Assembly: GCA_019358835.1 (NCBI GenBank)
Contig: JAHHIH010000015.1
Coordinates: forward strand, 62,001-126,000
Length of the DNA: 64,000 nucleotides
Source of the DNA: Tildeniella torsiva UHER 1998/13D
Lineage (GTDB): Bacteria; Cyanobacteriota; Cyanobacteriia; Phormidesmidales; Phormidesmidaceae
Direction of reading: 5' to 3'
The notes beneath the pieces were generated by a model. It saw only the letters and a program-made list of their open reading frames with translations. It made no database searches and was not told the DNA's origin. Numbering within the stretch: the stretch's first letter is position 1; the number at the start of each line of letters is the position of its first letter. Below are positions 1-64,000 of this stretch, piece after piece. A program made the translations under genes and the position numbers.

Positions 1-710
1 TCGGCCAGACCGTAGGCGGCGCGGCTGGCGTCAGGGGAGTAGCGATCGGGGTTGAATAGCTCGGTATCTTTGCCGTTGGGGATGATCGTGCCGCCAAAGC
101 GCTGCTGCAAGAAGCTGTTGTGGGTGGTCACTAAGTCGGCCTGAGCCACTAGCCGTTCTATCCACTGTAAATAGAGGGGATGATCGAGGTTGCGCAGAGC
201 ACCGTTGGACTTCAGCACATCCCGCGCTAGCTGCTGGGCAGACGGACGGTAGCGGTAGCGATCGCCCCCGTGCCAGCTCAGTTCCCAGTCGTCGATATCG
301 AGTATGACCGGGCGGTGGTGGCGCAGTCGGTAGGCCAGGGCCAGGCCAAAGCTGCTGGGCTTGAGCTTGTAGGCGTAGATGATGTCGCCGCTGAGGCGCT
401 CGAATAGTTGGCCGATCGCCCTTGGCCCCAGGTAAGGCGAGGGGATGGGAATCGTGTGGAGAGAAATTTCGGCGGCGTGGGAGGGGGCTGGGCCTAGTCT
501 GGAACCCTCGCCCTCCGTTGAAAACCCGACCATCTCCACCGGGTAGCCCATGGTTTGCAGGGCCTGCCCCAGCAAAAAGGGCCGCACTGCGCCGCCCCAG
601 CGCCCGGCACCCTGGCTCGACAAATCGCTTACAACAATCGAAATTCTGGGCTGCCTCCCCAGGGCCTCGGTGGGGAACTCAGCGGCGGGTTTGGGGCGGT
701 GGTCGAGCAT
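1..710 (-). CDS. Glycosyltransferase, family 4-like, partial (runs off left edge)
   Basis: The minus-strand frame is open from an ATG whose complement lies at 708-710 to position 1, giving about 236 residues without a stop. After a short leader (MLDHRPKPAAEF) comes a Rossmann-type first strand and glycine loop, ISIVVSDLSSQGAGRWGG. Further on are LSGDIIYAYKLKPSSFGLAL, the acidic DIDDWE segment, LVTTHNSFLQQRFGG and the IIPNGKD motif typical of GT-B glycosyltransferases. The part seen is the N-terminal acceptor domain; the nucleotide-sugar domain would lie outside the window. It probably transfers a sugar in cell-surface polysaccharide synthesis. The specific substrate cannot be told. Confidence 0.8.
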   Translation of the reverse strand, partial: MLDHRPKPAAEFPTEALGRQPRISIVVSDLSSQGAGRWGGAVRPFLLGQALQTMGYPVEMVGFSTEGEGSRLGPAPSHAAEISLHTIPIPSPYLGPRAIGQLFERLSGDIIYAYKLKPSSFGLALAYRLRHHRPVILDIDDWELSWHGGDRYRYRPSAQQLARDVLKSNGALRNLDHPLYLQWIERLVAQADLVTTHNSFLQQRFGGTIIPNGKDTELFNPDRYSPDASRAAYGLA

Positions 711-826
711 GGTTCTACGGAGCCAAACGGGGGCCAGCGGCCAGGGGGCATTTACGGAAACGTACCCCTATAGCTTGCCCATCTTTGACCCTGACCTTAA
801 GGTTGGGGCCGCAACCCGCCGATTAG

Positions 827-1096
827 TTACACACGGGTATTCGTCGTTTGGCTGCGACGGTCAACGCTCGGCTTCGCCGCACCGTCAGTCGCTTGGGCTG
901 TGGCTTGAGCGATGGGGACCTGGCTCAGCGGCAGGGTGACGGTGACGGTTGATCCCTGGCTAACAGTGCTACAGACGGCGATCGCACCCCTGTCGGCCTC
1001 GACAATGTGCGGGTGATCGCCGCCAAAAGATTTGCTTATTTTATTAGCAACCCTCAATACCCCTGCCGCTGCCGCGTCAGCAAAAGAAATCGGCAT
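827..1096 (-). pseudogene. Histidine kinase C-terminal remnant
   Basis: The 89-codon frame contains HIVEADRGAIAVCSTVSQ followed by GSTVTVTLPL. This closely resembles the last strands of the HATPase_c domain (normally IVEAHGGxIxVxSxxGxGSTFxVTLP). No H-box, N-box or G1-box precedes it, and the frame starts inside the end of the ABC ATPase gene with a 20-base overlap, so no intact kinase can exist here. The most likely reading is the 3' tail of a lost sensor kinase gene. A small expressed ORF cannot be excluded but has no support. Confidence 0.45.
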
Positions 1097-1820
1097 AGGA
1101 GGCGATCGCCCCGCCAGGTTCTGGCCCCTGACCGTAGGCCCGCTGAATGTTGTCGAAGGTCATCACGGCTTGGGGGGTGTCGTCGGCCAGCAGGCGGCGG
1201 TTGAGCAGCAGCAGGCGATCGTAGCGGTGCAGGGCGTCGCCCCACTCGTGGCTGCACACCACCAGGGTTTTGCCCTCGGCCTGGAGTTCGGCAAAGATGG
1301 CCAGCATCAGGGATTCGGTCTTTTTGTCGATGCCGGTGAAGGGTTCATCGAGCAGCAGCAGGTCGGCATCCTGAGCCAGGGCACGGGCCAAAAACACGCG
1401 CTGCTGCTGACCGCCAGAGAGTTGGCCGATGGGGCGATCGCACAAATGCAGTATATCCACCCGTTCTAGCGCCACCGTAACCCGCTGCTTTGCCCGCTGG
1501 CTGGGCCGCCGAAACCATCCCGCCAGGGCCGCCTGGCCCATCATCGCCACCTGCCCAGCGGTGATCGGGTAGTCCCAGTCGATGCGCGATCGCTGGGGCA
1601 CGTAGGCCACCGACCGTCGCCGTCGCCGCAGCGGTGCGCCCTGAAAGAGCACCTGCCCTCGACAGGGCACCAGCCCCAGCATCGCTTGAATCAGAGTGCT
1701 TTTGCCTGCACCGTTGGGGCCGATCAACCCCACCAGCTCCCCCGCCCCCAGGGACAGAGAAATGTTCTCTAAGGCCGACATGCCCCGGTAGTTGACAGAC
1801 AGGTTTTGAACCTCTAGCAT
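1077..1820 (-). CDS. znuC: Metal (zinc-type) ABC transporter ATP-binding protein
   Basis: This is a single ABC ATPase domain of about 247 residues. The Walker A motif is GPNGAGKST, the Q-loop is YVPQRS, the signature is LSGGQQQR and Walker B is LLLLDEPF, with a switch histidine in VCSHEW. The family is the ZnuC/MntB-type ATPase of metal importers, which drives a membrane permease with energy from ATP. The start at 1820 (MLEVQNL) fits the family; an in-frame ATG at 1829 sits only five bases from the Zur-box-like site and looks less likely. It is divergent from the znuA-like gene. The cognate permease gene is not downstream. Zinc rather than manganese is inferred from the operator and the His-rich binding protein. 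Confidence 0.85.
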   Translation of the reverse strand: MLEVQNLSVNYRGMSALENISLSLGAGELVGLIGPNGAGKSTLIQAMLGLVPCRGQVLFQGAPLRRRRRSVAYVPQRSRIDWDYPITAGQVAMMGQAALAGWFRRPSQRAKQRVTVALERVDILHLCDRPIGQLSGGQQQRVFLARALAQDADLLLLDEPFTGIDKKTESLMLAIFAELQAEGKTLVVCSHEWGDALHRYDRLLLLNRRLLADDTPQAVMTFDNIQRAYGQGPEPGGAIASYADFFC

Positions 1821-1833
1821 GGCACCCATGAAA

Positions 1834-1848
1834 TGATAACCATTATCA
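1834..1848. promoter_or_regulatory. Zur-box-like operator between znuC and znuA
   Basis: TGATAACCATTATCA is a near-perfect 7-1-7 inverted repeat, with one mismatch to the cyanobacterial Zur consensus TGATAATNATTATCA. It lies in the 60-70 base divergent promoter region of the metal transporter genes. A Zur dimer bound here could repress both directions when zinc is sufficient. The palindrome is read directly; its function is inferred from the consensus and the neighbours. Confidence 0.8.
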
Positions 1849-1891
1849 CTATCATAATAAATCAGTTATCCATTTCTGGGAGAAGTAGGCA

Positions 1892-2986
1892 ATGTTTTTA
1901 CATGCAGTTGCCCGGTCACGATCTTGGCGGCGGCAGCGGTGGGGTGCTGCGATCGCTCTGACAGTGGGGCTAGTTGGGTGCAGCGGCAACAGCACCCCGG
2001 TAGCAGAATCCGAAGCTGACGCTCCGGCAGAGGCCGACAGTCCAGTGGTTGTCGCCACAACCAGCGTGCTCTGCGATCTCACCCAGCAAATCGCAGAGAC
2101 CACCGTCGCCCTCACCTGCCTGCTCGACCCCGGCACTGACCCCCACACCTATCAGGTCAAACCCTCCGATCGCCAGGCCCTTGAGCAAGCCGACCTGGTT
2201 CTCTACGACGGCTACGGCTCTGCCCCCACCCTAATCGAGATGGTGGAAGGAAGTAGCACTGAGGGAACAAGAGTAGCTGTGTACGAACAGGCGGTACCGA
2301 ACCCGTTGATGAGTGAGGCCCACGACCATGACGCTGAGGCAGCACATGCTGACGGCGATGGAGACAGCCACACCGAAGACCAAGAGCACGACGAGGAGCC
2401 CAGCGCCACCGCTGATGGAGGTGCAGCGCCCGATCCACACATTTGGCACAGCGCTACTCACAACGCCGCCATGGCCTCGGTGATTGCCGATCGCCTGGCT
2501 GAAGTCAACCCCGACCAAGCCGACCTCTACGCCGAGAATGCCAGTCGCCTGATCACGCAGTTCGAAGCGATCGATCGCTGGATTCAAACCCAGGTGGCCA
2601 CCGTACCCGCCGACCAGCGCCAGCTCGTCACCACCCACAATTCCTTTGGCTACTTTGCCGATGCCTACGGCTTTGAGGTCAAGGGGGCGCTCAGCGGCCT
2701 CAGCACCGACCAAAAGCCAACGCCCGGTGCGCTCACGGCCCTGGTCGAACAGGTCAAGGCCGCCCAGGTGCCCGCCATTTTTGCCGAAACCACTACCAAC
2801 CCCCAGCTGATTGAAACCGTCGCCAAGGATGCGGGCGTGACCGTCGCGGAACAGCCCCTCTTTGTGGAAGGGCCGGGTGGCCCCGGCAGTGCTGCCGAAA
2901 CCATGCAGGATGTGCTGGTGATGAATACCTGCGTGGTGGTCGAGGCGCTAGGGGGCAGCTGCGATCGCGCCAACGCCCCGCTCTAA
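1892..2986 (+). CDS. znuA: Zinc ABC transporter substrate-binding lipoprotein
   Basis: The 364-residue protein has an arginine-rich N-terminus, a hydrophobic stretch and the lipobox LVGC, so it should be a periplasmic lipoprotein. DPGTDPHTYQVKPSD is the conserved first metal-binding histidine region. A long His/Asp/Glu-rich loop follows (AHDHDAEAAHADGDGDSH and onward), the hallmark of zinc-specific ZnuA rather than manganese MntC. DPHIWHS, THNSFGYFADAYG and the C-terminal FAETTTNPQLIET match the A-I (cluster 9) binding-protein family. A ribosome-binding sequence GGAGAAG lies about ten bases before the ATG. It captures zinc for the ZnuBC importer. Confidence 0.93.
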   Translation: MFLHAVARSRSWRRQRWGAAIALTVGLVGCSGNSTPVAESEADAPAEADSPVVVATTSVLCDLTQQIAETTVALTCLLDPGTDPHTYQVKPSDRQALEQADLVLYDGYGSAPTLIEMVEGSSTEGTRVAVYEQAVPNPLMSEAHDHDAEAAHADGDGDSHTEDQEHDEEPSATADGGAAPDPHIWHSATHNAAMASVIADRLAEVNPDQADLYAENASRLITQFEAIDRWIQTQVATVPADQRQLVTTHNSFGYFADAYGFEVKGALSGLSTDQKPTPGALTALVEQVKAAQVPAIFAETTTNPQLIETVAKDAGVTVAEQPLFVEGPGGPGSAAETMQDVLVMNTCVVVEALGGSCDRANAPL

Positions 2987-3040
2987 CGATTGCGAATCCC
3001 CTGCGGCTGCAAAAGCCTGATGCTCTCCCTCGGGTTGGCA

Positions 3041-3059
3041 GGGCGAACGCCGTTCGCCC
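3041..3059. terminator. Hairpin between convergent znuA and debranching enzyme genes
   Basis: GGGCGAAC and GTTCGCCC form a perfect 8-bp stem around a GCC loop, placed between two convergent stop codons. There is no clear T-run, so it may be a bidirectional stop or simply a copy of an interspersed palindrome; TTCGCCCCTA also occurs near 9122. Confidence 0.45.
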
Positions 3060-5243
3060 CTACTCCTTCATTAACGGCCTGAGCAGAGCACTCACCCGCA
3101 GCACCTCGGCCACAGACCAAGCCTGGGCAAACGTGCCGCGCGGCTCCATCGGGGCGTCGCCGTCAAAAATTTCGCTGATGGTGCCCAGGCAGCCTCCGCC
3201 ATACAGATGGTGAATCAGCGGGTCGAGAAAGCTGTGGGCCAGATCGGCATCCTGGTAGACCTGCCAGTGGGCCTGTACAAAAGGCCCGATCAGCCAGCTC
3301 CAGACGGTGCCCTGGTGGTAGGCTCCGTCGCGCTGCACCAGATCGCCGCCGTAGTGGCCCTGGTAATCCGGGTGGGCCGGGTCGAGCGATCGCAACCCAT
3401 GGGAGGTCAGCAGTCGCTGGGCCACCACATTCACCACCGCCCGCTGCTGCTCGGCACTGAGGCAGGGTTCTCCCAGGGCGGCATCGGGTAGGGAAACAGC
3501 AAAAATTTGGTTGGGCCGCAGGGCTGCGTCCGCGCCGTCAGGGCCATCCAGCAGGTCGTAGCAATAGCCCAGATCGTCGCTCCAAAACCGCTGAAATCCC
3601 TGGCGGGTTTGGGAGGCCAACTCCTGAAACTGCCCGACGGGCTGACCCAAAATTCCCGCAAAATCGGCCATTACCAGCAGAGCGTTGTACCATAGGGCGT
3701 TGACCTCCACCGGCTTGCCGATGCGGGGGGTGACCACCCAATCGCCCACCTTGGCATCCATCCAGGTGAGCTGCACCCCCGGCTCTCCAGCAGAAAGCAG
3801 CCCATCGGTGGCATCGACCTGAATGCCGTGGCGGGTACCTTTGCAGTGCCAGGTAATCACCTCCTGGAGCTGAGGAAAGAGGTCTTCGATTAGTGCCGTA
3901 TCAGCGGTGGCCTGGTGGTAGGCGCGCAGAGCCTCAAAGTACCAGAGGGTGGCATCTACGGTGTTGTAGTAGGGCACTTGGCCATTTTCAGGGAAGGCGT
4001 TAGGCAGCATGCCCCGGTCAAGAAAGCGGGCAAAGGTCTGCAAAATCAGCCGGGCCAGGGCCGGACGTCCGGTGGTTAGGGTCAACCCCGGCAGGGCAAT
4101 CATGGTGTCGCGGCCCCAGTCGCCAAACCAGGGGTAGCCTGCGATCACGGTTTTGCCTGGGTTGGCGGGGGTGAGAGGCATTAGGTCAGACCATGCTGCT
4201 GCCTTATCTACCGGTAGAACAGCAGTAGGAATCTCCGGACTCACCTCATCCTGCGGACTGGGGTCTGGAGCAAAGTCTCCCAACGTGAGGGGGGTGGGGG
4301 TGCCTTCGAGATCCACGGCCCCGATGGAGTCGCTGGCTTCCAGCACCGTGATAGGGCGGCTGACGATGAACTGATCGGCGGCCAAAACTAGCTGGCTCAC
4401 CCAGGTGGGTGGCGAGTCATCGGGTTGGGCCTGCTTGCCCTGAGTAGTCAAATGCTGCTCGTAGGCCAGGCGACGGAGCAGGGCACTTTGCCCTGAGCGA
4501 TCGGCCCCGGCCTCGGTGGTGGCCACCAGGGTAAACGACTGGCCCTGACCCAGAGTAGGAGCAAAGGTAGCCGCGTGCAGGTGGTCGTCGTAGGGGTGAA
4601 TGCCCCGGTAGGTTTCGACCGCGAGGCTGTAGCCCTTGTACCAAGTGTGGGCGGGTATAGCTGGGGCGGTTTCGCTGAGCAAATAGAAGGGCTCAACGTT
4701 TCCTTTGGCCTGAATGCGCAGGCCTTGGGGGCAGTCGGCGATCGCCATTTGCCAGCCCTGGCCCTGGGTGCTGTGGTGGTGGTGGCGATGGTTGACCAAG
4801 ACCTTCAGCGTGAGTTCTACAGGAGCGCTGGCGCGGCTGAGGGTGTAGCGCACGTAGGTGGTGTTAGCCCCCGGCTCCATCCAGACGCGCTTTTCGAGCC
4901 GGGCATCGGCGATCGCATAGACCCAGATTGGAATCGTGCCCTCCAGCCGAAACGACTCTAGGTACAGGTAGCCCTCGGGTTGCAGCGCGCCATCAGTCCA
5001 GCGATCGCAGTACAGCGCATGAGCCTCGCCCAGATAAGTCGCGGTTTCGTCAATCTTAGTCACTAACAGAGTGCGCTCCAGCGGTGGCTTGAGCGCCGCC
5101 ACCAGCAGCCCGTGATAGTGGCGAGTGAGCACCCCAGCCACCGTGCCGGAGCCATAGCCGCCGACACCATTAGTAATCAGCCATTCCTGCTGAGTGGCGA
5201 TCGCCGCATTGCCGCACAGGTGACGCCCCAAAGAAATAGTCAT
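3060..5243 (-). CDS. Glycogen debranching enzyme, amylo-alpha-1,6-glucosidase family
   Basis: The 727-residue protein has the two-domain layout of archaeal/bacterial-type debranching enzymes (GDE_N then the (alpha/alpha)6 barrel, GH133-like). The N-terminal domain begins with NGVGGYGSGTVAGVLTRHYHG, a signature of the family. The C-terminal barrel carries AGYPWFGDWGRDTMIALPGL, FPENGQVPYYNTVDATLWY and a late YHQGTVWSWLIGPF. It should hydrolyse alpha-1,6 branch points of glycogen in the cytoplasm during glucose mobilisation at night. It stands alone on its strand. A start at 5243 (MTISLGRHLCGNAAIATQ) fits the family. Confidence 0.92.
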   Translation of the reverse strand: MTISLGRHLCGNAAIATQQEWLITNGVGGYGSGTVAGVLTRHYHGLLVAALKPPLERTLLVTKIDETATYLGEAHALYCDRWTDGALQPEGYLYLESFRLEGTIPIWVYAIADARLEKRVWMEPGANTTYVRYTLSRASAPVELTLKVLVNHRHHHHSTQGQGWQMAIADCPQGLRIQAKGNVEPFYLLSETAPAIPAHTWYKGYSLAVETYRGIHPYDDHLHAATFAPTLGQGQSFTLVATTEAGADRSGQSALLRRLAYEQHLTTQGKQAQPDDSPPTWVSQLVLAADQFIVSRPITVLEASDSIGAVDLEGTPTPLTLGDFAPDPSPQDEVSPEIPTAVLPVDKAAAWSDLMPLTPANPGKTVIAGYPWFGDWGRDTMIALPGLTLTTGRPALARLILQTFARFLDRGMLPNAFPENGQVPYYNTVDATLWYFEALRAYHQATADTALIEDLFPQLQEVITWHCKGTRHGIQVDATDGLLSAGEPGVQLTWMDAKVGDWVVTPRIGKPVEVNALWYNALLVMADFAGILGQPVGQFQELASQTRQGFQRFWSDDLGYCYDLLDGPDGADAALRPNQIFAVSLPDAALGEPCLSAEQQRAVVNVVAQRLLTSHGLRSLDPAHPDYQGHYGGDLVQRDGAYHQGTVWSWLIGPFVQAHWQVYQDADLAHSFLDPLIHHLYGGGCLGTISEIFDGDAPMEPRGTFAQAWSVAEVLRVSALLRPLMKE

Positions 5244-5383
5244 ACGTTATCCACCCGTGTTTTGCCAGCGAGGATGTTTACTCGCCGCTACTATAGCCAA
5301 CCTGCGGCAGGTCGCACTGCTACCTAAAGGGCGATTACACCCTCCACTGCAAAGCTTTACAGAGATTTCTTCGAATCCCTTGA

Positions 5384-5430
5384 ACTCACCCCCCACTCCC
5401 TACCCCCTTACTCCCTACCTCCCACTCCCC
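5384..5430 (-). repeat. C-rich/G-rich tract at the 3' end of the collagen-like gene
   Basis: On the plus strand this is a run of CCCCACTCCCTACCC-like units. On the coding strand of the neighbouring gene it reads as G-runs starting right at the stop codon. Similar tracts abut stops at 15908, 38045 and 58315. Confidence 0.6.
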
Positions 5431-6815
5431 TAAAACTGCCCCTGCCACGAAATCGACTGCTCAGCGCTATTGGTTCCCAGCGATCGCACGGCGGTAATCT
5501 CAATCTGAGCGTACTTTCCACGGGTCAGGGGGCCGCGATCGATAGGCAAACGACCTAGGGCCAGCTCAAAGCGGTTGCCCCCCAGACTCACCAGTTCCGC
5601 TGGCACCACATCGTCGTAAACGGTGACGTAGCGCGGGCGGCGATCGTCCCTGGGGTCGCCATCGGTGGTTCTCAGCGTCAGGCGAAACTGGGTCGTTAGG
5701 TAGGCCGATTCACCGGCCAAATCGAGCACCACAGCCTTGAGGTTGGCACCGCTGCCCTGCACTCCTCCCGAAGCCAGACGGGTAACGTCGCTCGCCCGCA
5801 CCGCATTGGTGACGGTGATGGTGAGTTGGTCAGCTTCGCGGCTGGTGGTGTAGTCAGCCCAGAGACTGTCGGGGAAGGTGGCGGTCAGCGCCCCGTCGGG
5901 CTGAATCTCGGTGCGCACATCGCCGCCCGCAAAGCTGCCCAGGGGCCGGGGGGCTTGCCAATTAAGGCTGACATCGCCTTCCACCCGCCCGGTATATTCG
6001 CGGTAAATGTCGTTGACCCGCGACCCAGGGGCCAGCAGGGTGTTGGCTCCAGATTTCTCGACCCACAGATTGCGAGAAAGACGCACAGGTTGGCTGGCCA
6101 GGGTTTGCAGCCCAACTGCGATCGCCGGGGTTTCAGGCAGTAGCGGCTCAAGCTGGTTGACAATCCACAGCTGGCCGTCGGCACCGGGGGCACCGTCGCG
6201 GCCAAAGGAACCGTTGTTACCGCTGCTGCCGTCGTAGCAGCGGTAGCGGTTTGCCTGGCAGCGATAGTCGGGCTGTCCAGGGGTGCCAGTACAGGTTTGA
6301 ATTTCCCAATCGCGCAGGTCGCAGCGACAGCCGATGGTGCCACTGCCGCCGCGCCCACCGCGCCCCGATCGCCCACCGCGAGCGTCTACCGAGAGCCGTT
6401 GCAGAGCCGTGCGATCGCCAGAATACACCGTCAAATCGCCGCCGCTACCCCCGCTGCCGCCACTGCCGCCGCTACCGCCGTCGCCACCGTCGGGGGCGCG
6501 CAGGTTGTAGTCAACGTTGCGGGGCTGACCGCCACAGCGGGGACGGTAGCCGTTTTCGCCATTCTCGCCGTCTTCGCCATCGCTGCCAGTGAGGCTAAAG
6601 TTGGCGGAGGTGCCGTCGGCTACGGTAGTTTGGCTGGCTCCAGCGGTGCCATCGCGCCCCGATCGCCCGCTGCGGCCATCGCTGCCGTCGCTGCCGTAGG
6701 TGCGGGTCTCTTGCGCCCAGGCCAGCATTGAGCAGCCGTTTAACGCCGGCAGCGGCAGGGTGGTTGCAAGACCTAGGCAAAGCGGGGCCAGGGAAAAGGC
6801 AAGGGCGCGTTTCAT
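5430..6815 (-). CDS. Secreted collagen-like glycine-rich protein
   Basis: The 461-residue protein starts with a signal peptide (MKRALAF, a hydrophobic stretch, cleavage probably after AWAQ). Residues about 40-210 are glycine-rich with collagen-like Gly-X-Y runs such as GSDGSDGRSGRSGRDG and a pure GGSGGSGGSGG stretch. They are interrupted by a cysteine-rich island (GCRCDLRDWEIQTC and onward, about eight cysteines). The C-terminal half, from about residue 215, has no glycine repeats and looks beta-rich. The GGT/GGC repeats make the DNA itself repetitive near 6320-6500. It is probably exported to the sheath or outer surface. I do not recognise a named family and assign no function. Confidence 0.8.
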   Translation of the reverse strand: MKRALAFSLAPLCLGLATTLPLPALNGCSMLAWAQETRTYGSDGSDGRSGRSGRDGTAGASQTTVADGTSANFSLTGSDGEDGENGENGYRPRCGGQPRNVDYNLRAPDGGDGGSGGSGGSGGSGGDLTVYSGDRTALQRLSVDARGGRSGRGGRGGSGTIGCRCDLRDWEIQTCTGTPGQPDYRCQANRYRCYDGSSGNNGSFGRDGAPGADGQLWIVNQLEPLLPETPAIAVGLQTLASQPVRLSRNLWVEKSGANTLLAPGSRVNDIYREYTGRVEGDVSLNWQAPRPLGSFAGGDVRTEIQPDGALTATFPDSLWADYTTSREADQLTITVTNAVRASDVTRLASGGVQGSGANLKAVVLDLAGESAYLTTQFRLTLRTTDGDPRDDRRPRYVTVYDDVVPAELVSLGGNRFELALGRLPIDRGPLTRGKYAQIEITAVRSLGTNSAEQSISWQGQF

Positions 6816-7014
6816 GGCGAATGATCTCGGTGTGCAAAGCTACCCCAGGGTAGCCACGGGCACGCTTAGATGGTGCGATCGATGTGCCAGAATTTGCGGT
6901 ACCGCCATTTGCCCAAGGGGCAGCTTGCCAGCCTTGACAGTTTGTTTCCTCAATACCCAGAGATTGGGAGCTGTTTTAGAGAGACTTGATCGCTCAAGTG
7001 CGCTTGTAAATGAT

Positions 7015-8949
7015 CTACGCCACCGAGGCCCGATCGCGCTGCAACTCCTGAATGCGGTCGAGGCTGCCGATCGGAATCGCGTTGATTAGCGCCTGGGTGT
7101 AGGCGGTCTGGGGTTGGCGGTAGACCTGCTCGGCGGGGCCAATTTCTTCCACCCGGCCTTGGTTCATCACCATAATGCGATCGCTCATAAACTTCACCAC
7201 CGCCAAGTCGTGAGAAATAAAGATATAGGTGAGGTCAAACTCCGCCTGGAGTTCTTTTAGCAGGTTGAGCACCTGGGCCTGCACCGACACATCCAGTGCC
7301 GACACCGACTCGTCGCAGATGATGAACTTGGGGTTGAGGGCCAGGGCGCGGGCAATGCACACCCGCTGGCGCTGCCCACCCGAGAATTCGTGGGGGTAGC
7401 GGTTCATGGCGCTGGCGGGCAGACCGACGCGATCGAGCAGGTAAGATACTCGCTCCTGCTGGTTACGCCTGCTTTTGATCACGCCGTGAATTTTGAGCGG
7501 TTCGGCGATCGCTGCCCCCACACTCATCCTCGGATCTAACGAGCTGTAGGGGTCTTGAAAGACAATCTGCATATCGCGGCGCAGCTGCCGCAGCGGCGAT
7601 GAGCCCAGCCCCAGCACGTCGCGCCCCTCAAACCAAATTTTGCCGCCCATGGCGGGCACCAGCCGCAGCAGGGCGCGGCCCAGGGTGGTTTTGCCGCAGC
7701 CCGACTCACCCACCAGGCCAAAGGTCTCGCCCTTTTGAATTTGAAACGACACATCCTGCACGGCCATGATGTGGCTGCGGGTTTTGCCAAAGATGCCCCG
7801 CACCGGGTAGCCCACCTGTAAATTTTCCACCGCCAGCAGGGGGCCGTTGGCCGCCAGGGCTGCCGCCCGCGTCGTCAGCTCCTCCTCCGTTAGGGGGGCA
7901 AAGCGGGCCTGGGCGTCGGCATCGAGCACCCGCTCGCGAATGATGGGAGCGGCACCGTCTACCGGCAGGCCGCCGTTGGCCGCTGCGGCGCTAATTTCTG
8001 TGCCCGCCAGCTCCACAGCCATAAAGTCGGCCACCGTGGGCAATAGCCGCAGCCGCTGGTTGGGCTGGGGGCGGCAGGCCAGCAGCCCCTTGGTATAGGG
8101 GTGCTGGGGCTGGGCAAAAATATCCCACACCGGCCCAGCTTCAACAATTTTGCCCTGGTACATTACCGCCACCTGGTCGGCGATCTCGGCAATGATGCCC
8201 AGGTCGTGGGTGATGAAAATTAGCGACATGCCCCGGCGATCGCGCAGTTCGCGCAGCAGGTCGAGAATCGTCGCCTGCACGGTCACATCCAGCGCCGTAG
8301 TGGGCTCGTCGGCAATCAGCAGGGCCGGGTTGCAGGAGATTGCCATGGCAATCATCACCCGCTGAATCTGGCCCCCCGACAGCTCGTGGGGGTAGCGATC
8401 GAGAATCGCCTGCTGACGGCGATCGACCTCTTCCTTCAGCGATTCATCGTCGAGGCGGGGCTTTTCGGTTTTGATGGTGGTCGCCAGAGCGGCATCGGTG
8501 GGCAGCAGTTTGACCTCTTGCAGCCGGGCGATCGCCTGCTGACGGGCCGCCTCCTTAGAAATATCCTGGTGCTGGCGAATCGCCTCCACCATCTGAAACC
8601 CCACGGTATACACCGGGTTCAGCGAGCTCATCGGCTCCTGAAAAATCATCGACACCTGCCCCCCCCGATAGCCCTGAAGTTGCGTCTCGCTCAGCGTCGC
8701 GAGATCCACCGGGGTGCCAGTGCCCGAGTTAAACCAGATTTCGCCATTGACCACCTTGCCCGGCGGGTTCGGCACCAGCCCCATCACCGCCAGGGATGTC
8801 ACCGACTTCCCCGACCCCGACTCCCCCACAATGCCCAGGGTCTGCCCCCGCTGCACCTGAAATGAAATATCATTCACGGCCTGAATGAGCTGGCCATCGA
8901 CCTCAAAATGAACGGTGAGGTGCTTAACGTCGAGAATGGTGTCGCTCAT
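7015..8949 (-). CDS. Oligopeptide/dipeptide ABC transporter, fused double ATP-binding protein
   Basis: The 644-residue protein contains two complete ABC ATPase domains in tandem. The first (about 1-300) has [19 protein letters not shown] and [14 protein letters not shown], with the peptide-importer C-terminal tail [12 protein letters not shown]. The second (about 370-640) has [20 protein letters not shown] and [14 protein letters not shown]. This DppD-DppF (GsiA/YejF-like) fusion powers uptake of peptides, glutathione or nickel chelates. Permeases are not adjacent. A matching peptide-binding lipoprotein lies at 29.7-31.5 kb and may be its partner, which is inference. Confidence 0.92.
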
Positions 8950-9140
8950 TGGTTTGCTTACAGGCAGACGATCAGAACAGGAAACCTCTCTGGGCGGCCC
9001 CGCCCAGAGTTGATGACCTGGAGCAGACCTCCAATGTCATACTGAATCGGGTACGAGAGAACTTAATCTCGTCAATGGATCATAGTAGATGAATCATAAC
9101 AGCGTCCCCCCTACCGGTTTCGTTCGCCCCTAATTCACCC

Positions 9141-10193
9141 ATGCTGACCCTTGCGATCGCCATTGTGACCATGCTGCTCGGCTCCGCTCTGTGCTCCTGT
9201 AGCGAGGCGGCGCTGCTGTCGGTGCCCGTCCTTAAGGCCCAGCAGCTAGCTGAATCTAAGAAACCTGCGGCCATAACCCTTTTGGCCATTCGCCGGAAGA
9301 TCAACCGGCCCATCGCCACGATCGTGATCCTCAACAACCTGTTCAACATTGTGGGCAGCGTTCTAGCCGGGGGCATTGCCGCTACGGTTTTTAACGATGC
9401 ACTGCTGGGGCTGTTTACCGGGGTGTTGACCCTACTCGTCATCTTGTTTGGGGAAATCTTTCCCAAGGTTTTGGGCGAGCGCTACGCTATCCCCGTTGCC
9501 CTGGCTGTGGCTGTGCCGGTGCGGTGGGTAACCTGGCTGTTTACGCCAATAGTGCTGCTGCTTGAGAAAGTGACAGCCCCCCTCGTGGGCGACGGCATTC
9601 GCCCCAGCACCAACGAGGCTGAGATCAAGCTGCTGGCCACCATCGGCCACCAAGAAGGCATCATCGAAGCCGACGAAGCCGAGATGATTCTCCGGGTCTT
9701 CCGCCTCAACGATATGAAGTCGGTCAACATCATGACCCCCCGCGTGGCCGTCACACACCTGCCCGGCGACCTCACCATTGCCGAAGCCGAAGCCCAAATT
9801 CTCAACTCCCAGCACAGCCGCATTCTAATCAGCGACAACGACATCGATCGCATTGTCGGCCTAGTGCTCAAAAACGAGCTGCTCACCGCCCTGATTCGCG
9901 GTCAGGGGGATCAGCTGCTCAGCCAGGTGGCCCGCCCGGTGCGCTTCGTAGCCGAGGCCGAACGGGCCGACAAGCTGCTGCAAGACTTTCAAACCGCCCG
10001 CGAGCACCTGGCCGTGGTGGTCGATGAGTACGGTGGCGTGTCGGGGGTGGTCACCCTCGAAGATGTATTAGAAGTGCTGACTGGCGAAATTGTCGATGAG
10101 ACCGATCGCAGCATTGATCTGCAAAAGCTGGCCCGTCAGCGCGGCCGACAAATCTTAAGCACCCGTGGCTTTGACAGCCCCACCGAAAGCTAG
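9141..10193 (+). CDS. CNNM/HlyC-CorC family membrane protein with CBS pair
   Basis: The 350-residue protein opens with a DUF21 transmembrane domain (about 1-150, with SCSEAALLSV and EIFPKVLGERYA). Two CBS motifs follow at about 200-330, the second ending VVDEYGGVSGVVTLEDVLEVLTG. The family includes MpfA and CNNM proteins linked to magnesium or divalent-cation efflux. It ends soon after the CBS pair, so the C-terminal CorC/HlyC domain found in many members is missing or vestigial. It is monocistronic, with a hairpin over its stop codon. Confidence 0.88.
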   Translation: MLTLAIAIVTMLLGSALCSCSEAALLSVPVLKAQQLAESKKPAAITLLAIRRKINRPIATIVILNNLFNIVGSVLAGGIAATVFNDALLGLFTGVLTLLVILFGEIFPKVLGERYAIPVALAVAVPVRWVTWLFTPIVLLLEKVTAPLVGDGIRPSTNEAEIKLLATIGHQEGIIEADEAEMILRVFRLNDMKSVNIMTPRVAVTHLPGDLTIAEAEAQILNSQHSRILISDNDIDRIVGLVLKNELLTALIRGQGDQLLSQVARPVRFVAEAERADKLLQDFQTAREHLAVVVDEYGGVSGVVTLEDVLEVLTGEIVDETDRSIDLQKLARQRGRQILSTRGFDSPTES

Positions 10194-10214
10194 ACCTGCT
10201 ACCCGCCAGGTCTA
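10191..10214 (+). terminator. Hairpin overlapping the stop codon of the CNNM gene
   Basis: TAGACCTG and CAGGTCTA make a perfect 8-bp stem with an eight-base loop. The first three bases are the stop codon. Only a weak T-run (GTTTCT) follows, so termination is plausible but not certain. Confidence 0.45.
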
Positions 10215-10786
10215 ACCGCTGTTTCTCCAAAGCAACTTGCGGCAGAATGCCACTGACCTATATTTTTTGGTGAAACAAAAAGACTGTTTTAACTCCCAGT
10301 AAATAACGGTCTTTGTTAAGGAAGTTTTTGCTAAAAAGGCTCACCCTTAGGCCACTGTTAACTATCGTTTCATCGGCGGGAATCCGCCGACCCAGGAACT
10401 ATATTGAATGTGGAGCTGATCAGGCTCCCCTGGCAGATAAAACAGCCAAAAGTCCACACAGAAAAAGGAGTGAACCGCTGTTAGCTCTTAATCTGTCTCG
10501 TTCAAGCAGCAACACCCAACGCTCAGGTCAACCCTTCCTTCAGTAGCAAATGGGAGTTTTAAGCCCGACAGATTTCTCCTCCCGTGAGGCGTAAGTCTTG
10601 TCCCTTATCTCCACGAAAGCTCGATCTAAAATGGGAAGTTCTTTGATCAAGAGAATGGGTGTTGTTGTTTTAAACAAACCAATTTCTCAACGTTTTTCTA
10701 GACTATTTCTGTAGCCTTGTTCTGGTGCTGCTCAGGCAACGGTTTGCTACAGTCGGGAAGGCAACCCTCTCCCCATTCCCTTCCCT
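10215..10786. other. 572-base intergenic stretch, no supported gene
   Basis: No reading frame here has protein-like composition; a 77-codon frame at 10313-10546 is basic and low in any recognisable motif. The stretch is clearly more AT-rich than its neighbours. It has poly-T and purine-rich patches (ACAGAAAAAGGAGTG near 10460, GTTGTTGTTTTAAAC near 10660). It could carry a small RNA or a long leader for the downstream gene, but I could not match a known cyanobacterial RNA family. Confidence 0.4.
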
Positions 10787-11707
10787 ATGGAGCATTCTTC
10801 TGAGGTCGAGCTAGCGCCCGGTGCCCTCTGGAGCAAAATTCAGCAGCAGACGCGCCACGCCCAGCGCTGCGGTGCCCTTCAACCCATCGACACCCGCTAC
10901 GAGTTTTTAGAGCAGGGGGGCATGCGGTTTTTGGTCAGAATTTTGGCCAACTTAGCCCGCAAAGAAAAAGCTGACCTGGCCCAGCAGAGTCAGCAGCGGC
11001 TGGGCAAGCCCGCCAATCCGTTTTTGCCCTACGACCCAGATCTATTTGTGGTCAACCTGTCGGCCACTCACCTCTGCCTGCTGAACAAATACAACGTGGT
11101 CGATCACCACATTTTGATCGTCACCCGCGCCTATGAAGATCAAGACAGCTGGCTGACCCTGACCGACTTTGAGGCCCTGGCCACCTGCATGGCCGACATT
11201 GACGGACTGGCGTTTTATAACGGCGGTCGCCTAGCAGGGGCCAGCCAGCGCCACAAACACCTCCAGCTCGTGCCGCCGCCCCTCTGCCCCGATCGCAGCC
11301 CCCTACCCCTAGCTACGGTGATCGCTGATCTAGCCCTCAACCCCGGTTCCCCCAAACCGGTAGCCTCGCCCCGGCTCCCCTTTCGCCACGCCATTTTGCC
11401 CCTGGGCAGCGGCCCGTCTCCAGCCGGTAAAGCGCTATTGAGAGCCTATCAAACCCTGTTGACCCACTTGGGGATCGACGGCAGCGAGCCGCCTGAGGCG
11501 TTTCCCTACAATCTGTTAGTCACCCGCGAGTGGATGATAATGGTGGCCCGCCAGCAGGATCACTACCAGTCGATTCCGGTGAATTCGCTAGGGTTTGCGG
11601 GGTCGCTGCTGGTTAAAAACCTGGAGCAATTTGATCTGCTCAAAGCCCTTGGCCCGATGACCATTCTCCAACAGGTGGCCTGCCCTGAAAAGACTGACCG
11701 TCCCTAG
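10787..11707 (+). CDS. Diadenosine tetraphosphate phosphorylase (ATP adenylyltransferase)
   Basis: The 306-residue protein matches the Ap4A phosphorylase II family (APA1/2-like, HIT superfamily). It has the N-terminal DUF4922 part with HHILIVTRAYEDQ and the catalytic histidine triad in GASQRHKHLQLVP. The C-terminal ATP-transferase domain (PYNLLVTREWMIMV and GFAGSLLVKN) completes it. It phosphorolyses Ap4A to ATP and ADP in the cytoplasm, clearing an alarmone-like nucleotide. The length is as expected for the family. It stands alone after a long untranslated region. Confidence 0.92.
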   Translation: MEHSSEVELAPGALWSKIQQQTRHAQRCGALQPIDTRYEFLEQGGMRFLVRILANLARKEKADLAQQSQQRLGKPANPFLPYDPDLFVVNLSATHLCLLNKYNVVDHHILIVTRAYEDQDSWLTLTDFEALATCMADIDGLAFYNGGRLAGASQRHKHLQLVPPPLCPDRSPLPLATVIADLALNPGSPKPVASPRLPFRHAILPLGSGPSPAGKALLRAYQTLLTHLGIDGSEPPEAFPYNLLVTREWMIMVARQQDHYQSIPVNSLGFAGSLLVKNLEQFDLLKALGPMTILQQVACPEKTDRP

Positions 11708-11984
11708 CAAGAGTCTCTGGGGGCCTGGTTTGCATTTTGGCCGTTGAGCATGCCCAGCGACGGATGACTGAATCGTTATGATCTACAGCGTGCTCCCAGG
11801 TTGACTCTCACAATTTCAACGCCGCAACCGCCCGTCTGTAGGGGCAGATGCCACCGTTTGACCAAGTCTGGGGTTAGTCAAGCAGGATTGGGTATCAGGC
11901 GGAGTTTTAGCTCATTTTGGAGAGAAATCGGTACACTGGTCAGTAGAACAGGCTTACTCAACTCTTTAGCTCCGGGAGCTGGCC

Positions 11985-12833
11985 GTGCCGTCAATCATTG
12001 GGATTCTGGCGTTGATCATTATCGGCTACACCGTTGGCTCGGTGCGCATTATCAATCAAGGTACCGAGGCTCTGGTAGAGCGGCTGGGGCGCTACAACCG
12101 CAAGCTCAAGCCGGGGCTAAACTTTATTGTGCCGGTGCTCGACTATATTGTGCTGCGCGACAGCGTGCGCGAGCAGATTCTCGATGTGGCCAAGCAGGGG
12201 GCGATCACCAAAGACAACGTGTCGCTGGAAGTTGACGCGGTGGTGTACTGGCGCATTCTAGAGCTAGAGCTGACCTATTACGCTATTGAGAACGTCGAGC
12301 AGGCGATTGAAGAGCTGGTGATTACGACGCTGCGATCGGAAATCGGCAAGATGGAGTTTGAGAAAACATTTTCTTCCCGAGACGAGATCAATCGGCAGCT
12401 GTTATCTCAGCTTGACGAAGCTACTGAACCCTGGGGCGTGAAGGTCACACGGGTCGAACTGCAGGAAATTATTCCCCCTGAAGAGGTGAGGCGCTCGATG
12501 CAGTTGCAGCAGGCCGCAGAGCTGAAAAGCCGAGCCATGGTGCTCGAAGCCCAGGGGGAACAGGAGGCTGCCATTAAGCGGGCCGAGGCCACGGTGCAGT
12601 CAATTCAAATGCTTTCTAAAGCACTAGCCGATCGCAGCGACACTAGCGAAATTCTCAACTATCTGCTGGCCCAGCGCTACGTAGACGCCAACCAAAAGCT
12701 CAGCGAGAGTGAAAACTCCAAGGTGGTCTTCATGGATCCTAAAATGCTGACGGAGGGTCTGGTGGAGATCATGAACACAGACACCGTCACCCCCAAAAGG
12801 GACTCTGACGACTTCCCCAGCCGCCGTCGGTAG
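11985..12833 (+). CDS. SPFH/band 7 stomatin-like membrane protein
   Basis: The 282-residue protein starts at a GTG and has one N-terminal membrane segment (IIGILALIIIGYTVGSV). The band 7 domain follows (INQGTEALVERLGRYNRKLKPGLNFIVP in two parts, then DVAKQGAITKDNVSLEVDAV and LRSEIGKMEFEKTFSSRDEIN). A charged coiled coil rich in AEGQ-type residues occurs at about 185-225. This is the slipin/paraslipin type that forms oligomeric rings in membranes and organises membrane microdomains or proteases. No NfeD partner gene is adjacent. The GTG start begins right before the membrane helix, which supports it. Confidence 0.9.
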   Translation: MPSIIGILALIIIGYTVGSVRIINQGTEALVERLGRYNRKLKPGLNFIVPVLDYIVLRDSVREQILDVAKQGAITKDNVSLEVDAVVYWRILELELTYYAIENVEQAIEELVITTLRSEIGKMEFEKTFSSRDEINRQLLSQLDEATEPWGVKVTRVELQEIIPPEEVRRSMQLQQAAELKSRAMVLEAQGEQEAAIKRAEATVQSIQMLSKALADRSDTSEILNYLLAQRYVDANQKLSESENSKVVFMDPKMLTEGLVEIMNTDTVTPKRDSDDFPSRRR

Positions 12834-12887
12834 CCCCTTAAGGTTCAAAACATCGCTACTATAGAGGACTGTGCATTCCCTGCGGCC

Positions 12888-13982
12888 ATGGCTGTTTCTC
12901 CCCTGTTTTCCACTGACTCACCTCTCGTAGACGCTGTCGCCCAGGCAATCCCTTTAGCCGAGGGGAGTTTGCCAACGCCTCTGCTAGGGAAATCCTTAGA
13001 GGAGCTGACTGAGTGGGTGCAGGCCCAGGGGCAGCCGAGCTATCGGGGTAAGCAGCTCTACCAGTGGATCTATCAACAGGGGGCGCGATCGCTCCAAGAT
13101 ATCACCGTCTTCTCTAAAGCCTGGCGTCAAACTGTGGCCCACGTTGACCTGGGCCGCTCGACCCTGCACCACCGGGTGGTGGCCAGCGACGGCACGGTGA
13201 AGTATTTACTCAAGCTGGCCGACGGCCAAATTATTGAAACCGTGGGCATTCCCTCGGCCAAGCGGCTGACGGTGTGCGTGTCGTCGCAGGTGGGTTGCCC
13301 CATGGCCTGCGACTTTTGCGCCACGGGCAAGGGCGGCTTTATGCGCAACCTGGCCACCCACGAAATTGTGGATCAGGTGCTGACGGTACAGGAAGACTTT
13401 GGCCAGCGGGTGAGCAATATTGTGTTCATGGGCATGGGTGAACCGCTGTTGAATGCGGCCAACACCGTGGCCGCTATCCGCTGCCTCAATCGGGATGTGG
13501 GCATTGGCCAGCGGGCTATGACCCTTTCTACGGTGGGTGTGCCGGGCCGCATTCGCGCCCTGGCGGCGGAGCAGCTCCAGGTCACCCTGGCGGTGAGCCT
13601 GCACGCCTCCAACCAGGCCCAGCGGCTCCAGCTCATCCCCAGCGCTGGAGCCTACCCCTTAGAAGTGCTGCTGGAGGAGTGCCGCGAGTATGTGCAGCTG
13701 ACGGGTCGCCGGGTGACCTTTGAGTACATTCTGCTGGCGGGGCTCAACGACCAGCCCGCCAACGCTGCTGAGCTGGCCCAGCACCTGCGCGGCTTTCAGA
13801 GCCATGTCAACCTGATTCCCTACAACCCCATTGACGAGGCCGATTACCAGCGACCCAGCGAAGCCAACATTCGCAATTTTGTCGCCGACTTAGAAGACCG
13901 TCGGATCGCCGTTACCGTGCGCTACTCGCGTGGGCTAGAAGAAAACGCCGCCTGCGGTCAGCTGCGGGCCTCCCAGCGATAG
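12888..13982 (+). CDS. rlmN: 23S rRNA (adenine-2503-C2) methyltransferase RlmN
   Basis: The 364-residue radical SAM enzyme has the cluster motif [14 protein letters not shown] (CxxxCxxC), preceded by the SSQVGC cysteine. The family sequences [23 protein letters not shown] and VSLHASN and the C-terminal catalytic cysteine in EENAACGQL are present. It methylates A2503 of 23S rRNA and A37 of some tRNAs. An N-terminal extension of about 30 residues precedes the usual start ([19 protein letters not shown]). It lies 54 bases after the band 7 gene and could be cotranscribed. Confidence 0.96.
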
Positions 13983-14124
13983 AGCTATGCCGATGGGGAG
14001 ATCTCGCCTAAATCGGTGGGTTTCTACACTTCTGACGGCCTGATATTTTGTTAAGTTATGAAACATAAGGCTTTGCTGCCCCATGCTAAAGGGGGCTGAG
14101 CTGTCCTCATTTTTGCAGGTTTGA

Positions 14125-14877
14125 ATGGCCCTCGCTCCTATACCGCCGCTTACGTCGCTCACCGCTGACCCCTTAGATGTGTCTAACTGGTTGCTGACCC
14201 TGTCGCGGGTGCGGATGTCGGTGCACGGGCGCGATCGCCTGCCGCCTCACCAGCCCATGGTGGTGGTGAGCAACCACCGCAGCATCATGGATGCGCCCCT
14301 GTTGATGAGTGCGGTGGGTCGCCCGGTGCGGTTTGCCTGCCACCACTACATGAGCCAGGTGCCTGGGTTACGCAATGTCATCAATGCCCTGGGCTGCCTG
14401 CCGCTGGATGCGCCTGACAAGGGGCAGACCGCTTTCTTTCGCCGGGCCAGGAAGGCGCTAGGGGATGGGGAAGCGGTGGGCATTTTCCCAGAGGGGGCTG
14501 CTCCAATGGTGAGTAAGACTGCCCCAGACAACCTCAACGCATTTCATCGCGGGTTTGCTCACTTGGCTATGCGGGCTCCGGTGGATGAGCTGGCAATTGT
14601 GCCGGTGGCGATCGCCGCCCACCGCGAGACCAACAACTCGGTGGTGCCCCTGCGGTTGCTTAGCCTGTTTGATGCCTCAGAGCCGCTGTTTCAGCAGCCG
14701 GGGTGGCATCCGGCGGTGTTTTACCAAGAGGTGGATGTGATGATTGGTCGCCCGGTACGGGTGGATGACCGACTGCGATCGCACTACCGCAGCAAAGGCA
14801 CTAACGCCCTAGCCGCTGAGATCGCCCAGTGCTGCCAAGATGAGATTGCTACATTGCTCAAGCAGGGGTTCTACTAA
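14125..14877 (+). CDS. 1-acyl-sn-glycerol-3-phosphate acyltransferase (PlsC family)
   Basis: The 250-residue protein has the acyltransferase HX4D box in VVSNHRSIMDAPLL. The second block is IFPEGAAPMVSKTA (the FPEG motif that binds glycerol phosphate), and the third is VPVAIAAHRE. Such enzymes transfer the second acyl chain to lysophosphatidic acid at the inner membrane in glycerolipid synthesis. PlsC is the likely role, though cyanobacteria carry several paralogs with different acyl-chain preferences. The gene is followed closely by an alpha/beta hydrolase on the same strand. Confidence 0.85.
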   Translation: MALAPIPPLTSLTADPLDVSNWLLTLSRVRMSVHGRDRLPPHQPMVVVSNHRSIMDAPLLMSAVGRPVRFACHHYMSQVPGLRNVINALGCLPLDAPDKGQTAFFRRARKALGDGEAVGIFPEGAAPMVSKTAPDNLNAFHRGFAHLAMRAPVDELAIVPVAIAAHRETNNSVVPLRLLSLFDASEPLFQQPGWHPAVFYQEVDVMIGRPVRVDDRLRSHYRSKGTNALAAEIAQCCQDEIATLLKQGFY

Positions 14878-14952
14878 GCTTTTGCTGAAATCCTAGGGGT
14901 TGTAACCCTGTGTTTTGGCTTGTCCATAGGCCCGCTGTCATCACCATGTTCC

Positions 14953-15795
14953 ATGCCTGAACCTGCTACCCTCAAGCTCTACGCCCCCGCTGGCAAAGAC
15001 CCCCAGCGGCCGCTCTTTATTTATCTACCCGGCATGGATGGCAGCGGCGAACTCTTTGCCTTACAAAGCGCCGGTCTCAAGTCCCACTTTGACATTCGCT
15101 GCCTGGTAATTCCGGGGGATGACATGTCGTCCTGGGAAAGCCTGGCCCATCAGATTGTCCAACTCATTCGCCAGGAGGCAGGCAGCACGCCCGTCTATCT
15201 CTGTGGCGAATCGTTTGGGGCCTGCCTGGCCCTGCGAACCGTGGCTCTAGCCCCGGCCCTGGCCAGCCACCTAATTTTGATTAACTCGGCCTCGTCGTTC
15301 CACCGTTTTCCGTGGCTGCACTGGGTGGCTAACCTCACTCCCTGGGTGGCCCCACCCCTGTACCAGGGTTCTAATATGATCAGCCTGCCCGTACTGGCCA
15401 ACCTTAGCCGCATTGGGGAGGTCAATCGGCAGGCTCTAATTCGGGCGATGGCGGCGGTAACCCAGAGCAGTGCCGCCTGGCGACTAGCGCTGCTGTCGCA
15501 ATTTCGCCTGGAGCCACTGCGCCTGCATCGGGTTACCGCCCCGACTCTGCTAGTGGCATCCCTAGGCGATCGCCTGCTGCCCTCCCTTGAAGAAGCCCAG
15601 CGCCTCGCCACTCTGCTGCCTAATCCCCGCATCTATCCCTTGCCCCACAGTGGTCACGCTAGCCTGCTCGAAGACGGCGTCAACCTAGGGGCCATTATGG
15701 GCGCGGTGGGGTTTTTGCCCGAAGATGCGCCCAAGGGTGCGATTACTACGGAATCGTCAGCCGAAGAGATTCGGCCCGCGTCGGTTGCGTCCTAG
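14953..15795 (+). CDS. Alpha/beta hydrolase
   Basis: The protein is 280 residues from the ATG at 14953; a TTG 33 bases upstream extends the frame but adds nothing family-like. Visible are an oxyanion-hole region IYLPGMDGSGELF, the nucleophile elbow LCGESFGACLAL (GxSxG), an acidic residue in LGDRLLPS and the catalytic histidine in HSGHASLLED. It resembles cyanobacterial homologues of plant phytyl ester synthase/esterase-type proteins. Next to a PlsC-type gene, a lipid ester role is possible but is inference. The substrate is unknown. Confidence 0.82.
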   Translation: MPEPATLKLYAPAGKDPQRPLFIYLPGMDGSGELFALQSAGLKSHFDIRCLVIPGDDMSSWESLAHQIVQLIRQEAGSTPVYLCGESFGACLALRTVALAPALASHLILINSASSFHRFPWLHWVANLTPWVAPPLYQGSNMISLPVLANLSRIGEVNRQALIRAMAAVTQSSAAWRLALLSQFRLEPLRLHRVTAPTLLVASLGDRLLPSLEEAQRLATLLPNPRIYPLPHSGHASLLEDGVNLGAIMGAVGFLPEDAPKGAITTESSAEEIRPASVAS

Positions 15796-15870
15796 TGGAT
15801 AGGTGGGTGAGTGGGTGGTTGGGTGAATGGACATACCAATTCAGTGCATGAAACCACGAAGCTTTCAACC

Positions 15871-15925
15871 TCCCCCACCCCCACCCCCATCACCTACATC
15901 ACCCCCATCACCCCCCTCCCACCAA
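15871..15925 (+). repeat. C-rich CCCCCA/CATCAC tandem repeat
   Basis: Direct repeats of CCCCCA and ACCCCCATC run between convergent genes and into the last codons of the phosphoesterase gene. A complementary G-rich run (GGTGGGTGAGTGGGTGG) lies at about 15800-15825, so the two could pair into a long imperfect hairpin. Confidence 0.55.
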
Positions 15926-16732
15926 CTCCACCACCGTCACCTCCGGCGGGCATCCCCATCGCCCGGGCGCATAGCTGCCTAGCCCCCGGTTCACGTATAG
16001 CTGGTTTTGCCCGACGCGGTGCAGTCCTGAAACCCATTCCCAGTGGCGCACAACTTTGAAGCGGTTGCGCTTGAGGTAGGGCAGTTTCGCCAGCACCGAC
16101 AGTCGTGACGACTGGATGAGAGCAGCCACAGGCCCAATTATCGGCAGCACAATCTGCCCGCCGTGGGTATGCCCAGAGAGTTGAAGATCGACCCGCCAGG
16201 CGGCTAAGCGTTCTGCTGTGTCAGGGTTGTGGGAGAGCACCAGCCGGGGTTGGGCTGGCGGCAGCGAGTTGAGCAGCAGTGCTGGGTGAAACTCTCGCGA
16301 CCAAAAATCGGCCAGGCCCACCACCGGCAGATCGTCGCCCAGCGGGTAGGCGATGTCGTTCCACAGGGCGCAAATGCCGGCCTGCTGGAGCGATCGCAGA
16401 ATCGTTTTGCGCCCCTCTAGGGTAACGTTGTCGTGGTTGCCCAGCACTGCCACCGTGCCAAAGCGGCTTTTCATCTGGCTGAGGTAAGTCACCAATTCAA
16501 AAATCGGGGTGGGGTCGCGGGTGACGTAGTCGCCTGTGAGGGCAATCAGGTCGGGGGCTAGTTCATTGACGCGATCGACCACCTGCTGCAACAGCCGGGG
16601 CGAGAGCCGCTGCCCATCGTAGTGAAAGTCAGAGAGTTGCACAATGCGGCACCCCTCTAGCCGCTGGGGCAGGTCGTGGATGGAGACGGTAACGGTTTCA
16701 ACGGTCAGGGGGCCGGTCAGCAGAGGTCGCAT
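15908..16732 (-). CDS. Metallophosphoesterase (YkuE-like calcineurin family)
   Basis: The 274-residue protein has all metal-binding blocks of the calcineurin-like family. They are LSDFHYDG (DxH), LTGDYVTRD (GD), VLGNHDNVT (GNHD), LVLSHNPD and LSGHTHGGQI (GHxH). There is no clear N-terminal membrane helix, unlike Bacillus YkuE. It should hydrolyse a phosphoester, but the substrate is unknown. The last codons encode VGGG inside a G-rich repeat tract, so the exact C-terminus may vary between strains. Confidence 0.88.
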   Translation of the reverse strand: MRPLLTGPLTVETVTVSIHDLPQRLEGCRIVQLSDFHYDGQRLSPRLLQQVVDRVNELAPDLIALTGDYVTRDPTPIFELVTYLSQMKSRFGTVAVLGNHDNVTLEGRKTILRSLQQAGICALWNDIAYPLGDDLPVVGLADFWSREFHPALLLNSLPPAQPRLVLSHNPDTAERLAAWRVDLQLSGHTHGGQIVLPIIGPVAALIQSSRLSVLAKLPYLKRNRFKVVRHWEWVSGLHRVGQNQLYVNRGLGSYAPGRWGCPPEVTVVELVGGG

Positions 16733-16861
16733 GGGCAGTGAAGACGCATCATCCGCACGCTAGCCCGTTTATCTGCCAGTTGCCACGGGCCTGGGATATT
16801 TTTCAGCGAGCTTTATCAAACTCGCCTACCGCCGAACCATTAGCTTCGCGCTTGGGGAGGA

Positions 16862-17674
16862 CTAGGCAGAGAGGGCTGTGTAGCTGGCCCAGGCTTTGAA
16901 GAAGAAATATCCAGATAGCAGGGCTAGCAGCAGGCGAAACATGACATTTACCGTCTGGTCGGGCAGGCGGGGCAGATAGCGGGTGCTCACCTGCACCCCG
17001 ATCGCCCCTGCCGCCCCCAAAATCAGGCCGGTAACCAGCAGCACGTTACCGGCCTGGGCATGCCATAGACAGGCCCACAGCCCGGTAATCACGATCGCCC
17101 CCAGGCTGGTCTGCACCGCCACCTTAATCGGCTCTTGCAGCAGCAAAATTTGCAGCGGCACCATCACCACGCCGCCGCCGACGCCAAACAGCCCAGCCAA
17201 GAACCCCGCCAGCCCGCCAATGCCCAGGCGAAATACGGTGGGCGAGATTTGCGGCGATCGCGCCTTGGGCACCGCAGCCGCCTCCCCGGTTTCAGCCTTT
17301 TGGGCCTGACGGATGACCTGCTTTTTGATGCCAATCAGGTAGATATTGAGTAGCAGAAACAGGCCAAAAATTCCCAGTAGGGCATATTCGGGCAGGGCGG
17401 TGGCCAGCTTTTGGCCCAGGTAGGCGGTGACCAGGGCGGGCAGCCCCAGCATGGCTACATTGCTGAGGTTGAGAAAGCCCATGCGCCAGTTCTGGACGCT
17501 GCCGACTAGGGAAATCAGGGCGATCGCCAGGGTGCTCGTCCCCACCGCCTGCACCCCCGATAGCCCCAGGGCCACCATCACCGGCACCATCACCGTGCCG
17601 CCGCCAATGCCCAAAAAACCTGCTAGCACCCCGGCGAGCAGCCCCGCTAGGGCCAACACTAGTCCACTTCCCAC
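16862..17674 (-). CDS. TauE/SafE family permease (sulfite exporter-like)
   Basis: The 270-residue protein has eight predicted membrane segments. The duplicated family motifs are AGLLAGVLAGFLGIGGGTVMVP near the N-terminus and AGFLAGLFGVGGGVVMVP in the second half. The short charged loop (KKQVIRQAQKAETGEA) lies between the halves. Members export or import sulfite, sulfoacetate or related organosulfur anions; the substrate here is not readable from sequence. It is a lone gene. Confidence 0.9.
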   Translation of the reverse strand: MGSGLVLALAGLLAGVLAGFLGIGGGTVMVPVMVALGLSGVQAVGTSTLAIALISLVGSVQNWRMGFLNLSNVAMLGLPALVTAYLGQKLATALPEYALLGIFGLFLLLNIYLIGIKKQVIRQAQKAETGEAAAVPKARSPQISPTVFRLGIGGLAGFLAGLFGVGGGVVMVPLQILLLQEPIKVAVQTSLGAIVITGLWACLWHAQAGNVLLVTGLILGAAGAIGVQVSTRYLPRLPDQTVNVMFRLLLALLSGYFFFKAWASYTALSA

Positions 17675-17993
17675 TGCACCCTCCCTGGCTGCCTAGTTCT
17701 GAGTAATGTTATCCGTATTCTTGACGAAGAACACCCTTAAGCTTTAGAACTATCAATTAGATTCGCCGAATAGCACCCTGAAACTTACAACTCAATCAGC
17801 AAATATTTTGTTTCACTTCTTAAAAACTGAATCTCGTTCATATAGAACTGTCGGATAATCTGGAATGCGCAGAGCCTTATCAGGTAGTTCTGACATTTCA
17901 TACTATAGTGAGCCCTTATAGCTTATCAATGGAGACGTAGCCGTGAAGTTGTCGGTGGAATATGATACCAAATAGTATTGAAGCGATGAGAAC
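17675..17993. other. AT-rich intergenic region before the pentapeptide gene
   Basis: About 320 bases separate divergent genes. The right part (17740-17990) is much more AT-rich than the window average and includes ATATTTTGTTTCACTTCTTAA and TATACTATAG-like stretches that could hold promoters. I could not fix a promoter with confidence. Confidence 0.35.
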
Positions 17994-18959
17994 ATGCGGG
18001 AGTGGACAAAGGTACAATTCACAGTTTTCTTTTTTGCTTTGATTGTCTTAGCAGTTATTTTAGGCTTTGCAGAAGCGATCGCGAAGTGGTTAGAGCAATG
18101 GGCGTTCATTGAAATTCTCGATGCTGCCAGCAAATTAGGAGTTCTCATTGCAGTTATTGCTTTCCTCGTAGAAATTCCTAAACGAGAAGAAAACCTTCAA
18201 GCTGAGCGTAAACGAGCACATTTTGAATACTGGCGTGTGATTGATGCCGCTGCTGCCGCAGGAACTCCTACAAGTAATGCCCGAAAAATTGCTTTAGAGA
18301 ATTTGGCCAGTGAAGGGGCTTCGTTGCGAAATGTTGATCTTCCAGAAGCAGAACTACGACGGATAAACTTGACAGGAGCAGATTTGGTAGGAGCACGTTT
18401 TTTAGAATCAGATTTAACGGGTGCCATCCTCAATCGTGCTGATTTATCCAAGGCTAACCTTTATCGGGCGCGACTGTATGGCGCGAGTTTGCTAGGTGCC
18501 AACCTGGAGGGGGCAGACCTACGAAGAGCTCTATACAATAAGCAAACGTTGTTCCCCACAAACTTTAAGCTTGAGCAGTCAGGGGCTTATCTCATCGCTC
18601 CCTATACATCTCTTGCAGAAGTGCAATTGCCAAAAGCTATATTGTGGGGTGCTAATTTGCAGCACGCGAACCTGCAAAGAGCAAACCTTGCCGAGGCAAA
18701 ATTTCACGGTGTTCAGTTGCAAAATGCGGATCTTGAAGAAGCAAATCTTCAAGGAGCAAAATTTCGAGATGCGAATTTAGAAGGATCTAACTTGAAAGGG
18801 GCAAATATTCAAGCGGCAGTTCTTAGTGAAGCAAAGGGATTGACTGCTGAGCAAGTTAAAACAGCCCAGAATTGGGAGAAAGCAATTTATAGCCCAGGAT
18901 TTAGTCTTGAATTAGGACTCAGCGACGTGAGGGCTAACGATTTAGATGCAGCGGATTAA
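17994..18959 (+). CDS. Membrane-anchored pentapeptide-repeat protein
   Basis: The 321-residue protein has two N-terminal membrane segments (VFFFALIVLAVILGFAEAI and LGVLIAVIAFLVEI). A charged segment follows, then a pentapeptide-repeat domain at about residues 105-285. The A(D/N)LXX units are regular (LTGADLVGA, LSKANLYRA, LEGADLRRA, LQHANLQRANLAEA), with one break at about 190-210. Such domains fold as a right-handed beta-helix; function varies and none is evident. Codon use is AT-richer than in flanking genes, with many TTA, AAA and GAA codons, which suggests a different history. The last 30 residues (LTAEQVKTAQNWEKAIYSP) are typical of cyanobacterial members. Confidence 0.88.
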   Translation: MREWTKVQFTVFFFALIVLAVILGFAEAIAKWLEQWAFIEILDAASKLGVLIAVIAFLVEIPKREENLQAERKRAHFEYWRVIDAAAAAGTPTSNARKIALENLASEGASLRNVDLPEAELRRINLTGADLVGARFLESDLTGAILNRADLSKANLYRARLYGASLLGANLEGADLRRALYNKQTLFPTNFKLEQSGAYLIAPYTSLAEVQLPKAILWGANLQHANLQRANLAEAKFHGVQLQNADLEEANLQGAKFRDANLEGSNLKGANIQAAVLSEAKGLTAEQVKTAQNWEKAIYSPGFSLELGLSDVRANDLDAAD

Positions 18960-19049
18960 CTGAAGCTGCCTAGGTGAGTTGCTAAGACCAAGACAACCGC
19001 TGACCTAAACCGTTATCTGTTAGCTGGTCGCTACATCTTAGACTTTAGC

Positions 19050-20333
19050 TCAGGCTTGGGCCTGGGCCACGGGAGCGACAAATTCCTCTGGCCCCAGCAG
19101 TGAAATGCAGGGGGTGTGGAAAAATTCCTGGGCGACGGCTTCGGCGTCGAGCACCGTCACCGCTGCCACCATGTCCTGAAACTGCTGGTCGTACTCAACC
19201 CCCAGTCCCAAAATTTCGTACCAGCCCAGCAGTTGTGCGATTTGGGCATTGGTTTGCTTGCCCAGGGCGTACTGGCCCAGCAGCTTGTTCTTAGCCGCCT
19301 GTAGCTCATCGTCGGAGAGCACCGTCTCTTGCAGTCGTTCCACCTCAAAGCGCAGGCTCTCTAGGGCGGTGGCGGTATTCTCTGGGGCAGTGCCAATGTA
19401 GGCGACAAACTGCGACAGACCCAGGCGCGTGGGGTAAAAGGCCGACACATCGTAGGCCAGGCCTCTCTTTTCGCGCAGTTCGACGAAGAGACGGCTAGAG
19501 AGGCCGTTGCCCAGGTAGGTGTTGATCAGCTTGAGGGCGGCGTAGGCAGGATGCTTCACCGGGGCCGCCGGGTAGCCCACCATCACGATCGCCTGGTTGG
19601 TGTCCTGGGCCACCATTGAGCAGGTGGCGGTGGTTGTCACTGAGGGCAGGGTGAGTGCCGGGGGCGGCATTGCCGGAACCTGCCAATCTCCCAGCGCCTG
19701 TTCGACCTGGGCCAGGGCGGCTTCGGGGCCAATGCGACCGACAATGGTAACGACGACGTTGTCGGGCCGCATGTGCTGGCGATGAAAGTCTACTAGGGCC
19801 TGCTGAGTAATGGCGGACACCGAGGCCTCGGTGCCAATGCCGGGCAGGGCGTAGGGATGCTCACCGTACATATCCTGGCGGAGGCGGTTGAAGGCGATGG
19901 TGAAAGGCTGCTCCTGCATCGATCGAATTTGCTGGAGGGTGAGCCGCCGCTCTAGGTCAATTTCGTCGTGGGGAAAGCTGGGCTGGCGCAGCAGGGTAGC
20001 GGCCAGGGCAAAAATTTCGGGAAAGTCGGCGGAGACGGTTTTGAGGCTGATGACGCTATAGTCGGCGGCGGCATCGGTGCCCAGGCTGGCCCCCACCGAC
20101 TCAACGGTTTCGGCGATCGCCATCGACGACAGCGTCTCGGTGCCCTTGGTCAGCAACCCCATCAAAAAGCTCACCAGCCCCGCCTGGTGGGGGGCCTCAA
20201 AGGCACCGCCAGCGCGAATAAACAGCCGGGCAGACACAATGTCGGCCACGGGGTTTTCTAAAACCAGAACCGTCAGGCCATTGGCTAAAACAGTGCGATG
20301 CAGGCGCGGCGCTTGAAGGAGGGAGGCTGTCAC
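19050..20333 (-). CDS. M16 family peptidase-like subunit lacking the zinc motif
   Basis: The 427-residue protein has the two-lobed M16 fold, starting with VLANGLTVLVLENPVADIV. At the place of the HxxEH zinc site it reads LVSFLMGLLTKGT, so the metal ligands are lost. It keeps the C-terminal R/Y substrate-binding motif in FVELREKRGLAYDVSAFY. The upstream gene has the zinc site but lacks this R/Y pattern, so the two should form one heterodimeric peptidase, as in mitochondrial processing peptidase-like pairs. The genes are 103 bases apart on the same strand. Confidence 0.88.
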   Translation of the reverse strand: MTASLLQAPRLHRTVLANGLTVLVLENPVADIVSARLFIRAGGAFEAPHQAGLVSFLMGLLTKGTETLSSMAIAETVESVGASLGTDAAADYSVISLKTVSADFPEIFALAATLLRQPSFPHDEIDLERRLTLQQIRSMQEQPFTIAFNRLRQDMYGEHPYALPGIGTEASVSAITQQALVDFHRQHMRPDNVVVTIVGRIGPEAALAQVEQALGDWQVPAMPPPALTLPSVTTTATCSMVAQDTNQAIVMVGYPAAPVKHPAYAALKLINTYLGNGLSSRLFVELREKRGLAYDVSAFYPTRLGLSQFVAYIGTAPENTATALESLRFEVERLQETVLSDDELQAAKNKLLGQYALGKQTNAQIAQLLGWYEILGLGVEYDQQFQDMVAAVTVLDAEAVAQEFFHTPCISLLGPEEFVAPVAQAQA

Positions 20334-20436
20334 AGGGCAAGAGGTTGGTAACGAAGAGAACAGTGGGTGGCACCGGCAGGGATGGCCTTAATCATTGGGG
20401 CGATCGCCAGTTTAACTATAGTCTGCCCAGGCGGCA

Positions 20437-21723
20437 TCAGGCCGGGCGCAAAATGGTGGACACATAGCGCAGGGGCGTGAGGTACTGATGGGCTAGCGAT
20501 TGCAGTTGGGCGCTCGTGTAGCGCTGGAGGGTGGGGACGTAGCTCAGGCAGCGATCGGCGTTGGCGATGGTGCCGTAGTAGCCGTAGAGCCCCGCCAGCT
20601 GCCCCGGAGCCTCGGTGGAAAAGGCATAGTCGTTGCACAGCAGGCGTTTGGCGCGGGCCAGCTCCGCCTCGGTGATGGGGTTGGCCACCAGTTCGCTGAT
20701 GCGATCGCACACAATGGCCTCCACCCGATCCACATCCTTACCGTCAAGCCAGGCCTGGATGGTGAACAGGCTACAATCGCGCTGGAGCGAGAACCCAGCG
20801 CTGATGTCCTGTACTAGCTGGCGGTCTTCTCGCAGCTCGCGCACCAGGCGCGAGCTGCGCCCCTCCGCTAGAATGGCCGCCAGCAGATCTAGGCCGTAGG
20901 CGGTTTCGAGCTGGTCGATGCCGGGGGCCAGCCAGGCCATGGTCAGGCGCGACTGCTCTAGGCGCGGCAGGTGCAGGATTTCGCGGCGCACCCCCGGCAG
21001 GGTGGGCACCGGGGCGATCGCCGCGACAGGGCAGGGCGGCGGCGACGCAAAGCCCCGAAAGGCGTGCTTCACCATCGCCACCGTCGGCTCTAGGGGAATG
21101 CCGCCCGCAATCACCACCGTCATCTTGTCGGGCTGGTAGTGGGCCTGGTGAAAGCAGCGCATCTCTTCGGGCGATCGCTGCTGCAAAATCTCCGCCGTGC
21201 CCAGCACCGGGCGACCGTAGGGATGGTCTTGGTAGACCAGCTCCGACATCGCCTGGTAGCCCAGCCAGTCGGGGTCATCCTGGGCCTGGCGAATTTCTTC
21301 GAGCACCACCTGTCGCTCCCGGCTAAACTCGTCGGCCGGAATTGCCGCGTGCAGCAGCAGATCGGCCAGGTAGGGCAGCGTCTGGGGCAGCATATCGGCG
21401 GCGATGGTGATGTAAAAGTGGGCGTAGTCGTGGCTGGTGGCCGCGTTTGTCATGCCCCCCTGGGTTTCAATCGCGTAGTCAAACACCCCCGGCGGCAGCT
21501 GGTCGGTGCCCTTAAAAATCATGTGCTCTAAAAAGTGGGCCATGCCCGCCCACTCCGTCGGTTCGGTAATGGCCCCGGCCTTGACCCACACATCGGCCAC
21601 CACTACGGGCGTGGCCGCAATCTCCTGGTGGATCAGGGTCAGCCCATTCTCCAAACGAATTACACTGGCGGGAAAATCAACCGAATTCAACGGCGCAGGC
21701 CCTACAAGAAACCACCAAGCCAC
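20437..21723 (-). CDS. M16 family zinc peptidase, catalytic subunit
   Basis: The 428-residue protein carries the inverted zinc motif HFLEH in GMAHFLEHMIFKGT, with the downstream glutamate region ATSHDYAHFYITI. EIRQAQDDPDWLGYQAMSEL and HPYGRPVLGT are conserved in the family. It degrades or processes peptides, probably in periplasm or cytoplasm; no signal peptide is clear. The R/Y element of the second lobe is replaced (RELREDRQLVQDISAGF), matching a division of labour with the downstream zinc-less partner. A likely start is the internal ATG-like position near VDFPASVIRLENG, since the first 15 residues look non-conserved. Confidence 0.9.
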   Translation of the reverse strand: MAWWFLVGPAPLNSVDFPASVIRLENGLTLIHQEIAATPVVVADVWVKAGAITEPTEWAGMAHFLEHMIFKGTDQLPPGVFDYAIETQGGMTNAATSHDYAHFYITIAADMLPQTLPYLADLLLHAAIPADEFSRERQVVLEEIRQAQDDPDWLGYQAMSELVYQDHPYGRPVLGTAEILQQRSPEEMRCFHQAHYQPDKMTVVIAGGIPLEPTVAMVKHAFRGFASPPPCPVAAIAPVPTLPGVRREILHLPRLEQSRLTMAWLAPGIDQLETAYGLDLLAAILAEGRSSRLVRELREDRQLVQDISAGFSLQRDCSLFTIQAWLDGKDVDRVEAIVCDRISELVANPITEAELARAKRLLCNDYAFSTEAPGQLAGLYGYYGTIANADRCLSYVPTLQRYTSAQLQSLAHQYLTPLRYVSTILRPA

Positions 21724-22187
21724 CTTGAAACTGACCTGCCAAACTATCGCAGTATCGGGATTTGAGGCTAGCTATGTTGTCAATACTAGCGCTCAAGTAA
21801 GCTAAATCACATTTCAAAAACAATTCCCCCATCTACCAGAGACAGGGGAATGCCGAAAATCTTAAAGGCCTCACCGCAACGCCGTCTTACCTCAGTTTCC
21901 GACCTGGGAAAACCAGGGGGGTGCCGTGGCATTTGGCTTAAAGTTTCCGAGTACAAGCTCGGTTTACTGCCGCCGGTGCAACTTGGCTCCCGTTCGGAAC
22001 AAACATAGATCGACAAACATTGTTGGTAGTCACCAACGCCGTAGTGAGACCTCCTCTACTATAACCAACAGCCCTGGACAAACCGCAAGGGGAAAACCGA
22101 TCTTGACCGACCGGCTATCTCGACCGCCGTGATCTACTATAGGCAGCACCGGGCTTGGCCCAGTGTTTTCAACCTCCTCCAACCCCT
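21724..22187. other. 464-base intergenic region before minC
   Basis: No gene is firmly supported. A minus-strand frame at 21807-22016 (TTG start only) has a protein-like ending, CGEAFKIFGIPLSLVDGG, but no family I recognise and no good start codon. The rest likely holds divergent promoters for the M16 pair and the min operon. Confidence 0.35.
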
Positions 22188-23150
22188 ATGGTTCCTGACG
22201 ACTCTGCTTCCCTGGCCATAACCGAGGCTGCCGCCGACCCAGATACGTCTCCGGTCGAAGCCTCTGCCCAGGCCGATTCCGACACCTTGGCGGCCTCTGA
22301 TTTGGGCAACCTTGATAGCCCAGAGAATCCAGAGGCCACGGCGGACTCTGCCCCCCCAGTGCCTGCGCCGCCGATTGACCCTCGCACCCAGCTGCGGCTG
22401 CGCAATGACGGCGATCGCCTGGTGCTGCTGATGCCTAACGGCCCCCAGATTGAGGCCGAAGGGGGTGCCCTATCGTGGGGCGAGCTGTTGCAGCACTTCA
22501 AGCAGCGGCTCAACGGCGGGGAGCCCTTTTGGCAGCCCAACACGGTGGTGCACCTGGCTGCCCGCGATCGCCTGCTCGATGCCCGCCAGCTTCAGGCCCT
22601 AGAGGAAATTCTGACTTCGGCTCAGCTCACCCTCAAGCGGGTGGCCACCAGTCGCCGCCAGACCGCCATGGCCGCCGTGGCCGCAGGCTACTCGGTCGAT
22701 CAGCTCGAAGCGGAAGATACCCTGGTGCAGTCACCCCCGGCCCCCGGCAAGCCCCTGGCCGAACCGCTATATTTGCAAACCACTGTGCGGGGCGGCGTTG
22801 AAATTCGCCATCCCGGCACCATCGTTGTGCTGGGGGATGTCAACCCCGGCAGCTCGCTGGTGGCGGAGGGCGACATTTTGGTGTGGGGCAGGCTGCGTGG
22901 GACGGCTCATGCGGGGTCGGGGGGCGATCGCAGCCGCTGCATCATGGCCCTGCAAATGCACCCCACCCAGCTGCGCCTGGCCGATCTGGTGGCCCGCGCC
23001 CCCGATGGCCCCACCAGCCAATATCTGCCCGAGGTGGCCTACATCGGCGACAACGGCATTCGCATTGCCCAGGCCCAGGCCTTTGCCCAGCAAAATTTCG
23101 ACGCCACCCTGGGCCAGGGAGCGCAGCTGACGGATGCGTTTAAGGTTTAG
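22188..23150 (+). CDS. minC: Septum site-determining protein MinC
   Basis: The protein is 320 residues from the ATG at 22188; an upstream TTG is in frame but less likely. The first 65 or so residues are acidic and low-complexity (Ala, Asp, Glu, Pro, Ser). The MinC N domain follows (about 75-185), then the C-terminal beta-helix domain with VEIRHPGTIVVLGDVNPGSS, EGDILVWGRLRGTAHAG and ALQMHPTQLRLADLVAR. MinC inhibits FtsZ assembly away from midcell, recruited to the membrane by MinD. It is followed by minD and minE in order. Confidence 0.95.
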   Translation: MVPDDSASLAITEAAADPDTSPVEASAQADSDTLAASDLGNLDSPENPEATADSAPPVPAPPIDPRTQLRLRNDGDRLVLLMPNGPQIEAEGGALSWGELLQHFKQRLNGGEPFWQPNTVVHLAARDRLLDARQLQALEEILTSAQLTLKRVATSRRQTAMAAVAAGYSVDQLEAEDTLVQSPPAPGKPLAEPLYLQTTVRGGVEIRHPGTIVVLGDVNPGSSLVAEGDILVWGRLRGTAHAGSGGDRSRCIMALQMHPTQLRLADLVARAPDGPTSQYLPEVAYIGDNGIRIAQAQAFAQQNFDATLGQGAQLTDAFKV

Positions 23151-23275
23151 GCTCCGGAGGGTCGTAGTGTCGTATCGACTAAATTCGCAGTCCGCCGCCT
23201 GCACCCATGGCGTATTATTAACGGTTGTTTTCGTCGGGCAGTTAGTTGGTTCTTTAAGGAAAGTTGGGTTCGTCC

Positions 23276-24073
23276 ATGACTCGCATTATCGTAATGACCT
23301 CGGGCAAAGGGGGCGTTGGCAAGAGCACCTGCACCGCCAACCTGGGCATGGCCCTGGCCCAGCGTAACCAGCGGGTCGCCGTCGTCGATGCCGACTTTGG
23401 CCTGCGCAACCTCGACCTGCTGCTGGGCCTAGAAAACCGCATTGTCTACACCGCTCTGGATGTGCTGGCGGGCGACTGCACCGTGGAAAAAGCCCTGGTC
23501 AAAGACAAGCGCCAGCCCACCCTCGGCCTGCTGGCCGCCGCCCAAAACCGCAACAAAGAGGCCATCACCCCCGAGCAGATGAAGCAGCTGGTGGCAGGGC
23601 TAGCCCCCAGCCATGACTTTATTTTGATCGACTGCCCGGCGGGCATTGAGATGGGGTTTCAGAATGCGATCGCCCCGGCCAAAGAGGCGATCGTCGTCAC
23701 CACCCCCGAAATTTCTGCCGTGCGCGACGCCGACCGCGTCATCGGCCTGCTCGAAGCCAATGATGTGAAGTTCACCAAGCTGCTGATCAACCGCATCAAG
23801 CCCAAGATGGTGCAAGAAGACCAGATGATGTCGGTGCGCGACGTGCTCGATATTCTCGCTGTGCCCCTGCTGGGGGTAGTGCCCGACGACGAGCGAGTGA
23901 TTGTCTCCTCGAACCGGGGCGAACCCCTGGTGCTCGACAAGCAGCTTTCCCTGGCTGGGGTCGCCTTTAACAACGTGGCCCGCCGCCTGCTGGGCGAAGA
24001 GGTGCCCCTGATCGATCTCAATGCCACCCACGACGACTTGTTCAGCCGCCTGCGCCGCTTTTTTAGGGGCTAG
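23276..24073 (+). CDS. minD: Septum site-determining protein MinD
   Basis: The 265-residue ATPase begins MTRIIVMTSGKGGVGKST, with the deviant Walker A motif (KGGVGKS). AVVDADFGLRNLDLLLGLE, FILIDCPAGIE and VVTTPEISAVRDADRVIGL are MinD hallmarks. The C-terminal amphipathic helix (DLFSRLRRFFRG) anchors the ATP form to the membrane. The start is the ATG at 23276, ten bases after AAGGAAAG; an upstream TTG extends the frame by four codons only. It recruits MinC and is released by MinE. Confidence 0.97.
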   Translation: MTRIIVMTSGKGGVGKSTCTANLGMALAQRNQRVAVVDADFGLRNLDLLLGLENRIVYTALDVLAGDCTVEKALVKDKRQPTLGLLAAAQNRNKEAITPEQMKQLVAGLAPSHDFILIDCPAGIEMGFQNAIAPAKEAIVVTTPEISAVRDADRVIGLLEANDVKFTKLLINRIKPKMVQEDQMMSVRDVLDILAVPLLGVVPDDERVIVSSNRGEPLVLDKQLSLAGVAFNNVARRLLGEEVPLIDLNATHDDLFSRLRRFFRG

Positions 24074-24118
24074 GCCGTTTATTGCCACGGTGTTTGATGT
24101 TTTCTCTACCCAGCGCCA

Positions 24119-24616
24119 ATGCTAAGCGAACTTCTCGATAAGCTGTTTAACCGCAGCCGCACCCTGACCCCCAGAGCCGAGGTCAAGCAGCGGCTACAGT
24201 TTGTGCTGGCCCACGATCGCGCCGACCTCACCCCCGAAGTGGTCGAAAAAATGCGTAAAGAGATTCTTGCAGTAGTCTCTCGCTACGTTGAGCTTGACCA
24301 AGAACATTTAGAATTCACCCTCGAAAGCGACCAGCGCATGACAGCGCTGATCGCCAACCTGCCCATTCGCCGGGTGCGCCCTGAGCAGCCTCCCCTCGAA
24401 GAATTAGTCTCTCCTACCGCTGCCCCAGAATCTGCCGCCGAACCTGCGCTTGGGGTTGAGGCCGTTGCCACCAGCGTGGAGCCCTCTGGAACTGAGCCTG
24501 CTACAACCGAGCCTGCAAACGCTGTGGAGCCCGCCGCGTCCCCTGAGCCCACAGCATCCACAGCATCTCAGGCGGCCACTGACCCGACCAACCCTGCTGC
24601 CACCCCCGATGAGTAA
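24119..24616 (+). CDS. minE: Cell division topological specificity factor MinE with long tail
   Basis: Residues 1-90 are a full MinE: an N-terminal amphipathic helix ([13 protein letters not shown]), the MinD-binding segment [19 protein letters not shown] and the dimer domain ending [15 protein letters not shown]. About 75 further residues are rich in Ala, Thr, Glu and Pro with no recognised domain. MinE is usually about 90-100 residues, so the tail is unusual. MinE stimulates MinD ATPase to drive the oscillation that places the division site. The stop codon overlaps the start of the ferredoxin gene (ATGAGTAA). Confidence 0.95.
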
Positions 24617-25016
24617 CGCTCCCGACGCCAGCGCTTCTCTGGCTGCTTGTGCAGAAGCCTTGGCGCTCAGCACCATCCAGCGCCACGTGTTGATCTGTGC
24701 CGACCAGACCAAGCCCAAGTGCTGCGACAAAGCCGAGAGCATCGTCGCCTGGGATTATCTCAAGAACCGTTTAAAGGAACTGGGGTTAGATCGGCCCACC
24801 GCCGAGCGCCCAACCTCTGTTTTTCGCACCAAGGCCAACTGCCTACGGGTCTGCCACAAAGGGCCTATCTTGTTGGTCTATCCCGACGGTGTCTGGTACC
24901 ACAGCGCCACCCCAGCAGTAATCGAGCGCATCATTCAAGAGCACCTGATCGGCGGTCAGGTCGTCGAAGACTTCGCTTTTTTGCAGCATCCTCTGCCTAC
25001 TGTGCTGGAGCCTTGA
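24609..25016 (+). CDS. Thioredoxin-like (2Fe-2S) ferredoxin
   Basis: The 135-residue protein has the thioredoxin-like 2Fe-2S cysteine pattern: [16 protein letters not shown], then about 45 residues on [21 protein letters not shown] (quoted in two parts in the text of the gene). The last two ligands are the CxxxC of [10 protein letters not shown]. Such small ferredoxins bind one 2Fe-2S cluster in the cytoplasm; the partner is unknown. The ATG at 24609 overlaps the minE stop, so translation may be coupled. A longer frame upstream is only the shifted reading of the minE tail. Confidence 0.88.
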
Positions 25017-25030
25017 GGGCTGCGATCGCG

Positions 25031-25513
25031 TTAGCTAACAGCACCAGGAACGTAATTGCCCGCATCCCTGAGCTGTAGATGATGGGTGGTGTGGGGCCAG
25101 TGCGGCTCAGCTTTAAAACCTAGGGTTTGATAAAACGCATCAGCGGCAGCTGTATCCGTGCGCAGGGTCAAAAGCTGGTAATGCGGCTTGGCTACATTCA
25201 TGAGAGCAGTAACCAGAACTCGCCCAACACCACGTCTGCGCCAAGCCGCTTCAACATAGACATGCCGTAAGCGCCCCACGGCTAGATCATTGAAATATGG
25301 GTCATGATTCAGTCCGCCAAGGCCAACAATTGCGCCTTGTACAGAGGCGATCAGCAATACCTCCCCCGGCTTGTCAAAGCGATTCAGGCCACTGCGATAC
25401 TCCTCCATCAGCCCTTGTACAAACCGAAAGCTTTCAGATTGGCTTTCTTCAACCAGATGCTGGATAGATTGCAGCTGACTTTCTGCACAGATGGTGATGA
25501 CGGTCGATTGCAT
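25031..25513 (-). CDS. GNAT family N-acetyltransferase
   Basis: The 160-residue protein has the GNAT core: a substrate-side strand (VQGAIVGLGGLNHD), then LRHVYVEAAWRRRGVGRVLV, which is the acetyl-CoA pyrophosphate loop (RRRGVG in the place of Q/RxxGxG/A), and the C-terminal ADAFYQTLGFKAEP. It should acetylate an amine using acetyl-CoA; the acceptor is unknown. It is convergent with the ferredoxin gene and divergent from argJ. Confidence 0.87.
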   Translation of the reverse strand: MQSTVITICAESQLQSIQHLVEESQSESFRFVQGLMEEYRSGLNRFDKPGEVLLIASVQGAIVGLGGLNHDPYFNDLAVGRLRHVYVEAAWRRRGVGRVLVTALMNVAKPHYQLLTLRTDTAAADAFYQTLGFKAEPHWPHTTHHLQLRDAGNYVPGAVS

Positions 25514-25593
25514 GATTTGGTGTTTGAACGGCCAGCAGCATTCCCGCAGAAGCTTGGTATAATCCCCGGCAGACCTAATGGGGTAACAACAGC

Positions 25594-26835
25594 ATGGCAG
25601 ACTGGCGGGTGATTGAGGGGGGCATTACAGCACCCAAAGGATTTCAGGCCGCAGGGATTACCGCAGGGCTCAAACCCTCGGGGGCACCGGATTTGGCGCT
25701 AATCTATTCAGACTGTGAGGCGATCGCAGCGGGGGTCTTTACCACCAGCCACGTGCGCGCTGCCTGTGTTGACTACTGCCGCCAGCGCCTCGAAGCTCGC
25801 CCCAGCGCCCGCGCCGTTCTCATTAACGCCGGTCAGGCCAACGCCTGCACCGGCAACCAGGGCTGGGTCGATACGGTTGAAAGCGCCGCCTCCCTCGGCT
25901 CTGCCCTCAACCTGCCCCCCGAGGCTGTGCTGATTGCCTCAACCGGTGTGATTGGCCAGCGGATCAAAATGGACCAGCTCAAGGCGGGCATCCCCAAGCT
26001 GGTCGAAAGTCTGTCGCCGGAAGGCTCCGATGCCGCCGCTGGGGCAATTATTACCACCGACCTGGTGACTAAATCGGTGGCGATGGAAACCACGATCAGC
26101 GATCGCCCCGTGCGCATTGGCGGCATCGCTAAGGGCTCGGGCATGATTCACCCCAACATGGCCACCATGCTGGCCTTTGTTACCTGCGACGCCACTGTGT
26201 CGCCCACCCTGTGGCAGGATATGCTGCGCCGCGCCGCCGATCGCAGCTTTAACCAGATCACCGTAGATGGCGACAGCAGCACCAACGACACCCTCATTGC
26301 CCTGGCCAACGGCGAGTCTCGCACCCCCGCCATCACCGACGAAGGGGCCGAGGCCGATCAGCTCGAAGCCATGCTCACCGCCGTCTGCCAATACCTGGCC
26401 AAATGCGTCGCCCGCGACGGCGAAGGGGCCACCTGTCTAATTGAAGTCACTGTCGCTGGGGCGGTGACCGCTGCCGCTGCAGGTCAGGTGGCTAAGGCGA
26501 TCGCCGGGTCATCTCTGGTGAAATCGGCCATTTTTGGCCACGACCCCAACTGGGGCCGCATTGCCGCTGCCGCTGGCCGAGCCGGTGTCACCTTTGACCA
26601 AAGCGACCTGCGGATTCAGCTAGGCGACATTTTACTGATGGAGCACGGTCAACCCCTAACCTTCGATCGCCCCGCTGCCAGCGCCTACCTGACGGCAGCC
26701 ACCCAGGGCGACTACCTCAAAACCGACACCGTCGCCATCCAGGTTAGCATTGGCGATGGCCCCGGCAGCGGGCAGGCCTGGGGCTGCGATCTGAGCTACG
26801 ACTACGTCAAAATCAACGCTGAATACACCACCTAG
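25594..26835 (+). CDS. argJ: Bifunctional glutamate N-acetyltransferase / ornithine acetyltransferase
   Basis: The 413-residue protein opens with [20 protein letters not shown], a family signature. The autocleavage site lies in [15 protein letters not shown], where the threonine after MA becomes the nucleophile of the beta chain. [17 protein letters not shown] and [16 protein letters not shown] are also diagnostic. It transfers the acetyl group from N-acetylornithine to glutamate, recycling acetyl in arginine synthesis, and may also use acetyl-CoA. No other arginine genes are adjacent. Confidence 0.96.
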
Positions 26836-26904
26836 TCCAGCGGTGTTTTTGCCTGTTTTGGGAACACCCTTTGAGCCTTAGCTGAACAGCTAAAAGCGCT
26901 ATCC

Positions 26905-28146
26905 CTAAGCTTGCTTTCGCGCTCTGATCCCCACGGTCTGACGGCGGTGGGCCAGACGCGAGTAGGCCTGCCAGTTTTGGGCTTTGCCCTGAAGCCTAGC
27001 CTTGAGCTGCTGGGCGGCTAGGGCGTAGCCGCCATCGGCCCCGTCGATCAGGTGGAAGTGGCGATCGCGCCGATCCATAATCAGGCAGGTCATCAGCGCT
27101 CGGTCTGACACATGCACCCCGTAGACCAGGTGCCCCTGGGCGAGGCGGCTCTCCAGGTAGGCGACAATCTGGTCGGTCTGGGCAGGGCTGCCAGCAATTA
27201 CCATGCGCAACATATCGTCAATTTTTTGGTAATCTGAGGCGGCTCGCACCGAGGCTTTATAGCTGCCCCAGTCAATGCCCCCTGCGTCCACGTCGAACCG
27301 CATCAGGCCCAGGCCCAGCAGACTTTCTAGATAGGCGCGGGCGGTATAGGTAGCGCGATCGCTCCACTTAGCACTTTTGGCTCTGGCTTTAGCCTCCGCC
27401 CGCAGCCGCCCAGGGTTGATCGATAGATTGAGGGCCGATGGGGCCACGGGGTGGTAGCTTTCCCCCTCGCCGTAGATGTCGCCAAGGGTTTCCAGAATTT
27501 CCCGATACAGATATTCGTTGACGTAGCCACCGCTGGGCAGCGCCGCCACAATCAGGCTCAGGGTGTGACCCTGGGGGCTGGGAATATCTTGCCAGCGGCA
27601 CTCTAGCCCAGTCAGGTTGGTGACTGACCTATCGCCCGGCACATCCAGCCGATAGGTCGCATTGGTTTTGATCAGTTCAGTAGCGTAGGTGAGGCCGCCG
27701 CCGATAAAGTTGGCCTGGCAGTAGCTGGGGCTGAGGCGAATTTTTGCCACCCGCACCGGGCGCTGGTGGAGCGCGATCGCCTCTAGCGGCACAATACCCA
27801 CCCGCAAATCTAGCCCAAACGACTCGCGGGCCAGCGCCCGAATGCCCAGCAGCGCCTCCCTCGCTCCATGCACGGCTGTGGGAGGCACTAGCAGCACTGC
27901 TCCGTCGCCCCCAAACACAAAGGGCACATCCAGCGGAGCCACGGCGTTGAGCACCGCCATGATCGAGCTGGCCCCCAGCACGTTGACCTCTTTGTACTGG
28001 CCGCGCGCGATCGCCTGGGTCGAGTCAACCACGTCGGTAATTAGGGCATACCAATCGGTCGGCGCATCGACGTAGTTGCCGGGGTTGGCTAATTCTAAAA
28101 ACTGTTCGAGGGGCGGCAGATTGGCGTAGAACGTATCAGAAGCCAT
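26905..28146 (-). CDS. DUF3095 family protein (nucleotidyl cyclase-like)
   Basis: The protein is 413 residues from MASDTFYANLPPL; an upstream ATG adds 14 residues with no family match. The ALITDVVDSTQAIARG segment resembles the first metal-aspartate region of class III nucleotidyl cyclases. VPFVFGGDGAVLLVPP resembles the second (GDG instead of GDxxx). This matches DUF3095, a family found in cyanobacteria and proteobacteria, whose product is not established. Cytoplasmic location is likely. No partner is evident beside it. Confidence 0.85.
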   Translation of the reverse strand: MASDTFYANLPPLEQFLELANPGNYVDAPTDWYALITDVVDSTQAIARGQYKEVNVLGASSIMAVLNAVAPLDVPFVFGGDGAVLLVPPTAVHGAREALLGIRALARESFGLDLRVGIVPLEAIALHQRPVRVAKIRLSPSYCQANFIGGGLTYATELIKTNATYRLDVPGDRSVTNLTGLECRWQDIPSPQGHTLSLIVAALPSGGYVNEYLYREILETLGDIYGEGESYHPVAPSALNLSINPGRLRAEAKARAKSAKWSDRATYTARAYLESLLGLGLMRFDVDAGGIDWGSYKASVRAASDYQKIDDMLRMVIAGSPAQTDQIVAYLESRLAQGHLVYGVHVSDRALMTCLIMDRRDRHFHLIDGADGGYALAAQQLKARLQGKAQNWQAYSRLAHRRQTVGIRARKQA

Positions 28147-28408
28147 GGAGAGGCAGGCCCAAAACCTTGCAGTAACGATTAAAAGCACCCCAGGTAGACG
28201 ACCTGTTTCTACTATTGTGAAGCCTTAATTGACGACCTTAGAAGGCCTGTCTGAAGCAACACCATATCTTTGTATACTGTGCTCAAAGCGTAGGATTGCA
28301 GGTATCAGCTTCGCTTCCCCAGAGATAGCATAGGTTTTCAGTTCTAAGTTTTCCAGCAGTCTTGACAGTAGCGCGGCGCAACCTGCTATATTATCAAAGC
28401 GAAAGCAA

Positions 28409-28480
28409 TGGGGTGTCGCCAAGTGGTAAGGCACCGGGTTTTGGTCCCGGCATTCCTAGGTTCGAATCCTAGCACCCCAG
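28409..28480 (+). tRNA. tRNA-Gln (UUG anticodon)
   Basis: The 72-base cloverleaf has an acceptor stem TGGGGTG pairing with CACCCCA and a G discriminator. The D-arm is GCCAAGTGGTAAGGC, the anticodon stem CCGGG/CCCGG encloses the TTG anticodon, and the T-arm is CTAGG TTCGAAT CCTAG. CCA is not encoded. Its 3' end lies eight bases from the stop of convergent gvpG, at the border of the gas vesicle region. Confidence 0.97.
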
Positions 28481-28487
28481 TTTTAGG

Positions 28488-28736
28488 TCACTCATCTTCG
28501 TCGTTCTCTTCATCCTCAATAGCCTGGATGGCGAGGAGAATTTCTTCTTCCTGAATTTCGAAGTCGGCTTCAGCCACCTCCCCCATGTCAAAGGCGAGCT
28601 GGAGGGCGAGCAGCTGCTTTTGCAGGCTTTCGAGGTCGTTGGTGGCCACATCAGCCTGCTCTAGCAGTTTGTTGGCGACCCAGCTAACGCCCTCAATCGG
28701 GCCGAGCACGGGGGCAAAGAGAAGTTTAAACAGCAT
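28488..28736 (-). CDS. gvpG: Gas vesicle protein GvpG
   Basis: The 82-residue acidic protein starts MLFKLLFAPVLGPIEGVSWV, the conserved GvpG N-terminus (LLxxPxxGPxxGxxWL). A helical region and an acidic tail (EDEENDEDE) follow. GvpG is a minor essential assembly factor thought to act with GvpF/GvpL in nucleating the vesicle. It is 23 bases downstream of gvpF on the same strand, forming a two-gene unit. Confidence 0.92.
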   Translation of the reverse strand: MLFKLLFAPVLGPIEGVSWVANKLLEQADVATNDLESLQKQLLALQLAFDMGEVAEADFEIQEEEILLAIQAIEDEENDEDE

Positions 28737-28759
28737 AGATTTAGGGGCTTGGGAGGCGG

Positions 28760-29494
28760 CTAGTTGAGCTGGGCGAAGTTGTAGGGAGCGGTGAAATTGT
28801 TGTAGCGAATCCGCAGGCGATCGCCGAAGGTACCGTCGATGGCATCTACCGCCTGGCTAAACTCCTCCTCGCTCTCCCAGGGAATCAGGAAGGCGGCGTT
28901 ATAGATCATCACGTCAGTTTGGGGCGCGTTTTCGAGCACGTCTTTGGCTAGGGGAGACAGCGCCTGGCGAAACTGGTCAATAATCCCCTGCTTGCGCTCC
29001 TCCAGGGCCGCCTCAATCTGCTGACCGATAAAAATCACCTGCTCCATACCCAGCTGGGTGCCCTCTAGCTGGTCGCGCTGGGCCCGCAAGTCGGTATTTT
29101 CGGCCATCATCATCTCCAGCTCGGTGGAGGGCTCCCACTGCACTTTAATGCTTACCTCCCGGCAGCCGTTGAGCCGCTTAAATAGCTGAGTTAAGTCTTC
29201 GGCGTAGGGTGTTACCAAATCGTCTTGCACCTGCTCCCAGCTTTCGACAATCAGGCCAAACTGAAGCGGCAGCAGCGTGCGGTGGCCCTGCTCCATGGCA
29301 GCTTCTAGCACCTTCTCGTGGCCCAGCAGATTTTTGCGGCTCGACAGGTAGCGCTTTTGGCACGCTAGGGAATAGAGAAAGGTAAAGTCGCCCAGCTGTT
29401 GAGCCTGCACCACCTGGTCGTCTAGGCCCATCAGGGGCAGCTCAGCGGGGCCAGGGGCAGGAAAAATACCGTATAGATAGTAGCGATCAGCCAT
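28760..29494 (-). CDS. gvpF: Gas vesicle protein GvpF/GvpL
   Basis: The 244-residue protein has the GvpL/GvpF pattern: RYYLYGIFPAPG at the start, KNLLGHEKVLEAAMEQG and TLLPLQFGLIVESWEQV in the N-terminal domain, a coiled linker, then VMIYNAAFLIPWESEEEF and a C-terminal GDRLRIRYNNFTAPYNFA. GvpF is a structural/assembly component at the gas-facing or growing end of the vesicle. The name follows the cyanobacterial gvpF-gvpG order. The pair is on the strand opposite to gvpA-K and 4 kb away from it. Confidence 0.92.
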   Translation of the reverse strand: MADRYYLYGIFPAPGPAELPLMGLDDQVVQAQQLGDFTFLYSLACQKRYLSSRKNLLGHEKVLEAAMEQGHRTLLPLQFGLIVESWEQVQDDLVTPYAEDLTQLFKRLNGCREVSIKVQWEPSTELEMMMAENTDLRAQRDQLEGTQLGMEQVIFIGQQIEAALEERKQGIIDQFRQALSPLAKDVLENAPQTDVMIYNAAFLIPWESEEEFSQAVDAIDGTFGDRLRIRYNNFTAPYNFAQLN

Positions 29495-29697
29495 AGGACA
29501 GTCTCTTGGGGGATGCCCCTAGGGTGCCCTAAACCCTGAGCGTCTTCGACAGGGGGCGATCGCCTCCGCCGATCCACTCCCTGCGTGAGCCTGCGCTTGG
29601 GAGACATTGCCATCCTCACGGGCTGAGAATGCAAATCCCTAGAGGTAACTCGCTATAGTGTTTGAGGCATTGTCTTGGCGGCAGGAGGGTTACAACC

Positions 29698-31506
29698 ATG
29701 GCAACGGCATTGGGGACAGCCAGGGTCTGGCAACGGCTGGGGTTCTGGCATAGCCAGGGTAGGCGCTTTGTGGCTCTACTGCTGGCGATCGCAGTGGGCT
29801 TGGCCAGTGCGGGCTGCGACCCCACCCGGTTTGCCCAGGCCAGTGCCGATGTGCCCCGCCTGGTGCTCAGCGCCCTGAGCGATCCTAAAACCTTCAACCC
29901 CATTCTCAGCCAAGAGTCGCCCAATATTTTTAGCTTTACCTTTGAAGGGCTGACTACCACCGATGGCGTCAGTGGCGAAACCGTGCCCGCTCTGGCCGAA
30001 AGCTGGGAGATCTCTGACGACGGCACCATCTTGGTGTTTACCCTGCGCGACGAGTTGCGCTGGTCAGATGGCGAACCTCTCACCGTAGACGATGTGATCT
30101 TCACCTACGACGTGCTGTTTAACCCTGCCATTCCCACCAACAGCCGCGACGGGTTTCGCATTGGCACCGAAGGCCGCTTTCCCCAGATCAGCAAGGTAGA
30201 TGATCGCCGGGTGCAATTTACGCTGCCCGAGCCCTTCGCCCCCATGCTCGAAAACACGTCCCTAGAAATTATCCCAGCCCATATTCTGCGGCCCATGGTA
30301 GAGAGCACTGACGCCCAGGGCAACCCCCTGTTTCTTTCTACCTGGGGCACCGATACGGCCCCCGGCAAAATTGTGGGCAACGGCCCCTACCGCTTAGCTC
30401 AGTACGTCCCCGGCGAGCGGATAATGTTCGAGCGCAACCCCTACTACTGGCAAAAAGACGACCAGGGCAACCCCCAGCCCTACATTGAGCAGATTGTCTG
30501 GCAAATTGTCGGCTCTACCGATACCGCCTTCTTCCAGTTTCGCTCCGGCGGGTTAGACCTAGAGAGCGTGCAGCCCGACTTTTTCTCACTGCTCAAGCGC
30601 GAAGAAGAGCGGGGTGATTTCACCATCTACAACGGCGGCCCTGGGCTGGGCACCAACTTTTTTGCCTTCAACCTCAATCGCGCCAGCCGCGACGGTAAAC
30701 CCTTGGTCAGCCCCGTCAAGTCGGCCTGGTTTAATAGCGTGGCCTTTCGCCAGGCGGTCTCCTACGGCATCGATCGCCAGACTATGGTGAACAATATCTT
30801 TCAGGGCCTAGGGCAACCCCAGACCTCGCCCATCTCGGTGCCCAGCCCCTTCTTTGCCCCGCCCGAAATGGGCATTCGCACCTACGACTACGACCCCGAA
30901 AAAGCCAAGCAGCTGCTGCTGGCCGATGGGTTTCAGTACAATGCGGCGAATGACCTGCTCGATGCCGAGGGCAATCGGGTGCGGTTTACCCTGATTACCA
31001 ACTCGGGCAACAAAATCCGGGAATCGATCGGGGCGCAGATTAAGAACGACTTGGCCAAGCTGGGCATTCAGGTCGATTTTCAACCCCTGGCCTTTAATTC
31101 CCTAGTCGATCGCCTCACCGACAGTCTGGATTGGGAAGCCATGGTGCTAGGGCTGACTGGTGGCCCAGAACCCAACGGCGGCGCTAACGTGTGGCTGCTC
31201 GACGGTGCCCTCCACGCTTTTAACCAAAACGCTGGTCCTGGCCAAGACCCACTGGAGGGTTGGCAGGCCGCCGACTGGGAGCGTCGCATCGCCGATCTCT
31301 ACATCCAGGCGGCCCAGGTAATTGACGAAGACGAGCGCTTTGAGCTGTACAAAGAAACCCAGCAGCTCACCCAGGAATATCTGCCGTTCATGTATTTGAT
31401 CAACAACCTGTCGCTCACCGCCGTGCGCAACCGAGTGCAGGGGGTGAAATTTACCGCCCTCGGCGGTGCGCTCTGGAACGTCCATGAGCTATCGGTGGAG
31501 GACTAG
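29698..31506 (+). CDS. Peptide/oligopeptide ABC transporter substrate-binding lipoprotein
   Basis: The protein is 602 residues from the ATG at 29698, preceded by AGGAGG; an upstream TTG is in frame but lacks support. An arginine-rich start, hydrophobic core and lipobox SAGC mark a lipoprotein. The family 5 solute-binding domain (SBP_bac_5) follows, with LSDPKTFNPILSQE, TFEGLTTTDGVSGETVPALA and LRWSDGEPLTVDDVIFTYD. The C-terminal lobe includes RQAVSYGIDRQTMV. It binds peptides or related solutes for an ABC importer. It sits between the two gvp blocks, unrelated to gas vesicles. Confidence 0.93.
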   Translation: MATALGTARVWQRLGFWHSQGRRFVALLLAIAVGLASAGCDPTRFAQASADVPRLVLSALSDPKTFNPILSQESPNIFSFTFEGLTTTDGVSGETVPALAESWEISDDGTILVFTLRDELRWSDGEPLTVDDVIFTYDVLFNPAIPTNSRDGFRIGTEGRFPQISKVDDRRVQFTLPEPFAPMLENTSLEIIPAHILRPMVESTDAQGNPLFLSTWGTDTAPGKIVGNGPYRLAQYVPGERIMFERNPYYWQKDDQGNPQPYIEQIVWQIVGSTDTAFFQFRSGGLDLESVQPDFFSLLKREEERGDFTIYNGGPGLGTNFFAFNLNRASRDGKPLVSPVKSAWFNSVAFRQAVSYGIDRQTMVNNIFQGLGQPQTSPISVPSPFFAPPEMGIRTYDYDPEKAKQLLLADGFQYNAANDLLDAEGNRVRFTLITNSGNKIRESIGAQIKNDLAKLGIQVDFQPLAFNSLVDRLTDSLDWEAMVLGLTGGPEPNGGANVWLLDGALHAFNQNAGPGQDPLEGWQAADWERRIADLYIQAAQVIDEDERFELYKETQQLTQEYLPFMYLINNLSLTAVRNRVQGVKFTALGGALWNVHELSVED

Positions 31507-31509
31507 TGG

Positions 31510-32886
31510 CTAATAGCGCTCTAGCAGCAGGTCAACCTCTGCGGCCAGCGTCATCCCCTCCATGGCCGCCAGTTCAGCCTGACGCACCGCCCGATAGGTT
31601 TTGGCGAGGGGTTCGCCAAGCGCGTCTAACAGCACGGCATCGCCATCGAAGGCCGCCAAGGATTCCGCTAGGGACTGGGGCAGCAGGGCAATGCCGCGAT
31701 CGCCCCTCTCCGCCTCCAACAACGCTCCTGGATCGCACTGCACCGGTTCCGGCAGTGCATAGCCCTGGGCCATGCCGTCGAGACCAGCGGCGATCGCCCC
31801 TCCCAGCGCCAAGTACGGGTTTGCTGCCCCATCCACCGTCTTCAGCTCTACATGAGTTGGGCTGGGCGACGAGAAATTGCTCGGCACCCGCAGTGCCGCC
31901 TCCCGGTTATCCATCCCCCAGGCAGCGTAGGCTCCGCTCCAGCTATGGGGTCGCAGCCGCCGGTACGAGTTGGGGCTAGGGGCGGTGATGGACATCAGGG
32001 CAGGCAGATGGTGCAACAGCCCCGCCATAAAGGATCTGGCGACATCGGATAGACCGCCCGCCCCATCGGGCATGAGATTTTTCTCCCCCTGCCACAGGCT
32101 CAAGTGCAGGTGACACCCGCTGCCTGCGTGGGACTCAAACACTTTAGGCACAAAAGAGGCTACGAGGCCTTGCTGGTGGGCGATCGCCTTTACCGTCTCG
32201 CGGTAGACCACATGCTGATCGGCGGCGGCTAGGGCATCGGTGTAGCGCACCGAAATTTCCTGCTGGCCTGGCCCCGATTCGGGGTAATACTGCTCTACCG
32301 CGATGCCCTGGGCGCTGAGGGCAGCGGCGATCGCCATCACCACCTCCTGATGTAGGTCCATCGCCAGCGTAGCGGCAAAGGGCGCGTTGTCGGCAGGGAG
32401 ACTATTGTTGTCGCCTCGCCTAAGCAAGTAAAACTCCGGCTCAAAGGCCGCTTTGATGGTAATTCCTTGATCGGCAGCCCGCTGCACCATGCGCTTGAGA
32501 AACTGCCGCGCACACCAGGGCCAGGGCTGATCGTCTTTTACCATCTCCCCCAGCACCCGTGCCTGGCCTGGCGCGTAGGGTAGCATCTGCAAGGTCTCCC
32601 AGGCGGGCACCAGCCACACCTCCCCCACTGGCCCTAGCCCGCTGCCGGGGGCTACTGCATCGGCCACCACTGGAATCGCCTGCTGCGCCGCCGAGAGTCC
32701 CACAGCAACCGCTTCTCCCCCTTCAAATTGCCGCGTCAGCGCATCAATGTGAATGGCCTTGCCGCGAATGACGTTGCCGTTGTCGCACCACACCACCCGC
32801 ACAAAACGCACCTTGCCCTCCCGCAGCCGGGTCAAAATCGTCGAGGCATTCTCTGGCATAGACCTGTCTGGCATCCTCTCTTGCAT
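31510..32886 (-). CDS. Glutamine synthetase family protein
   Basis: The 458-residue protein has the glutamine synthetase layout: a short beta-grasp region (VRFVRVVWCDNGNVIRGKAI), then the catalytic barrel with FEPEFYLLRR, GPGQQEISVRY, SHAGSGCHLHLSLW, SPNSYRRLRPHSWSGAY and RVPSNFSS. ELKTVDGAANPYLALGGAIA near the end is typical. It resembles GlnA-like gamma-glutamyl ligases more than the main nitrogen-assimilation GlnA, so the acceptor may be an amine other than ammonia. It converges with the lipoprotein gene, three bases apart. Confidence 0.85.
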   Translation of the reverse strand: MQERMPDRSMPENASTILTRLREGKVRFVRVVWCDNGNVIRGKAIHIDALTRQFEGGEAVAVGLSAAQQAIPVVADAVAPGSGLGPVGEVWLVPAWETLQMLPYAPGQARVLGEMVKDDQPWPWCARQFLKRMVQRAADQGITIKAAFEPEFYLLRRGDNNSLPADNAPFAATLAMDLHQEVVMAIAAALSAQGIAVEQYYPESGPGQQEISVRYTDALAAADQHVVYRETVKAIAHQQGLVASFVPKVFESHAGSGCHLHLSLWQGEKNLMPDGAGGLSDVARSFMAGLLHHLPALMSITAPSPNSYRRLRPHSWSGAYAAWGMDNREAALRVPSNFSSPSPTHVELKTVDGAANPYLALGGAIAAGLDGMAQGYALPEPVQCDPGALLEAERGDRGIALLPQSLAESLAAFDGDAVLLDALGEPLAKTYRAVRQAELAAMEGMTLAAEVDLLLERY

Positions 32887-32896
32887 AAAATTGTCG

Positions 32897-33370
32897 CTAG
32901 CTCAACTGCGCCGTACATTCTAAAATCAGCCGCTGGTTGACCAGGGCGTAGGGCTGCACCACCAGCGCCCGCCGAAACGACTGAATTGCCGCAGCATACT
33001 GCCCTAGGGCCGCATGGCACAGTCCCAGGCCGTGCAGCGCTCCAAAGTGGTAGGGCACCAGCTCAATCACCTGCTCGCAGTCAGCCATCGCCTCTCGATA
33101 CCGGTGCTGAACGTAATAGAGCACGGCCCGCCGATTCCAGGCCTCGGCAAAATCTGGCAGTTCATTCACTAGGGTTGAGAGCAGCTGCTCCGCTGCATCC
33201 ATGCGATCGCTATCTACCAACGCCTGGGCCTCTTGCAGTTGCTGGTTGCCCAACTCTCCCTTTTGGTAAAACCAGCGCTGCCACAGGGCGGCGGTTGCCA
33301 ACTCCCGCTGGTACTCATCCTCCTGCTTTAGGCTTTGCAGCAGCACTTCCAGCGTCGAGTCATCCATCAT
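32897..33370 (-). CDS. Tetratricopeptide-repeat protein
   Basis: The protein is 157 residues from MMDDSTLEVLLQSL; the frame extends upstream by 38 codons but that part looks non-coding. TPR units are visible at AAEQLLSTLVNELPDFAEAW, YREAMADCEQVIELVPYHF and YAAAIQSFRRALVVQPYAL. Such proteins act as scaffolds, and no partner is known. It is divergent from gvpA with about 300 bases between, and 10 bases upstream of the glutamine synthetase-like gene, so those two are probably cotranscribed. Confidence 0.85.
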   Translation of the reverse strand: MMDDSTLEVLLQSLKQEDEYQRELATAALWQRWFYQKGELGNQQLQEAQALVDSDRMDAAEQLLSTLVNELPDFAEAWNRRAVLYYVQHRYREAMADCEQVIELVPYHFGALHGLGLCHAALGQYAAAIQSFRRALVVQPYALVNQRLILECTAQLS

Positions 33371-33671
33371 GCCATTGCCTAAACCGTAGCTTGCGCCTTT
33401 TATTATCAAGCATTCGGCTGAGATTGGCTGCCCAAAGGCGTTTTGGCCTTTGAGAGCCGGGACTTGCTGCCCTTCAGGTAACAATTAGTGAACTGATTTT
33501 TCTAAAGTTGTGAGCTGTTCTAGGCGGATGGGCAGAATACAAATGTGCAAGGAACAAGCCCTACGCACTGAGTCTGTTTCTACCGCTTCTTTGCAGTAGC
33601 AGTTAGGTGTATTTGAGGAAATTATCCTTGCAATTTCATTGAACACATTAATTGTTTAGGGGTTCAAAATC
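33371..33671. other. Divergent promoter region upstream of gvpA
   Basis: This 300-base gap separates the TPR gene (minus) and gvpA (plus) and must hold the gvpA promoter. An AT-rich stretch at 33600-33660 and the ribosome-binding-like TTAGGGG just before the gvpA ATG are visible. No certain -35/-10 pair could be set. Confidence 0.4.
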
Positions 33672-33890
33672 ATGGCTGTTGAAAAAGTAAACTCTTCCTC
33701 TAGCTTGGCTGAAGTTGTTGACCGTATTCTGGACAAGGGCATTGTCATTGATGCTTGGGTTCGGGTTTCTCTCGTAGGTATTGAACTGCTGGCTATCGAA
33801 GCCCGTGTTGTCATCGCTTCCGTTGACACCTACCTCAAGTACGCTGAAGCCGTTGGCCTGACTGCCCAAGCTGCTGTACCCGCTGCCTAA
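33672..33890 (+). CDS. gvpA: Major gas vesicle shell protein GvpA
   Basis: The 72-residue protein is a near-canonical Gvp[41 protein letters not shown] and [22 protein letters not shown]. It polymerises into the ribbed, gas-permeable hydrophobic wall of the vesicle through its helix-strand-strand-helix core. Only one copy is present in the window; many cyanobacteria have several. A hairpin follows the gene and may set its level above the downstream minor genes. Confidence 0.98.
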
Positions 33891-33913
33891 GAGTGCCTCT
33901 GCTCTTTACACCA

Positions 33914-33958
33914 ATGGGGCAGCAGAACGCTGGTCAAACCACTGTTTAGCTGCCCCAT
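33914..33958 (+). terminator. Hairpin downstream of gvpA, possible attenuator
   Basis: ATGGGGCAGC and GCTGCCCCAT form a perfect 10-bp stem with a 25-base loop, starting 24 bases after the gvpA stop. No T-run follows, so it may be a partial terminator or a 3' stabiliser. Either would give more gvpA mRNA than gvpC-like/gvpN/gvpJ mRNA, as the structural stoichiometry needs. Confidence 0.5.
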
Positions 33959-34183
33959 AAGCTGGGTTAAAACGGATATCTTTCATAGCAACTATTAACC
34001 GCAAGTCTGTCGTCGGCAAGCTCCAGAACAGCGCCTTATTATCCCATTAAGACACTCAAACACAGCTAGGTTTTAGAGTCTCGTAAACGTTCTTCTCCCC
34101 GCGCTATTTTCTCTCCTTGCCGCCCTAAAAGATTCTCCAAATTATTCACCCCGTTTCATTTTTACTAAAGGGAGAGCCGTCCT

Positions 34184-35413
34184 GTGACAGCACTTTATGA
34201 CCAGTGGCAAGCCGCACGACAGCTGCGCCAGAGCGAGGTGGTTGACCGGCGCGATCAGGTCTCGACAGACCTGGAGCGCTGGCAGGCTGACCGGCTGGCC
34301 CATGCCGTGCAGTTGCGCCAAGACCTCGACCAGCTGATGGCCGATCTGCGCGCCAACACCACCCTATGGCTGGCCCAAACCACCGCCGATCGCGCCGCCC
34401 AGATTTTGCCCCGGCAGCAGGCCCGCCAAGACTATATTCAGCAGCTCCAGGCCGACACTGAATTATTGCTCGCCAACTACCAGGGCGATCGCGAAATTAG
34501 CGCCGCCGAAGTGCGCCAGCAGCTAGAGTACGACTGCCAAGTGCTGCAAGCCACTGTCAGCGAACTGCGCCTAGAAATCGCCCAAGAGCTGCGCCAGGTG
34601 CAGCAGCAGGTCGCCAACATTCAGGCCCAAACGGCTGTTGATCTGGCGGGCTATCGCCAAGAGCAGGCCATGGTGCGGGCCGAACTGCTGCCCCAGCTCA
34701 CCGCCTACGTCGAAGACCTCCAGGTGCAGGTGCAGGCCACCCTCAAAGACCTGACCGCTGTGCGCCAGCAGGCCGCCGTGGTAAACCAGGAGCAGAGGCA
34801 GAGCGATCGCGCCGCCCTCACCGATTCCGTCGATGCCATGTTCACCGAACTGGCCGACTTTCGCCACCAGCTCCAGGCCCAGCGGGCTCAGCTCTCCCAC
34901 GTTGTCTGGGGTGGCGCTGCCGTGGCTCAGGCTGCTCCAGCCCCTCGCCCGGTAGCAACTCGGCCCGCTGTCACTTCAGTACCGGCTCGCGCGGCAGCGC
35001 CAGGCAAAACGGCCCCTAAAGCTGCGCCCAAACCTGTGGCGGCAAAAGCTGTATCCGCTAGGGTAGTTCCTGCCAAGGCAGCACCAGCCGCAAAAATCGT
35101 ACCCGCCCGATCTACCCCAGCCAAGGTAGCCCCTGCTGCTGCCGCAACCCGCTCGGCTCCAGTTGCCACCGCCGTGGCACCAGTGGCCCCGGCAGCGGTG
35201 GCGGTGGCATCGCCCGCTCCTGAGCCCCCGTCCCTCGAAGAGGTGGTGTACAACTACCTGCACCTGGCCCAGGGTGCCCGCCTCAGCGAAATTGAGACCG
35301 AGCTTGGCATCAACCGATTTCAGGCCGTAGACGCGCTGCGATCGCTCATCCAAAAAGACCTCGTCGTCAAGCAAGACCGTACCTATCTCGTGCAAGAGGA
35401 AGCCGTTCTGTGA
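34184..35413 (+). CDS. GvpC-like gas vesicle protein with winged-helix-like C-terminus
   Basis: The GTG start follows AGGGAGA at the right distance. Of 409 residues, about 1-245 are a long Gln/Ala/Leu/Arg-rich helical region ([20 protein letters not shown] and onward), like the helical repeats of GvpC that clamp the GvpA shell. Clear 33-residue repeats are not obvious to the eye. Residues about 250-350 are an Ala/Pro/Val/Lys linker. Residues 356-397 are a winged-helix-like domain ([17 protein letters not shown]) also found at the end of GvpN. Position between gvpA and gvpN is that of gvpC. The stop overlaps the gvpN GTG (GTGA). Confidence 0.75.
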
Positions 35414-36786
35414 ACACCGTTCTCCAAGCCCGCCCCCGCAACTTCGTCTCCACTCCCACCCTAGAGCGCACTACCCTCAGGGCCCTGCGGTATCTGCAAT
35501 CGGGGTACTCAATCCACCTCAAAGGCCCCGCTGGCACCGGCAAAACCACCCTGGCCCTGCACCTGGCCGACCTGCTGGCTCGCCCCATCATGCTGCTGTT
35601 TGGCGATGACGAGTTCAAAACCTCAGACCTGATCGGCAACCAGTCGGGCTACACCCGCAAGAAGGTGGTCGATAACTACATCCACAGCGTTATGAAGGTG
35701 GAAGACGAGCTGCGCCACAACTGGATTGACTCGCGCCTCACCCTGGCCTGCCGCGAAGGCTTCACCATGGTGTACGACGAGTTCAACCGCTCCCGCCCCG
35801 AAGTCAACAACGTGCTGCTCTCAGCACTAGAGGAAAAACTCCTGGTGCTGCCCCCCAGCAACAACCGGGCCGAATACATTCGCGTCAGCCCCCACTTCCG
35901 CGCCATTCTCACCTCCAACCCCGAAGAATACTGCGGCGTCCACGGCACCCAAGATGCCCTGCAAGATCGCCTGATCACCATCAACATGCCCGAGCCCGAT
36001 GAACTGGCTCAGCAGCAAATTTTGGTGCAAAAGGTCGGCATCGACGGCTCAGCGGCGCTGCAAATTGTGCAGTTGGTCAAGGCATTTCAGTCGGCGGTTG
36101 CGCCAGACATGGTCTCGAGCCTGCGCCCTAGCCTAATGATTGCCACCATCTGCCACGACCACGGCATTCTGCCCCTGGCCGAAAACGCTGACTTCCGCGA
36201 CCTGTGCAGCGACATTCTGCTGGCCCGCTCCAAAGAGCCCGCCCCCGATGCCACTCGCCACCTGTGGAACCTGTTCAATCGATTTGTGGTTTCCCAGGCC
36301 GAACTGGTCAACGATCTCACCCTCAAGCCCGAGGCCCCGCCTACGGCTCGTTTCCACGGTGAAGAAGAGGATGATGCCCCGGCCCCACCCCTTGAGGATT
36401 TGATCGAGACTGTCTCTCAAGAGGTTGTAGTTGATGATGAGCCTGAGGCCCAAGTCCTTCAAGTCGAAGAACCCGCTGTGCCTGTCATCCCGGAGGTTCA
36501 GAGCGAAACCGTGGTGAAATTACCGGCTGAGCCCGAGGCTCTAGTGGAGGAGGCTCCCCAGGCCGAAGCCAGCGTCAGCGATGCCAGCTTTAACGATGAT
36601 ATTGAAACCCGCATTTTTGACTATCTCGACGCGACAGGTACCGCATCTCTCGCTACTATCGAGGCAGCTCTGGGCTTAAACCGCTTTCAGATGGTTAACG
36701 CCCTTAGATCGATGCTCGATCAGTCGCTGATCGAAAAACAAGAAACCGATGGACAGCCCACCGGCTACCAGCTGAGTTCTAACTGA
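35410..36786 (+). CDS. gvpN: Gas vesicle AAA+ ATPase GvpN, with C-terminal extension
   Basis: The AAA+ core (about 1-270) has Walker [13 protein letters not shown], the GvpN segment [20 protein letters not shown], Walker B-like [21 protein letters not shown] and sensor [19 protein letters not shown]. GvpN is needed for vesicle elongation and may remodel GvpC or the shell. After the core come about 100 acidic, Glu/Pro/Val-rich residues and then a 42-residue winged-helix-like domain ([15 protein letters not shown]) at residues 403-444. That makes 458 residues, much longer than the core alone. It starts at a GTG in a four-base overlap with the GvpC-like gene. Confidence 0.95.
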
Positions 36787-36798
36787 AGGTAATCTGCC

Positions 36799-37149
36799 GT
36801 GACCCCCTCTACCCCCACGACCCGCCCCCAACCCGGTCGCAGCATGGCTACCGCCACCCAAGGCTCTTCTCTGGTGGATGTGATTGAGCGGGTGCTCGAC
36901 AAAGGCATTGTGATTGCCGGAGATATTTCGGTCTCCGTTGGTTCTACCGAACTGTTGAGCATTCGCATTCGCCTGATCATTTCCTCGGTCGATAAGGCCC
37001 GCGAAATTGGCATTAACTGGTGGGAAAGCGACCCCTACCTCAGCAGCCGCACCAATGAGCTGCTAGAGGCTAATCAACAGCTCCAGACTCGTTTAGAAAC
37101 CCTAGAGGCCGAACTCAAGGCTCTGCGGCCCGCCGAAGCCGTGAGCTAG
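36799..37149 (+). CDS. gvpJ: Gas vesicle protein GvpJ
   Basis: The 116-residue protein has a GvpA-like core (SLVDVIERVLDKGIVIAGDI and STELLSIRIRLIISSVDK) after a 20-residue Pro/Thr-rich leader. A charged coiled-coil tail follows (NELLEANQQLQTRLETLEAE). GvpJ is a minor shell protein used at the conical tips or in nucleation. The GTG start at 36799 is preceded by GAAGG; an ATG at 36844 is an alternative. It lies 12 bases after gvpN and ends the first transcription unit, with a hairpin after it. Confidence 0.93.
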   Translation: MTPSTPTTRPQPGRSMATATQGSSLVDVIERVLDKGIVIAGDISVSVGSTELLSIRIRLIISSVDKAREIGINWWESDPYLSSRTNELLEANQQLQTRLETLEAELKALRPAEAVS

Positions 37150-37177
37150 GCCAGAAACCCGGTCGATTTGGTTCAAA

Positions 37178-37208
37178 AAACCCCTGGGTTCTTGGAATCC
37201 AGGGGTTT
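37178..37208 (+). terminator. Terminator-like hairpin after gvpJ
   Basis: AAACCCCTGG and CCAGGGGTTT form a perfect 10-bp stem with an 11-base loop, 28 bases after the gvpJ stop. TTGTTTTT lies about 22 bases further on. It may end the gvpA-gvpJ transcript or attenuate read-through into the small ORF and gvpK. Confidence 0.6.
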
Positions 37209-37219
37209 CCCATTCACTA

Positions 37220-37432
37220 TTGTTTTTGAATACCCTCATGCTGATGCTCCGTACCCTCCGACAACTTGCGACCAGCCGCACCATTCCTAGCTTTCGTTCA
37301 GCCCCTAGCCGCAGTCAGGGCAACCGACTGCGTGCCCTCGACCAGGGCCGTATTGGCCACCACCAAAGCCGCGCCCAAGCTGAAGAAGCCCGCCGTCAGT
37401 GGCTCCAACAGCAGTGGCAAAATCGCCCATAG
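37220..37432 (+). CDS. Small basic protein within gvp cluster
   Basis: The frame encodes 70 residues, strongly basic, beginning hydrophobic (MFLNTLMLMLRTLRQLATSR) and ending in a Gln/Arg/Trp-rich helix (AEEARRQWLQQQWQNRP). It lies between gvpJ and gvpK on the same strand. Cyanobacterial gvp clusters carry small genes such as gvpV, gvpW or gvpX, and this could be a divergent one; GvpV is the better guess because of the basic QWLQ-type tail, but I cannot confirm it. No strong ribosome-binding site is seen. Confidence 0.5.
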   Translation: MFLNTLMLMLRTLRQLATSRTIPSFRSAPSRSQGNRLRALDQGRIGHHQSRAQAEEARRQWLQQQWQNRP

Positions 37433-37494
37433 TTCCACGTGGTAGGGGCTATGGCGGCAGAATTGCCCTCCTTGAGATGCACTAGACTGTGGCT

Positions 37495-37965
37495 ATGACC
37501 TCTGAAAACGCCGAGCCAGACCTGTTGCCGAGCCTGGCGCTACAGCCCCCTGCCAAAACCGATGCGGGCCTAGCGCCCCTGCTGCTCACCGTCATTGAAC
37601 TGGTACGCCAGCTGATGGAAGCCCAGGTCATTCGCCGCATGGAGTCGGGCGATCTCAACGATGACGACCTAGAACGGGCCGCTGACAGCCTGCGCAAGCT
37701 AGAAGAGCAGGTGGTGTCGATGTGCGAAATCTTTGATGTAGACCCCGCCGACCTCAACATTGACCTGGGGGAAATCGGTACCCTACTGCCTAAGGAAGGG
37801 AACTACTACCCCGGTCAAAAAAATCAGAACCCGACTATTTTGGAGCTGCTCGATCGCCTCCTCGATACTGGCGTTGTCGTCGAAGGCGACGTTGACCTGG
37901 GCATGGCGCAGCTCAACCTCATCCACGCCAAACTGCGCCTGGTACTCACCTCCAAACCCATCTAG
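37495..37965 (+). CDS. gvpK: Gas vesicle protein GvpK with GvpA-like C-terminus
   Basis: The protein is 156 residues from the ATG at 37495. The GvpK domain spans about 20-100: GLAPLLLTVIELVRQLMEAQ, VIRRMESGDLNDDDLERAAD and ADLNIDLGEIGTLLP. The last 43 residues (TILELLDRLLDTGVVVEGDV and onward) resemble the core of GvpA and GvpJ ([12 protein letters not shown]). So the gene reads as GvpK plus a shell-protein-like domain, which may be normal for cyanobacterial GvpK. GvpK is an essential minor protein in vesicle nucleation. It converges with the kinase-WD40 gene. Confidence 0.95.
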   Translation: MTSENAEPDLLPSLALQPPAKTDAGLAPLLLTVIELVRQLMEAQVIRRMESGDLNDDDLERAADSLRKLEEQVVSMCEIFDVDPADLNIDLGEIGTLLPKEGNYYPGQKNQNPTILELLDRLLDTGVVVEGDVDLGMAQLNLIHAKLRLVLTSKPI

Positions 37966-38004
37966 CCCTAGGTCAGTGCTCTCGGTGATAGTAGAACCGT
38001 TTGG

Positions 38005-38052
38005 CCTCACCCTCTACTCCCTCACCCCCTACCCATCCACTCCCCTACCCCT
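38005..38052 (-). repeat. C-rich/G-rich tract at the 3' end of the kinase gene
   Basis: CACCCTCTACTCCCTCACC-type units on the plus strand give G-runs on the coding strand directly at the stop codon of the kinase-WD40 gene. It resembles the tracts at 5384-5430 and 58221-58315. Confidence 0.55.
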
Positions 38053-40135
38053 GCCACTGCCACAGCTTAATAGTCTTATCGGCACTGGCGCTGGCCAATA
38101 CTTTACCGCCCGCTTGCACCGCCACCTGATGCACAGGGTTGACGTGGGCCGAGAGCGTTTCTTTGAGGGTGCCGTCTTTGCTGCGCCAAAACCGCAGCGT
38201 GCCGTCGGTACTGCCGCTGACCAGGCGCTGCCCGTCGGGGAAAAAGGCCACGGTATTGACCTCCTGGCTATGGCCCTGGAGAGTGTGCAGCAGAGTACCC
38301 GCCGCTAAATCCCAGAGGCGCACGGTGCGGTCTTTGCTGGCGCTGGCGATCAGGCGACCGTCTGGGCTAACTGCTACCTGGTTAACGGTATTGGTATGGC
38401 CGGTGAGCACGTTGAGCGTGGTGGCGGTTTGTGCATCCCAAATGCGCACGGTGTTATCGAGACCGCCGCTGACTAGCCGCTGGTCAGCAGCAGCAAAGGC
38501 GACGGTTTTGAGCATGCCCGCCGAGCCTGGGAGTGTTTTGAGCAGGGTGCCCTGGCTCAGGTGCCACAGTTTGAGGGTGCCGTCTTCACTGGCGCTGGCG
38601 ATCATGTTGCCGCTGTGGCTGAGGGCGATCGCATTCACATCCCGCAGATGGCCTTTGAGGGTGTGGCGCAGCGATCCATCGCTCAGCTGCCAAATTTTGA
38701 CGGTCGCATCGTCGCCACAGCTAACCAGCAGTTGCCCTCGCCGGTCAACGGCTACAGCATTAACGCCCCGAGCGTGGCCCTTAAGGGTGTGGAGCAAATC
38801 TCCCGTCTGCCAGTTCCAAATGCGGATGCTGTCATCTAGGCTGCCACTCACTAGCATGGGCTGTTGAGCGTTAAACGCCAGGGCCGTTACCCACGACTGG
38901 TGCCCCTTCAAGCTAGTCCTGGGCTGCCAGCCCAAGCCAGAACTAGGTGGACTGGAACTGGAGCCTTTGCTGACCGGCTGGAGGCTTACAGGTTTGAGCG
39001 GGCTGGAGGTAGGCCTGCCCGAAATTGGCCCCGCCGCTGGCCCTGACATGGGCCCAGATTTAGGCCCCAGGGTGGGGTTGGCTAGCGGTATTTGGGGATC
39101 AGCCATCGAAGGCAGCGAGGTCGTGGGCATGACCAGGCCCGCCGAACGGCCTGGCCCGCTGAGGGGGGGGCGATTAATCCCGGTGAAGAGACTTTGGTCA
39201 GACTGATTGGAAACCCAGCCCGGCACCGCACCTTCGAGTTTGGGCAGTCGCTGCACATCCTCCAGTACATCTTGGGCGGTCTGGTAGCGTTCGCTAACCA
39301 GGTCTTTGGTCATGTAGTTCAGCACTGCTGCCAGGTCGGGGTGAATGGTGCGCCCCTGCTTTTGCAGGTGCTCTTGCCACAGCCAGCGGCCTTCCTGAGG
39401 GCTGTATAGGTCTTCTGGTTTGCAGCCAGTGAGGAGGTGTAGGCAGGTGGCTCCCAAACTGTAGAGATCGCTAGAGGGGTAAGCCTGGCCGCTGCGCAGT
39501 TGTTCGATCGGGGCATAGCCCTCGGTGCCAATGCGGGTGCCTGGCTCGTAGCGAATGGCTTCGCTAAACTGTTTGGCTACGCCAAAGTCAATCAGCACAG
39601 GCTTTTGGTCAATCTTGCGGCGAATGATGTTAGATGGAGTAATGTCGCGGTGAATGACGCCGTGCTCGTGAATAAAGTGCAGCACCGGCAGCAGATCTTC
39701 TAGCAGCTGGCGCAGGCTGCCCTCGCTATAGGCCGCTTGGGCGGCAATTTCTTGATACAGGGTGCGGCCCTGTATCATCTGCTGCACCAGGTAGAGGTAC
39801 TTGTTTTGCTCAAAGTAGGCCAGCAGGGTCGGAATCTGGGGGTGCTCCCCCAGTTCGTGCAGCCGCACGGCTTCCTGCTCAAATAGCTGCACCGCCTTCA
39901 AGAAAGACTTGGTGCCCTGGGTTTGGGGCGCAAACTGCTTGATCACGCAGCGGGTATTGAGGCGATCGGCATCGAGGGCAAAGTAGGTGCGGCCAAAGCC
40001 GCCCCGGCCAATCAGCTTCAGTGGGCGATAGCGGCCCCGCAGACGCGGCTCAAAGGGATTGCCACAGGTAGGGCAAACCGCGGCCTGGGTAGCGTGATTG
40101 GGCTGGGTGCAGTGAGGGTTGAGGCAGCAGATCAT
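38045..40135 (-). CDS. Zinc-ribbon Ser/Thr protein kinase with C-terminal WD40 repeats
   Basis: The protein is 696 residues from the ATG at 40135. The first 35 residues hold a four-cysteine zinc-ribbon (CCLNPHCTQPNHATQAAVCPTCG, split here as CxxxxC and CPTCG). The kinase domain follows (about 40-290), with LIGRGGFGRTYFALD, VIKQFAP, HEHGVIHRDITPSNI and LIDFGVAKQF. A Pro/Ser/Gly linker leads to seven WD40 repeats from about residue 410, each with GH...W/W-D-like ends (LASASADKTIKLWQ). The layout is typical of cyanobacterial eukaryotic-like kinases. It phosphorylates an unknown target; the propeller likely chooses partners. Confidence 0.93.
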   Translation of the reverse strand: MICCLNPHCTQPNHATQAAVCPTCGNPFEPRLRGRYRPLKLIGRGGFGRTYFALDADRLNTRCVIKQFAPQTQGTKSFLKAVQLFEQEAVRLHELGEHPQIPTLLAYFEQNKYLYLVQQMIQGRTLYQEIAAQAAYSEGSLRQLLEDLLPVLHFIHEHGVIHRDITPSNIIRRKIDQKPVLIDFGVAKQFSEAIRYEPGTRIGTEGYAPIEQLRSGQAYPSSDLYSLGATCLHLLTGCKPEDLYSPQEGRWLWQEHLQKQGRTIHPDLAAVLNYMTKDLVSERYQTAQDVLEDVQRLPKLEGAVPGWVSNQSDQSLFTGINRPPLSGPGRSAGLVMPTTSLPSMADPQIPLANPTLGPKSGPMSGPAAGPISGRPTSSPLKPVSLQPVSKGSSSSPPSSGLGWQPRTSLKGHQSWVTALAFNAQQPMLVSGSLDDSIRIWNWQTGDLLHTLKGHARGVNAVAVDRRGQLLVSCGDDATVKIWQLSDGSLRHTLKGHLRDVNAIALSHSGNMIASASEDGTLKLWHLSQGTLLKTLPGSAGMLKTVAFAAADQRLVSGGLDNTVRIWDAQTATTLNVLTGHTNTVNQVAVSPDGRLIASASKDRTVRLWDLAAGTLLHTLQGHSQEVNTVAFFPDGQRLVSGSTDGTLRFWRSKDGTLKETLSAHVNPVHQVAVQAGGKVLASASADKTIKLWQWQG

Positions 40136-40502
40136 CACAACGGTAAACCCAGGGAGCGGAGGCATAGCTTTTGCTTATGCTTACTTCCATTTAACCTGTA
40201 ATCGGTCGGGGAGGGGGGATTTTGCCCAGCCAGCCAGCGGATAGGTAAAAAGGCACGTCAATTTGGGTCGGGAAGACTGTAGACCAGGAAAGACGCTGGG
40301 TAATCTCTAGCTTAAACAAAAGGCTGTAGCGCGATCGCCGTCTCAAGCTCCGCATCTGCTCCGGCGCTGTGGCCTTCCCTCCGTCGCTGAGCGGTGTAGG
40401 CAGCGCTATATTTCGTAACAATTGGAGCGATCGCGCCAATCGGCCCAAACCCGTGCGGTATGGTGAAGAACAGCTGTTACTGAGCAATCCACCCCCGTCC
40501 CT
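40136..40502. other. 367-base intergenic region between kinase and bciB
   Basis: Divergent promoters should lie here. Two HIP1-like GCGATCG sites (about 40331 and 40426) are visible. No ORF with protein-like composition was found. Confidence 0.35.
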
Positions 40503-41699
40503 ATGACCCTGGCCCAGCCTCCCCATAACAAAGCCAAAGCCCTGCGCCCTGGGGCCACCCGCCCCGCCAAAGAACTCTGTAGCGAGTGCGGCTTTTGCGA
40601 TACCTACTATATCCACTACGTCAAAGAGGCCTGCGCCTTTCTCAATCAGCAGTTCCCCACCCTAGAGCAGCAGACCCACGGGCGTAGCCGCGATCTAGAG
40701 GCTGAAAACGACGTCTATTTCGGCGTTCACCAAGATATGATGGCCGCCCGCAAGCAGCAGCCCATTGAGGGGGCGCAGTGGACGGGCATTGTCAGCTCGA
40801 TTGCCATTGAAATGCTGACCAAGGGCCTAGTAGAAGGGGTGGTGTGCGTTCAGAATACCGAGAGCGATCGCTTCCAGCCCCAGCCCATCCTCGCTACCAC
40901 CCCCGAAGAAATCCTGGCGGCGCGGGTCAACAAGCCCACCCTGTCGCCTAATCTATCCGTCTTGGAACAGGTGGAGCGATCGGGCATGAAGCGCCTGCTA
41001 GTGATTGGCGTCGGCTGCCAGATTCAGGCGCTGCGGGCGGTCGAAAAGCAGCTGGGCCTAGAGCAGCTCTACGTGCTGGGCACCCCCTGTGTTGATAACG
41101 TCAGCCGCGCTGGGTTACAGAAGTTTCTCGAAACCACCAGCCGATCGCCGGATACCGTAGTCCACTACGAGTTCATGCAGGATTTTCGCGTCCACTTCAA
41201 GCACGAAGATGGCTCCACCGAAACGGTGCCCTTCTTTGGCCTCAAGACCAATCAGCTCAAGGATGTGTTTGCCCCCTCCTGCATGAGCTGTTTTGACTAC
41301 GTAAATGGACTAGCTGATTTAGTTGTGGGCTACATGGGTGCCCCCTTTGGCTGGCAGTGGATTGTAGTGCGCAACGATCGCGGCCAAACCATGCTCGACA
41401 CCGTCATGGATCAGCTCGATACCCAGCCGGTAGCGTCCCAGGGCGATCGCAAGGCCGCCGTACAGCAGAGCATCCCTGCCTACGACAAGGCCGTTACCCT
41501 GCCCATGTGGGCTGCCAAACTGATGGGTGTGGTGATCGAGCGCATCGGCCCCAAGGGGCTGGAGTACGCCCGCTTTTCCATTGACTCTCACTTCACCCGC
41601 AACTATCTGTACGTCAAGCGCAACTACCCGCAAAAGCTGGCCGCCCACGTGCCCGAGTTTGCTAAGCGCATCGTCAGCCAGTACAAGCTGCCCGACTAG
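40503..41699 (+). CDS. bciB: Ferredoxin-dependent 3,8-divinyl (proto)chlorophyllide 8-vinyl reductase
   Basis: The 398-residue protein belongs to the FrhB/FdhB-like iron-sulfur flavoprotein family. It opens with an iron-sulfur cysteine motif (LCSECGFCDTYY). VGCQIQALRAVEKQLGL, LGTPCVDNVSRAGLQKFLE, FAPSCMSCFDYVNGLADLVV and YMGAPFGWQWIVVRN are the family blocks. Length and pattern match the cyanobacterial BciB type (Synechocystis slr1923), which reduces the 8-vinyl group in chlorophyll a synthesis using ferredoxin. The related 7-hydroxymethyl chlorophyll a reductase is the main alternative. It has a clear ATG start. Confidence 0.88.
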   Translation: MTLAQPPHNKAKALRPGATRPAKELCSECGFCDTYYIHYVKEACAFLNQQFPTLEQQTHGRSRDLEAENDVYFGVHQDMMAARKQQPIEGAQWTGIVSSIAIEMLTKGLVEGVVCVQNTESDRFQPQPILATTPEEILAARVNKPTLSPNLSVLEQVERSGMKRLLVIGVGCQIQALRAVEKQLGLEQLYVLGTPCVDNVSRAGLQKFLETTSRSPDTVVHYEFMQDFRVHFKHEDGSTETVPFFGLKTNQLKDVFAPSCMSCFDYVNGLADLVVGYMGAPFGWQWIVVRNDRGQTMLDTVMDQLDTQPVASQGDRKAAVQQSIPAYDKAVTLPMWAAKLMGVVIERIGPKGLEYARFSIDSHFTRNYLYVKRNYPQKLAAHVPEFAKRIVSQYKLPD

Positions 41700-41714
41700 C
41701 CCAGGCAAAAATAA

Positions 41715-41736
41715 GGACGCCGCGATCGCAGCGTCC
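41715..41736. terminator. Hairpin between convergent bciB and ftsH
   Basis: GGACGC and GCGTCC pair around a loop with the HIP1-like CGCGATCGCA core. It lies between two convergent genes and could stop both. T-runs are absent, so the strength is uncertain. Confidence 0.45.
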
Positions 41737-41769
41737 TCCCAAATTCAAACTAAACCTATCGAGGCAGGG

Positions 41770-43539
41770 CTATACCAGGCTGTAGCCCCCGGCCAACCAG
41801 GTCTGTAGCTCGGCAGGAGCCTGAGCCTGGGCCAGCATGGTTTTGAGCTGGTCTCCATCCAGCACCTCAGTCTCAAGTAAGGCCTGGGTGGCCGACTCTA
41901 GCAGCCCCTGGTTTAGCCGCAGAATTTCGATCGCCATAGAGCGAGCATTGTTGAGCAGCAGCTTCACCTGGCGATCGATCTCGGTTGCCACTTCGGGGCT
42001 GGTCGTCCGCCGCTCATTGCCCCCATCCAAAAACTGGGCCGAGGCTTTGGCAAAGGCTACCGGGCCAAGGCTGGCGCTCATGCCGTACTGGGTCACCGCC
42101 TTCTCCGCCAGGTCGGTAGCTTTCTGGATATCGTCGCTGGCTCCAGTGGAAACCTTGCCAAAGACAATTTCTTCGGCGACTCGGCCCCCCAGCAGGGTCG
42201 CCAACTGACCCCGCAACTCGTCTTCGAGCATCAGGTAGCGGTCATTCTCCGGCATTTGCAAGGTGTAGCCCAGCGCCCCCAGCCCGCGCGGCACGATGGA
42301 AATTTTGGTCACTCGGTTGCCGCCGGGCATCAGTGCCCCCACCAGAGCGTGGCCCACTTCGTGGTAAGCCACCGTCTGCCGCTCCATCGGGGTGAGCACC
42401 CTAGAGCGCTTCTCCAGCCCGGCAATGACCCGCTCGATCGCCTCCATAAAGTCAGTCATCAGCACCGCCTGTCGGTTGTGGCGGGCGGCCATCAGCGCCG
42501 CTTCGTTGACCAGGTTGGCCAGATCGGCACCGGCAAAGCCAGCGGTTTGCGCAGCAATTTCCCCCAGGTTCACATCTTCGCCCAGGGCCACCCCCCGGCC
42601 ATGCACCTGTAGAATCTCTAGCCTGCCGCTCTTGTCGGGGCGATCGACCAACACCTGGCGGTCGAAGCGGCCCGGACGACGCAGGGCGGGGTCTAGGGTT
42701 TCGGGGCGGTTGGTGGCCGCAATCACGATCACACCATCGGTGCCGTCAAAGCCATCCATTTCGGTCAGCAGCTGGTTGAGGGTTTGCTCACGCTCATCGT
42801 TGCCGCCGGTAGGGTTGCCGCCGCGAGTCTTGCCCACTGCGTCTAGCTCATCAATAAACACAATGCAGGGGGCCTGGCGCTTGGCCTTATTGAACAGGTC
42901 GCGCACCCGCGAGGCCCCTACCCCCACAAACATCTCCACGAACTCCGAGCCTGCCATGCTCAAGAAGGGCACCCCGGCTTCTCCGGCGATCGCCTTGGCC
43001 AGCAGCGTCTTCCCCGTTCCGGGCGGCCCCACCAGCAGCACCCCCTTAGGAATTTTGGCCCCTAGCTTGCGGTACTTCTCGCCGTTGGCCAAAAAATCGA
43101 CCACCTCTTGCAGCTCCTGCTTGGCCTCATCGACCCCGGCCACATCGGCGAAGGTAACCCCAGTTTTGCTTTTGCTATAGCTGCGGGCCTTGCTCTTGCC
43201 CATACCCACGGCGGTACCTACCCCGCCACCCGCGCTGCTGAACTTGGCGGCTAAAGCCAGCGCTCCGACCAACATTCCTGACGAAATAATGAGTCCGGCA
43301 ATGCTGGCTGGGGGTAGGGGCTCAGGCGCAAGTGTCATCCGCACTCCCTGGCTTTTGAGCTTACTCACCACCTCGTCCGTAGAACCAATCGGTTGCGTAG
43401 TATAACGGCGGTGGCCAAACTCGGGCTTGAGGGTGTAGTCGATGCGATTGCGTCCGAGCGTCACCCGCTGCACCTGGGCGTTATTGACCTGTTCTACAAA
43501 AGTGCTGTAGACCGCTTGCATGGGGGTTTCCGTTTTCAT
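41770..43539 (-). CDS. ftsH: ATP-dependent zinc metalloprotease FtsH
   Basis: The protein is 589 residues from [20 protein letters not shown]; a longer frame up to 43626 adds 29 non-family residues. The AAA module has [28 protein letters not shown] and a second region of homology with RPGRFD. The peptidase zinc site is HEVGH, with the third ligand in [22 protein letters not shown]. The usual first membrane helix is absent; the only hydrophobic segment is [20 protein letters not shown] at about residues 75-95. FtsH hexamers degrade membrane proteins, including photodamaged D1 in cyanobacteria. Which paralog this is cannot be fixed. Confidence 0.93.
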
Positions 43540-43809
43540 GGGGCAAATCCTATAGGGGCCAACTTCAAGGTGCGAGGCGCTGGGGAAGCTCCCCGCTGAC
43601 CGCTCACTTCCTTGATTTTGCGGCACCCGTCCTCGCCCTCCCAGAGGGGGAAACGCCCCAAGCTAGCAGTGGTTACCGAAGGGCCAAATCCCAGCTATAC
43701 GGTGCCTACGACCTTTCATGGAGGATGGCCGTACTCCCCAGCCGGGTCGCAAAAATCTCAGTCTTTAACTCAGCGCTCTATAATTAGGGCCAAACATTGC
43801 CCTAGCCCC

Positions 43810-44037
43810 ATGCCTAAATTTGATTGGGAAGCCCAAAAGCCCCAGGGTGTTAGCGCTGTCGCCCACGAGAAGGGGTGGGAGCTAGAACCCACCCTGCGCC
43901 AAGAACTCAGCGACCTTAGAAGCGGGCTCGAAGCCTATGCCCATGCCTTGGCCGATATTGCAGATATAAGCCAATGCCATCAACCGTCTAAGTACCTTGC
44001 TGATCTCGGCATAAAAAAGTTACCTAAATTCGATTAA
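43810..44037 (+). CDS. Small hypothetical protein
   Basis: The frame encodes 75 residues, beginning MPKFDWEAQKPQGVSAVAHE and ending KKLPKFD, so the PKFD motif occurs at both ends. The middle (LRQELSDLRSGLEAYAHALA) looks like an amphipathic helix. I recognise no family. The ATG is chosen because upstream codons of the longer frame look non-coding. It lies alone between ftsH (divergent) and hpsA. Confidence 0.5.
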   Translation: MPKFDWEAQKPQGVSAVAHEKGWELEPTLRQELSDLRSGLEAYAHALADIADISQCHQPSKYLADLGIKKLPKFD

Positions 44038-44459
44038 GTATCGAAAAAATACTCAGTACACAATATAAAGTTCTCACTAAGATAGAAACCTGAGGTGCAC
44101 ACCCCCAGGCTCACCCGTCTGCCCCCGGCACACCTGGGATAGTAGAGTCAAAAACACAACCAGCGATCGCCGCAGTCGTCACCAACGACTTTACAACCGT
44201 GATCGCTTGGCTACAATAGCTGGGTATTTTAGTAGGTAAACGCTGGTCACTTCTTCAGAAGCGATCTCGGCGTTGACTGGCTATTAACTCAAGGCCAATG
44301 GAGCACCCCCGTTTTCGTCCTGGGCGTAATGGCCCTAGCTGGGCGTGTAATTACGCTTTAGGTTCATCATCTTTGCTGCTGTAAGGTTCATGTCTCCCGA
44401 CTGGACCTTACCCCACGTGAGTTATCGGTTTTGTTGTTTGGCATATCGGTCTTAGAAAC
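44038..44459. other. 422-base leader/promoter region of the hps operon
   Basis: No ORF is supported. The region has two near-direct repeats TTAGGTTCAT and TAAGGTTCAT at about 44358 and 44381, and a HIP1 site near 44164. It is the likely promoter and 5' leader for hpsA. A sigma factor or activator site could not be identified by eye. Confidence 0.35.
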
Positions 44460-47400
44460 ATGAGTCGTCATCTACTGCGACAGGCTTTGCGGCTTCCTCA
44501 AGCAGCAATCAAGCGATTGGTTACAGGGCTACTACAGCTCGTACTTTTAGCCAACCGACCGGCCCGCTTAGCCCGGTCGGGGTTTGTGCTGCCGACCACG
44601 GTATTGCTGGTGCTCATGGTGGTGCTGACGGCTACGGCCCTCACCTATCGCTCTTTCACCCGCAGCGATATGGCTATCTCCCAGCGCGAGCAGCAGGTTA
44701 TCTCCAATGCGGCGACCCCTGCGGTTGACCGGGCCAAGGCCAAAATCGAGTTTTTGTTTCAGACCGATAACCGATTTCCCAGTGGGGTGCCCGCCAGCGA
44801 TATTCTGGCCGACCTCATGCTCGTTACCAACACCTATGCGGGCTATACAGGCCGCGTTACCCGCCTGCCAGGTGCCAACGACCCCTACACCCTCCCCGAC
44901 GAAACTCGGGTTAGCATCAACGGCGATAACGTATTAGACAACGCCTGGTCGTTTAATACCGACATCAATGGCGATGGCACAGTTAGCGCTAACGAAATAG
45001 TCGTTTATTCCATTCTGGTCGACGATGCAGGTCCTCAAGCTGCTGTTACCAGACGTATTGATGGCCCCGTAAACCAGGCTAAGGCCGATGCGTTGGTAAC
45101 CCGCACAGGCCCACTAGCTACTACCGAAGCTAGCGCAACCTGTGCCGGTGCGCTGGCCGAAGGCGGTTGGCAAGTAGTACAGCAGGGCAACAACTCTACC
45201 CTGCAAAAGAATTTCCAGGTCAACGCCTTTGTCGCCAACCTCAACGATGCCAACCGCACCTTCGAGACTCTAGAGTTTCAGCAGGCGCGTACCGCCGCCC
45301 GAGCCAATAAGTGGGGTGCTTGGTTCCGCTACGACCTAGATGTATCCCCTGGTCCAGAATTTAACTGGAACGGGGCCATGCACACCGACGGCAACTTCTT
45401 TACCTTTACCGGAAGTGATGGCTACAGAGCGCACATGGTCAGCTCCCACAACTCCTGCCTCTACAGCCAGGAAGCCTCTGAAATTTCACTATCCGAAGTT
45501 GACCTCAATGGCAACGGTGCAAACCCCCGTGAAGTTGTTGATGGTAAGCAGGAATTTCAAGGGCAGGCCGTTAGGGGCACTATGCGGTTTGACGACACCA
45601 CCAGTGGCAGCCCTTCAGTTATTCACGTTTGGAATGGTGCTGGGGTGGCAGCCAAAATTAACCTTACCCTGGGTAACACCAACGACTCCGTAAGAACTAG
45701 TGGTTCAAATAACAACGTGCGTCCTTCAGATGTTGCGATGAACCCCCTAGCCTTATTTACCCGTGATGTCACTGAGCATATCAACCCTGGAGCTTGGCAG
45801 CATGATCCTACTTGGGATAACGGTGCTGCTGATGGCTTTAAAACTCGTGGACGCATTATCAATGATGAAGTAGCGCGCCCCTTTGTAGACGACTTCTACC
45901 GTGCCGATAACCGCTGGGGGCCAAAACCTCGCTACGACAGCCGCGATACCACTTTAGATGTCACCAATAACGCAGCTACTATTGGCGATCGCATCAACGG
46001 CCTCGGTCGACTCACCGACGAAACCAATGGTCTAGACGGTTATTGGGAGCGCCAGGCCGTTGCAACCGGCATGCGCCTAGTTGTGGGCCAGCGTCTTGAG
46101 TTAGGTAACGCCAACGGGTGGAACTCTAGCCCCATCGCGGGTAGCACTTGGGATACTGCAAGTACCCAAGGTGACCCGCTGTACCCAGCCAAACTCAAGC
46201 CATATACTAGCCCTACAAACACTACTGCCATCAATACTCGCTTTGGTTTAGCCCACGAGTACTTGCAGCGCAAGAGCCTGCGCGATAACCTGGCCGCAGT
46301 CCAGGGCATGGCCGTATACCACTACCAAATCAACAGTGGTGCCTTCCCCGCCGCCTGTATGGCCACAACAGCTCACCCCGGTACGGCTCAAACCATTCTC
46401 AATAGCCGCACCTTCACCAACTACCCGACCGCCACTACCCGCCTGCGAGCCGATTTCTTAACTGGTACCGGCACCAACGGCTGGGAGTTTAAGTTCCCCG
46501 CCGCCTACGACACCGAAGGCGAGTTTGCCTCAGCTATTGCCTCTGGTCAGCCTTTGGGCAGCGCCCTTAGAAACCTGGCCTACTTTGCAGGCGATCCCAA
46601 AGGGGGTGCTCCATCCTTTAAGCCTGTGCAAGATGGCGATGTGCATCCAGCTCCCTATCTCAGCATGTGGGGCGACTTCTCACCCCTGCGGCGCGTGTTT
46701 GCCGAATATCTCGATGCGGCAACGCCTGTTTCCTACGCCAACCTCAGCCCCGCCGACAAGGCCACTCTCCACAGCGCCGCCTGCACTGTTAGCCTACTAG
46801 CCTACAACATCCAAAGCGACTACCTAGAAGCACGCGCATTAAGCTCGGGAGACAGAAACATCAGATTTCAAAACGTTGGTTCGCAACTGAGAAATTTCTT
46901 ATTGCGCACCAACAACTACATGGTTGGCCCCAACGATCCAATTATTTCTGGCTCAGGCAGAAGAGTTTCTGAGTTCTTTGCTCTCCTAGGCAAAACCAGG
47001 GCTTGGGTAGACAACAACATTGACAGCAGCGTTTGTCAAAACGGTGCTACCGATATCGCAGGCTATCAAGAAAATTGTGACTTTGGCGAATACTTTGCCG
47101 AGTACAGCCTGAATGACTGGATCACAATTCTGAATAACCTGCCCAGTGTTACAGCCACAGACGTTACTAACATTACGACTCTGGTTAACCAAGTTAACTA
47201 CTTAACCAGCACCATTCGCGATCGCGAACTGGGCTTTAGAGCAGGTTTTCCGCAGGCCAGTCTCGGCCCCAATGGAACTCCGGCCAACTTTGTAGCCCGA
47301 GATCCAAATGGATACACTTCCAACCCCATATCCCTTGCAAGTTTTGACGCTAAGTTTCTCCTCAGATGTGATCCAAACCTCTTTAGCCCTACCGTTGCTC

Positions 47401-49298
47401 AGGGTGGTGGCGGTACAGATGATGTGGCTGTTTTTGGCTACATCGGCTGTAGTCAAATCAGTCAAATGCCTATTCGCCACCCGTCGCTGTACTATCTATT
47501 TCCAATAGCGCAACACGATATTGATGGCGCTAACGGTACCCGCACCGAGCAGCCTGCCGCCGAAGAGTACATCGCTAATAGCTACGTCAAGTCAGTTAAC
47601 CCCCCTGACTCTGCTACGGTGATCTTCCGCCGGGTAGGCGCTGGTAGCGACCCCGTTGTTGATGTCGATAACCTTGCGGCTGTACCCAGCTCAGCTACAG
47701 TCACTAGCTGGACTGTGCCTGCTGCTACTACCTCAGGGGCACCCAATACAACAGTAGGCAACGCAAACTATATTGACAATCAAGCCCAAGCGTTTAAGAT
47801 TCTTGGACCTGGCGGTGCTGTTATTCGGGTTCCCTTCTTAGATAAGGGCGTCTACAACGGTCGCGAGCAGCTCAATACTCGGGTGTTAGATCTCGACATT
47901 GAGGCATTAACCACTCGCAGGGCAATTTCTGGCGGCGACCTCTGGCTATCGACCAACCCAGACAACCGGGGCGAGGGCGTTGTCTTTGCCTTTAGAGAAG
48001 ACGCCGTACGCGAAGATGAAATTACTCGGCCAAAGAACTCCTCGGCAACAGTCACCGCTGACTACTGCCAGACCATCACTGGCTCGGCCCCTAAGCGGTT
48101 CAACATAGAAACCCAGGCCAACTGCCGCATGCAGGCTGAGCCTGGAGCAACTCTCCAAGACCCTCCTCTGACCACTGAATTAATTAGCCTTAAGCCTGTA
48201 GACTTTTTTGCTGACCCCCAGCGCCAGCCCCACGGGTTTAGGTTGCGCACCTTCAGCGGCAACCCAGCCGACTTTAGCGGCACTGGCTTTGCGCGCAGGG
48301 TGGGTATGACCCTTGTCACCGACAACACCGTTTACATTCAAGGAAATTTCAACCCCCACAGCACCACGGGTAGCACTAACAACATTATCGAAGAGTTTAC
48401 CCAGACCCTTTACGATAAGAACCTGGCTACAGCCTTTGGCTTGCCGTTCTACAATAGCCGCACTACCCCTAACACCAATACTTTTGCCACACTCACCGCA
48501 GATCACTGGCGCCCGGTAGAAATTTTGGCCGATGCCGTTACTATTCTCTCTGGCACCTTTAGAGACGGCGCTCTGGAAGATGGCTTTGTGAAGGTTAGAC
48601 CGGGAAGTGCTGGTGGTGCTGACTCGTCGTACATGAACCAAAACCGTCCTACGCTTACTGCTGCACAAACTGGCTGGGTGCGCGAGAGTACGGCTACAGG
48701 CGCTCCAGTATGGATTGACCGCAACGGCACCTACTACCGCAATAATGCTAGTTCCCCCGCGATTCAGCCGTTTTATAGCCTCTATAACAGCGACAGTACG
48801 TGGACAGGTTTTAATACTTCCTCTAGTGACAGACACCGCAACCTCCAGAGTGCTTCTACGACATTCGTCAATGCCACCGTTGTAAGCGGGCTAGTGCCCC
48901 AACGGTACCAGCAGGGTTATGGCGGTCTCCATAACTTCCCCCGCTTTTTAGAGGACTGGGATACGGTTGATTTACACGTTGCTGGGTCACTGATTCAGCT
49001 CAACTTCTCAACCAATGCCACGGGGCCCTTTGAACCCGATGCTTGGCAACCCACCCAAGATCCTGTGGCTGATGAAAATCTTGGCTATTATCGGCCTCCT
49101 AACCGTCGCTGGGGCTACGATGTGGCTCTGCTCTACGTGCCTCCGGCACCCGCTGCCCGACGCTTTGTCAACATTGGTGCCCCCCGCAGCGAGTACTACC
49201 GCGAGTTGCCGTCCGACGACCCGTACATTGTCAACCTGCGCTGCGCAGCAAATGCTTCTGGTACAAGGCTAATGCCTAATCTCTGTACAAAAGCCTAG
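44460..49298 (+). CDS. hpsA: Hormogonium polysaccharide biosynthesis protein HpsA
   Basis: The 1612-residue protein has a pilin-like N-terminus after a basic leader: SGFVLPTTVLLVLMVVLTATAL, then RSDMAISQREQQVISNAATP. The rest is a very large extracytoplasmic region rich in Asn, Thr, Gly and Asp. Stretches such as NWNGAMHTDGNFFTF and LEDWDTVDLHVAGSLIQLNF match cyanobacterial HpsA. HpsA is the first gene of the hormogonium polysaccharide locus in Nostoc punctiforme, needed for slime secretion in gliding. Its exact biochemical role is unknown. The pseudopilin genes follow at once. Confidence 0.9.
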   Translation: MSRHLLRQALRLPQAAIKRLVTGLLQLVLLANRPARLARSGFVLPTTVLLVLMVVLTATALTYRSFTRSDMAISQREQQVISNAATPAVDRAKAKIEFLFQTDNRFPSGVPASDILADLMLVTNTYAGYTGRVTRLPGANDPYTLPDETRVSINGDNVLDNAWSFNTDINGDGTVSANEIVVYSILVDDAGPQAAVTRRIDGPVNQAKADALVTRTGPLATTEASATCAGALAEGGWQVVQQGNNSTLQKNFQVNAFVANLNDANRTFETLEFQQARTAARANKWGAWFRYDLDVSPGPEFNWNGAMHTDGNFFTFTGSDGYRAHMVSSHNSCLYSQEASEISLSEVDLNGNGANPREVVDGKQEFQGQAVRGTMRFDDTTSGSPSVIHVWNGAGVAAKINLTLGNTNDSVRTSGSNNNVRPSDVAMNPLALFTRDVTEHINPGAWQHDPTWDNGAADGFKTRGRIINDEVARPFVDDFYRADNRWGPKPRYDSRDTTLDVTNNAATIGDRINGLGRLTDETNGLDGYWERQAVATGMRLVVGQRLELGNANGWNSSPIAGSTWDTASTQGDPLYPAKLKPYTSPTNTTAINTRFGLAHEYLQRKSLRDNLAAVQGMAVYHYQINSGAFPAACMATTAHPGTAQTILNSRTFTNYPTATTRLRADFLTGTGTNGWEFKFPAAYDTEGEFASAIASGQPLGSALRNLAYFAGDPKGGAPSFKPVQDGDVHPAPYLSMWGDFSPLRRVFAEYLDAATPVSYANLSPADKATLHSAACTVSLLAYNIQSDYLEARALSSGDRNIRFQNVGSQLRNFLLRTNNYMVGPNDPIISGSGRRVSEFFALLGKTRAWVDNNIDSSVCQNGATDIAGYQENCDFGEYFAEYSLNDWITILNNLPSVTATDVTNITTLVNQVNYLTSTIRDRELGFRAGFPQASLGPNGTPANFVARDPNGYTSNPISLASFDAKFLLRCDPNLFSPTVAQGGGGTDDVAVFGYIGCSQISQMPIRHPSLYYLFPIAQHDIDGANGTRTEQPAAEEYIANSYVKSVNPPDSATVIFRRVGAGSDPVVDVDNLAAVPSSATVTSWTVPAATTSGAPNTTVGNANYIDNQAQAFKILGPGGAVIRVPFLDKGVYNGREQLNTRVLDLDIEALTTRRAISGGDLWLSTNPDNRGEGVVFAFREDAVREDEITRPKNSSATVTADYCQTITGSAPKRFNIETQANCRMQAEPGATLQDPPLTTELISLKPVDFFADPQRQPHGFRLRTFSGNPADFSGTGFARRVGMTLVTDNTVYIQGNFNPHSTTGSTNNIIEEFTQTLYDKNLATAFGLPFYNSRTTPNTNTFATLTADHWRPVEILADAVTILSGTFRDGALEDGFVKVRPGSAGGADSSYMNQNRPTLTAAQTGWVRESTATGAPVWIDRNGTYYRNNASSPAIQPFYSLYNSDSTWTGFNTSSSDRHRNLQSASTTFVNATVVSGLVPQRYQQGYGGLHNFPRFLEDWDTVDLHVAGSLIQLNFSTNATGPFEPDAWQPTQDPVADENLGYYRPPNRRWGYDVALLYVPPAPAARRFVNIGAPRSEYYRELPSDDPYIVNLRCAANASGTRLMPNLCTKA

Positions 49299-49341
49299 CT
49301 AAAAACTGCACTCGCACTGTGATACCAGGAGGCCACAAACC

Positions 49342-50028
49342 GTGATTACAAATCGACTCAAACGCTATCTTTACTGGGCTGGGGAGGGCTCCCCAGCTCA
49401 GAGGCAGCAGGGTTTAACTCTGATCGAATGTCTAGTCGCGATTATTATTGTGGGTCTCGTCAGCAGCGCCATTGCGCCTGCCCTCATTATCTCGGTAGCC
49501 ACTCGGGTGCAGAGCCAAAAGGCTGAGCAGGCTCTAGAGCTAGCTCAATCTGAAATTGATCGGGTGCGCCTACTCGTCGAGCGCTCTGAGGCCAATACTG
49601 GTAATCTGCCACCCTCTACGGCCATCACAGGTGCTAACCCAGACAGCAGGGTGGCCGAGGTGGCAGGGCCAACCTACGGTGCCCCCGTGGCTGCTCCCAC
49701 TACGGCCTTTCAGACCCGCGCCGCTACCCTCAATGGCAACCAGTTTGCAGTGCAGGTCTATCGTACGCCGGGTCGATTTGTCGGCAGTGTGCCCGTTACC
49801 TTTGGCATGGGCGTGCGAGTCTATGACTACGATGCCGTGCTGACAGGCAGCGGTAACTTATCTAAAGACCCGGCTGCTCTGCGCATGGTCAATGGTGTAG
49901 GGCAGCGGGGCCAGCGCCCTTTGGTTGCTCTTTACACCAATGTCTCAGTAGGGGAGGGCGGTACTTCGCTGTGTCAATACATTCAGCATCTCAATGCTAC
50001 GGCTTCGGTGCCCACCGGCTGTAACTAA
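49342..50028 (+). CDS. hpsB: Hormogonium polysaccharide secretion pseudopilin HpsB
   Basis: The 228-residue protein starts at a GTG, preceded by AGGAGG. A pilin-type prepilin site is present: QQGLTLIECLVAIIIVGLVS, with G before L as the cleavage point and the +5 glutamate. Then come AIAPALIISVATRVQSQKAE and EQALELAQSEIDRVRLLVE, which match HpsB. It is processed by a prepilin peptidase and inserted in the inner membrane as a minor pseudopilin. It lies 43 bases after hpsA. Confidence 0.9.
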   Translation: MITNRLKRYLYWAGEGSPAQRQQGLTLIECLVAIIIVGLVSSAIAPALIISVATRVQSQKAEQALELAQSEIDRVRLLVERSEANTGNLPPSTAITGANPDSRVAEVAGPTYGAPVAAPTTAFQTRAATLNGNQFAVQVYRTPGRFVGSVPVTFGMGVRVYDYDAVLTGSGNLSKDPAALRMVNGVGQRGQRPLVALYTNVSVGEGGTSLCQYIQHLNATASVPTGCN

Positions 50029-50069
50029 CTGTGCGGTCTACGATTATCATCTCTTGAGGGTGACACCCC

Positions 50070-51044
50070 ATGGCTAATAAAGCCGATATGAATTTTATGC
50101 TGGCCTGGCTGCTACGGGCTAAACCAACTAGCAGACGGGGCTTTACCCTGGTTGAACTGCTGGTCGCGATCGTGGTTGGGTCGCTCATCGTTGGCACCAT
50201 GCTGTATTTGGTGGTTGAGATGCTGAGAATCAACCGCCGCGAAGAAATACTTACCCAAACTCAGCAGGACATGCGTCGTGCCATCGACTACATTACTCGC
50301 GATGCGGGTGAAGCCGTCTATATCTACTCCAGCCCTGCTGCGGTGCTTACTCAGATCAATGGGTTTCCCACTGGCGGTGAAGTGCCAGTGCTGGCCTTTT
50401 GGCGGCTAGACCCGCTAGACCCAAATAATGCTAACGTGCGCACCTTTTTTAACAGCACGTGTTCCTCAGCGTTTTCGGGGGCAAAACTTAATGAGTGCAA
50501 TACCTTAAGACTTCGCCAGGGCTACTATACTCTTGTGGTCTATGCCCAGCAACAAAATACTGGCAGTGACATCTGGGGTGGCAAGTCTAGAATCGTGCGC
50601 TACGAGCTGCCCAAATACACGGCCACTGGGCTAGCTACCTTGACCATCACACCTGGTTATGCAGAACCGACAGGTGGTACCAATACCTTTGCAAATTGGA
50701 CTAAGGGAACAGGAACTACCCCCCGAAACCTGTCGGTGCTTACCGATTTTGTAGACAATAATGATACAGGCCAAGATACTACTGGTCTCTGCCCAGCGGG
50801 TTATCTACAAACTCCAGCCAATGCCAATAATTTCTATGCTTGTGTGCTAGAAGACACCACACAGGTTAACCCTGATGATGCGAATTTAACTGTTGGCAGC
50901 AACCAAACCCTAATTGTGTTTTTACGAGGCAATACTGCTACTGAAAACTCGGCTCTTGGGGCGTTTTCCCAGGCCGGGCGCTTGCCTACGTTGAGGTCTG
51001 AAGTGCTGATTCGGGGCGTTTTAGATAAGCAGCCTGGATTGTAG
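50070..51044 (+). CDS. hpsC: Hormogonium polysaccharide secretion pseudopilin HpsC
   Basis: The 324-residue protein has the type IV pilin motif SRRGFTLVELLVAIVVGSLI. The family block LYLVVEMLRINRREEILTQT and then QQDMRRAIDYITRDAGEAVY follows. The large C-terminal domain has paired cysteines (STCSSAFSGAKLNEC). It is the third gene of the hps operon, 41 bases after hpsB. It is processed and assembled as a minor pseudopilin for polysaccharide secretion. Confidence 0.9.
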   Translation: MANKADMNFMLAWLLRAKPTSRRGFTLVELLVAIVVGSLIVGTMLYLVVEMLRINRREEILTQTQQDMRRAIDYITRDAGEAVYIYSSPAAVLTQINGFPTGGEVPVLAFWRLDPLDPNNANVRTFFNSTCSSAFSGAKLNECNTLRLRQGYYTLVVYAQQQNTGSDIWGGKSRIVRYELPKYTATGLATLTITPGYAEPTGGTNTFANWTKGTGTTPRNLSVLTDFVDNNDTGQDTTGLCPAGYLQTPANANNFYACVLEDTTQVNPDDANLTVGSNQTLIVFLRGNTATENSALGAFSQAGRLPTLRSEVLIRGVLDKQPGL

Positions 51045-51102
51045 TTGGTACGGTGCAGTTCAAAGTTAGTTTGAGTTGAGTTGTTTTACTTTGGTAGCTG
51101 CT

Positions 51103-51684
51103 ATGAAACGCCTGCACATACTAGCCAAACAGCCTGAGGCGGGGTTTACCCTCATTGAGCTGCTGGTGGTGATTGTTATTGCTGCGGTACTCGCTGGCAT
51201 TGCGGCACCGAGCTGGTTTGCCTTTTCAAGCCGCCAGAGGGCGATCGCAGTCCGCAGTGATGTTATCCAAGCGGTTAGAAACGCTCAACAAGATGCCATC
51301 CAGCTGCGGCAGGCTAGACGGATAGAGGTCGTTACAACTGCGGCCAACCCCACCCTGAGAATTGGCTCGTTAGACTTTAGTACCGGCACCGCAGTATTTA
51401 GCGGCAGAGAACAGGTGCTGGGCGGTACAGCTAATAGCACTGGCCAAATCACGGTTGAAGCATATACTGTGCTGCCCAATGGAAGTAAAAAGACCCCAGC
51501 GGTCAATAGCATCACCTTTAATCACCAGGGCCTCCCTATCGAACGAGACAATCTACCCTTTGTTATCAATATTAAAGGCGGGCCGGGCACTATCCAGCAG
51601 TGCGTGATCGTGGCAAACCTGCTGGGCAGTCTGAAGACCGCCAACAGCACAGAGTGCGACAATCCTAGGGTCGGCCTCAACTAG
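51103..51684 (+). CDS. FimT/GspH-type pseudopilin, probable fourth Hps pseudopilin
   Basis: The protein is 193 residues from the ATG at 51103; an upstream TTG adds nine residues. The prepilin site is AGFTLIELLVVIVIAAVLAG, followed by IAAPSWFAFSSRQRAIAVRS, the FimT/GspH pattern. The C-terminal GspH domain contains ITFNHQGLPIERDNLPFVI and a disulfide-like cysteine pair (QQCVIV and TECDNP). By position it may be HpsD. It lies 58 bases after hpsC. No downstream glycosyltransferase genes follow, unlike the Nostoc hps locus. Confidence 0.88.
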   Translation: MKRLHILAKQPEAGFTLIELLVVIVIAAVLAGIAAPSWFAFSSRQRAIAVRSDVIQAVRNAQQDAIQLRQARRIEVVTTAANPTLRIGSLDFSTGTAVFSGREQVLGGTANSTGQITVEAYTVLPNGSKKTPAVNSITFNHQGLPIERDNLPFVINIKGGPGTIQQCVIVANLLGSLKTANSTECDNPRVGLN

Positions 51685-51794
51685 CTAAAAACCCGTCTTG
51701 GGATAACTGCCCTTGGGCCATCTTGTGTTTGCTTGCCCGCTCCCGTCTGACCCCCATTTTGTGATAAAAACAGTGGGCGTGTTTTGCGAGCTAA

Positions 51795-52565
<771 letters not shown>

Positions 52566-52605
52566 ATAGAGAGTTTTGTTCGCGAAGCGTCTCCAAAGGA
52601 GAAAT

Positions 52606-52643
52606 GTTGAGTTTTGAATTGCCACCCAAATTCAAAACTCAAC
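52606..52643. terminator. AT-rich palindrome between fabG and DUF3611 gene
   Basis: GTTGAGTTTTGAATT and AATTCAAAACTCAAC form a perfect 15-bp stem around an eight-base loop. It sits between convergent genes and could stop transcription from both sides. The TTTTGAATT core recurs at 55924-55941 and 59203-59220. Confidence 0.6.
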
Positions 52644-52667
52644 CCTAAGAACTCAAAACTTAAGGAC

Positions 52668-53252
52668 TTACGCTCGATTTACGGTTCTTAGTAGCCATAG
52701 GGTGGCAGACAGCGAGACAAAGTGGGCCAGTAAGGTATTGGTGTTGGCCTGCACCACAAAAATATCGAAGGCTTCGACGTACTGGCTGACGTTGCCGGGC
52801 ACAAACACCGTGCCCCCCTGCGGCTGGGCCAGGGCCTTGCCCAACAGCGAACCAATTAATGCCTGGCTGCCAAATAAAGTAATGAGCATGCCAACCATGC
52901 TGACCACGGTGCCCAGCCGCAAGGCCTGGAGTGCATCTTTGGGGCTAGGGCGCTTGGCAATGTCGCGGCTGCGCAATCGTCGCCCTAGCTGCGTGTAGCG
53001 AAAGGCCCAAAAGGCGCTGAGGTAGACCGCCACCAACCCTAGGGCGGCGAACAGCAGCCCCACGCCCGTGCCAGGATTTGTGCCTCCCGTACCCGATCGC
53101 GCCCCCAAATTAACCAGGGCAAACATCAGCACCAGACTGGAGATTGCCGCTAATACGATCTGTACCCAAAAGCTGATCCAGCCCACTATGCGAAAGGAGC
53201 CTGAGATGCGCCGTACGGCGGGGGGTAGGGTGTAGTCGAAGTCTGTAGTCAT
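52668..53252 (-). CDS. DUF3611 family membrane protein
   Basis: The protein is 194 residues from MTTDFDYTLPPAVRRISGSF; the frame extends upstream but that part reads as non-coding. It has four hydrophobic segments (ISFWVQIVLAAISSLVLMFA, LLFAALGLVAVYLSAFWAF, VVSMVGMLITLFGSQALIG and LLAHFVSLSATLWLLRT). The pattern TQLGRRLRSRDIAKRPSPKD is characteristic of DUF3611, seen in cyanobacteria and plastids. Its function is unknown. It is divergent from tldD. Confidence 0.88.
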   Translation of the reverse strand: MTTDFDYTLPPAVRRISGSFRIVGWISFWVQIVLAAISSLVLMFALVNLGARSGTGGTNPGTGVGLLFAALGLVAVYLSAFWAFRYTQLGRRLRSRDIAKRPSPKDALQALRLGTVVSMVGMLITLFGSQALIGSLLGKALAQPQGGTVFVPGNVSQYVEAFDIFVVQANTNTLLAHFVSLSATLWLLRTVNRA

Positions 53253-53329
53253 ACCTGTGATTTTAGCCTGTGATCTCAACCTGGGGTCAGGGTCTTCTGA
53301 ATGATACATTTGAGGAATGGTCTGGGGGT

Positions 53330-54745
53330 ATGGGTATGGCAGAAGCGATTGACCAGGCAAAGGCCCGTGTGCAGGAACTATGCGATCGCTGGGGGCCGCG
53401 CGTAGACTACCTGGCTATTCGCCTAGAGCAGTCGGAGGGCACCGATATTTTCTTACGGGGCGGCCAGGCGGAGACCCTCAGCGAGGCGATCGCGATCGGA
53501 GGGCATGTGCGGGCCTGCTATCGGGGTGGCTGGGGCTTTGCGAGTTTCAATGATCTGGAGAGCCTAGTGCCCTCTGTGGAAGCTGCCGTCGCCGCCGCTC
53601 GCCTGGTTGGCCATGACGAAACTCTGCTGGCCCCCGTGGCACCGGTGCAAATTACCCGCCACTTGCCCCTGACGGGCACCGACCCCCGCCAAATCTCCCT
53701 GGCCCGCAAAAAGGCCCTGTGCAGCCACTACGCTGACCTGCTCCAGAGTATAGACAACCGGATTGCTACTACCTCAGTGCGCTACAACGATGTGGCTCAG
53801 CGGGTGCTGCTGGCCACCTCCGAAGGCACCCTGATCGATCAAGCCTGGTCGGATATGGAAATGCGGTTTGCCGCCACCGCCCGCGACGGCGACACCGTCC
53901 AGACCGGGCGCGAAACCACCGGCTCGCGTAAAGCCTACGAGGATCTAGAAAACCTGAATGACCAGGTGATGGGGGCGGCCCAGCGGGCCGTGGCGGCGCT
54001 AGATCTGCCTCCCGTGCGAGGAGGATCCTATGACGTAGTGATCGACCCCATTTTGACCGGGCTGTTTGTGCATGAGGCCTTTGGCCACCTATCGGAGGCT
54101 GACATGGCCTACGAAAACCCCGACCTGCTAGAGTCAATGAGCTTAGGCCGCCGGTTCGGCCCCGACAACCTACAAATTTTTGATGGGGCGGCACCCCAGG
54201 GCCACCGAGGCAGCTATTTCTATGACGACGAGGGCACCCCTGCCACTACTACTCAGCTGATTGAGAATGGCGTCTTGGTGGGGCGGCTGCACTCCCGCGA
54301 AACGGCTGGCAAACTGGGGGAACAGCCCACGGGCAATGCCCGCTGCCTCAACTATCATTACTCGCCCCTGGTGCGCATGACCAACACCTGGATTGAGCGG
54401 GGCACTACCCCCGTTGACGACATGTTCGCTGACATCAAAGAAGGGGTCTATGCCCGCAACTGGCTAGAGGGCATGACCAATGGCGAAATGTTTACTTTTA
54501 CTGCCGGGGAAGCCTGGATGATTCGCAACGGCAAGCTGGCGGAACCCGTGCGCGATGTCACCCTGTCGGGCAATGTGTTTCGCACCCTGGCCGATATTGA
54601 AGCGATCGGCGACGATTTCTACTGGGATGAGTCGGGGGGCTGCGGCAAGGGCGGGCAGAATGGGCTGCCCGTAGGCTGTGGCGGCCCCAGCCTACGCATC
54701 CGCAAGGTGGTGGTGGGGGGCGAGGCCGAAGCCGGGTATGAGTGA
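53330..54745 (+). CDS. tldD: TldD/PmbA-family metalloprotease, TldD type
   Basis: The protein is 471 residues from the ATG at 53330; an ATG at 53336 and a longer frame are alternatives. The zinc site is FVHEAFGHLSEAD (HExxxH). The TldD blocks QIFDGAAPQGHRGSYFYDDE, LHSRETAGKLGEQPTGNARC and MTNGEMFTFTAGEAW are present, and a late cysteine region CGKGGQNGLPVGCGGPSLRI. TldD pairs with TldE to cut modified peptides or unfolded proteins; the partner is not adjacent. Its last codons overlap the start of the Uma2 gene (ATGAGTGA). Confidence 0.94.
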   Translation: MGMAEAIDQAKARVQELCDRWGPRVDYLAIRLEQSEGTDIFLRGGQAETLSEAIAIGGHVRACYRGGWGFASFNDLESLVPSVEAAVAAARLVGHDETLLAPVAPVQITRHLPLTGTDPRQISLARKKALCSHYADLLQSIDNRIATTSVRYNDVAQRVLLATSEGTLIDQAWSDMEMRFAATARDGDTVQTGRETTGSRKAYEDLENLNDQVMGAAQRAVAALDLPPVRGGSYDVVIDPILTGLFVHEAFGHLSEADMAYENPDLLESMSLGRRFGPDNLQIFDGAAPQGHRGSYFYDDEGTPATTTQLIENGVLVGRLHSRETAGKLGEQPTGNARCLNYHYSPLVRMTNTWIERGTTPVDDMFADIKEGVYARNWLEGMTNGEMFTFTAGEAWMIRNGKLAEPVRDVTLSGNVFRTLADIEAIGDDFYWDESGGCGKGGQNGLPVGCGGPSLRIRKVVVGGEAEAGYE

Positions 54746-55262
54746 TAGTTCCGTAAACCAGGGGCGCATCTTACGCAATCTGATGCGCCTGATGGATGTT
54801 ACCTGCGGCCACAGCCTCTACGAAGTGCTGCCCCGAGTACAGATCTGGCTACCAGAGCAGGGTGTGGGAGTTTCCCCTGACCTGGTGGTGGTGGCTGGCG
54901 AATCCCTGCTCCACGACGGTCAGGAAGACAAATTGCTCAACCCCTGCGTCATCTTCGAAATTTTGTCAGGCCCTACCGCCAGCTACAAACCGGAGGCCGC
55001 TACTCTGGACGATAGTCAACGACTGGCCAAAGGCCAACGCGGCGGCATGTTTCGCCACTGCCGGGCGATTCCTTACCTACAGGCCTACGTGTTTGTGCAT
55101 CAAACCGAGGCCCGGGTAGAGCAGTTTTACCGGGCGGAGGAGCATCTGTGGGGCATGACGGCCCAGAGTGGGCTCGACTCGGTGGTAGAACTGGCGATTA
55201 CCGATGCCCGCCTGCCCATGATGGATATCTATGAGCGGGTAGATTTTAGCCTGCTGGTCTAG
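54738..55262 (+). CDS. Uma2 family (DUF820) endonuclease-like protein
   Basis: The protein is 174 residues from the ATG at 54738, overlapping the tldD stop by eight bases. The Uma2/DUF820 pattern of the PD-(D/E)XK nuclease fold is visible: VSPDLVVVAGES, LLNPCVIFEILSGPTASY (the E of the ExLS block) and IPYLQAYVFVHQTEARVEQF. The family is greatly expanded in cyanobacteria and its members are mostly of unknown function. An additional Asp/Glu-rich start is absent. Coupling to tldD translation is likely from the overlap. Confidence 0.85.
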   Translation: MSDSSVNQGRILRNLMRLMDVTCGHSLYEVLPRVQIWLPEQGVGVSPDLVVVAGESLLHDGQEDKLLNPCVIFEILSGPTASYKPEAATLDDSQRLAKGQRGGMFRHCRAIPYLQAYVFVHQTEARVEQFYRAEEHLWGMTAQSGLDSVVELAITDARLPMMDIYERVDFSLLV

Positions 55263-55275
55263 GGGGCCTGTTGCT

Positions 55276-55911
55276 TCAGGGGGATAGGCGGGCAATCGCC
55301 CACTCATCCTCTTTCCAGCTGTACAAAAAGCGATCGTGGAGGCGGCTGGGCCGTCCCTGCCAAAACTCAAAGCTAGTGGGCTTTACCCGGTAGCCCCCCC
55401 AAAAGTCGGGCAGGGGCACTTCCTGGTGGAGAAATTTTTCCTTCATTTTCTCAAACTGTATCTCTAGCAGCTGTCGCGAGGAGACAACACTGCTCTGCTG
55501 CGATACCCAGGCCCCGAGCTGGCTGCCTCGGGGGCGCGACGAAAAGTAGCGCAGTGACTCCGCCGCCGAGATTTTGCTGGCGGTGCCTGCGATCGCCAAC
55601 TGCCGCTCTAATGGGTACCAGGGAAACAGCATCGAAACCTGGGCATTCTCGGCCATATGCTGGGCCTTGCGACTGCCGTAATTGGTAAAGAAGACAAAGC
55701 CGTCGCGATCGAAATACTTGAGCAGCACCGTGCGCTGGTAGGGCGCCCCCGCCGAAGACACTGTAGACAGCACCAGCGCGTTGGGCTCCAGTAGCTCAGC
55801 CTCGCGGGCCTGCTGAAACCACAGCTCAAACTGAGCAAAGGGGTCAGGATCGAGATCGGTCAGGTCTAATCCCCGCTGGCTGTAGTCGCGGCGCAGTTCA
55901 CCAATATCCAT
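55276..55911 (-). CDS. pdxH: Pyridoxamine 5'-phosphate oxidase
   Basis: The 211-residue protein has the PdxH pattern: MDIGELRRDYSQRGLDLTDL, then DPFAQFELWFQQAREAEL, FVFFTNYGSRKAQHMAEN (FMN binding), SMLFPWYPLERQLAIAGTAS and YFSSRPRGSQLGAWVSQQSS. It ends with FWQGRPSRLHDRFLYS and LSP. It oxidises pyridoxamine or pyridoxine 5'-phosphate to pyridoxal phosphate. The length is as expected. It converges with the Uma2 gene, 13 bases apart. Confidence 0.96.
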   Translation of the reverse strand: MDIGELRRDYSQRGLDLTDLDPDPFAQFELWFQQAREAELLEPNALVLSTVSSAGAPYQRTVLLKYFDRDGFVFFTNYGSRKAQHMAENAQVSMLFPWYPLERQLAIAGTASKISAAESLRYFSSRPRGSQLGAWVSQQSSVVSSRQLLEIQFEKMKEKFLHQEVPLPDFWGGYRVKPTSFEFWQGRPSRLHDRFLYSWKEDEWAIARLSP

Positions 55912-55923
55912 GGCGTGGTTGGG

Positions 55924-55941
55924 ATTTTGAATTTTGAATTT
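55924..55941. repeat. TTTTGAATTTTGAATT repeat
   Basis: The 17-base string ATTTTGAATTTTGAATT occurs here and again at 59203-59219. It is an interspersed AT-rich repeat found only between genes in this window. Confidence 0.5.
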
Positions 55942-55946
55942 CTGAC

Positions 55947-56867
55947 TTAAACAATTTCGTCCAGGGCATCTTTGACCTTGGCGTAGTGATAGGTAAACCC
56001 ACTGGCTTCAGTGCGCTTGGGCAACACCTGCTGTCCTTCTAATACCACCTGAGCCCCGTCGCCCAAAATGGTTTCGAGCACAAAGTCAGGCACCGGTAGC
56101 CAGGAGGGACGGTTGAGCACCTTACCCAGGGTCTTGCAAAACTCGGCCATGCGTACCGGGTTGGGGGCGGTCGCGTTGTAAACGCCCTCCATCTGTGAGT
56201 CGTTGAGGGCCTGCACGATCAGGTTCACTAAGTCGTCGCGGTGAATCCACGAGAACCACTGGTGGCCGCTGCCGATTGGCCCCCCGGCAAACATGCGAAA
56301 GGGGGTCAGCATTTTAGCCACGGCCCCGCCCATGCCCAGCACAATACCAAAGCGCAAAATCACCAGGCGGGTACCGTAGTCTTTGACTGACTGGGCCGCC
56401 CCTTCCCAGGCCTGGCACACCTGGGAGAGAAAGTCGTCTGCGATGGGGGTGCTGGTTTCGTCAAAGGTGGCGCTGTCGCTGGTGCCGTAGTAGCCAATGG
56501 CCGAAGCGTTTACCCACACCGTCGGTTTAGGATCGGCCTTAGCCAGAGCCTCGACTAGCTTTTCGGTGCCTACCTTGCGACTGTCTAGAATGGCCTGCTT
56601 GTGCTCATCGCTCCAGCGCTCTGAGATGGGTGCCCCGGCCAGGTTGACCACCCCATCGCAGCCGGAGAGCACCCCTGTTTGCCAAGTGCCCGACTCTAGC
56701 GGGCTATAGCCCACCACCGCCACCTTGGGAAAAGCGTTTTCAGGAAATACCCGGCGGCCATGGTCAACGCTGCGGGTGAGCACCACCACGGTGTGGCCAT
56801 CGGCCTGGAGCCGTTCTACCAGGCGGCTGCCAACAAAACCCGTGGCTCCAGTAATTGCAATTTTCAT
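55947..56867 (-). CDS. TIGR01777 family NAD(P)-binding epimerase-like protein
   Basis: The protein is 306 residues from MKIAITGATGFVGSRLVERL, with the GxxGxxG Rossmann motif; a frame upstream adds 20 non-family residues. GCDGVVNLAGAPISERWSDE and RVGTEKLVEALAKAD-like stretches match the SulA/YfcH (TIGR01777) group. FSWIHRDDLVNLIVQAL and YNATAPNPVRMAEFCKTLGK are typical. The exact substrate is unknown. In plants and cyanobacteria the group is linked to cell division site placement (SulA homologue GC1), which makes a division role possible but not shown. Confidence 0.9.
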   Translation of the reverse strand: MKIAITGATGFVGSRLVERLQADGHTVVVLTRSVDHGRRVFPENAFPKVAVVGYSPLESGTWQTGVLSGCDGVVNLAGAPISERWSDEHKQAILDSRKVGTEKLVEALAKADPKPTVWVNASAIGYYGTSDSATFDETSTPIADDFLSQVCQAWEGAAQSVKDYGTRLVILRFGIVLGMGGAVAKMLTPFRMFAGGPIGSGHQWFSWIHRDDLVNLIVQALNDSQMEGVYNATAPNPVRMAEFCKTLGKVLNRPSWLPVPDFVLETILGDGAQVVLEGQQVLPKRTEASGFTYHYAKVKDALDEIV

Positions 56868-57032
56868 GGGCACCTGATTCTGGGTAACGATAGGTCTGGC
56901 TCGCTGGCTCGGGGCGCAAACGGGCATTGCTGCCCAAAGCTGAACAGGCGTAGGCTTGCCGTTGCCTGCGGCTCAGTCTGACAACAGCATCCGGTCGGTC
57001 ACTGCATGCCCTGCCCTAAAAGCGGGCTTGGT

Positions 57033-57428
57033 CTAGGATAAACCATCTGCCTGGGGCGATTCACCATAGGCCATGCTGTTAGCCTCGGCGTAACGCTCCA
57101 TAAATCGCATGAGGCGATCCCAGTGATCGTCGCGATCGATGACCAGAATGCATTCTACCCGTTTCAGGTCGTCGCCCTCGGGGCCACCAAAAATAAATCG
57201 AATCCCTTCTGGTTCGATGGCGATCGCCCCTTCCTCATCTACCAGTTTGAGGGCCTTGGCAAAGCGGCTGCGAAAGCTCTGAAACTTCTCGATCGCCCGC
57301 AGGTGATTGAAGGTCAACAGCATTGTGCGGGTTCCCATCGCCGGATCTCGCCTTAAGCTGATGTTGTCAATGGTTTCGACAATGCCCTCATAAAATTCAA
57401 CGGTGGGATGCTGATGCTGATGGGTCAT
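57033..57428 (-). CDS. Photosystem II Psb28 family protein
   Basis: The 131-residue protein starts VEFYEGIVETIDNISLRRDP and has FGGPEGDDLKRVECILVIDR and WDRLMRFMERYAEANSMAYG. The last resembles the Psb28 end (WDRFMRFMERYA). Psb28 proteins bind PSII assembly intermediates on the cytoplasmic side. The divergent N-terminus with TMLLTFNHLRAIEKFQSFRS suggests the Psb28-2 paralog rather than Psb28-1. A His-rich leader (MTHQHQHP) is unusual. It lies 12 bases from a YugP-type gene on the same strand and may be its downstream partner. Confidence 0.85.
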   Translation of the reverse strand: MTHQHQHPTVEFYEGIVETIDNISLRRDPAMGTRTMLLTFNHLRAIEKFQSFRSRFAKALKLVDEEGAIAIEPEGIRFIFGGPEGDDLKRVECILVIDRDDHWDRLMRFMERYAEANSMAYGESPQADGLS

Positions 57429-57440
57429 GGCAGCACGGGT

Positions 57441-58124
57441 CTAGCGGCGGCGGTTGATCAAAATGATGTAGTACAGCAAATTGAGAAACGCGGTAAACGC
57501 TGTGGCTACATAGGTCAGAGCGGCGGCACCGAGCACGGCTCTCGCCCCCTTATGCTCTTCTCCCTGAAGAATACCCAGTTCATCGACCAAACGCAGAGCC
57601 CGGCGAGAGGCATCGAACTCCACAGGTAGCGTGACCACGTGAAACAGCAGCACCGTGGCAAAGAAAAGCACCCCCAGCCAGGCCAGGTTGAGAATGTTGA
57701 AAATTAGCCCTGCCATAATCAGCATTGGCCCCATGCGAGAGCCCAGATTGACCACAGGTACCAGGGCTGCCCGCAGGTTCATAAACTTGTAGCCCTCGAC
57801 ATCTTGCAGCACGTGGCCGCACTCGTGGGCCGCCACCGCCGCCGCCGATAGAGAACCTGAACCGTAGATCCCCTCGGAAAGGCGCACGGCCTTGGCTCGG
57901 GGGTCGTAGTGGTCGGTGAGTTCACCCGCCACAGGCTCAACTTTGACGTCGCGCACACCCTTTTTGGCCAAAATGGTTTGGGCCACCTGGGCTCCCGTCA
58001 TCCCCATGGTGGACTGCACTTTGGAGTACTTGCGATAGGTGCCCTTGACCTTGTTCTGCGCCCAAAAGGTGAGAATGGCCGTAGGGATGGCAACCAGCAG
58101 AATGTAAATGGGGTCGAAGAACAT
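57441..58124 (-). CDS. YugP-type zinc metallopeptidase (neutral zinc metallopeptidase)
   Basis: The 227-residue membrane protein has the zinc motif AAHECGHVLQDVEGYKFM (HExxH). It has a hydrophobic N-terminus (IYILLVAIPTAILTFWAQNK) and further membrane segments (GPMLIMAGLIFNILNLAWLG and FFATVLLFHVVTLPVEFDAS). GAQVAQTILAKKGVRDVKVE is a family block. It is an inner-membrane protease of unknown substrate. It reads into the psb28-like gene. Confidence 0.9.
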   Translation of the reverse strand: MFFDPIYILLVAIPTAILTFWAQNKVKGTYRKYSKVQSTMGMTGAQVAQTILAKKGVRDVKVEPVAGELTDHYDPRAKAVRLSEGIYGSGSLSAAAVAAHECGHVLQDVEGYKFMNLRAALVPVVNLGSRMGPMLIMAGLIFNILNLAWLGVLFFATVLLFHVVTLPVEFDASRRALRLVDELGILQGEEHKGARAVLGAAALTYVATAFTAFLNLLYYIILINRRR

Positions 58125-58220
58125 GACCTGGCCAGAGTAAGGGTGACTGACAAACCGTATTTTGGGAATGATAGCAGCCGGGTTATAAGGATTCTCTAAG
58201 CTTTAAGGTGCTCCTAAGGA

Positions 58221-58315
58221 TTGGGGGTGAGGGGTGGGGGAGTAAGGGAGTGAGGGGTAGGGAGTGAGGGTAGGGGGGTAGGGGGTAAGTTCCCTACCCC
58301 CTACCCCCCTACCCT
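58221..58315 (-). repeat. G-rich tandem tract with long palindrome
   Basis: G-runs with TGAGG/TAGGG spacers fill the region between the YugP-type and RDD genes. The last 49 bases (58267-58315) form the hairpin listed separately. On the coding strand of the RDD gene the tract begins at the stop codon. Confidence 0.6.
58267..58315 (-). terminator. 21-bp perfect hairpin at the RDD gene stop codon
   Basis: The arms at 58267-58287 and 58295-58315 are perfectly complementary (AGGGTAGGGGGGTAGGGGGTA in one arm, 21 bases, given by position), with the 7-base loop AGTTCCC. The right arm ends on the last base of the stop codon. No T-run follows. It could end transcription or form a G-quadruplex in the RNA of one strand. 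Confidence 0.6.
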
Positions 58316-59094
58316 CAATTCTTTTGCTGATACGCAAAATAGAGCGCTTCTAAAAACGTATCGGCGGTCATCTCTGTTGGCAGTGCCTCTAGGGCGAGCT
58401 GATCTTTGAATCGGCGGGCGAGCTGGTCGCTGACTAGGGCTTTGGCTTTTGGGCTCATGGCCTGTCGCCGCTGCAAAAACTCGCGCACGGTGGCACAGTC
58501 ATCGGGGGAGAGGCGGGTGATATCGACTAGGGCCAGCAGGTCTTTGCCGATCGCCTGCGATCGCTCTGCCACCCCGACCTCACCGTGGGTCACTGGGTCG
58601 GTCTGCACCACCAGGGTACCGGCCAGCCAGTCGCCCACCCGCTTCTCGGTTTTGCTCAGCAGCACGCAAAAGAAGCCGACAAAGAGAATGTCGTCGATGG
58701 GGCGCAGCAGCGATCGCAGGGTTGCTTGGGGCAATCGCTCGGGCTGGCCGTCGTCGCGAATGACGCGAATTTTGGCGTAGCGCTTGCCGGGGGTCTGGCC
58801 GTACCACCAGGTTTCAAACAGCGCAAAGTAGCCGATGTAGAGGGCAAAGGCGAGGACGGCTGCGATCGCCGTTATCCACAGCTGCACCGTCTCACTCGGA
58901 ATCGTCAGCAGCGTATCCATTGCCAGCAGCCGCACCAGCAAAAAACTGTAGACCACGGCTAGCCCCGTCAGCCCCGCCCCTAAACACAGGTAGTCGAGGG
59001 CGATCGCCACTGCACGACTGCCCACCCCGGCAAGCACAAACTCTAGCTCAACGCTCTCGGGGGTGCGAATGGTGACGGTGTTGAAGAGGGGCAT
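58315..59094 (-). CDS. RDD family membrane protein
   Basis: The 259-residue protein begins with PLFNTVTIRTPESVELEFVL and has the RDD core (SRAVAIALDYLCLGAGLTGL, LRSLLRPIDDILFVGFFCVL). FFALFETWWYGQTPGKRYAK is the family's central motif. A soluble C-terminal helical region of about 90 residues follows. RDD proteins are small multi-pass membrane proteins, mostly of unknown function, some tied to ion transport. It is one of three adjacent membrane genes with the SpoIIM-type gene. Confidence 0.88.
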   Translation of the reverse strand: MPLFNTVTIRTPESVELEFVLAGVGSRAVAIALDYLCLGAGLTGLAVVYSFLLVRLLAMDTLLTIPSETVQLWITAIAAVLAFALYIGYFALFETWWYGQTPGKRYAKIRVIRDDGQPERLPQATLRSLLRPIDDILFVGFFCVLLSKTEKRVGDWLAGTLVVQTDPVTHGEVGVAERSQAIGKDLLALVDITRLSPDDCATVREFLQRRQAMSPKAKALVSDQLARRFKDQLALEALPTEMTADTFLEALYFAYQQKN

Positions 59095-59220
59095 GGGGAG
59101 TGGGGGATGGGGAAGGTGAGGAGGGTGAGGTAGGTGGGGAGGGTGAGTGGGAGTGTAAAGTTCAAAATTTCAAAATGCAAGATTCAAAGTTTTGAATTCT
59201 CAATTTTGAATTTTGAATTC
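59095..59220. repeat. G-rich tract followed by TTTTGAATT-type AT-rich repeats
   Basis: The left half (59095-59156) is GGGTGAGG/GGTGGGG units and the right half (59156-59220) is TTCAAAATTT and TTTTGAATT units, partly inverted to each other. It separates the RDD gene from the next membrane gene. Confidence 0.5.
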
Positions 59221-59261
59221 ATCCACTCCCCGTCCTCACCCGTTGGGAAGTCGCTGCACGT

Positions 59262-60248
59262 TTATATCCCCTCATCAAGCCCCAGCCCGTCATCGTGGCG
59301 CAGAGCAAGATCTAGGCCTTCGCGGCGGCTGCGCAGGTCGTAGTAGAGGACGCCTTTGACCGCTTGCCAAAGGGGGAGTACAAATATGCTGCCTACTAGA
59401 CTTAGCACCAGGCTGAGTACAGCGGTAATGCCATAGACCACACCGTCGGCGGGCAGCAGCTCCAGCAAGATGCTGGGGACGTAGTTGGTCACCGAAAGAA
59501 TCGGCAGCTGAATTAAAAACGTGGCCAGAAACACGACCTGAATACGCAGAATTGAATCTTTAGTGAGTTCCCAACTGCGGCCCATGCTGCCGCCCGCATC
59601 GGATTGGGGCTCGATGGCGAGTACCACCTCAGAGATAAACAGCCGGGAGGCGATCCAAATCAGCGCGATCAGCAAAATTCCTAGGCCAATCAGCACCCCC
59701 AATAAAATGCCCATGACGCCGCCGACCGTTTCATTGATCAGCGCCGATAAAATACCTGCTGTTAAAAACCCAATGCTGCCTCCGGCGATTAGCGCCAGCA
59801 GTGCCGCCCCCAGGTAGGCAGCCACATAGGCCAGCAGCAGCAAAAAGCCTAGAAGTAAGAACTGCCCCAGGCGTGGAGCCACCTGGCGACGGGCATCCAA
59901 CGCTGTTTCGGGCTGGTCAATCAACTCTCGAAACGACAGTCTGCCGATGACGCTGGAGAGGGCGTAATACTTGGCAGAGCCGTAGAGCAGCGGCGCAAAC
60001 CCCACCAGCGCCCCGACCAGGCCGCCAATCACGGCACCCACATCATTGCCGACCCCAGCGCCGATGCCGGCCAAAATTGCGATCGCCAGACCCATGCCCA
60101 AAATGCCAGCCACAAACCACAGGGTGGCCAGCGCTGCCAGATTAAAGAACGTCTTGAATCGATCTTTGTAGAGCCGCAGCGCCGCGCTCACTACGTCACC
60201 AGGATTGAGGGGGCCGAGCTGGCTACCCTGCTGTGCAGATGGGGTCAT
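59262..60248 (-). CDS. Multi-spanning membrane protein of unknown function
   Basis: The 328-residue protein opens PGDVVSAALRLYKDRFKTFF, then about six to seven hydrophobic segments (LAALATLWFVAGILGMGLAI, VGALVGFAPLLYGSAKYYAL, LLGFLLLLAYVAAYLGAALL, VMGILLGVLIGLGILLIALI and others). The RLYKDRFKTFF pattern resembles bacterial membrane domains related to glycerophosphoryl diester phosphodiesterase or YciC-like proteins. No active-site residues are clear. It lies between an RDD and a SpoIIM gene and may form a membrane complex with them. Confidence 0.8.
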   Translation of the reverse strand: MTPSAQQGSQLGPLNPGDVVSAALRLYKDRFKTFFNLAALATLWFVAGILGMGLAIAILAGIGAGVGNDVGAVIGGLVGALVGFAPLLYGSAKYYALSSVIGRLSFRELIDQPETALDARRQVAPRLGQFLLLGFLLLLAYVAAYLGAALLALIAGGSIGFLTAGILSALINETVGGVMGILLGVLIGLGILLIALIWIASRLFISEVVLAIEPQSDAGGSMGRSWELTKDSILRIQVVFLATFLIQLPILSVTNYVPSILLELLPADGVVYGITAVLSLVLSLVGSIFVLPLWQAVKGVLYYDLRSRREGLDLALRHDDGLGLDEGI

Positions 60249-60343
60249 CGGCTCCGTCTCCTAGAGGTTCTAAAACGGTGTGCGTTCATTTCGAGGTTAG
60301 CCTACACTTCTGAATAGAATGCCCGTTTTTCTGGCTTTGCTTC

Positions 60344-61348
60344 ATGAATATTCAGCGTTGGATGGCCCGGCGAGAAGCCAGCTGGCGACAGCTCGAAACC
60401 CTGCTCACCCAGGCTGAGAAAAGCGGGCTTAGGTCGCTCTCTGCGATCGAGGTGCGGCAGATGGCCAGCCTCTACCGGTCAGTTTCGGCAGATTTGGCTC
60501 GGGCCAAGGGACATGGCGTGGGTCAGGCTGTCATCAAAGATTTGCAGCGACTCACCAGCCGCAGCTACAGCCAAATTTACCAAGGCTCTCGCCGCCAAGA
60601 GTGGCAAGCACTCTGGGATTTCTACCGCTACGGCTTTCCGTCGGTGGTGCAGCGGAGTTGGGCCTATATAGCCGTGGCGACGGGGTTGTTTGCGATCGGT
60701 GGGCTGGTGGGGTGGTGGTTTGCCTGGCAAGATCCGGCTTTTTTAACGCTGGTGCTGGGCCAGGAGTTTGTCGAAGAGGTCAAAACCAGCCAGGAGTTGT
60801 GGACGGTTTCCATCATGGGCATTGAGCCTGTGGCCTCTAGCGGCATCATGATCAACAACATCGGCGTTTCCCTGCGGGCGCTGGTGGGGGGCGTCACAAT
60901 GTTTATGCCTGAGGTACCGCTAGTGACGCCGCCAGGGGCGTTTACGGTATTTATGCTGGTGTTTAACGGGGTGATGATTGGCTGCGTCGGCGTGCTGGTG
61001 GCCCAGGCCAACCTAGCCTACGACCTCTGGGCCTTTGTGTTCCCCCACGGGGCGCTAGAGCTACCGGCTATTTTTATGGCTGGGGGCGGCGGGCTGCTGC
61101 TGGCCCGAGGCATTTTGCTGCCCGGCCCCTACCGCCGCATTGATGCGCTGAAATTATACGGGCTGCAGGCCGCTCAACTGCTCTACGGTATCATCCCTAT
61201 GCTGGTGATTGCGGGGCTAATTGAAGGGTTTTTCTCTCCCCAGACCTGGATCCCTAACGAGTTCAAATACATTGCAGGAATAGTCATCTTCATTGCCCTA
61301 GTGCAGTACTGTCGCACACAGCGTCCGACAAAGAGCTTAATTGTGTGA
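60344..61348 (+). CDS. SpoIIM family (stage II sporulation protein M-like) membrane protein
   Basis: The 334-residue protein begins with MNIQRWMARREASWRQLETL and LSAIEVRQMASLYRSVSADL, the soluble N-terminal block of SpoIIM-like proteins. Membrane segments follow from about residue 105 (AYIAVATGLFAIGGLVGWWF, GVMIGCVGVLVAQANLAYDL, HGALELPAIFMAGGGGLLLA). Non-sporulating bacteria carry such proteins near RDD genes, with no known sporulation role. It is divergent from the membrane gene at 59.3-60.2 kb. A role in cell envelope remodelling is inference. Confidence 0.9.
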   Translation: MNIQRWMARREASWRQLETLLTQAEKSGLRSLSAIEVRQMASLYRSVSADLARAKGHGVGQAVIKDLQRLTSRSYSQIYQGSRRQEWQALWDFYRYGFPSVVQRSWAYIAVATGLFAIGGLVGWWFAWQDPAFLTLVLGQEFVEEVKTSQELWTVSIMGIEPVASSGIMINNIGVSLRALVGGVTMFMPEVPLVTPPGAFTVFMLVFNGVMIGCVGVLVAQANLAYDLWAFVFPHGALELPAIFMAGGGGLLLARGILLPGPYRRIDALKLYGLQAAQLLYGIIPMLVIAGLIEGFFSPQTWIPNEFKYIAGIVIFIALVQYCRTQRPTKSLIV

Positions 61349-61522
61349 ATACCAGACAACGCGCAATACCCTGAGATACAGCAATTCAGTGAGTTACGAA
61401 GACCCCAGAGCGGAGTGGTCAATCTGAGGGGCCATCGCTAAAAGTGGTCTATCTGTCAGAGCGATCGCGAAGCTTATGACTACAATAGGGCAGTATTTCG
61501 GTTGGGCTTATTGCCGCTTGCC

Positions 61523-63781
61523 ATGTCGCCCTCACCTCCATCTCCGCCGCGCACTCTGCTCAAAACCGTTACCCAGGCCTTTCAGGCCGTGCAAGCCAAG
61601 GTTGACTTTGGCAAGCTGGCGGTCAAGCCAGGCGCTCGCGCTGCCGAGCTAGAGGTCACGGTCAACGGCAAACCCACCACCTATCCCCTGCTGGGCGAGC
61701 ACTACATCATGGGGCGCAGCACCTCCCAGTGCGATATTGTGGCCCCCAGCCCCATCGTCAGCCAGGTGCACGCCACTCTCACCCGCGACACCAACCGCCC
61801 CAGTCAGCCCTTCGTCATGAAGGATCGCAACTCTACCAACGGCATTTACCGGGGCAAAAAGCGGCTCACCCAGGCGGTGATGAACCACGGCGATGTCTAC
61901 ACCCTCGGCCCGCCGGAGCTAGAGGATGCCGTCAAGCTGCGGTTTAGCGAGCCGCCCCCCTGGTACGTCAAAACCGCCCGTTATACCCTCTACGGCTTCA
62001 CCGGCCTCTCGCTAGCCGTGGGTGCCTGGATCGTTGGGGTAGAGTGGCCCAAGATCCCCATGCGGCCTCTGCCCGACTCGGTGCAGGGGCCGGTCGTCGT
62101 CTACGGCGAAGAGAATGGTGCCGCCGTGCCCCTGCGCGAGCAGCAAACCCAAACTCACCAAGAACTGCGCCGCATGGGCGACTTTTCGCCCTACCTGCCC
62201 CAGGCGCTAATTGCGTCTGAAGATACGCGCTACTACTGGCACCTGGGGGTGGACCCCCTCGGCATTGCGCGCGCCGTGCTGATCAATGTGCAGGATGGGT
62301 CGATTCGCCAGGGGGGCAGCACGATTACCCAGCAGCTGGCCCGCAGCGTCTACCGCGAGTATACCGGCACCGACGATTCGGCGGGGCGCAAAATTCGCGA
62401 GGCGATTACGGCCCTTAAGCTGGAGACGTTTTACAGCAAAAATTACCTGCTGCTCACCTACCTCAACCGGGTTTACTTGGGCGAAAACCTCTACGGCTTT
62501 GAGGATGCCGCTCAGTTTTACTTCGACAAGCCCGCCAGCGAGCTTACCCTGTCGGAATCGGCGACGCTGGTAGGCATTTTGCCTGGCCCCAACGCCTTTA
62601 ACCCGGTGCAAAACTACGATGCGGCGGTGTCTTACCGCGATCGCGTCCTCGATCGCATGGTGGCTCTGGGCATGGTTAGCCAAGAAGAGGCACGGCGGGC
62701 GCGGCGATCGCGCATTGAGATTAGCCCCGATGCCACCCGCCAGCTTCAGAGCACCCGCGCCCCCTACTTCTACAGCTACGTCTTTGAAGAACTCGACAAC
62801 GTGCTGGGCACCTCCCTGGCGCGGGAGGGCAACTTTTATGTGGAAACCAGCGTTGACTTAGATCTTCAGACGGCGGCAGAAGAGGCCCTCAGTCAGGATG
62901 TCGCCACCCAGGGAGCCGCCCTGGCCTATTCCCAAGGGGCGGTGGTTACCCTCGAAACCAGCACCGGGGCCATTCGCGCCCTGGTGGGGGGCGTAGACTA
63001 CGCCCAGAGCCAGTTCAATCGAGCCTCCCAGGCGCTGCGCCAGCCCGGCTCAACCTTTAAGCTGTTTGCCTACGGAGCCGCCCTAGAGCAGAGCATTTCT
63101 CCAGGGCAATCGTTCTCATGTGCGCCCATGAACTGGAACGGCCAGCAGTTTGCGGGTTGCCGATCGGGCTCGGCCCCGCTGGATATGTATGCCGGGATGG
63201 CCCGCTCTGAGAACGTGGTGGCCCTGCGCATTGCCCAGGAGGCGGGGCTGCGCAACGTCATCAACGTCGCCCAGCGCCTGGGCATCGAGTCTGAGCTGGT
63301 GGCCTCGCCGGGGCTCACCCTGGGCGAAAGTGTCGTCACCCCGATGGAAATCACCGGCTCCTTTGCTGCCGTGGGCAACAACGGCGTGTGGAACCGACCC
63401 CATGGTGTTTTGCGGGTGCTCGACAGCAGCGACTGCACCGACCCCAGCGACATCAACACCTGCCGCGTGATCTATGAGTTTGGCCAGGCCGGAGACGCCG
63501 ATCGCCGAGCGATCGACCCCAGCATTGCCAGTACTCTCACTGGGCTGATGCAGGGCGTGGTGCAGGGCGGCACAGGCCGCAGCGCCTTTTTGGGCCTGGG
63601 GGAAGCGGGCAAAACCGGCACCACTGACGACAACCGCGATCTCTGGTTTATAGGCTTTGTGCCAGGGCGCGATCTCACTACAGGCGTGTGGCTGGGCAAT
63701 GACGACAACACCTCCACGGCGGGCAGCAGCGGCCAGGCGGCGGCGGTGTGGGGCAACTACATGCGGCAGGTCGTGCAGTAA
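61523..63781 (+). CDS. FHA domain-bearing class A penicillin-binding protein
   Basis: The protein is 752 residues from the ATG at 61523; a TTG seven codons upstream is an alternative. An FHA domain (about 45-140) has YIMGRSTSQCDIVAPSPIVS and HATLTR, then DRNSTNGIY, the phosphothreonine-binding pattern. A membrane helix follows (YTLYGFTGLSLAVGAWIVGV). The GT51 glycosyltransferase has IASEDTRYYWHLGVDPLGIA and GGSTITQQLARSVYREYTG. The transpeptidase has the SxxK in PGSTFKLFAYGA and KTGTT. It polymerises and crosslinks peptidoglycan. The FHA domain suggests control by a Ser/Thr kinase. Confidence 0.94.
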   Translation: MSPSPPSPPRTLLKTVTQAFQAVQAKVDFGKLAVKPGARAAELEVTVNGKPTTYPLLGEHYIMGRSTSQCDIVAPSPIVSQVHATLTRDTNRPSQPFVMKDRNSTNGIYRGKKRLTQAVMNHGDVYTLGPPELEDAVKLRFSEPPPWYVKTARYTLYGFTGLSLAVGAWIVGVEWPKIPMRPLPDSVQGPVVVYGEENGAAVPLREQQTQTHQELRRMGDFSPYLPQALIASEDTRYYWHLGVDPLGIARAVLINVQDGSIRQGGSTITQQLARSVYREYTGTDDSAGRKIREAITALKLETFYSKNYLLLTYLNRVYLGENLYGFEDAAQFYFDKPASELTLSESATLVGILPGPNAFNPVQNYDAAVSYRDRVLDRMVALGMVSQEEARRARRSRIEISPDATRQLQSTRAPYFYSYVFEELDNVLGTSLAREGNFYVETSVDLDLQTAAEEALSQDVATQGAALAYSQGAVVTLETSTGAIRALVGGVDYAQSQFNRASQALRQPGSTFKLFAYGAALEQSISPGQSFSCAPMNWNGQQFAGCRSGSAPLDMYAGMARSENVVALRIAQEAGLRNVINVAQRLGIESELVASPGLTLGESVVTPMEITGSFAAVGNNGVWNRPHGVLRVLDSSDCTDPSDINTCRVIYEFGQAGDADRRAIDPSIASTLTGLMQGVVQGGTGRSAFLGLGEAGKTGTTDDNRDLWFIGFVPGRDLTTGVWLGNDDNTSTAGSSGQAAAVWGNYMRQVVQ

Positions 63782-63967
63782 CTCATTAAAGCTATAGCTC
63801 CAAGCGTTTTGCGTAGCTTAAGGCCATCGGCTTGTTGTCCTTCCCTAGATAGATTCCCAGCGGCAAAGACTTTGCTACTTTTTTAGCATCTTCTAATACA
63901 TTGTTAAGAAGTCAGCTTGAGATAGCCTGGTCCCCAATTAAACGTATGGGGAAGAGGCTGCTTGGCT

Positions 63968-64000
63968 ATGTCCAAAAACCTGAGTTCTGCTCCATACCGT
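63968..64000 (+). CDS. Possible start of a gene cut by the right edge
   Basis: An ATG at 63968 opens MSKNLSSAPYR to the window end. A purine-rich GGGAAGAGG lies about 14 bases upstream. Eleven codons are too few to identify a protein; an overlapping frame from 63946 is also open. The 180 bases before it show no gene. Confidence 0.25.
   Translation, partial: MSKNLSSAPYR

Follow-up and report, generated by a model that had tools for sequence, protein, structure and literature searches.

In many cyanobacterial families the gas-vesicle coat protein GvpC and the AAA+ motor GvpN both end in homologous, conserved, predicted winged helices, which stand behind long linkers of variable length. We describe these tails in the gvp locus of the window, by which we mean the whole 64,000-nucleotide stretch of DNA that was analysed, and in related loci. 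The new element, drawn from sequence comparison and structure prediction, is that coat and motor have a widespread, ancient and conserved winged helix in common. With about even confidence, we read the two tails as a protein-docking module that would bring the GvpN ATPase to the GvpC coat. Old, conserved and borne by both coat and motor, the domain names two exact segments to delete, to swap or to use as bait, and docking, if it takes place, would make vesicle growth open to manipulation and give cargo a site of attachment on the coat.

The gvp locus of the window and the identity of its proteins

The gvp genes of the window and the parts of the two tailed proteins are listed in Table 1. The gvpC-like gene and gvpN overlap by 4 bases, and within the window's family the same 4-base overlap recurs in all listed loci that show both genes. 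GvpN scores above the curated cut-off of its model. The two-part protein formed by GvpK and a C-terminal GvpA-like domain (PF00741) is also found in the gvp loci of many families.

Table 1. Features of the gvp locus, in positions of the window
Feature	Position	Strand	Basis
gvpA (shell protein), next to and upstream of the gvpC-like gene	33672..33890	+	Pfam PF00741 at 33702-33818
gvpC-like gene, 409 aa, GTG start	34184..35413	+	ORF between gvpA and gvpN; lag-33 periodicity
GvpC repeat core, residues 1-243	34184..34912	+	end resembles classical GvpC end
GvpC Ala/Pro/Val/Lys linker, 106 aa	34913..35230	+	composition
GvpC tail, predicted winged helix, 60 aa	35231..35410	+	AlphaFold mean pLDDT 92.9; Pfam TrmB 24.6 bits
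gvpN, 458 aa, GTG start	35410..36786	+	TIGR02640 358.9 bits (cut-off 266.8)
GvpN AAA+ ATPase domain, residues 12-273	35443..36228	+	Pfam/NCBIfam matches
GvpN Glu/Val/Pro linker, residues 291-396 (start chosen by us)	36280..36597	+	
GvpN tail, predicted winged helix, 60 aa	36598..36777	+	AlphaFold mean pLDDT 94.4; hhalign
gvpJ-like gene	36799..37149	+	PF00741; GvpJ model below its cut-off
gvpK with C-terminal GvpA-like domain	37489..37965	+	PF05121 and PF00741 in one ORF
gvpF	28760..29494	-	NF052351 363.7 bits (cut-off 350)
gvpG	28488..28736	-	PF05120 74.4 bits (cut-off 30.6)

The GvpC-like gene lies between gvpA and gvpN, as cyanobacterial GvpC does. Its core (residues 1-243) carries a 33-residue period, with a lag-33 score of 0.133 compared with -0.545 (sd 0.142) for shuffled sequences, none of 1000 being as high; lag 33 was the best among lags 15-59, with lag 91 higher (0.44) in a scan of lags 10-99, and the period is far weaker than in classical GvpC (1.15-3.05 in family f32, which we take to be Nostocaceae). 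A relaxed form of the GvpC end motif, [FY][RHKQ]xx[LF]x(2-10)[VIL][WFY]G, which we adopted once the strict version, with a spacing of 2-5 residues, had given no match in the window, falls at residues 226-243 and closes the repeat core. The relaxed motif is present in 73 of 86 complete tail-bearing upstream ORFs, in 21 of 35 tail-less ones and in 1 of 2420 shuffled sequences; the strict form occurs in 33 of 88 rows with a tail and in 20 of 35 without one.

The curated GvpC repeat models PF01304 and TIGR02641 gave no match to the window protein up to E 1; the positive controls L109 and L114 matched strongly. Both of the two tail-bearing relatives tested, L173 (20.0 bits) and L138 (26.9 bits), pass TIGR02641 (cut-off 18.8); PF01304 gave no match up to E 0.01 with L173, L138 or L153. 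By its sequence, we take the GvpC-like protein for a GvpC that has diverged and has gained a linker and a tail after the classical end. Classical GvpC, the one usually studied, is here without the tail.

The two proteins share their C-terminal ends

The first-pass annotation had aligned residues 356-397 of the GvpC-like protein (35249-35374) with residues 403-444 of GvpN (36616-36741), and this gap-free match, with 20 of 42 positions identical, was reproduced exactly, coordinates included. BLASTP of tail against tail gave 43.75% identity over 48 residues at E 2.3e-13 (5.3e-13 without composition correction). Shuffling the GvpC tail 1000 times gave a score of 41 at best, compared with 107 for the real pair of tails, and the whole proteins scored 128 compared with 77 for shuffles; chance and composition are thereby ruled out as the source of the similarity. 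At the DNA level the shared stretch is identical at 68 of 126 bases, with 22, 31 and 15 of 42 identities at codon positions 1, 2 and 3, respectively. This identity is low, and lowest at third positions, indicating a similarity at the protein level and an old rather than a recent DNA copy.

The description of long low-complexity linkers, Ala/Pro-rich in GvpC and Glu/Val/Pro-rich in GvpN, agrees with their composition: the GvpC linker has 106 residues with Ala at 0.39 and Pro at 0.20, and that of GvpN, counted from our chosen start at residue 291, also has 106, with Glu at 0.18, Val at 0.15 and Pro at 0.12. Across loci the linkers range from 12 to 192 residues in GvpC and from 9 to 400 in GvpN; in L019 and L020, GvpN reaches 749 and 757 aa, and the segment that separates the ATPase from the tail is very long. 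In the window, the GvpC chain ends at the tail itself and that of GvpN two residues beyond it, the part preceding each tail being linker by composition. A profile search of the window's genome found no further copy of the tail below E 1 besides these two, the next match standing at 1.46.

Both tails are predicted to be winged helices

The 60-residue tails were modelled alone with AlphaFold, each from its own alignment (66 sequences for GvpC, 63 for GvpN). The models (mean pLDDT in Table 1) place helices at 2-13, 18-25 and 29-41 and strands at 45-48 and 51-54 in the GvpC tail, and helices at 2-13, 18-25 and 29-41 and strands at 15-17, 45-48 and 56-59 in the GvpN tail. Both show the predicted winged-helix layout, namely H1-H2-H3 followed by a two-strand wing, and the profiles of the two tails match each other in hhalign at E 1.2e-32. 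The models thus agree with the original guess of a winged helix, and unrelated folds, the outcome that had been set against it, did not appear.

Among the structure matches listed, the nearest to the GvpC tail were 4ija_B (Z 11.5, rmsd 1.4, 59 aligned) and 4lb5_A (Z 10.9, rmsd 0.9, 55 aligned), and the nearest to the GvpN tail was 5j6x_B (Z 12.4, rmsd 0.7, 60 aligned); matches within one Z unit were treated as tied, and the winged helices come from many families. The majority of the matches listed are DNA-binding regulators or Z-DNA binders. In Foldseek at E <= 0.001 the GvpC tail had no hits and the GvpN tail had 2, and a sequence search of the PDB with 34 tails gave weak hits alone (best E 0.063). 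Searches of Pfam and NCBIfam with the window tails yielded nothing above cut-offs, only weak sub-threshold matches. The commonest weak match was Pfam TrmB (PF01978), found at E <= 0.01 for 51 of 66 GvpC tails and 43 of 63 GvpN tails; in the window the GvpC tail scores 24.6 bits and the GvpN tail 15.8 bits, both below the gathering cut-off of 25.6. A common fold by itself demonstrates no function.

The tail surface carries mixed signals

Among the conserved residues, Arg29, with which the recognition helix begins, occurs in 53 of 53 GvpC genera and 49 of 52 GvpN genera. Asp49 and Arg50 of the wing are kept in 50 and 51 of 53 GvpC genera and poorly in GvpN tails (17 and 25 of 52 genera), and GvpC tails also keep Val33 (51 of 53), Asp34 (45 of 53) and Arg37 (49 of 53). 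The register of the recognition helix was taken from a sequence alignment to 4hob, which we take to be a Z-alpha domain, and in this alignment the Asn and Tyr positions of Z-alpha hold Val and Arg in the tails. These recognition-helix Asn and Tyr residues, which contact Z-DNA, correspond to Val33 and Arg37, and the positions of Val33 and Asp34 are polar DNA contacts in Z-alpha and MarR proteins. The wing of the GvpC tail is a two-residue turn in the predicted model. In the window's family both tails have a net charge of about -2; in each of the 13 other families the average for the GvpC tails is mildly positive (+0.5 to +3.0). The signals are mixed: Arg29 and the wing Asp/Arg could serve DNA, but Val33 and Asp34 stand in place of polar contacts.

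These features bear on the possibility that the tails bind nucleic acid. Growing vesicles, or the factors that assemble them, would then be tied to the nucleoid or gvp mRNA, or GvpC and GvpN would exert feedback on the expression of gvp genes. The nearness of the predicted fold to the DNA and RNA binders AspA, Z-alpha and MarR/ArsR, the frequent TrmB matches, the conserved arginine and GvpC-tail wing pair, and the positive GvpC-tail charge outside the window's family all speak for it. The negative charge of both tails in the window's family, Val33 and Asp34 in place of polar contacts, the minimal wing of the GvpC tail, the poorly kept wing residues of GvpN, and the nature of the carriers, a shell coat and an assembly motor, speak against it, and we consider it unlikely. 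A more specific form, in which the winged helices still bind nucleic acid and tether both the vesicle coat and the growth motor to the nucleoid or gvp mRNA, seems to us improbable; were it true, vesicle assembly, and perhaps partition, would be under DNA or RNA control, and such a link would be absent where GvpC is classical and tail-less.

The tails are widespread in cyanobacterial gvp loci

In the window's order, 31 of 63 genomes hold a GvpN above the cut-off, and all 31 hold a GvpN tail at the DNA level; in one of them (L018:2539-2668) the tail is split between two frames, by either a real frameshift or an assembly error. Among 388 genomes drawn from the class, 125 gave a tail match at E <= 0.01, some of these being weak single matches, and 171 a GvpN at E <= 1e-60. 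We mapped 131 loci, taking in 100 of the 141 loci outside family f1, and counted tails in the 127 that had more than 300 bases upstream of gvpN. Both tails were present in 79 loci, the GvpC-side tail only in 11, the GvpN tail only in 8 and neither in 29; by genus, the same classes held 45, 8, 7 and 14 of 74. The GvpN tail is thus kept in 87 of the 127 loci. The class with neither tail includes three loci (L183, L198, L200) in which no GvpC was recognised beside gvpN. The first-pass annotation had envisaged that the tail might prove confined to one recently duplicated locus, an outcome that these counts contradict. A raw table of 71 genera (ORF-based count) gave a Fisher p of 0.0007 for co-presence of the tails, with kinship ignored; a phylogenetic pair test on the ATPase tree, which takes kinship into account, yielded few supported pairs.

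Five of the 8 loci with the GvpN tail only belong to f32; four of these have a GvpC with strong classical repeats, and in the fifth (L182) no GvpC ORF was seen. Of the 11 loci with the GvpC tail only, 10 belong to f24, a family in which L143, L157 and L159 have a GvpN without the winged helix, whose long extension ends in a short ESLI(K/S)LL...DDL-like motif. In genus g38 (G086), which might be Planktothrix-like, a search for tail-less members found both tails in all three genomes covered. Carriers by name include Leptolyngbya, Nodosilinea, Phormidium, Halomicronema, Oculatella, Stenomitos and Pantanalinema, and a single scan of the species collection with a narrow peptide pattern returned 42 loci, all cyanobacterial by title. 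The 131 mapped loci hold at most one tail upstream of gvpN and at most one from gvpN onward (the split tail of L018 apart), and none on the opposite strand.

Several loci depart from this layout. In L136 the GvpC tail (L136:2992-3144) lies outside the listed GvpC frame, and the gene is thus apparently frame-shifted. Upstream proteins of f23 and f5 (L191:2816-3859, L193:2902-3924 and others) end in a different conserved C-terminal block of the RDTVRDLLAQGANTLKVDPSDILNTLLQMAE type, for which a Pfam search with two of the proteins gave no match up to E 0.01; GvpN in these families has 292-304 aa and no extension. Seven genomes of genus g7 in family f1 (G013-G018, G020) carry a divergent GvpN-like protein in frames of ~291-327 aa, scoring below the GvpN cut-off (E 1.9e-43 to 2.0e-52).

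The tails appear to be old and, in the window's genus, are under purifying selection

In a tree of 106 tails, the GvpC/GvpN label changes 5 times compared with 35.5 in shuffles, which rules out recent duplication or gene conversion, and the two tails apparently stem from an old split. The GvpC tails as one clade were not rejected (AU p 0.298); the tree is built on 60 columns, with many forks unresolved and unsettled bootstrap, and, being short and unsettled, it allows a single origin of the GvpC tails but does not prove it.

Mean identity between families is 0.524 for GvpC tails and 0.323 for GvpN tails, that of GvpC to GvpN tails being 37%. Of 90 GvpN tails, 46 are closer to a GvpC tail than to any GvpN tail when compared with the tails of other families. 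Within the window's genus, dN/dS is ~0.08 for GvpC (15 tails) and ~0.10 for GvpN (18 tails), pairs with saturated dS having been dropped, and by these ratios both tails are under purifying selection there; together with the wide distribution, this selection rules out an artefact. On a quick tree of the ATPase domain, the state of the GvpN tail changes 13 times and that of the GvpC tail 5 times. Taken together, identity, dN/dS and state changes mark the GvpC tail as the steadier and slower-evolving of the two.

This asymmetry is what would be expected if the GvpC tail alone were functional, serving the coat as spacer, cap or crosslinker and so holding vesicles apart or bundling them, and the GvpN copy were an old duplicate with little role left. 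The higher GvpC identity, the GvpC-type nearest neighbours of many GvpN tails and the more frequent changes of the GvpN tail fit this explanation, but GvpN tails are themselves under purifying selection and are retained widely, in 8 loci even without a GvpC tail, and we hold it to be rather improbable. That the domain has been inherited but no longer serves any role is very unlikely: the 29 loci without either tail, and the planktic Planktothrix strains that float with a shorter GvpC than benthic strains, according to a 2017 study (PMC5259702), are consistent with dispensability, but the purifying selection, confidently predicted fold and wide retention argue against it.

A candidate docking module in vesicle assembly

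The reading that we favour, docking between proteins, would work as follows. GvpC, a rod of 33-residue repeats, would lie on the shell, its Ala/Pro arm holding the winged helix off the surface, and GvpN, an AAA+ motor, would bear the sister winged helix on its own acidic arm. The knobs of both proteins would bind one common surface, which in the simplest case is that of another knob (GvpC-GvpC and GvpC-GvpN) and otherwise that of a third assembly factor; such docking would concentrate the GvpN ATPase at the GvpC-coated shell and link neighbouring GvpC molecules during vesicle growth. Of the two versions, direct contact between the tails is a tentative and somewhat doubtful proposal, and a common third partner is one to the same degree. 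Protein binding itself, the identity of the partner, the flexibility of the arms and the recruiting step are the parts of this scheme that we infer.

Docking is favoured by the presence of both tails in 79 of 127 loci while the linkers vary widely in length; by the purifying selection on both tails and the start of gvpN 4 bases inside gvpC in the window's family; by the limit of one tail per side of the locus, with none elsewhere in the window's genome below E 1; and by the net charge of about -2 in the window's family and the Val33/Asp34 pair at polar DNA-contact positions. It is also favoured by work on other systems. In Halobacterium, GvpN and GvpO bound GvpC through its C-terminal part only (rf 10-16), and GvpC-GvpC contacts gave an rf of 20.7 for Cterm/Cterm and 10.1 for Cterm/Nterm (PMC9372576). 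GvpN is needed for elongation, in that gvpN mutants form bicones that do not elongate, and how GvpN acts on the growing shell is an open question (PMC11445434).

Against docking stand the 11 loci with the GvpC tail alone and the 8 with the GvpN tail alone, the 13 (GvpN) and 5 (GvpC) changes on the tree, the DNA and Z-DNA binders that make up most of the structural neighbours listed, and the mildly positive GvpC tails of 13 families. The Halobacterium GvpC end, moreover, has a zinc-finger motif and is a different kind of domain (PMC9372576). Distances among GvpC tails and among GvpN tails showed no covariation once the ATPase domain was controlled for (partial r of 0.002 over 45 pairs; 965 of 2000 permutations reached this value). 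Mutual pairing of the tails, one of the roles first proposed, is weakened by this result and by the occurrence of each tail without the other; together they argue against an obligatory GvpC-GvpN lock, and less against weak docking or docking with many partners.

Comparison with known systems

The first-pass annotation knew of no standard description of such a tail. This is very nearly so: among the curated Pfam and NCBIfam models the matches were weak and all below the cut-offs, but a 2017 study of Planktothrix had noted a 28-residue similarity between GvpC and GvpN (PMC5259702). According to that study, every non-planktic strain has a 40 kDa GvpC in which 28 residues at the C-terminus are 64% identical to Planktothrix GvpN, the C-terminus of this GvpC40 shares 78% similarity over 60 residues with that of the Geitlerinema sp. 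PCC 7407 GvpC, and planktic strains have a shorter GvpC (PMC5259702). Planktothrix GvpC40 and Geitlerinema GvpC thus resemble the window protein as long GvpCs with a GvpN-similar C-terminal stretch; the report, in the part used here, gives this one sentence on one genus, and fold, wider distribution, selection and role are absent from that part. A search of open-licence PMC papers, a set that leaves most subscription papers outside, for GvpN with 'winged helix' or related terms found nothing further.

The GvpC of Halobacterium salinarum, compared by description, likewise has a globular end after its repeats that contacts GvpC and binds GvpN and GvpO, but this end is an archaeal 54-residue fragment with a zinc-finger motif, and the sections cited mention no copy of it on GvpN (PMC9372576).

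The TrmB, MarR and ArsR families (Pfam PF01978, PF12802) share the predicted fold and a weak sequence similarity with the tails; they are DNA-binding regulators, whereas here a 60-residue domain terminates a structural protein and an ATPase. In MarR and ArsR regulators, dimerisation helices of their own flank the winged helix. Z-alpha domains (PKZ, ADAR1, ORF112) have a backbone very similar to that predicted for the tails (the GvpN tail and 5j6x_B at Z 12.4, rmsd 0.7), but their Z-DNA contact residues are not retained in the tails. Classical cyanobacterial GvpC (f32) shares with the window protein its gene position, a period of 33 residues and the FRxxL...G end motif, but it stops at or just past this motif, where the window protein continues into its linker and tail.
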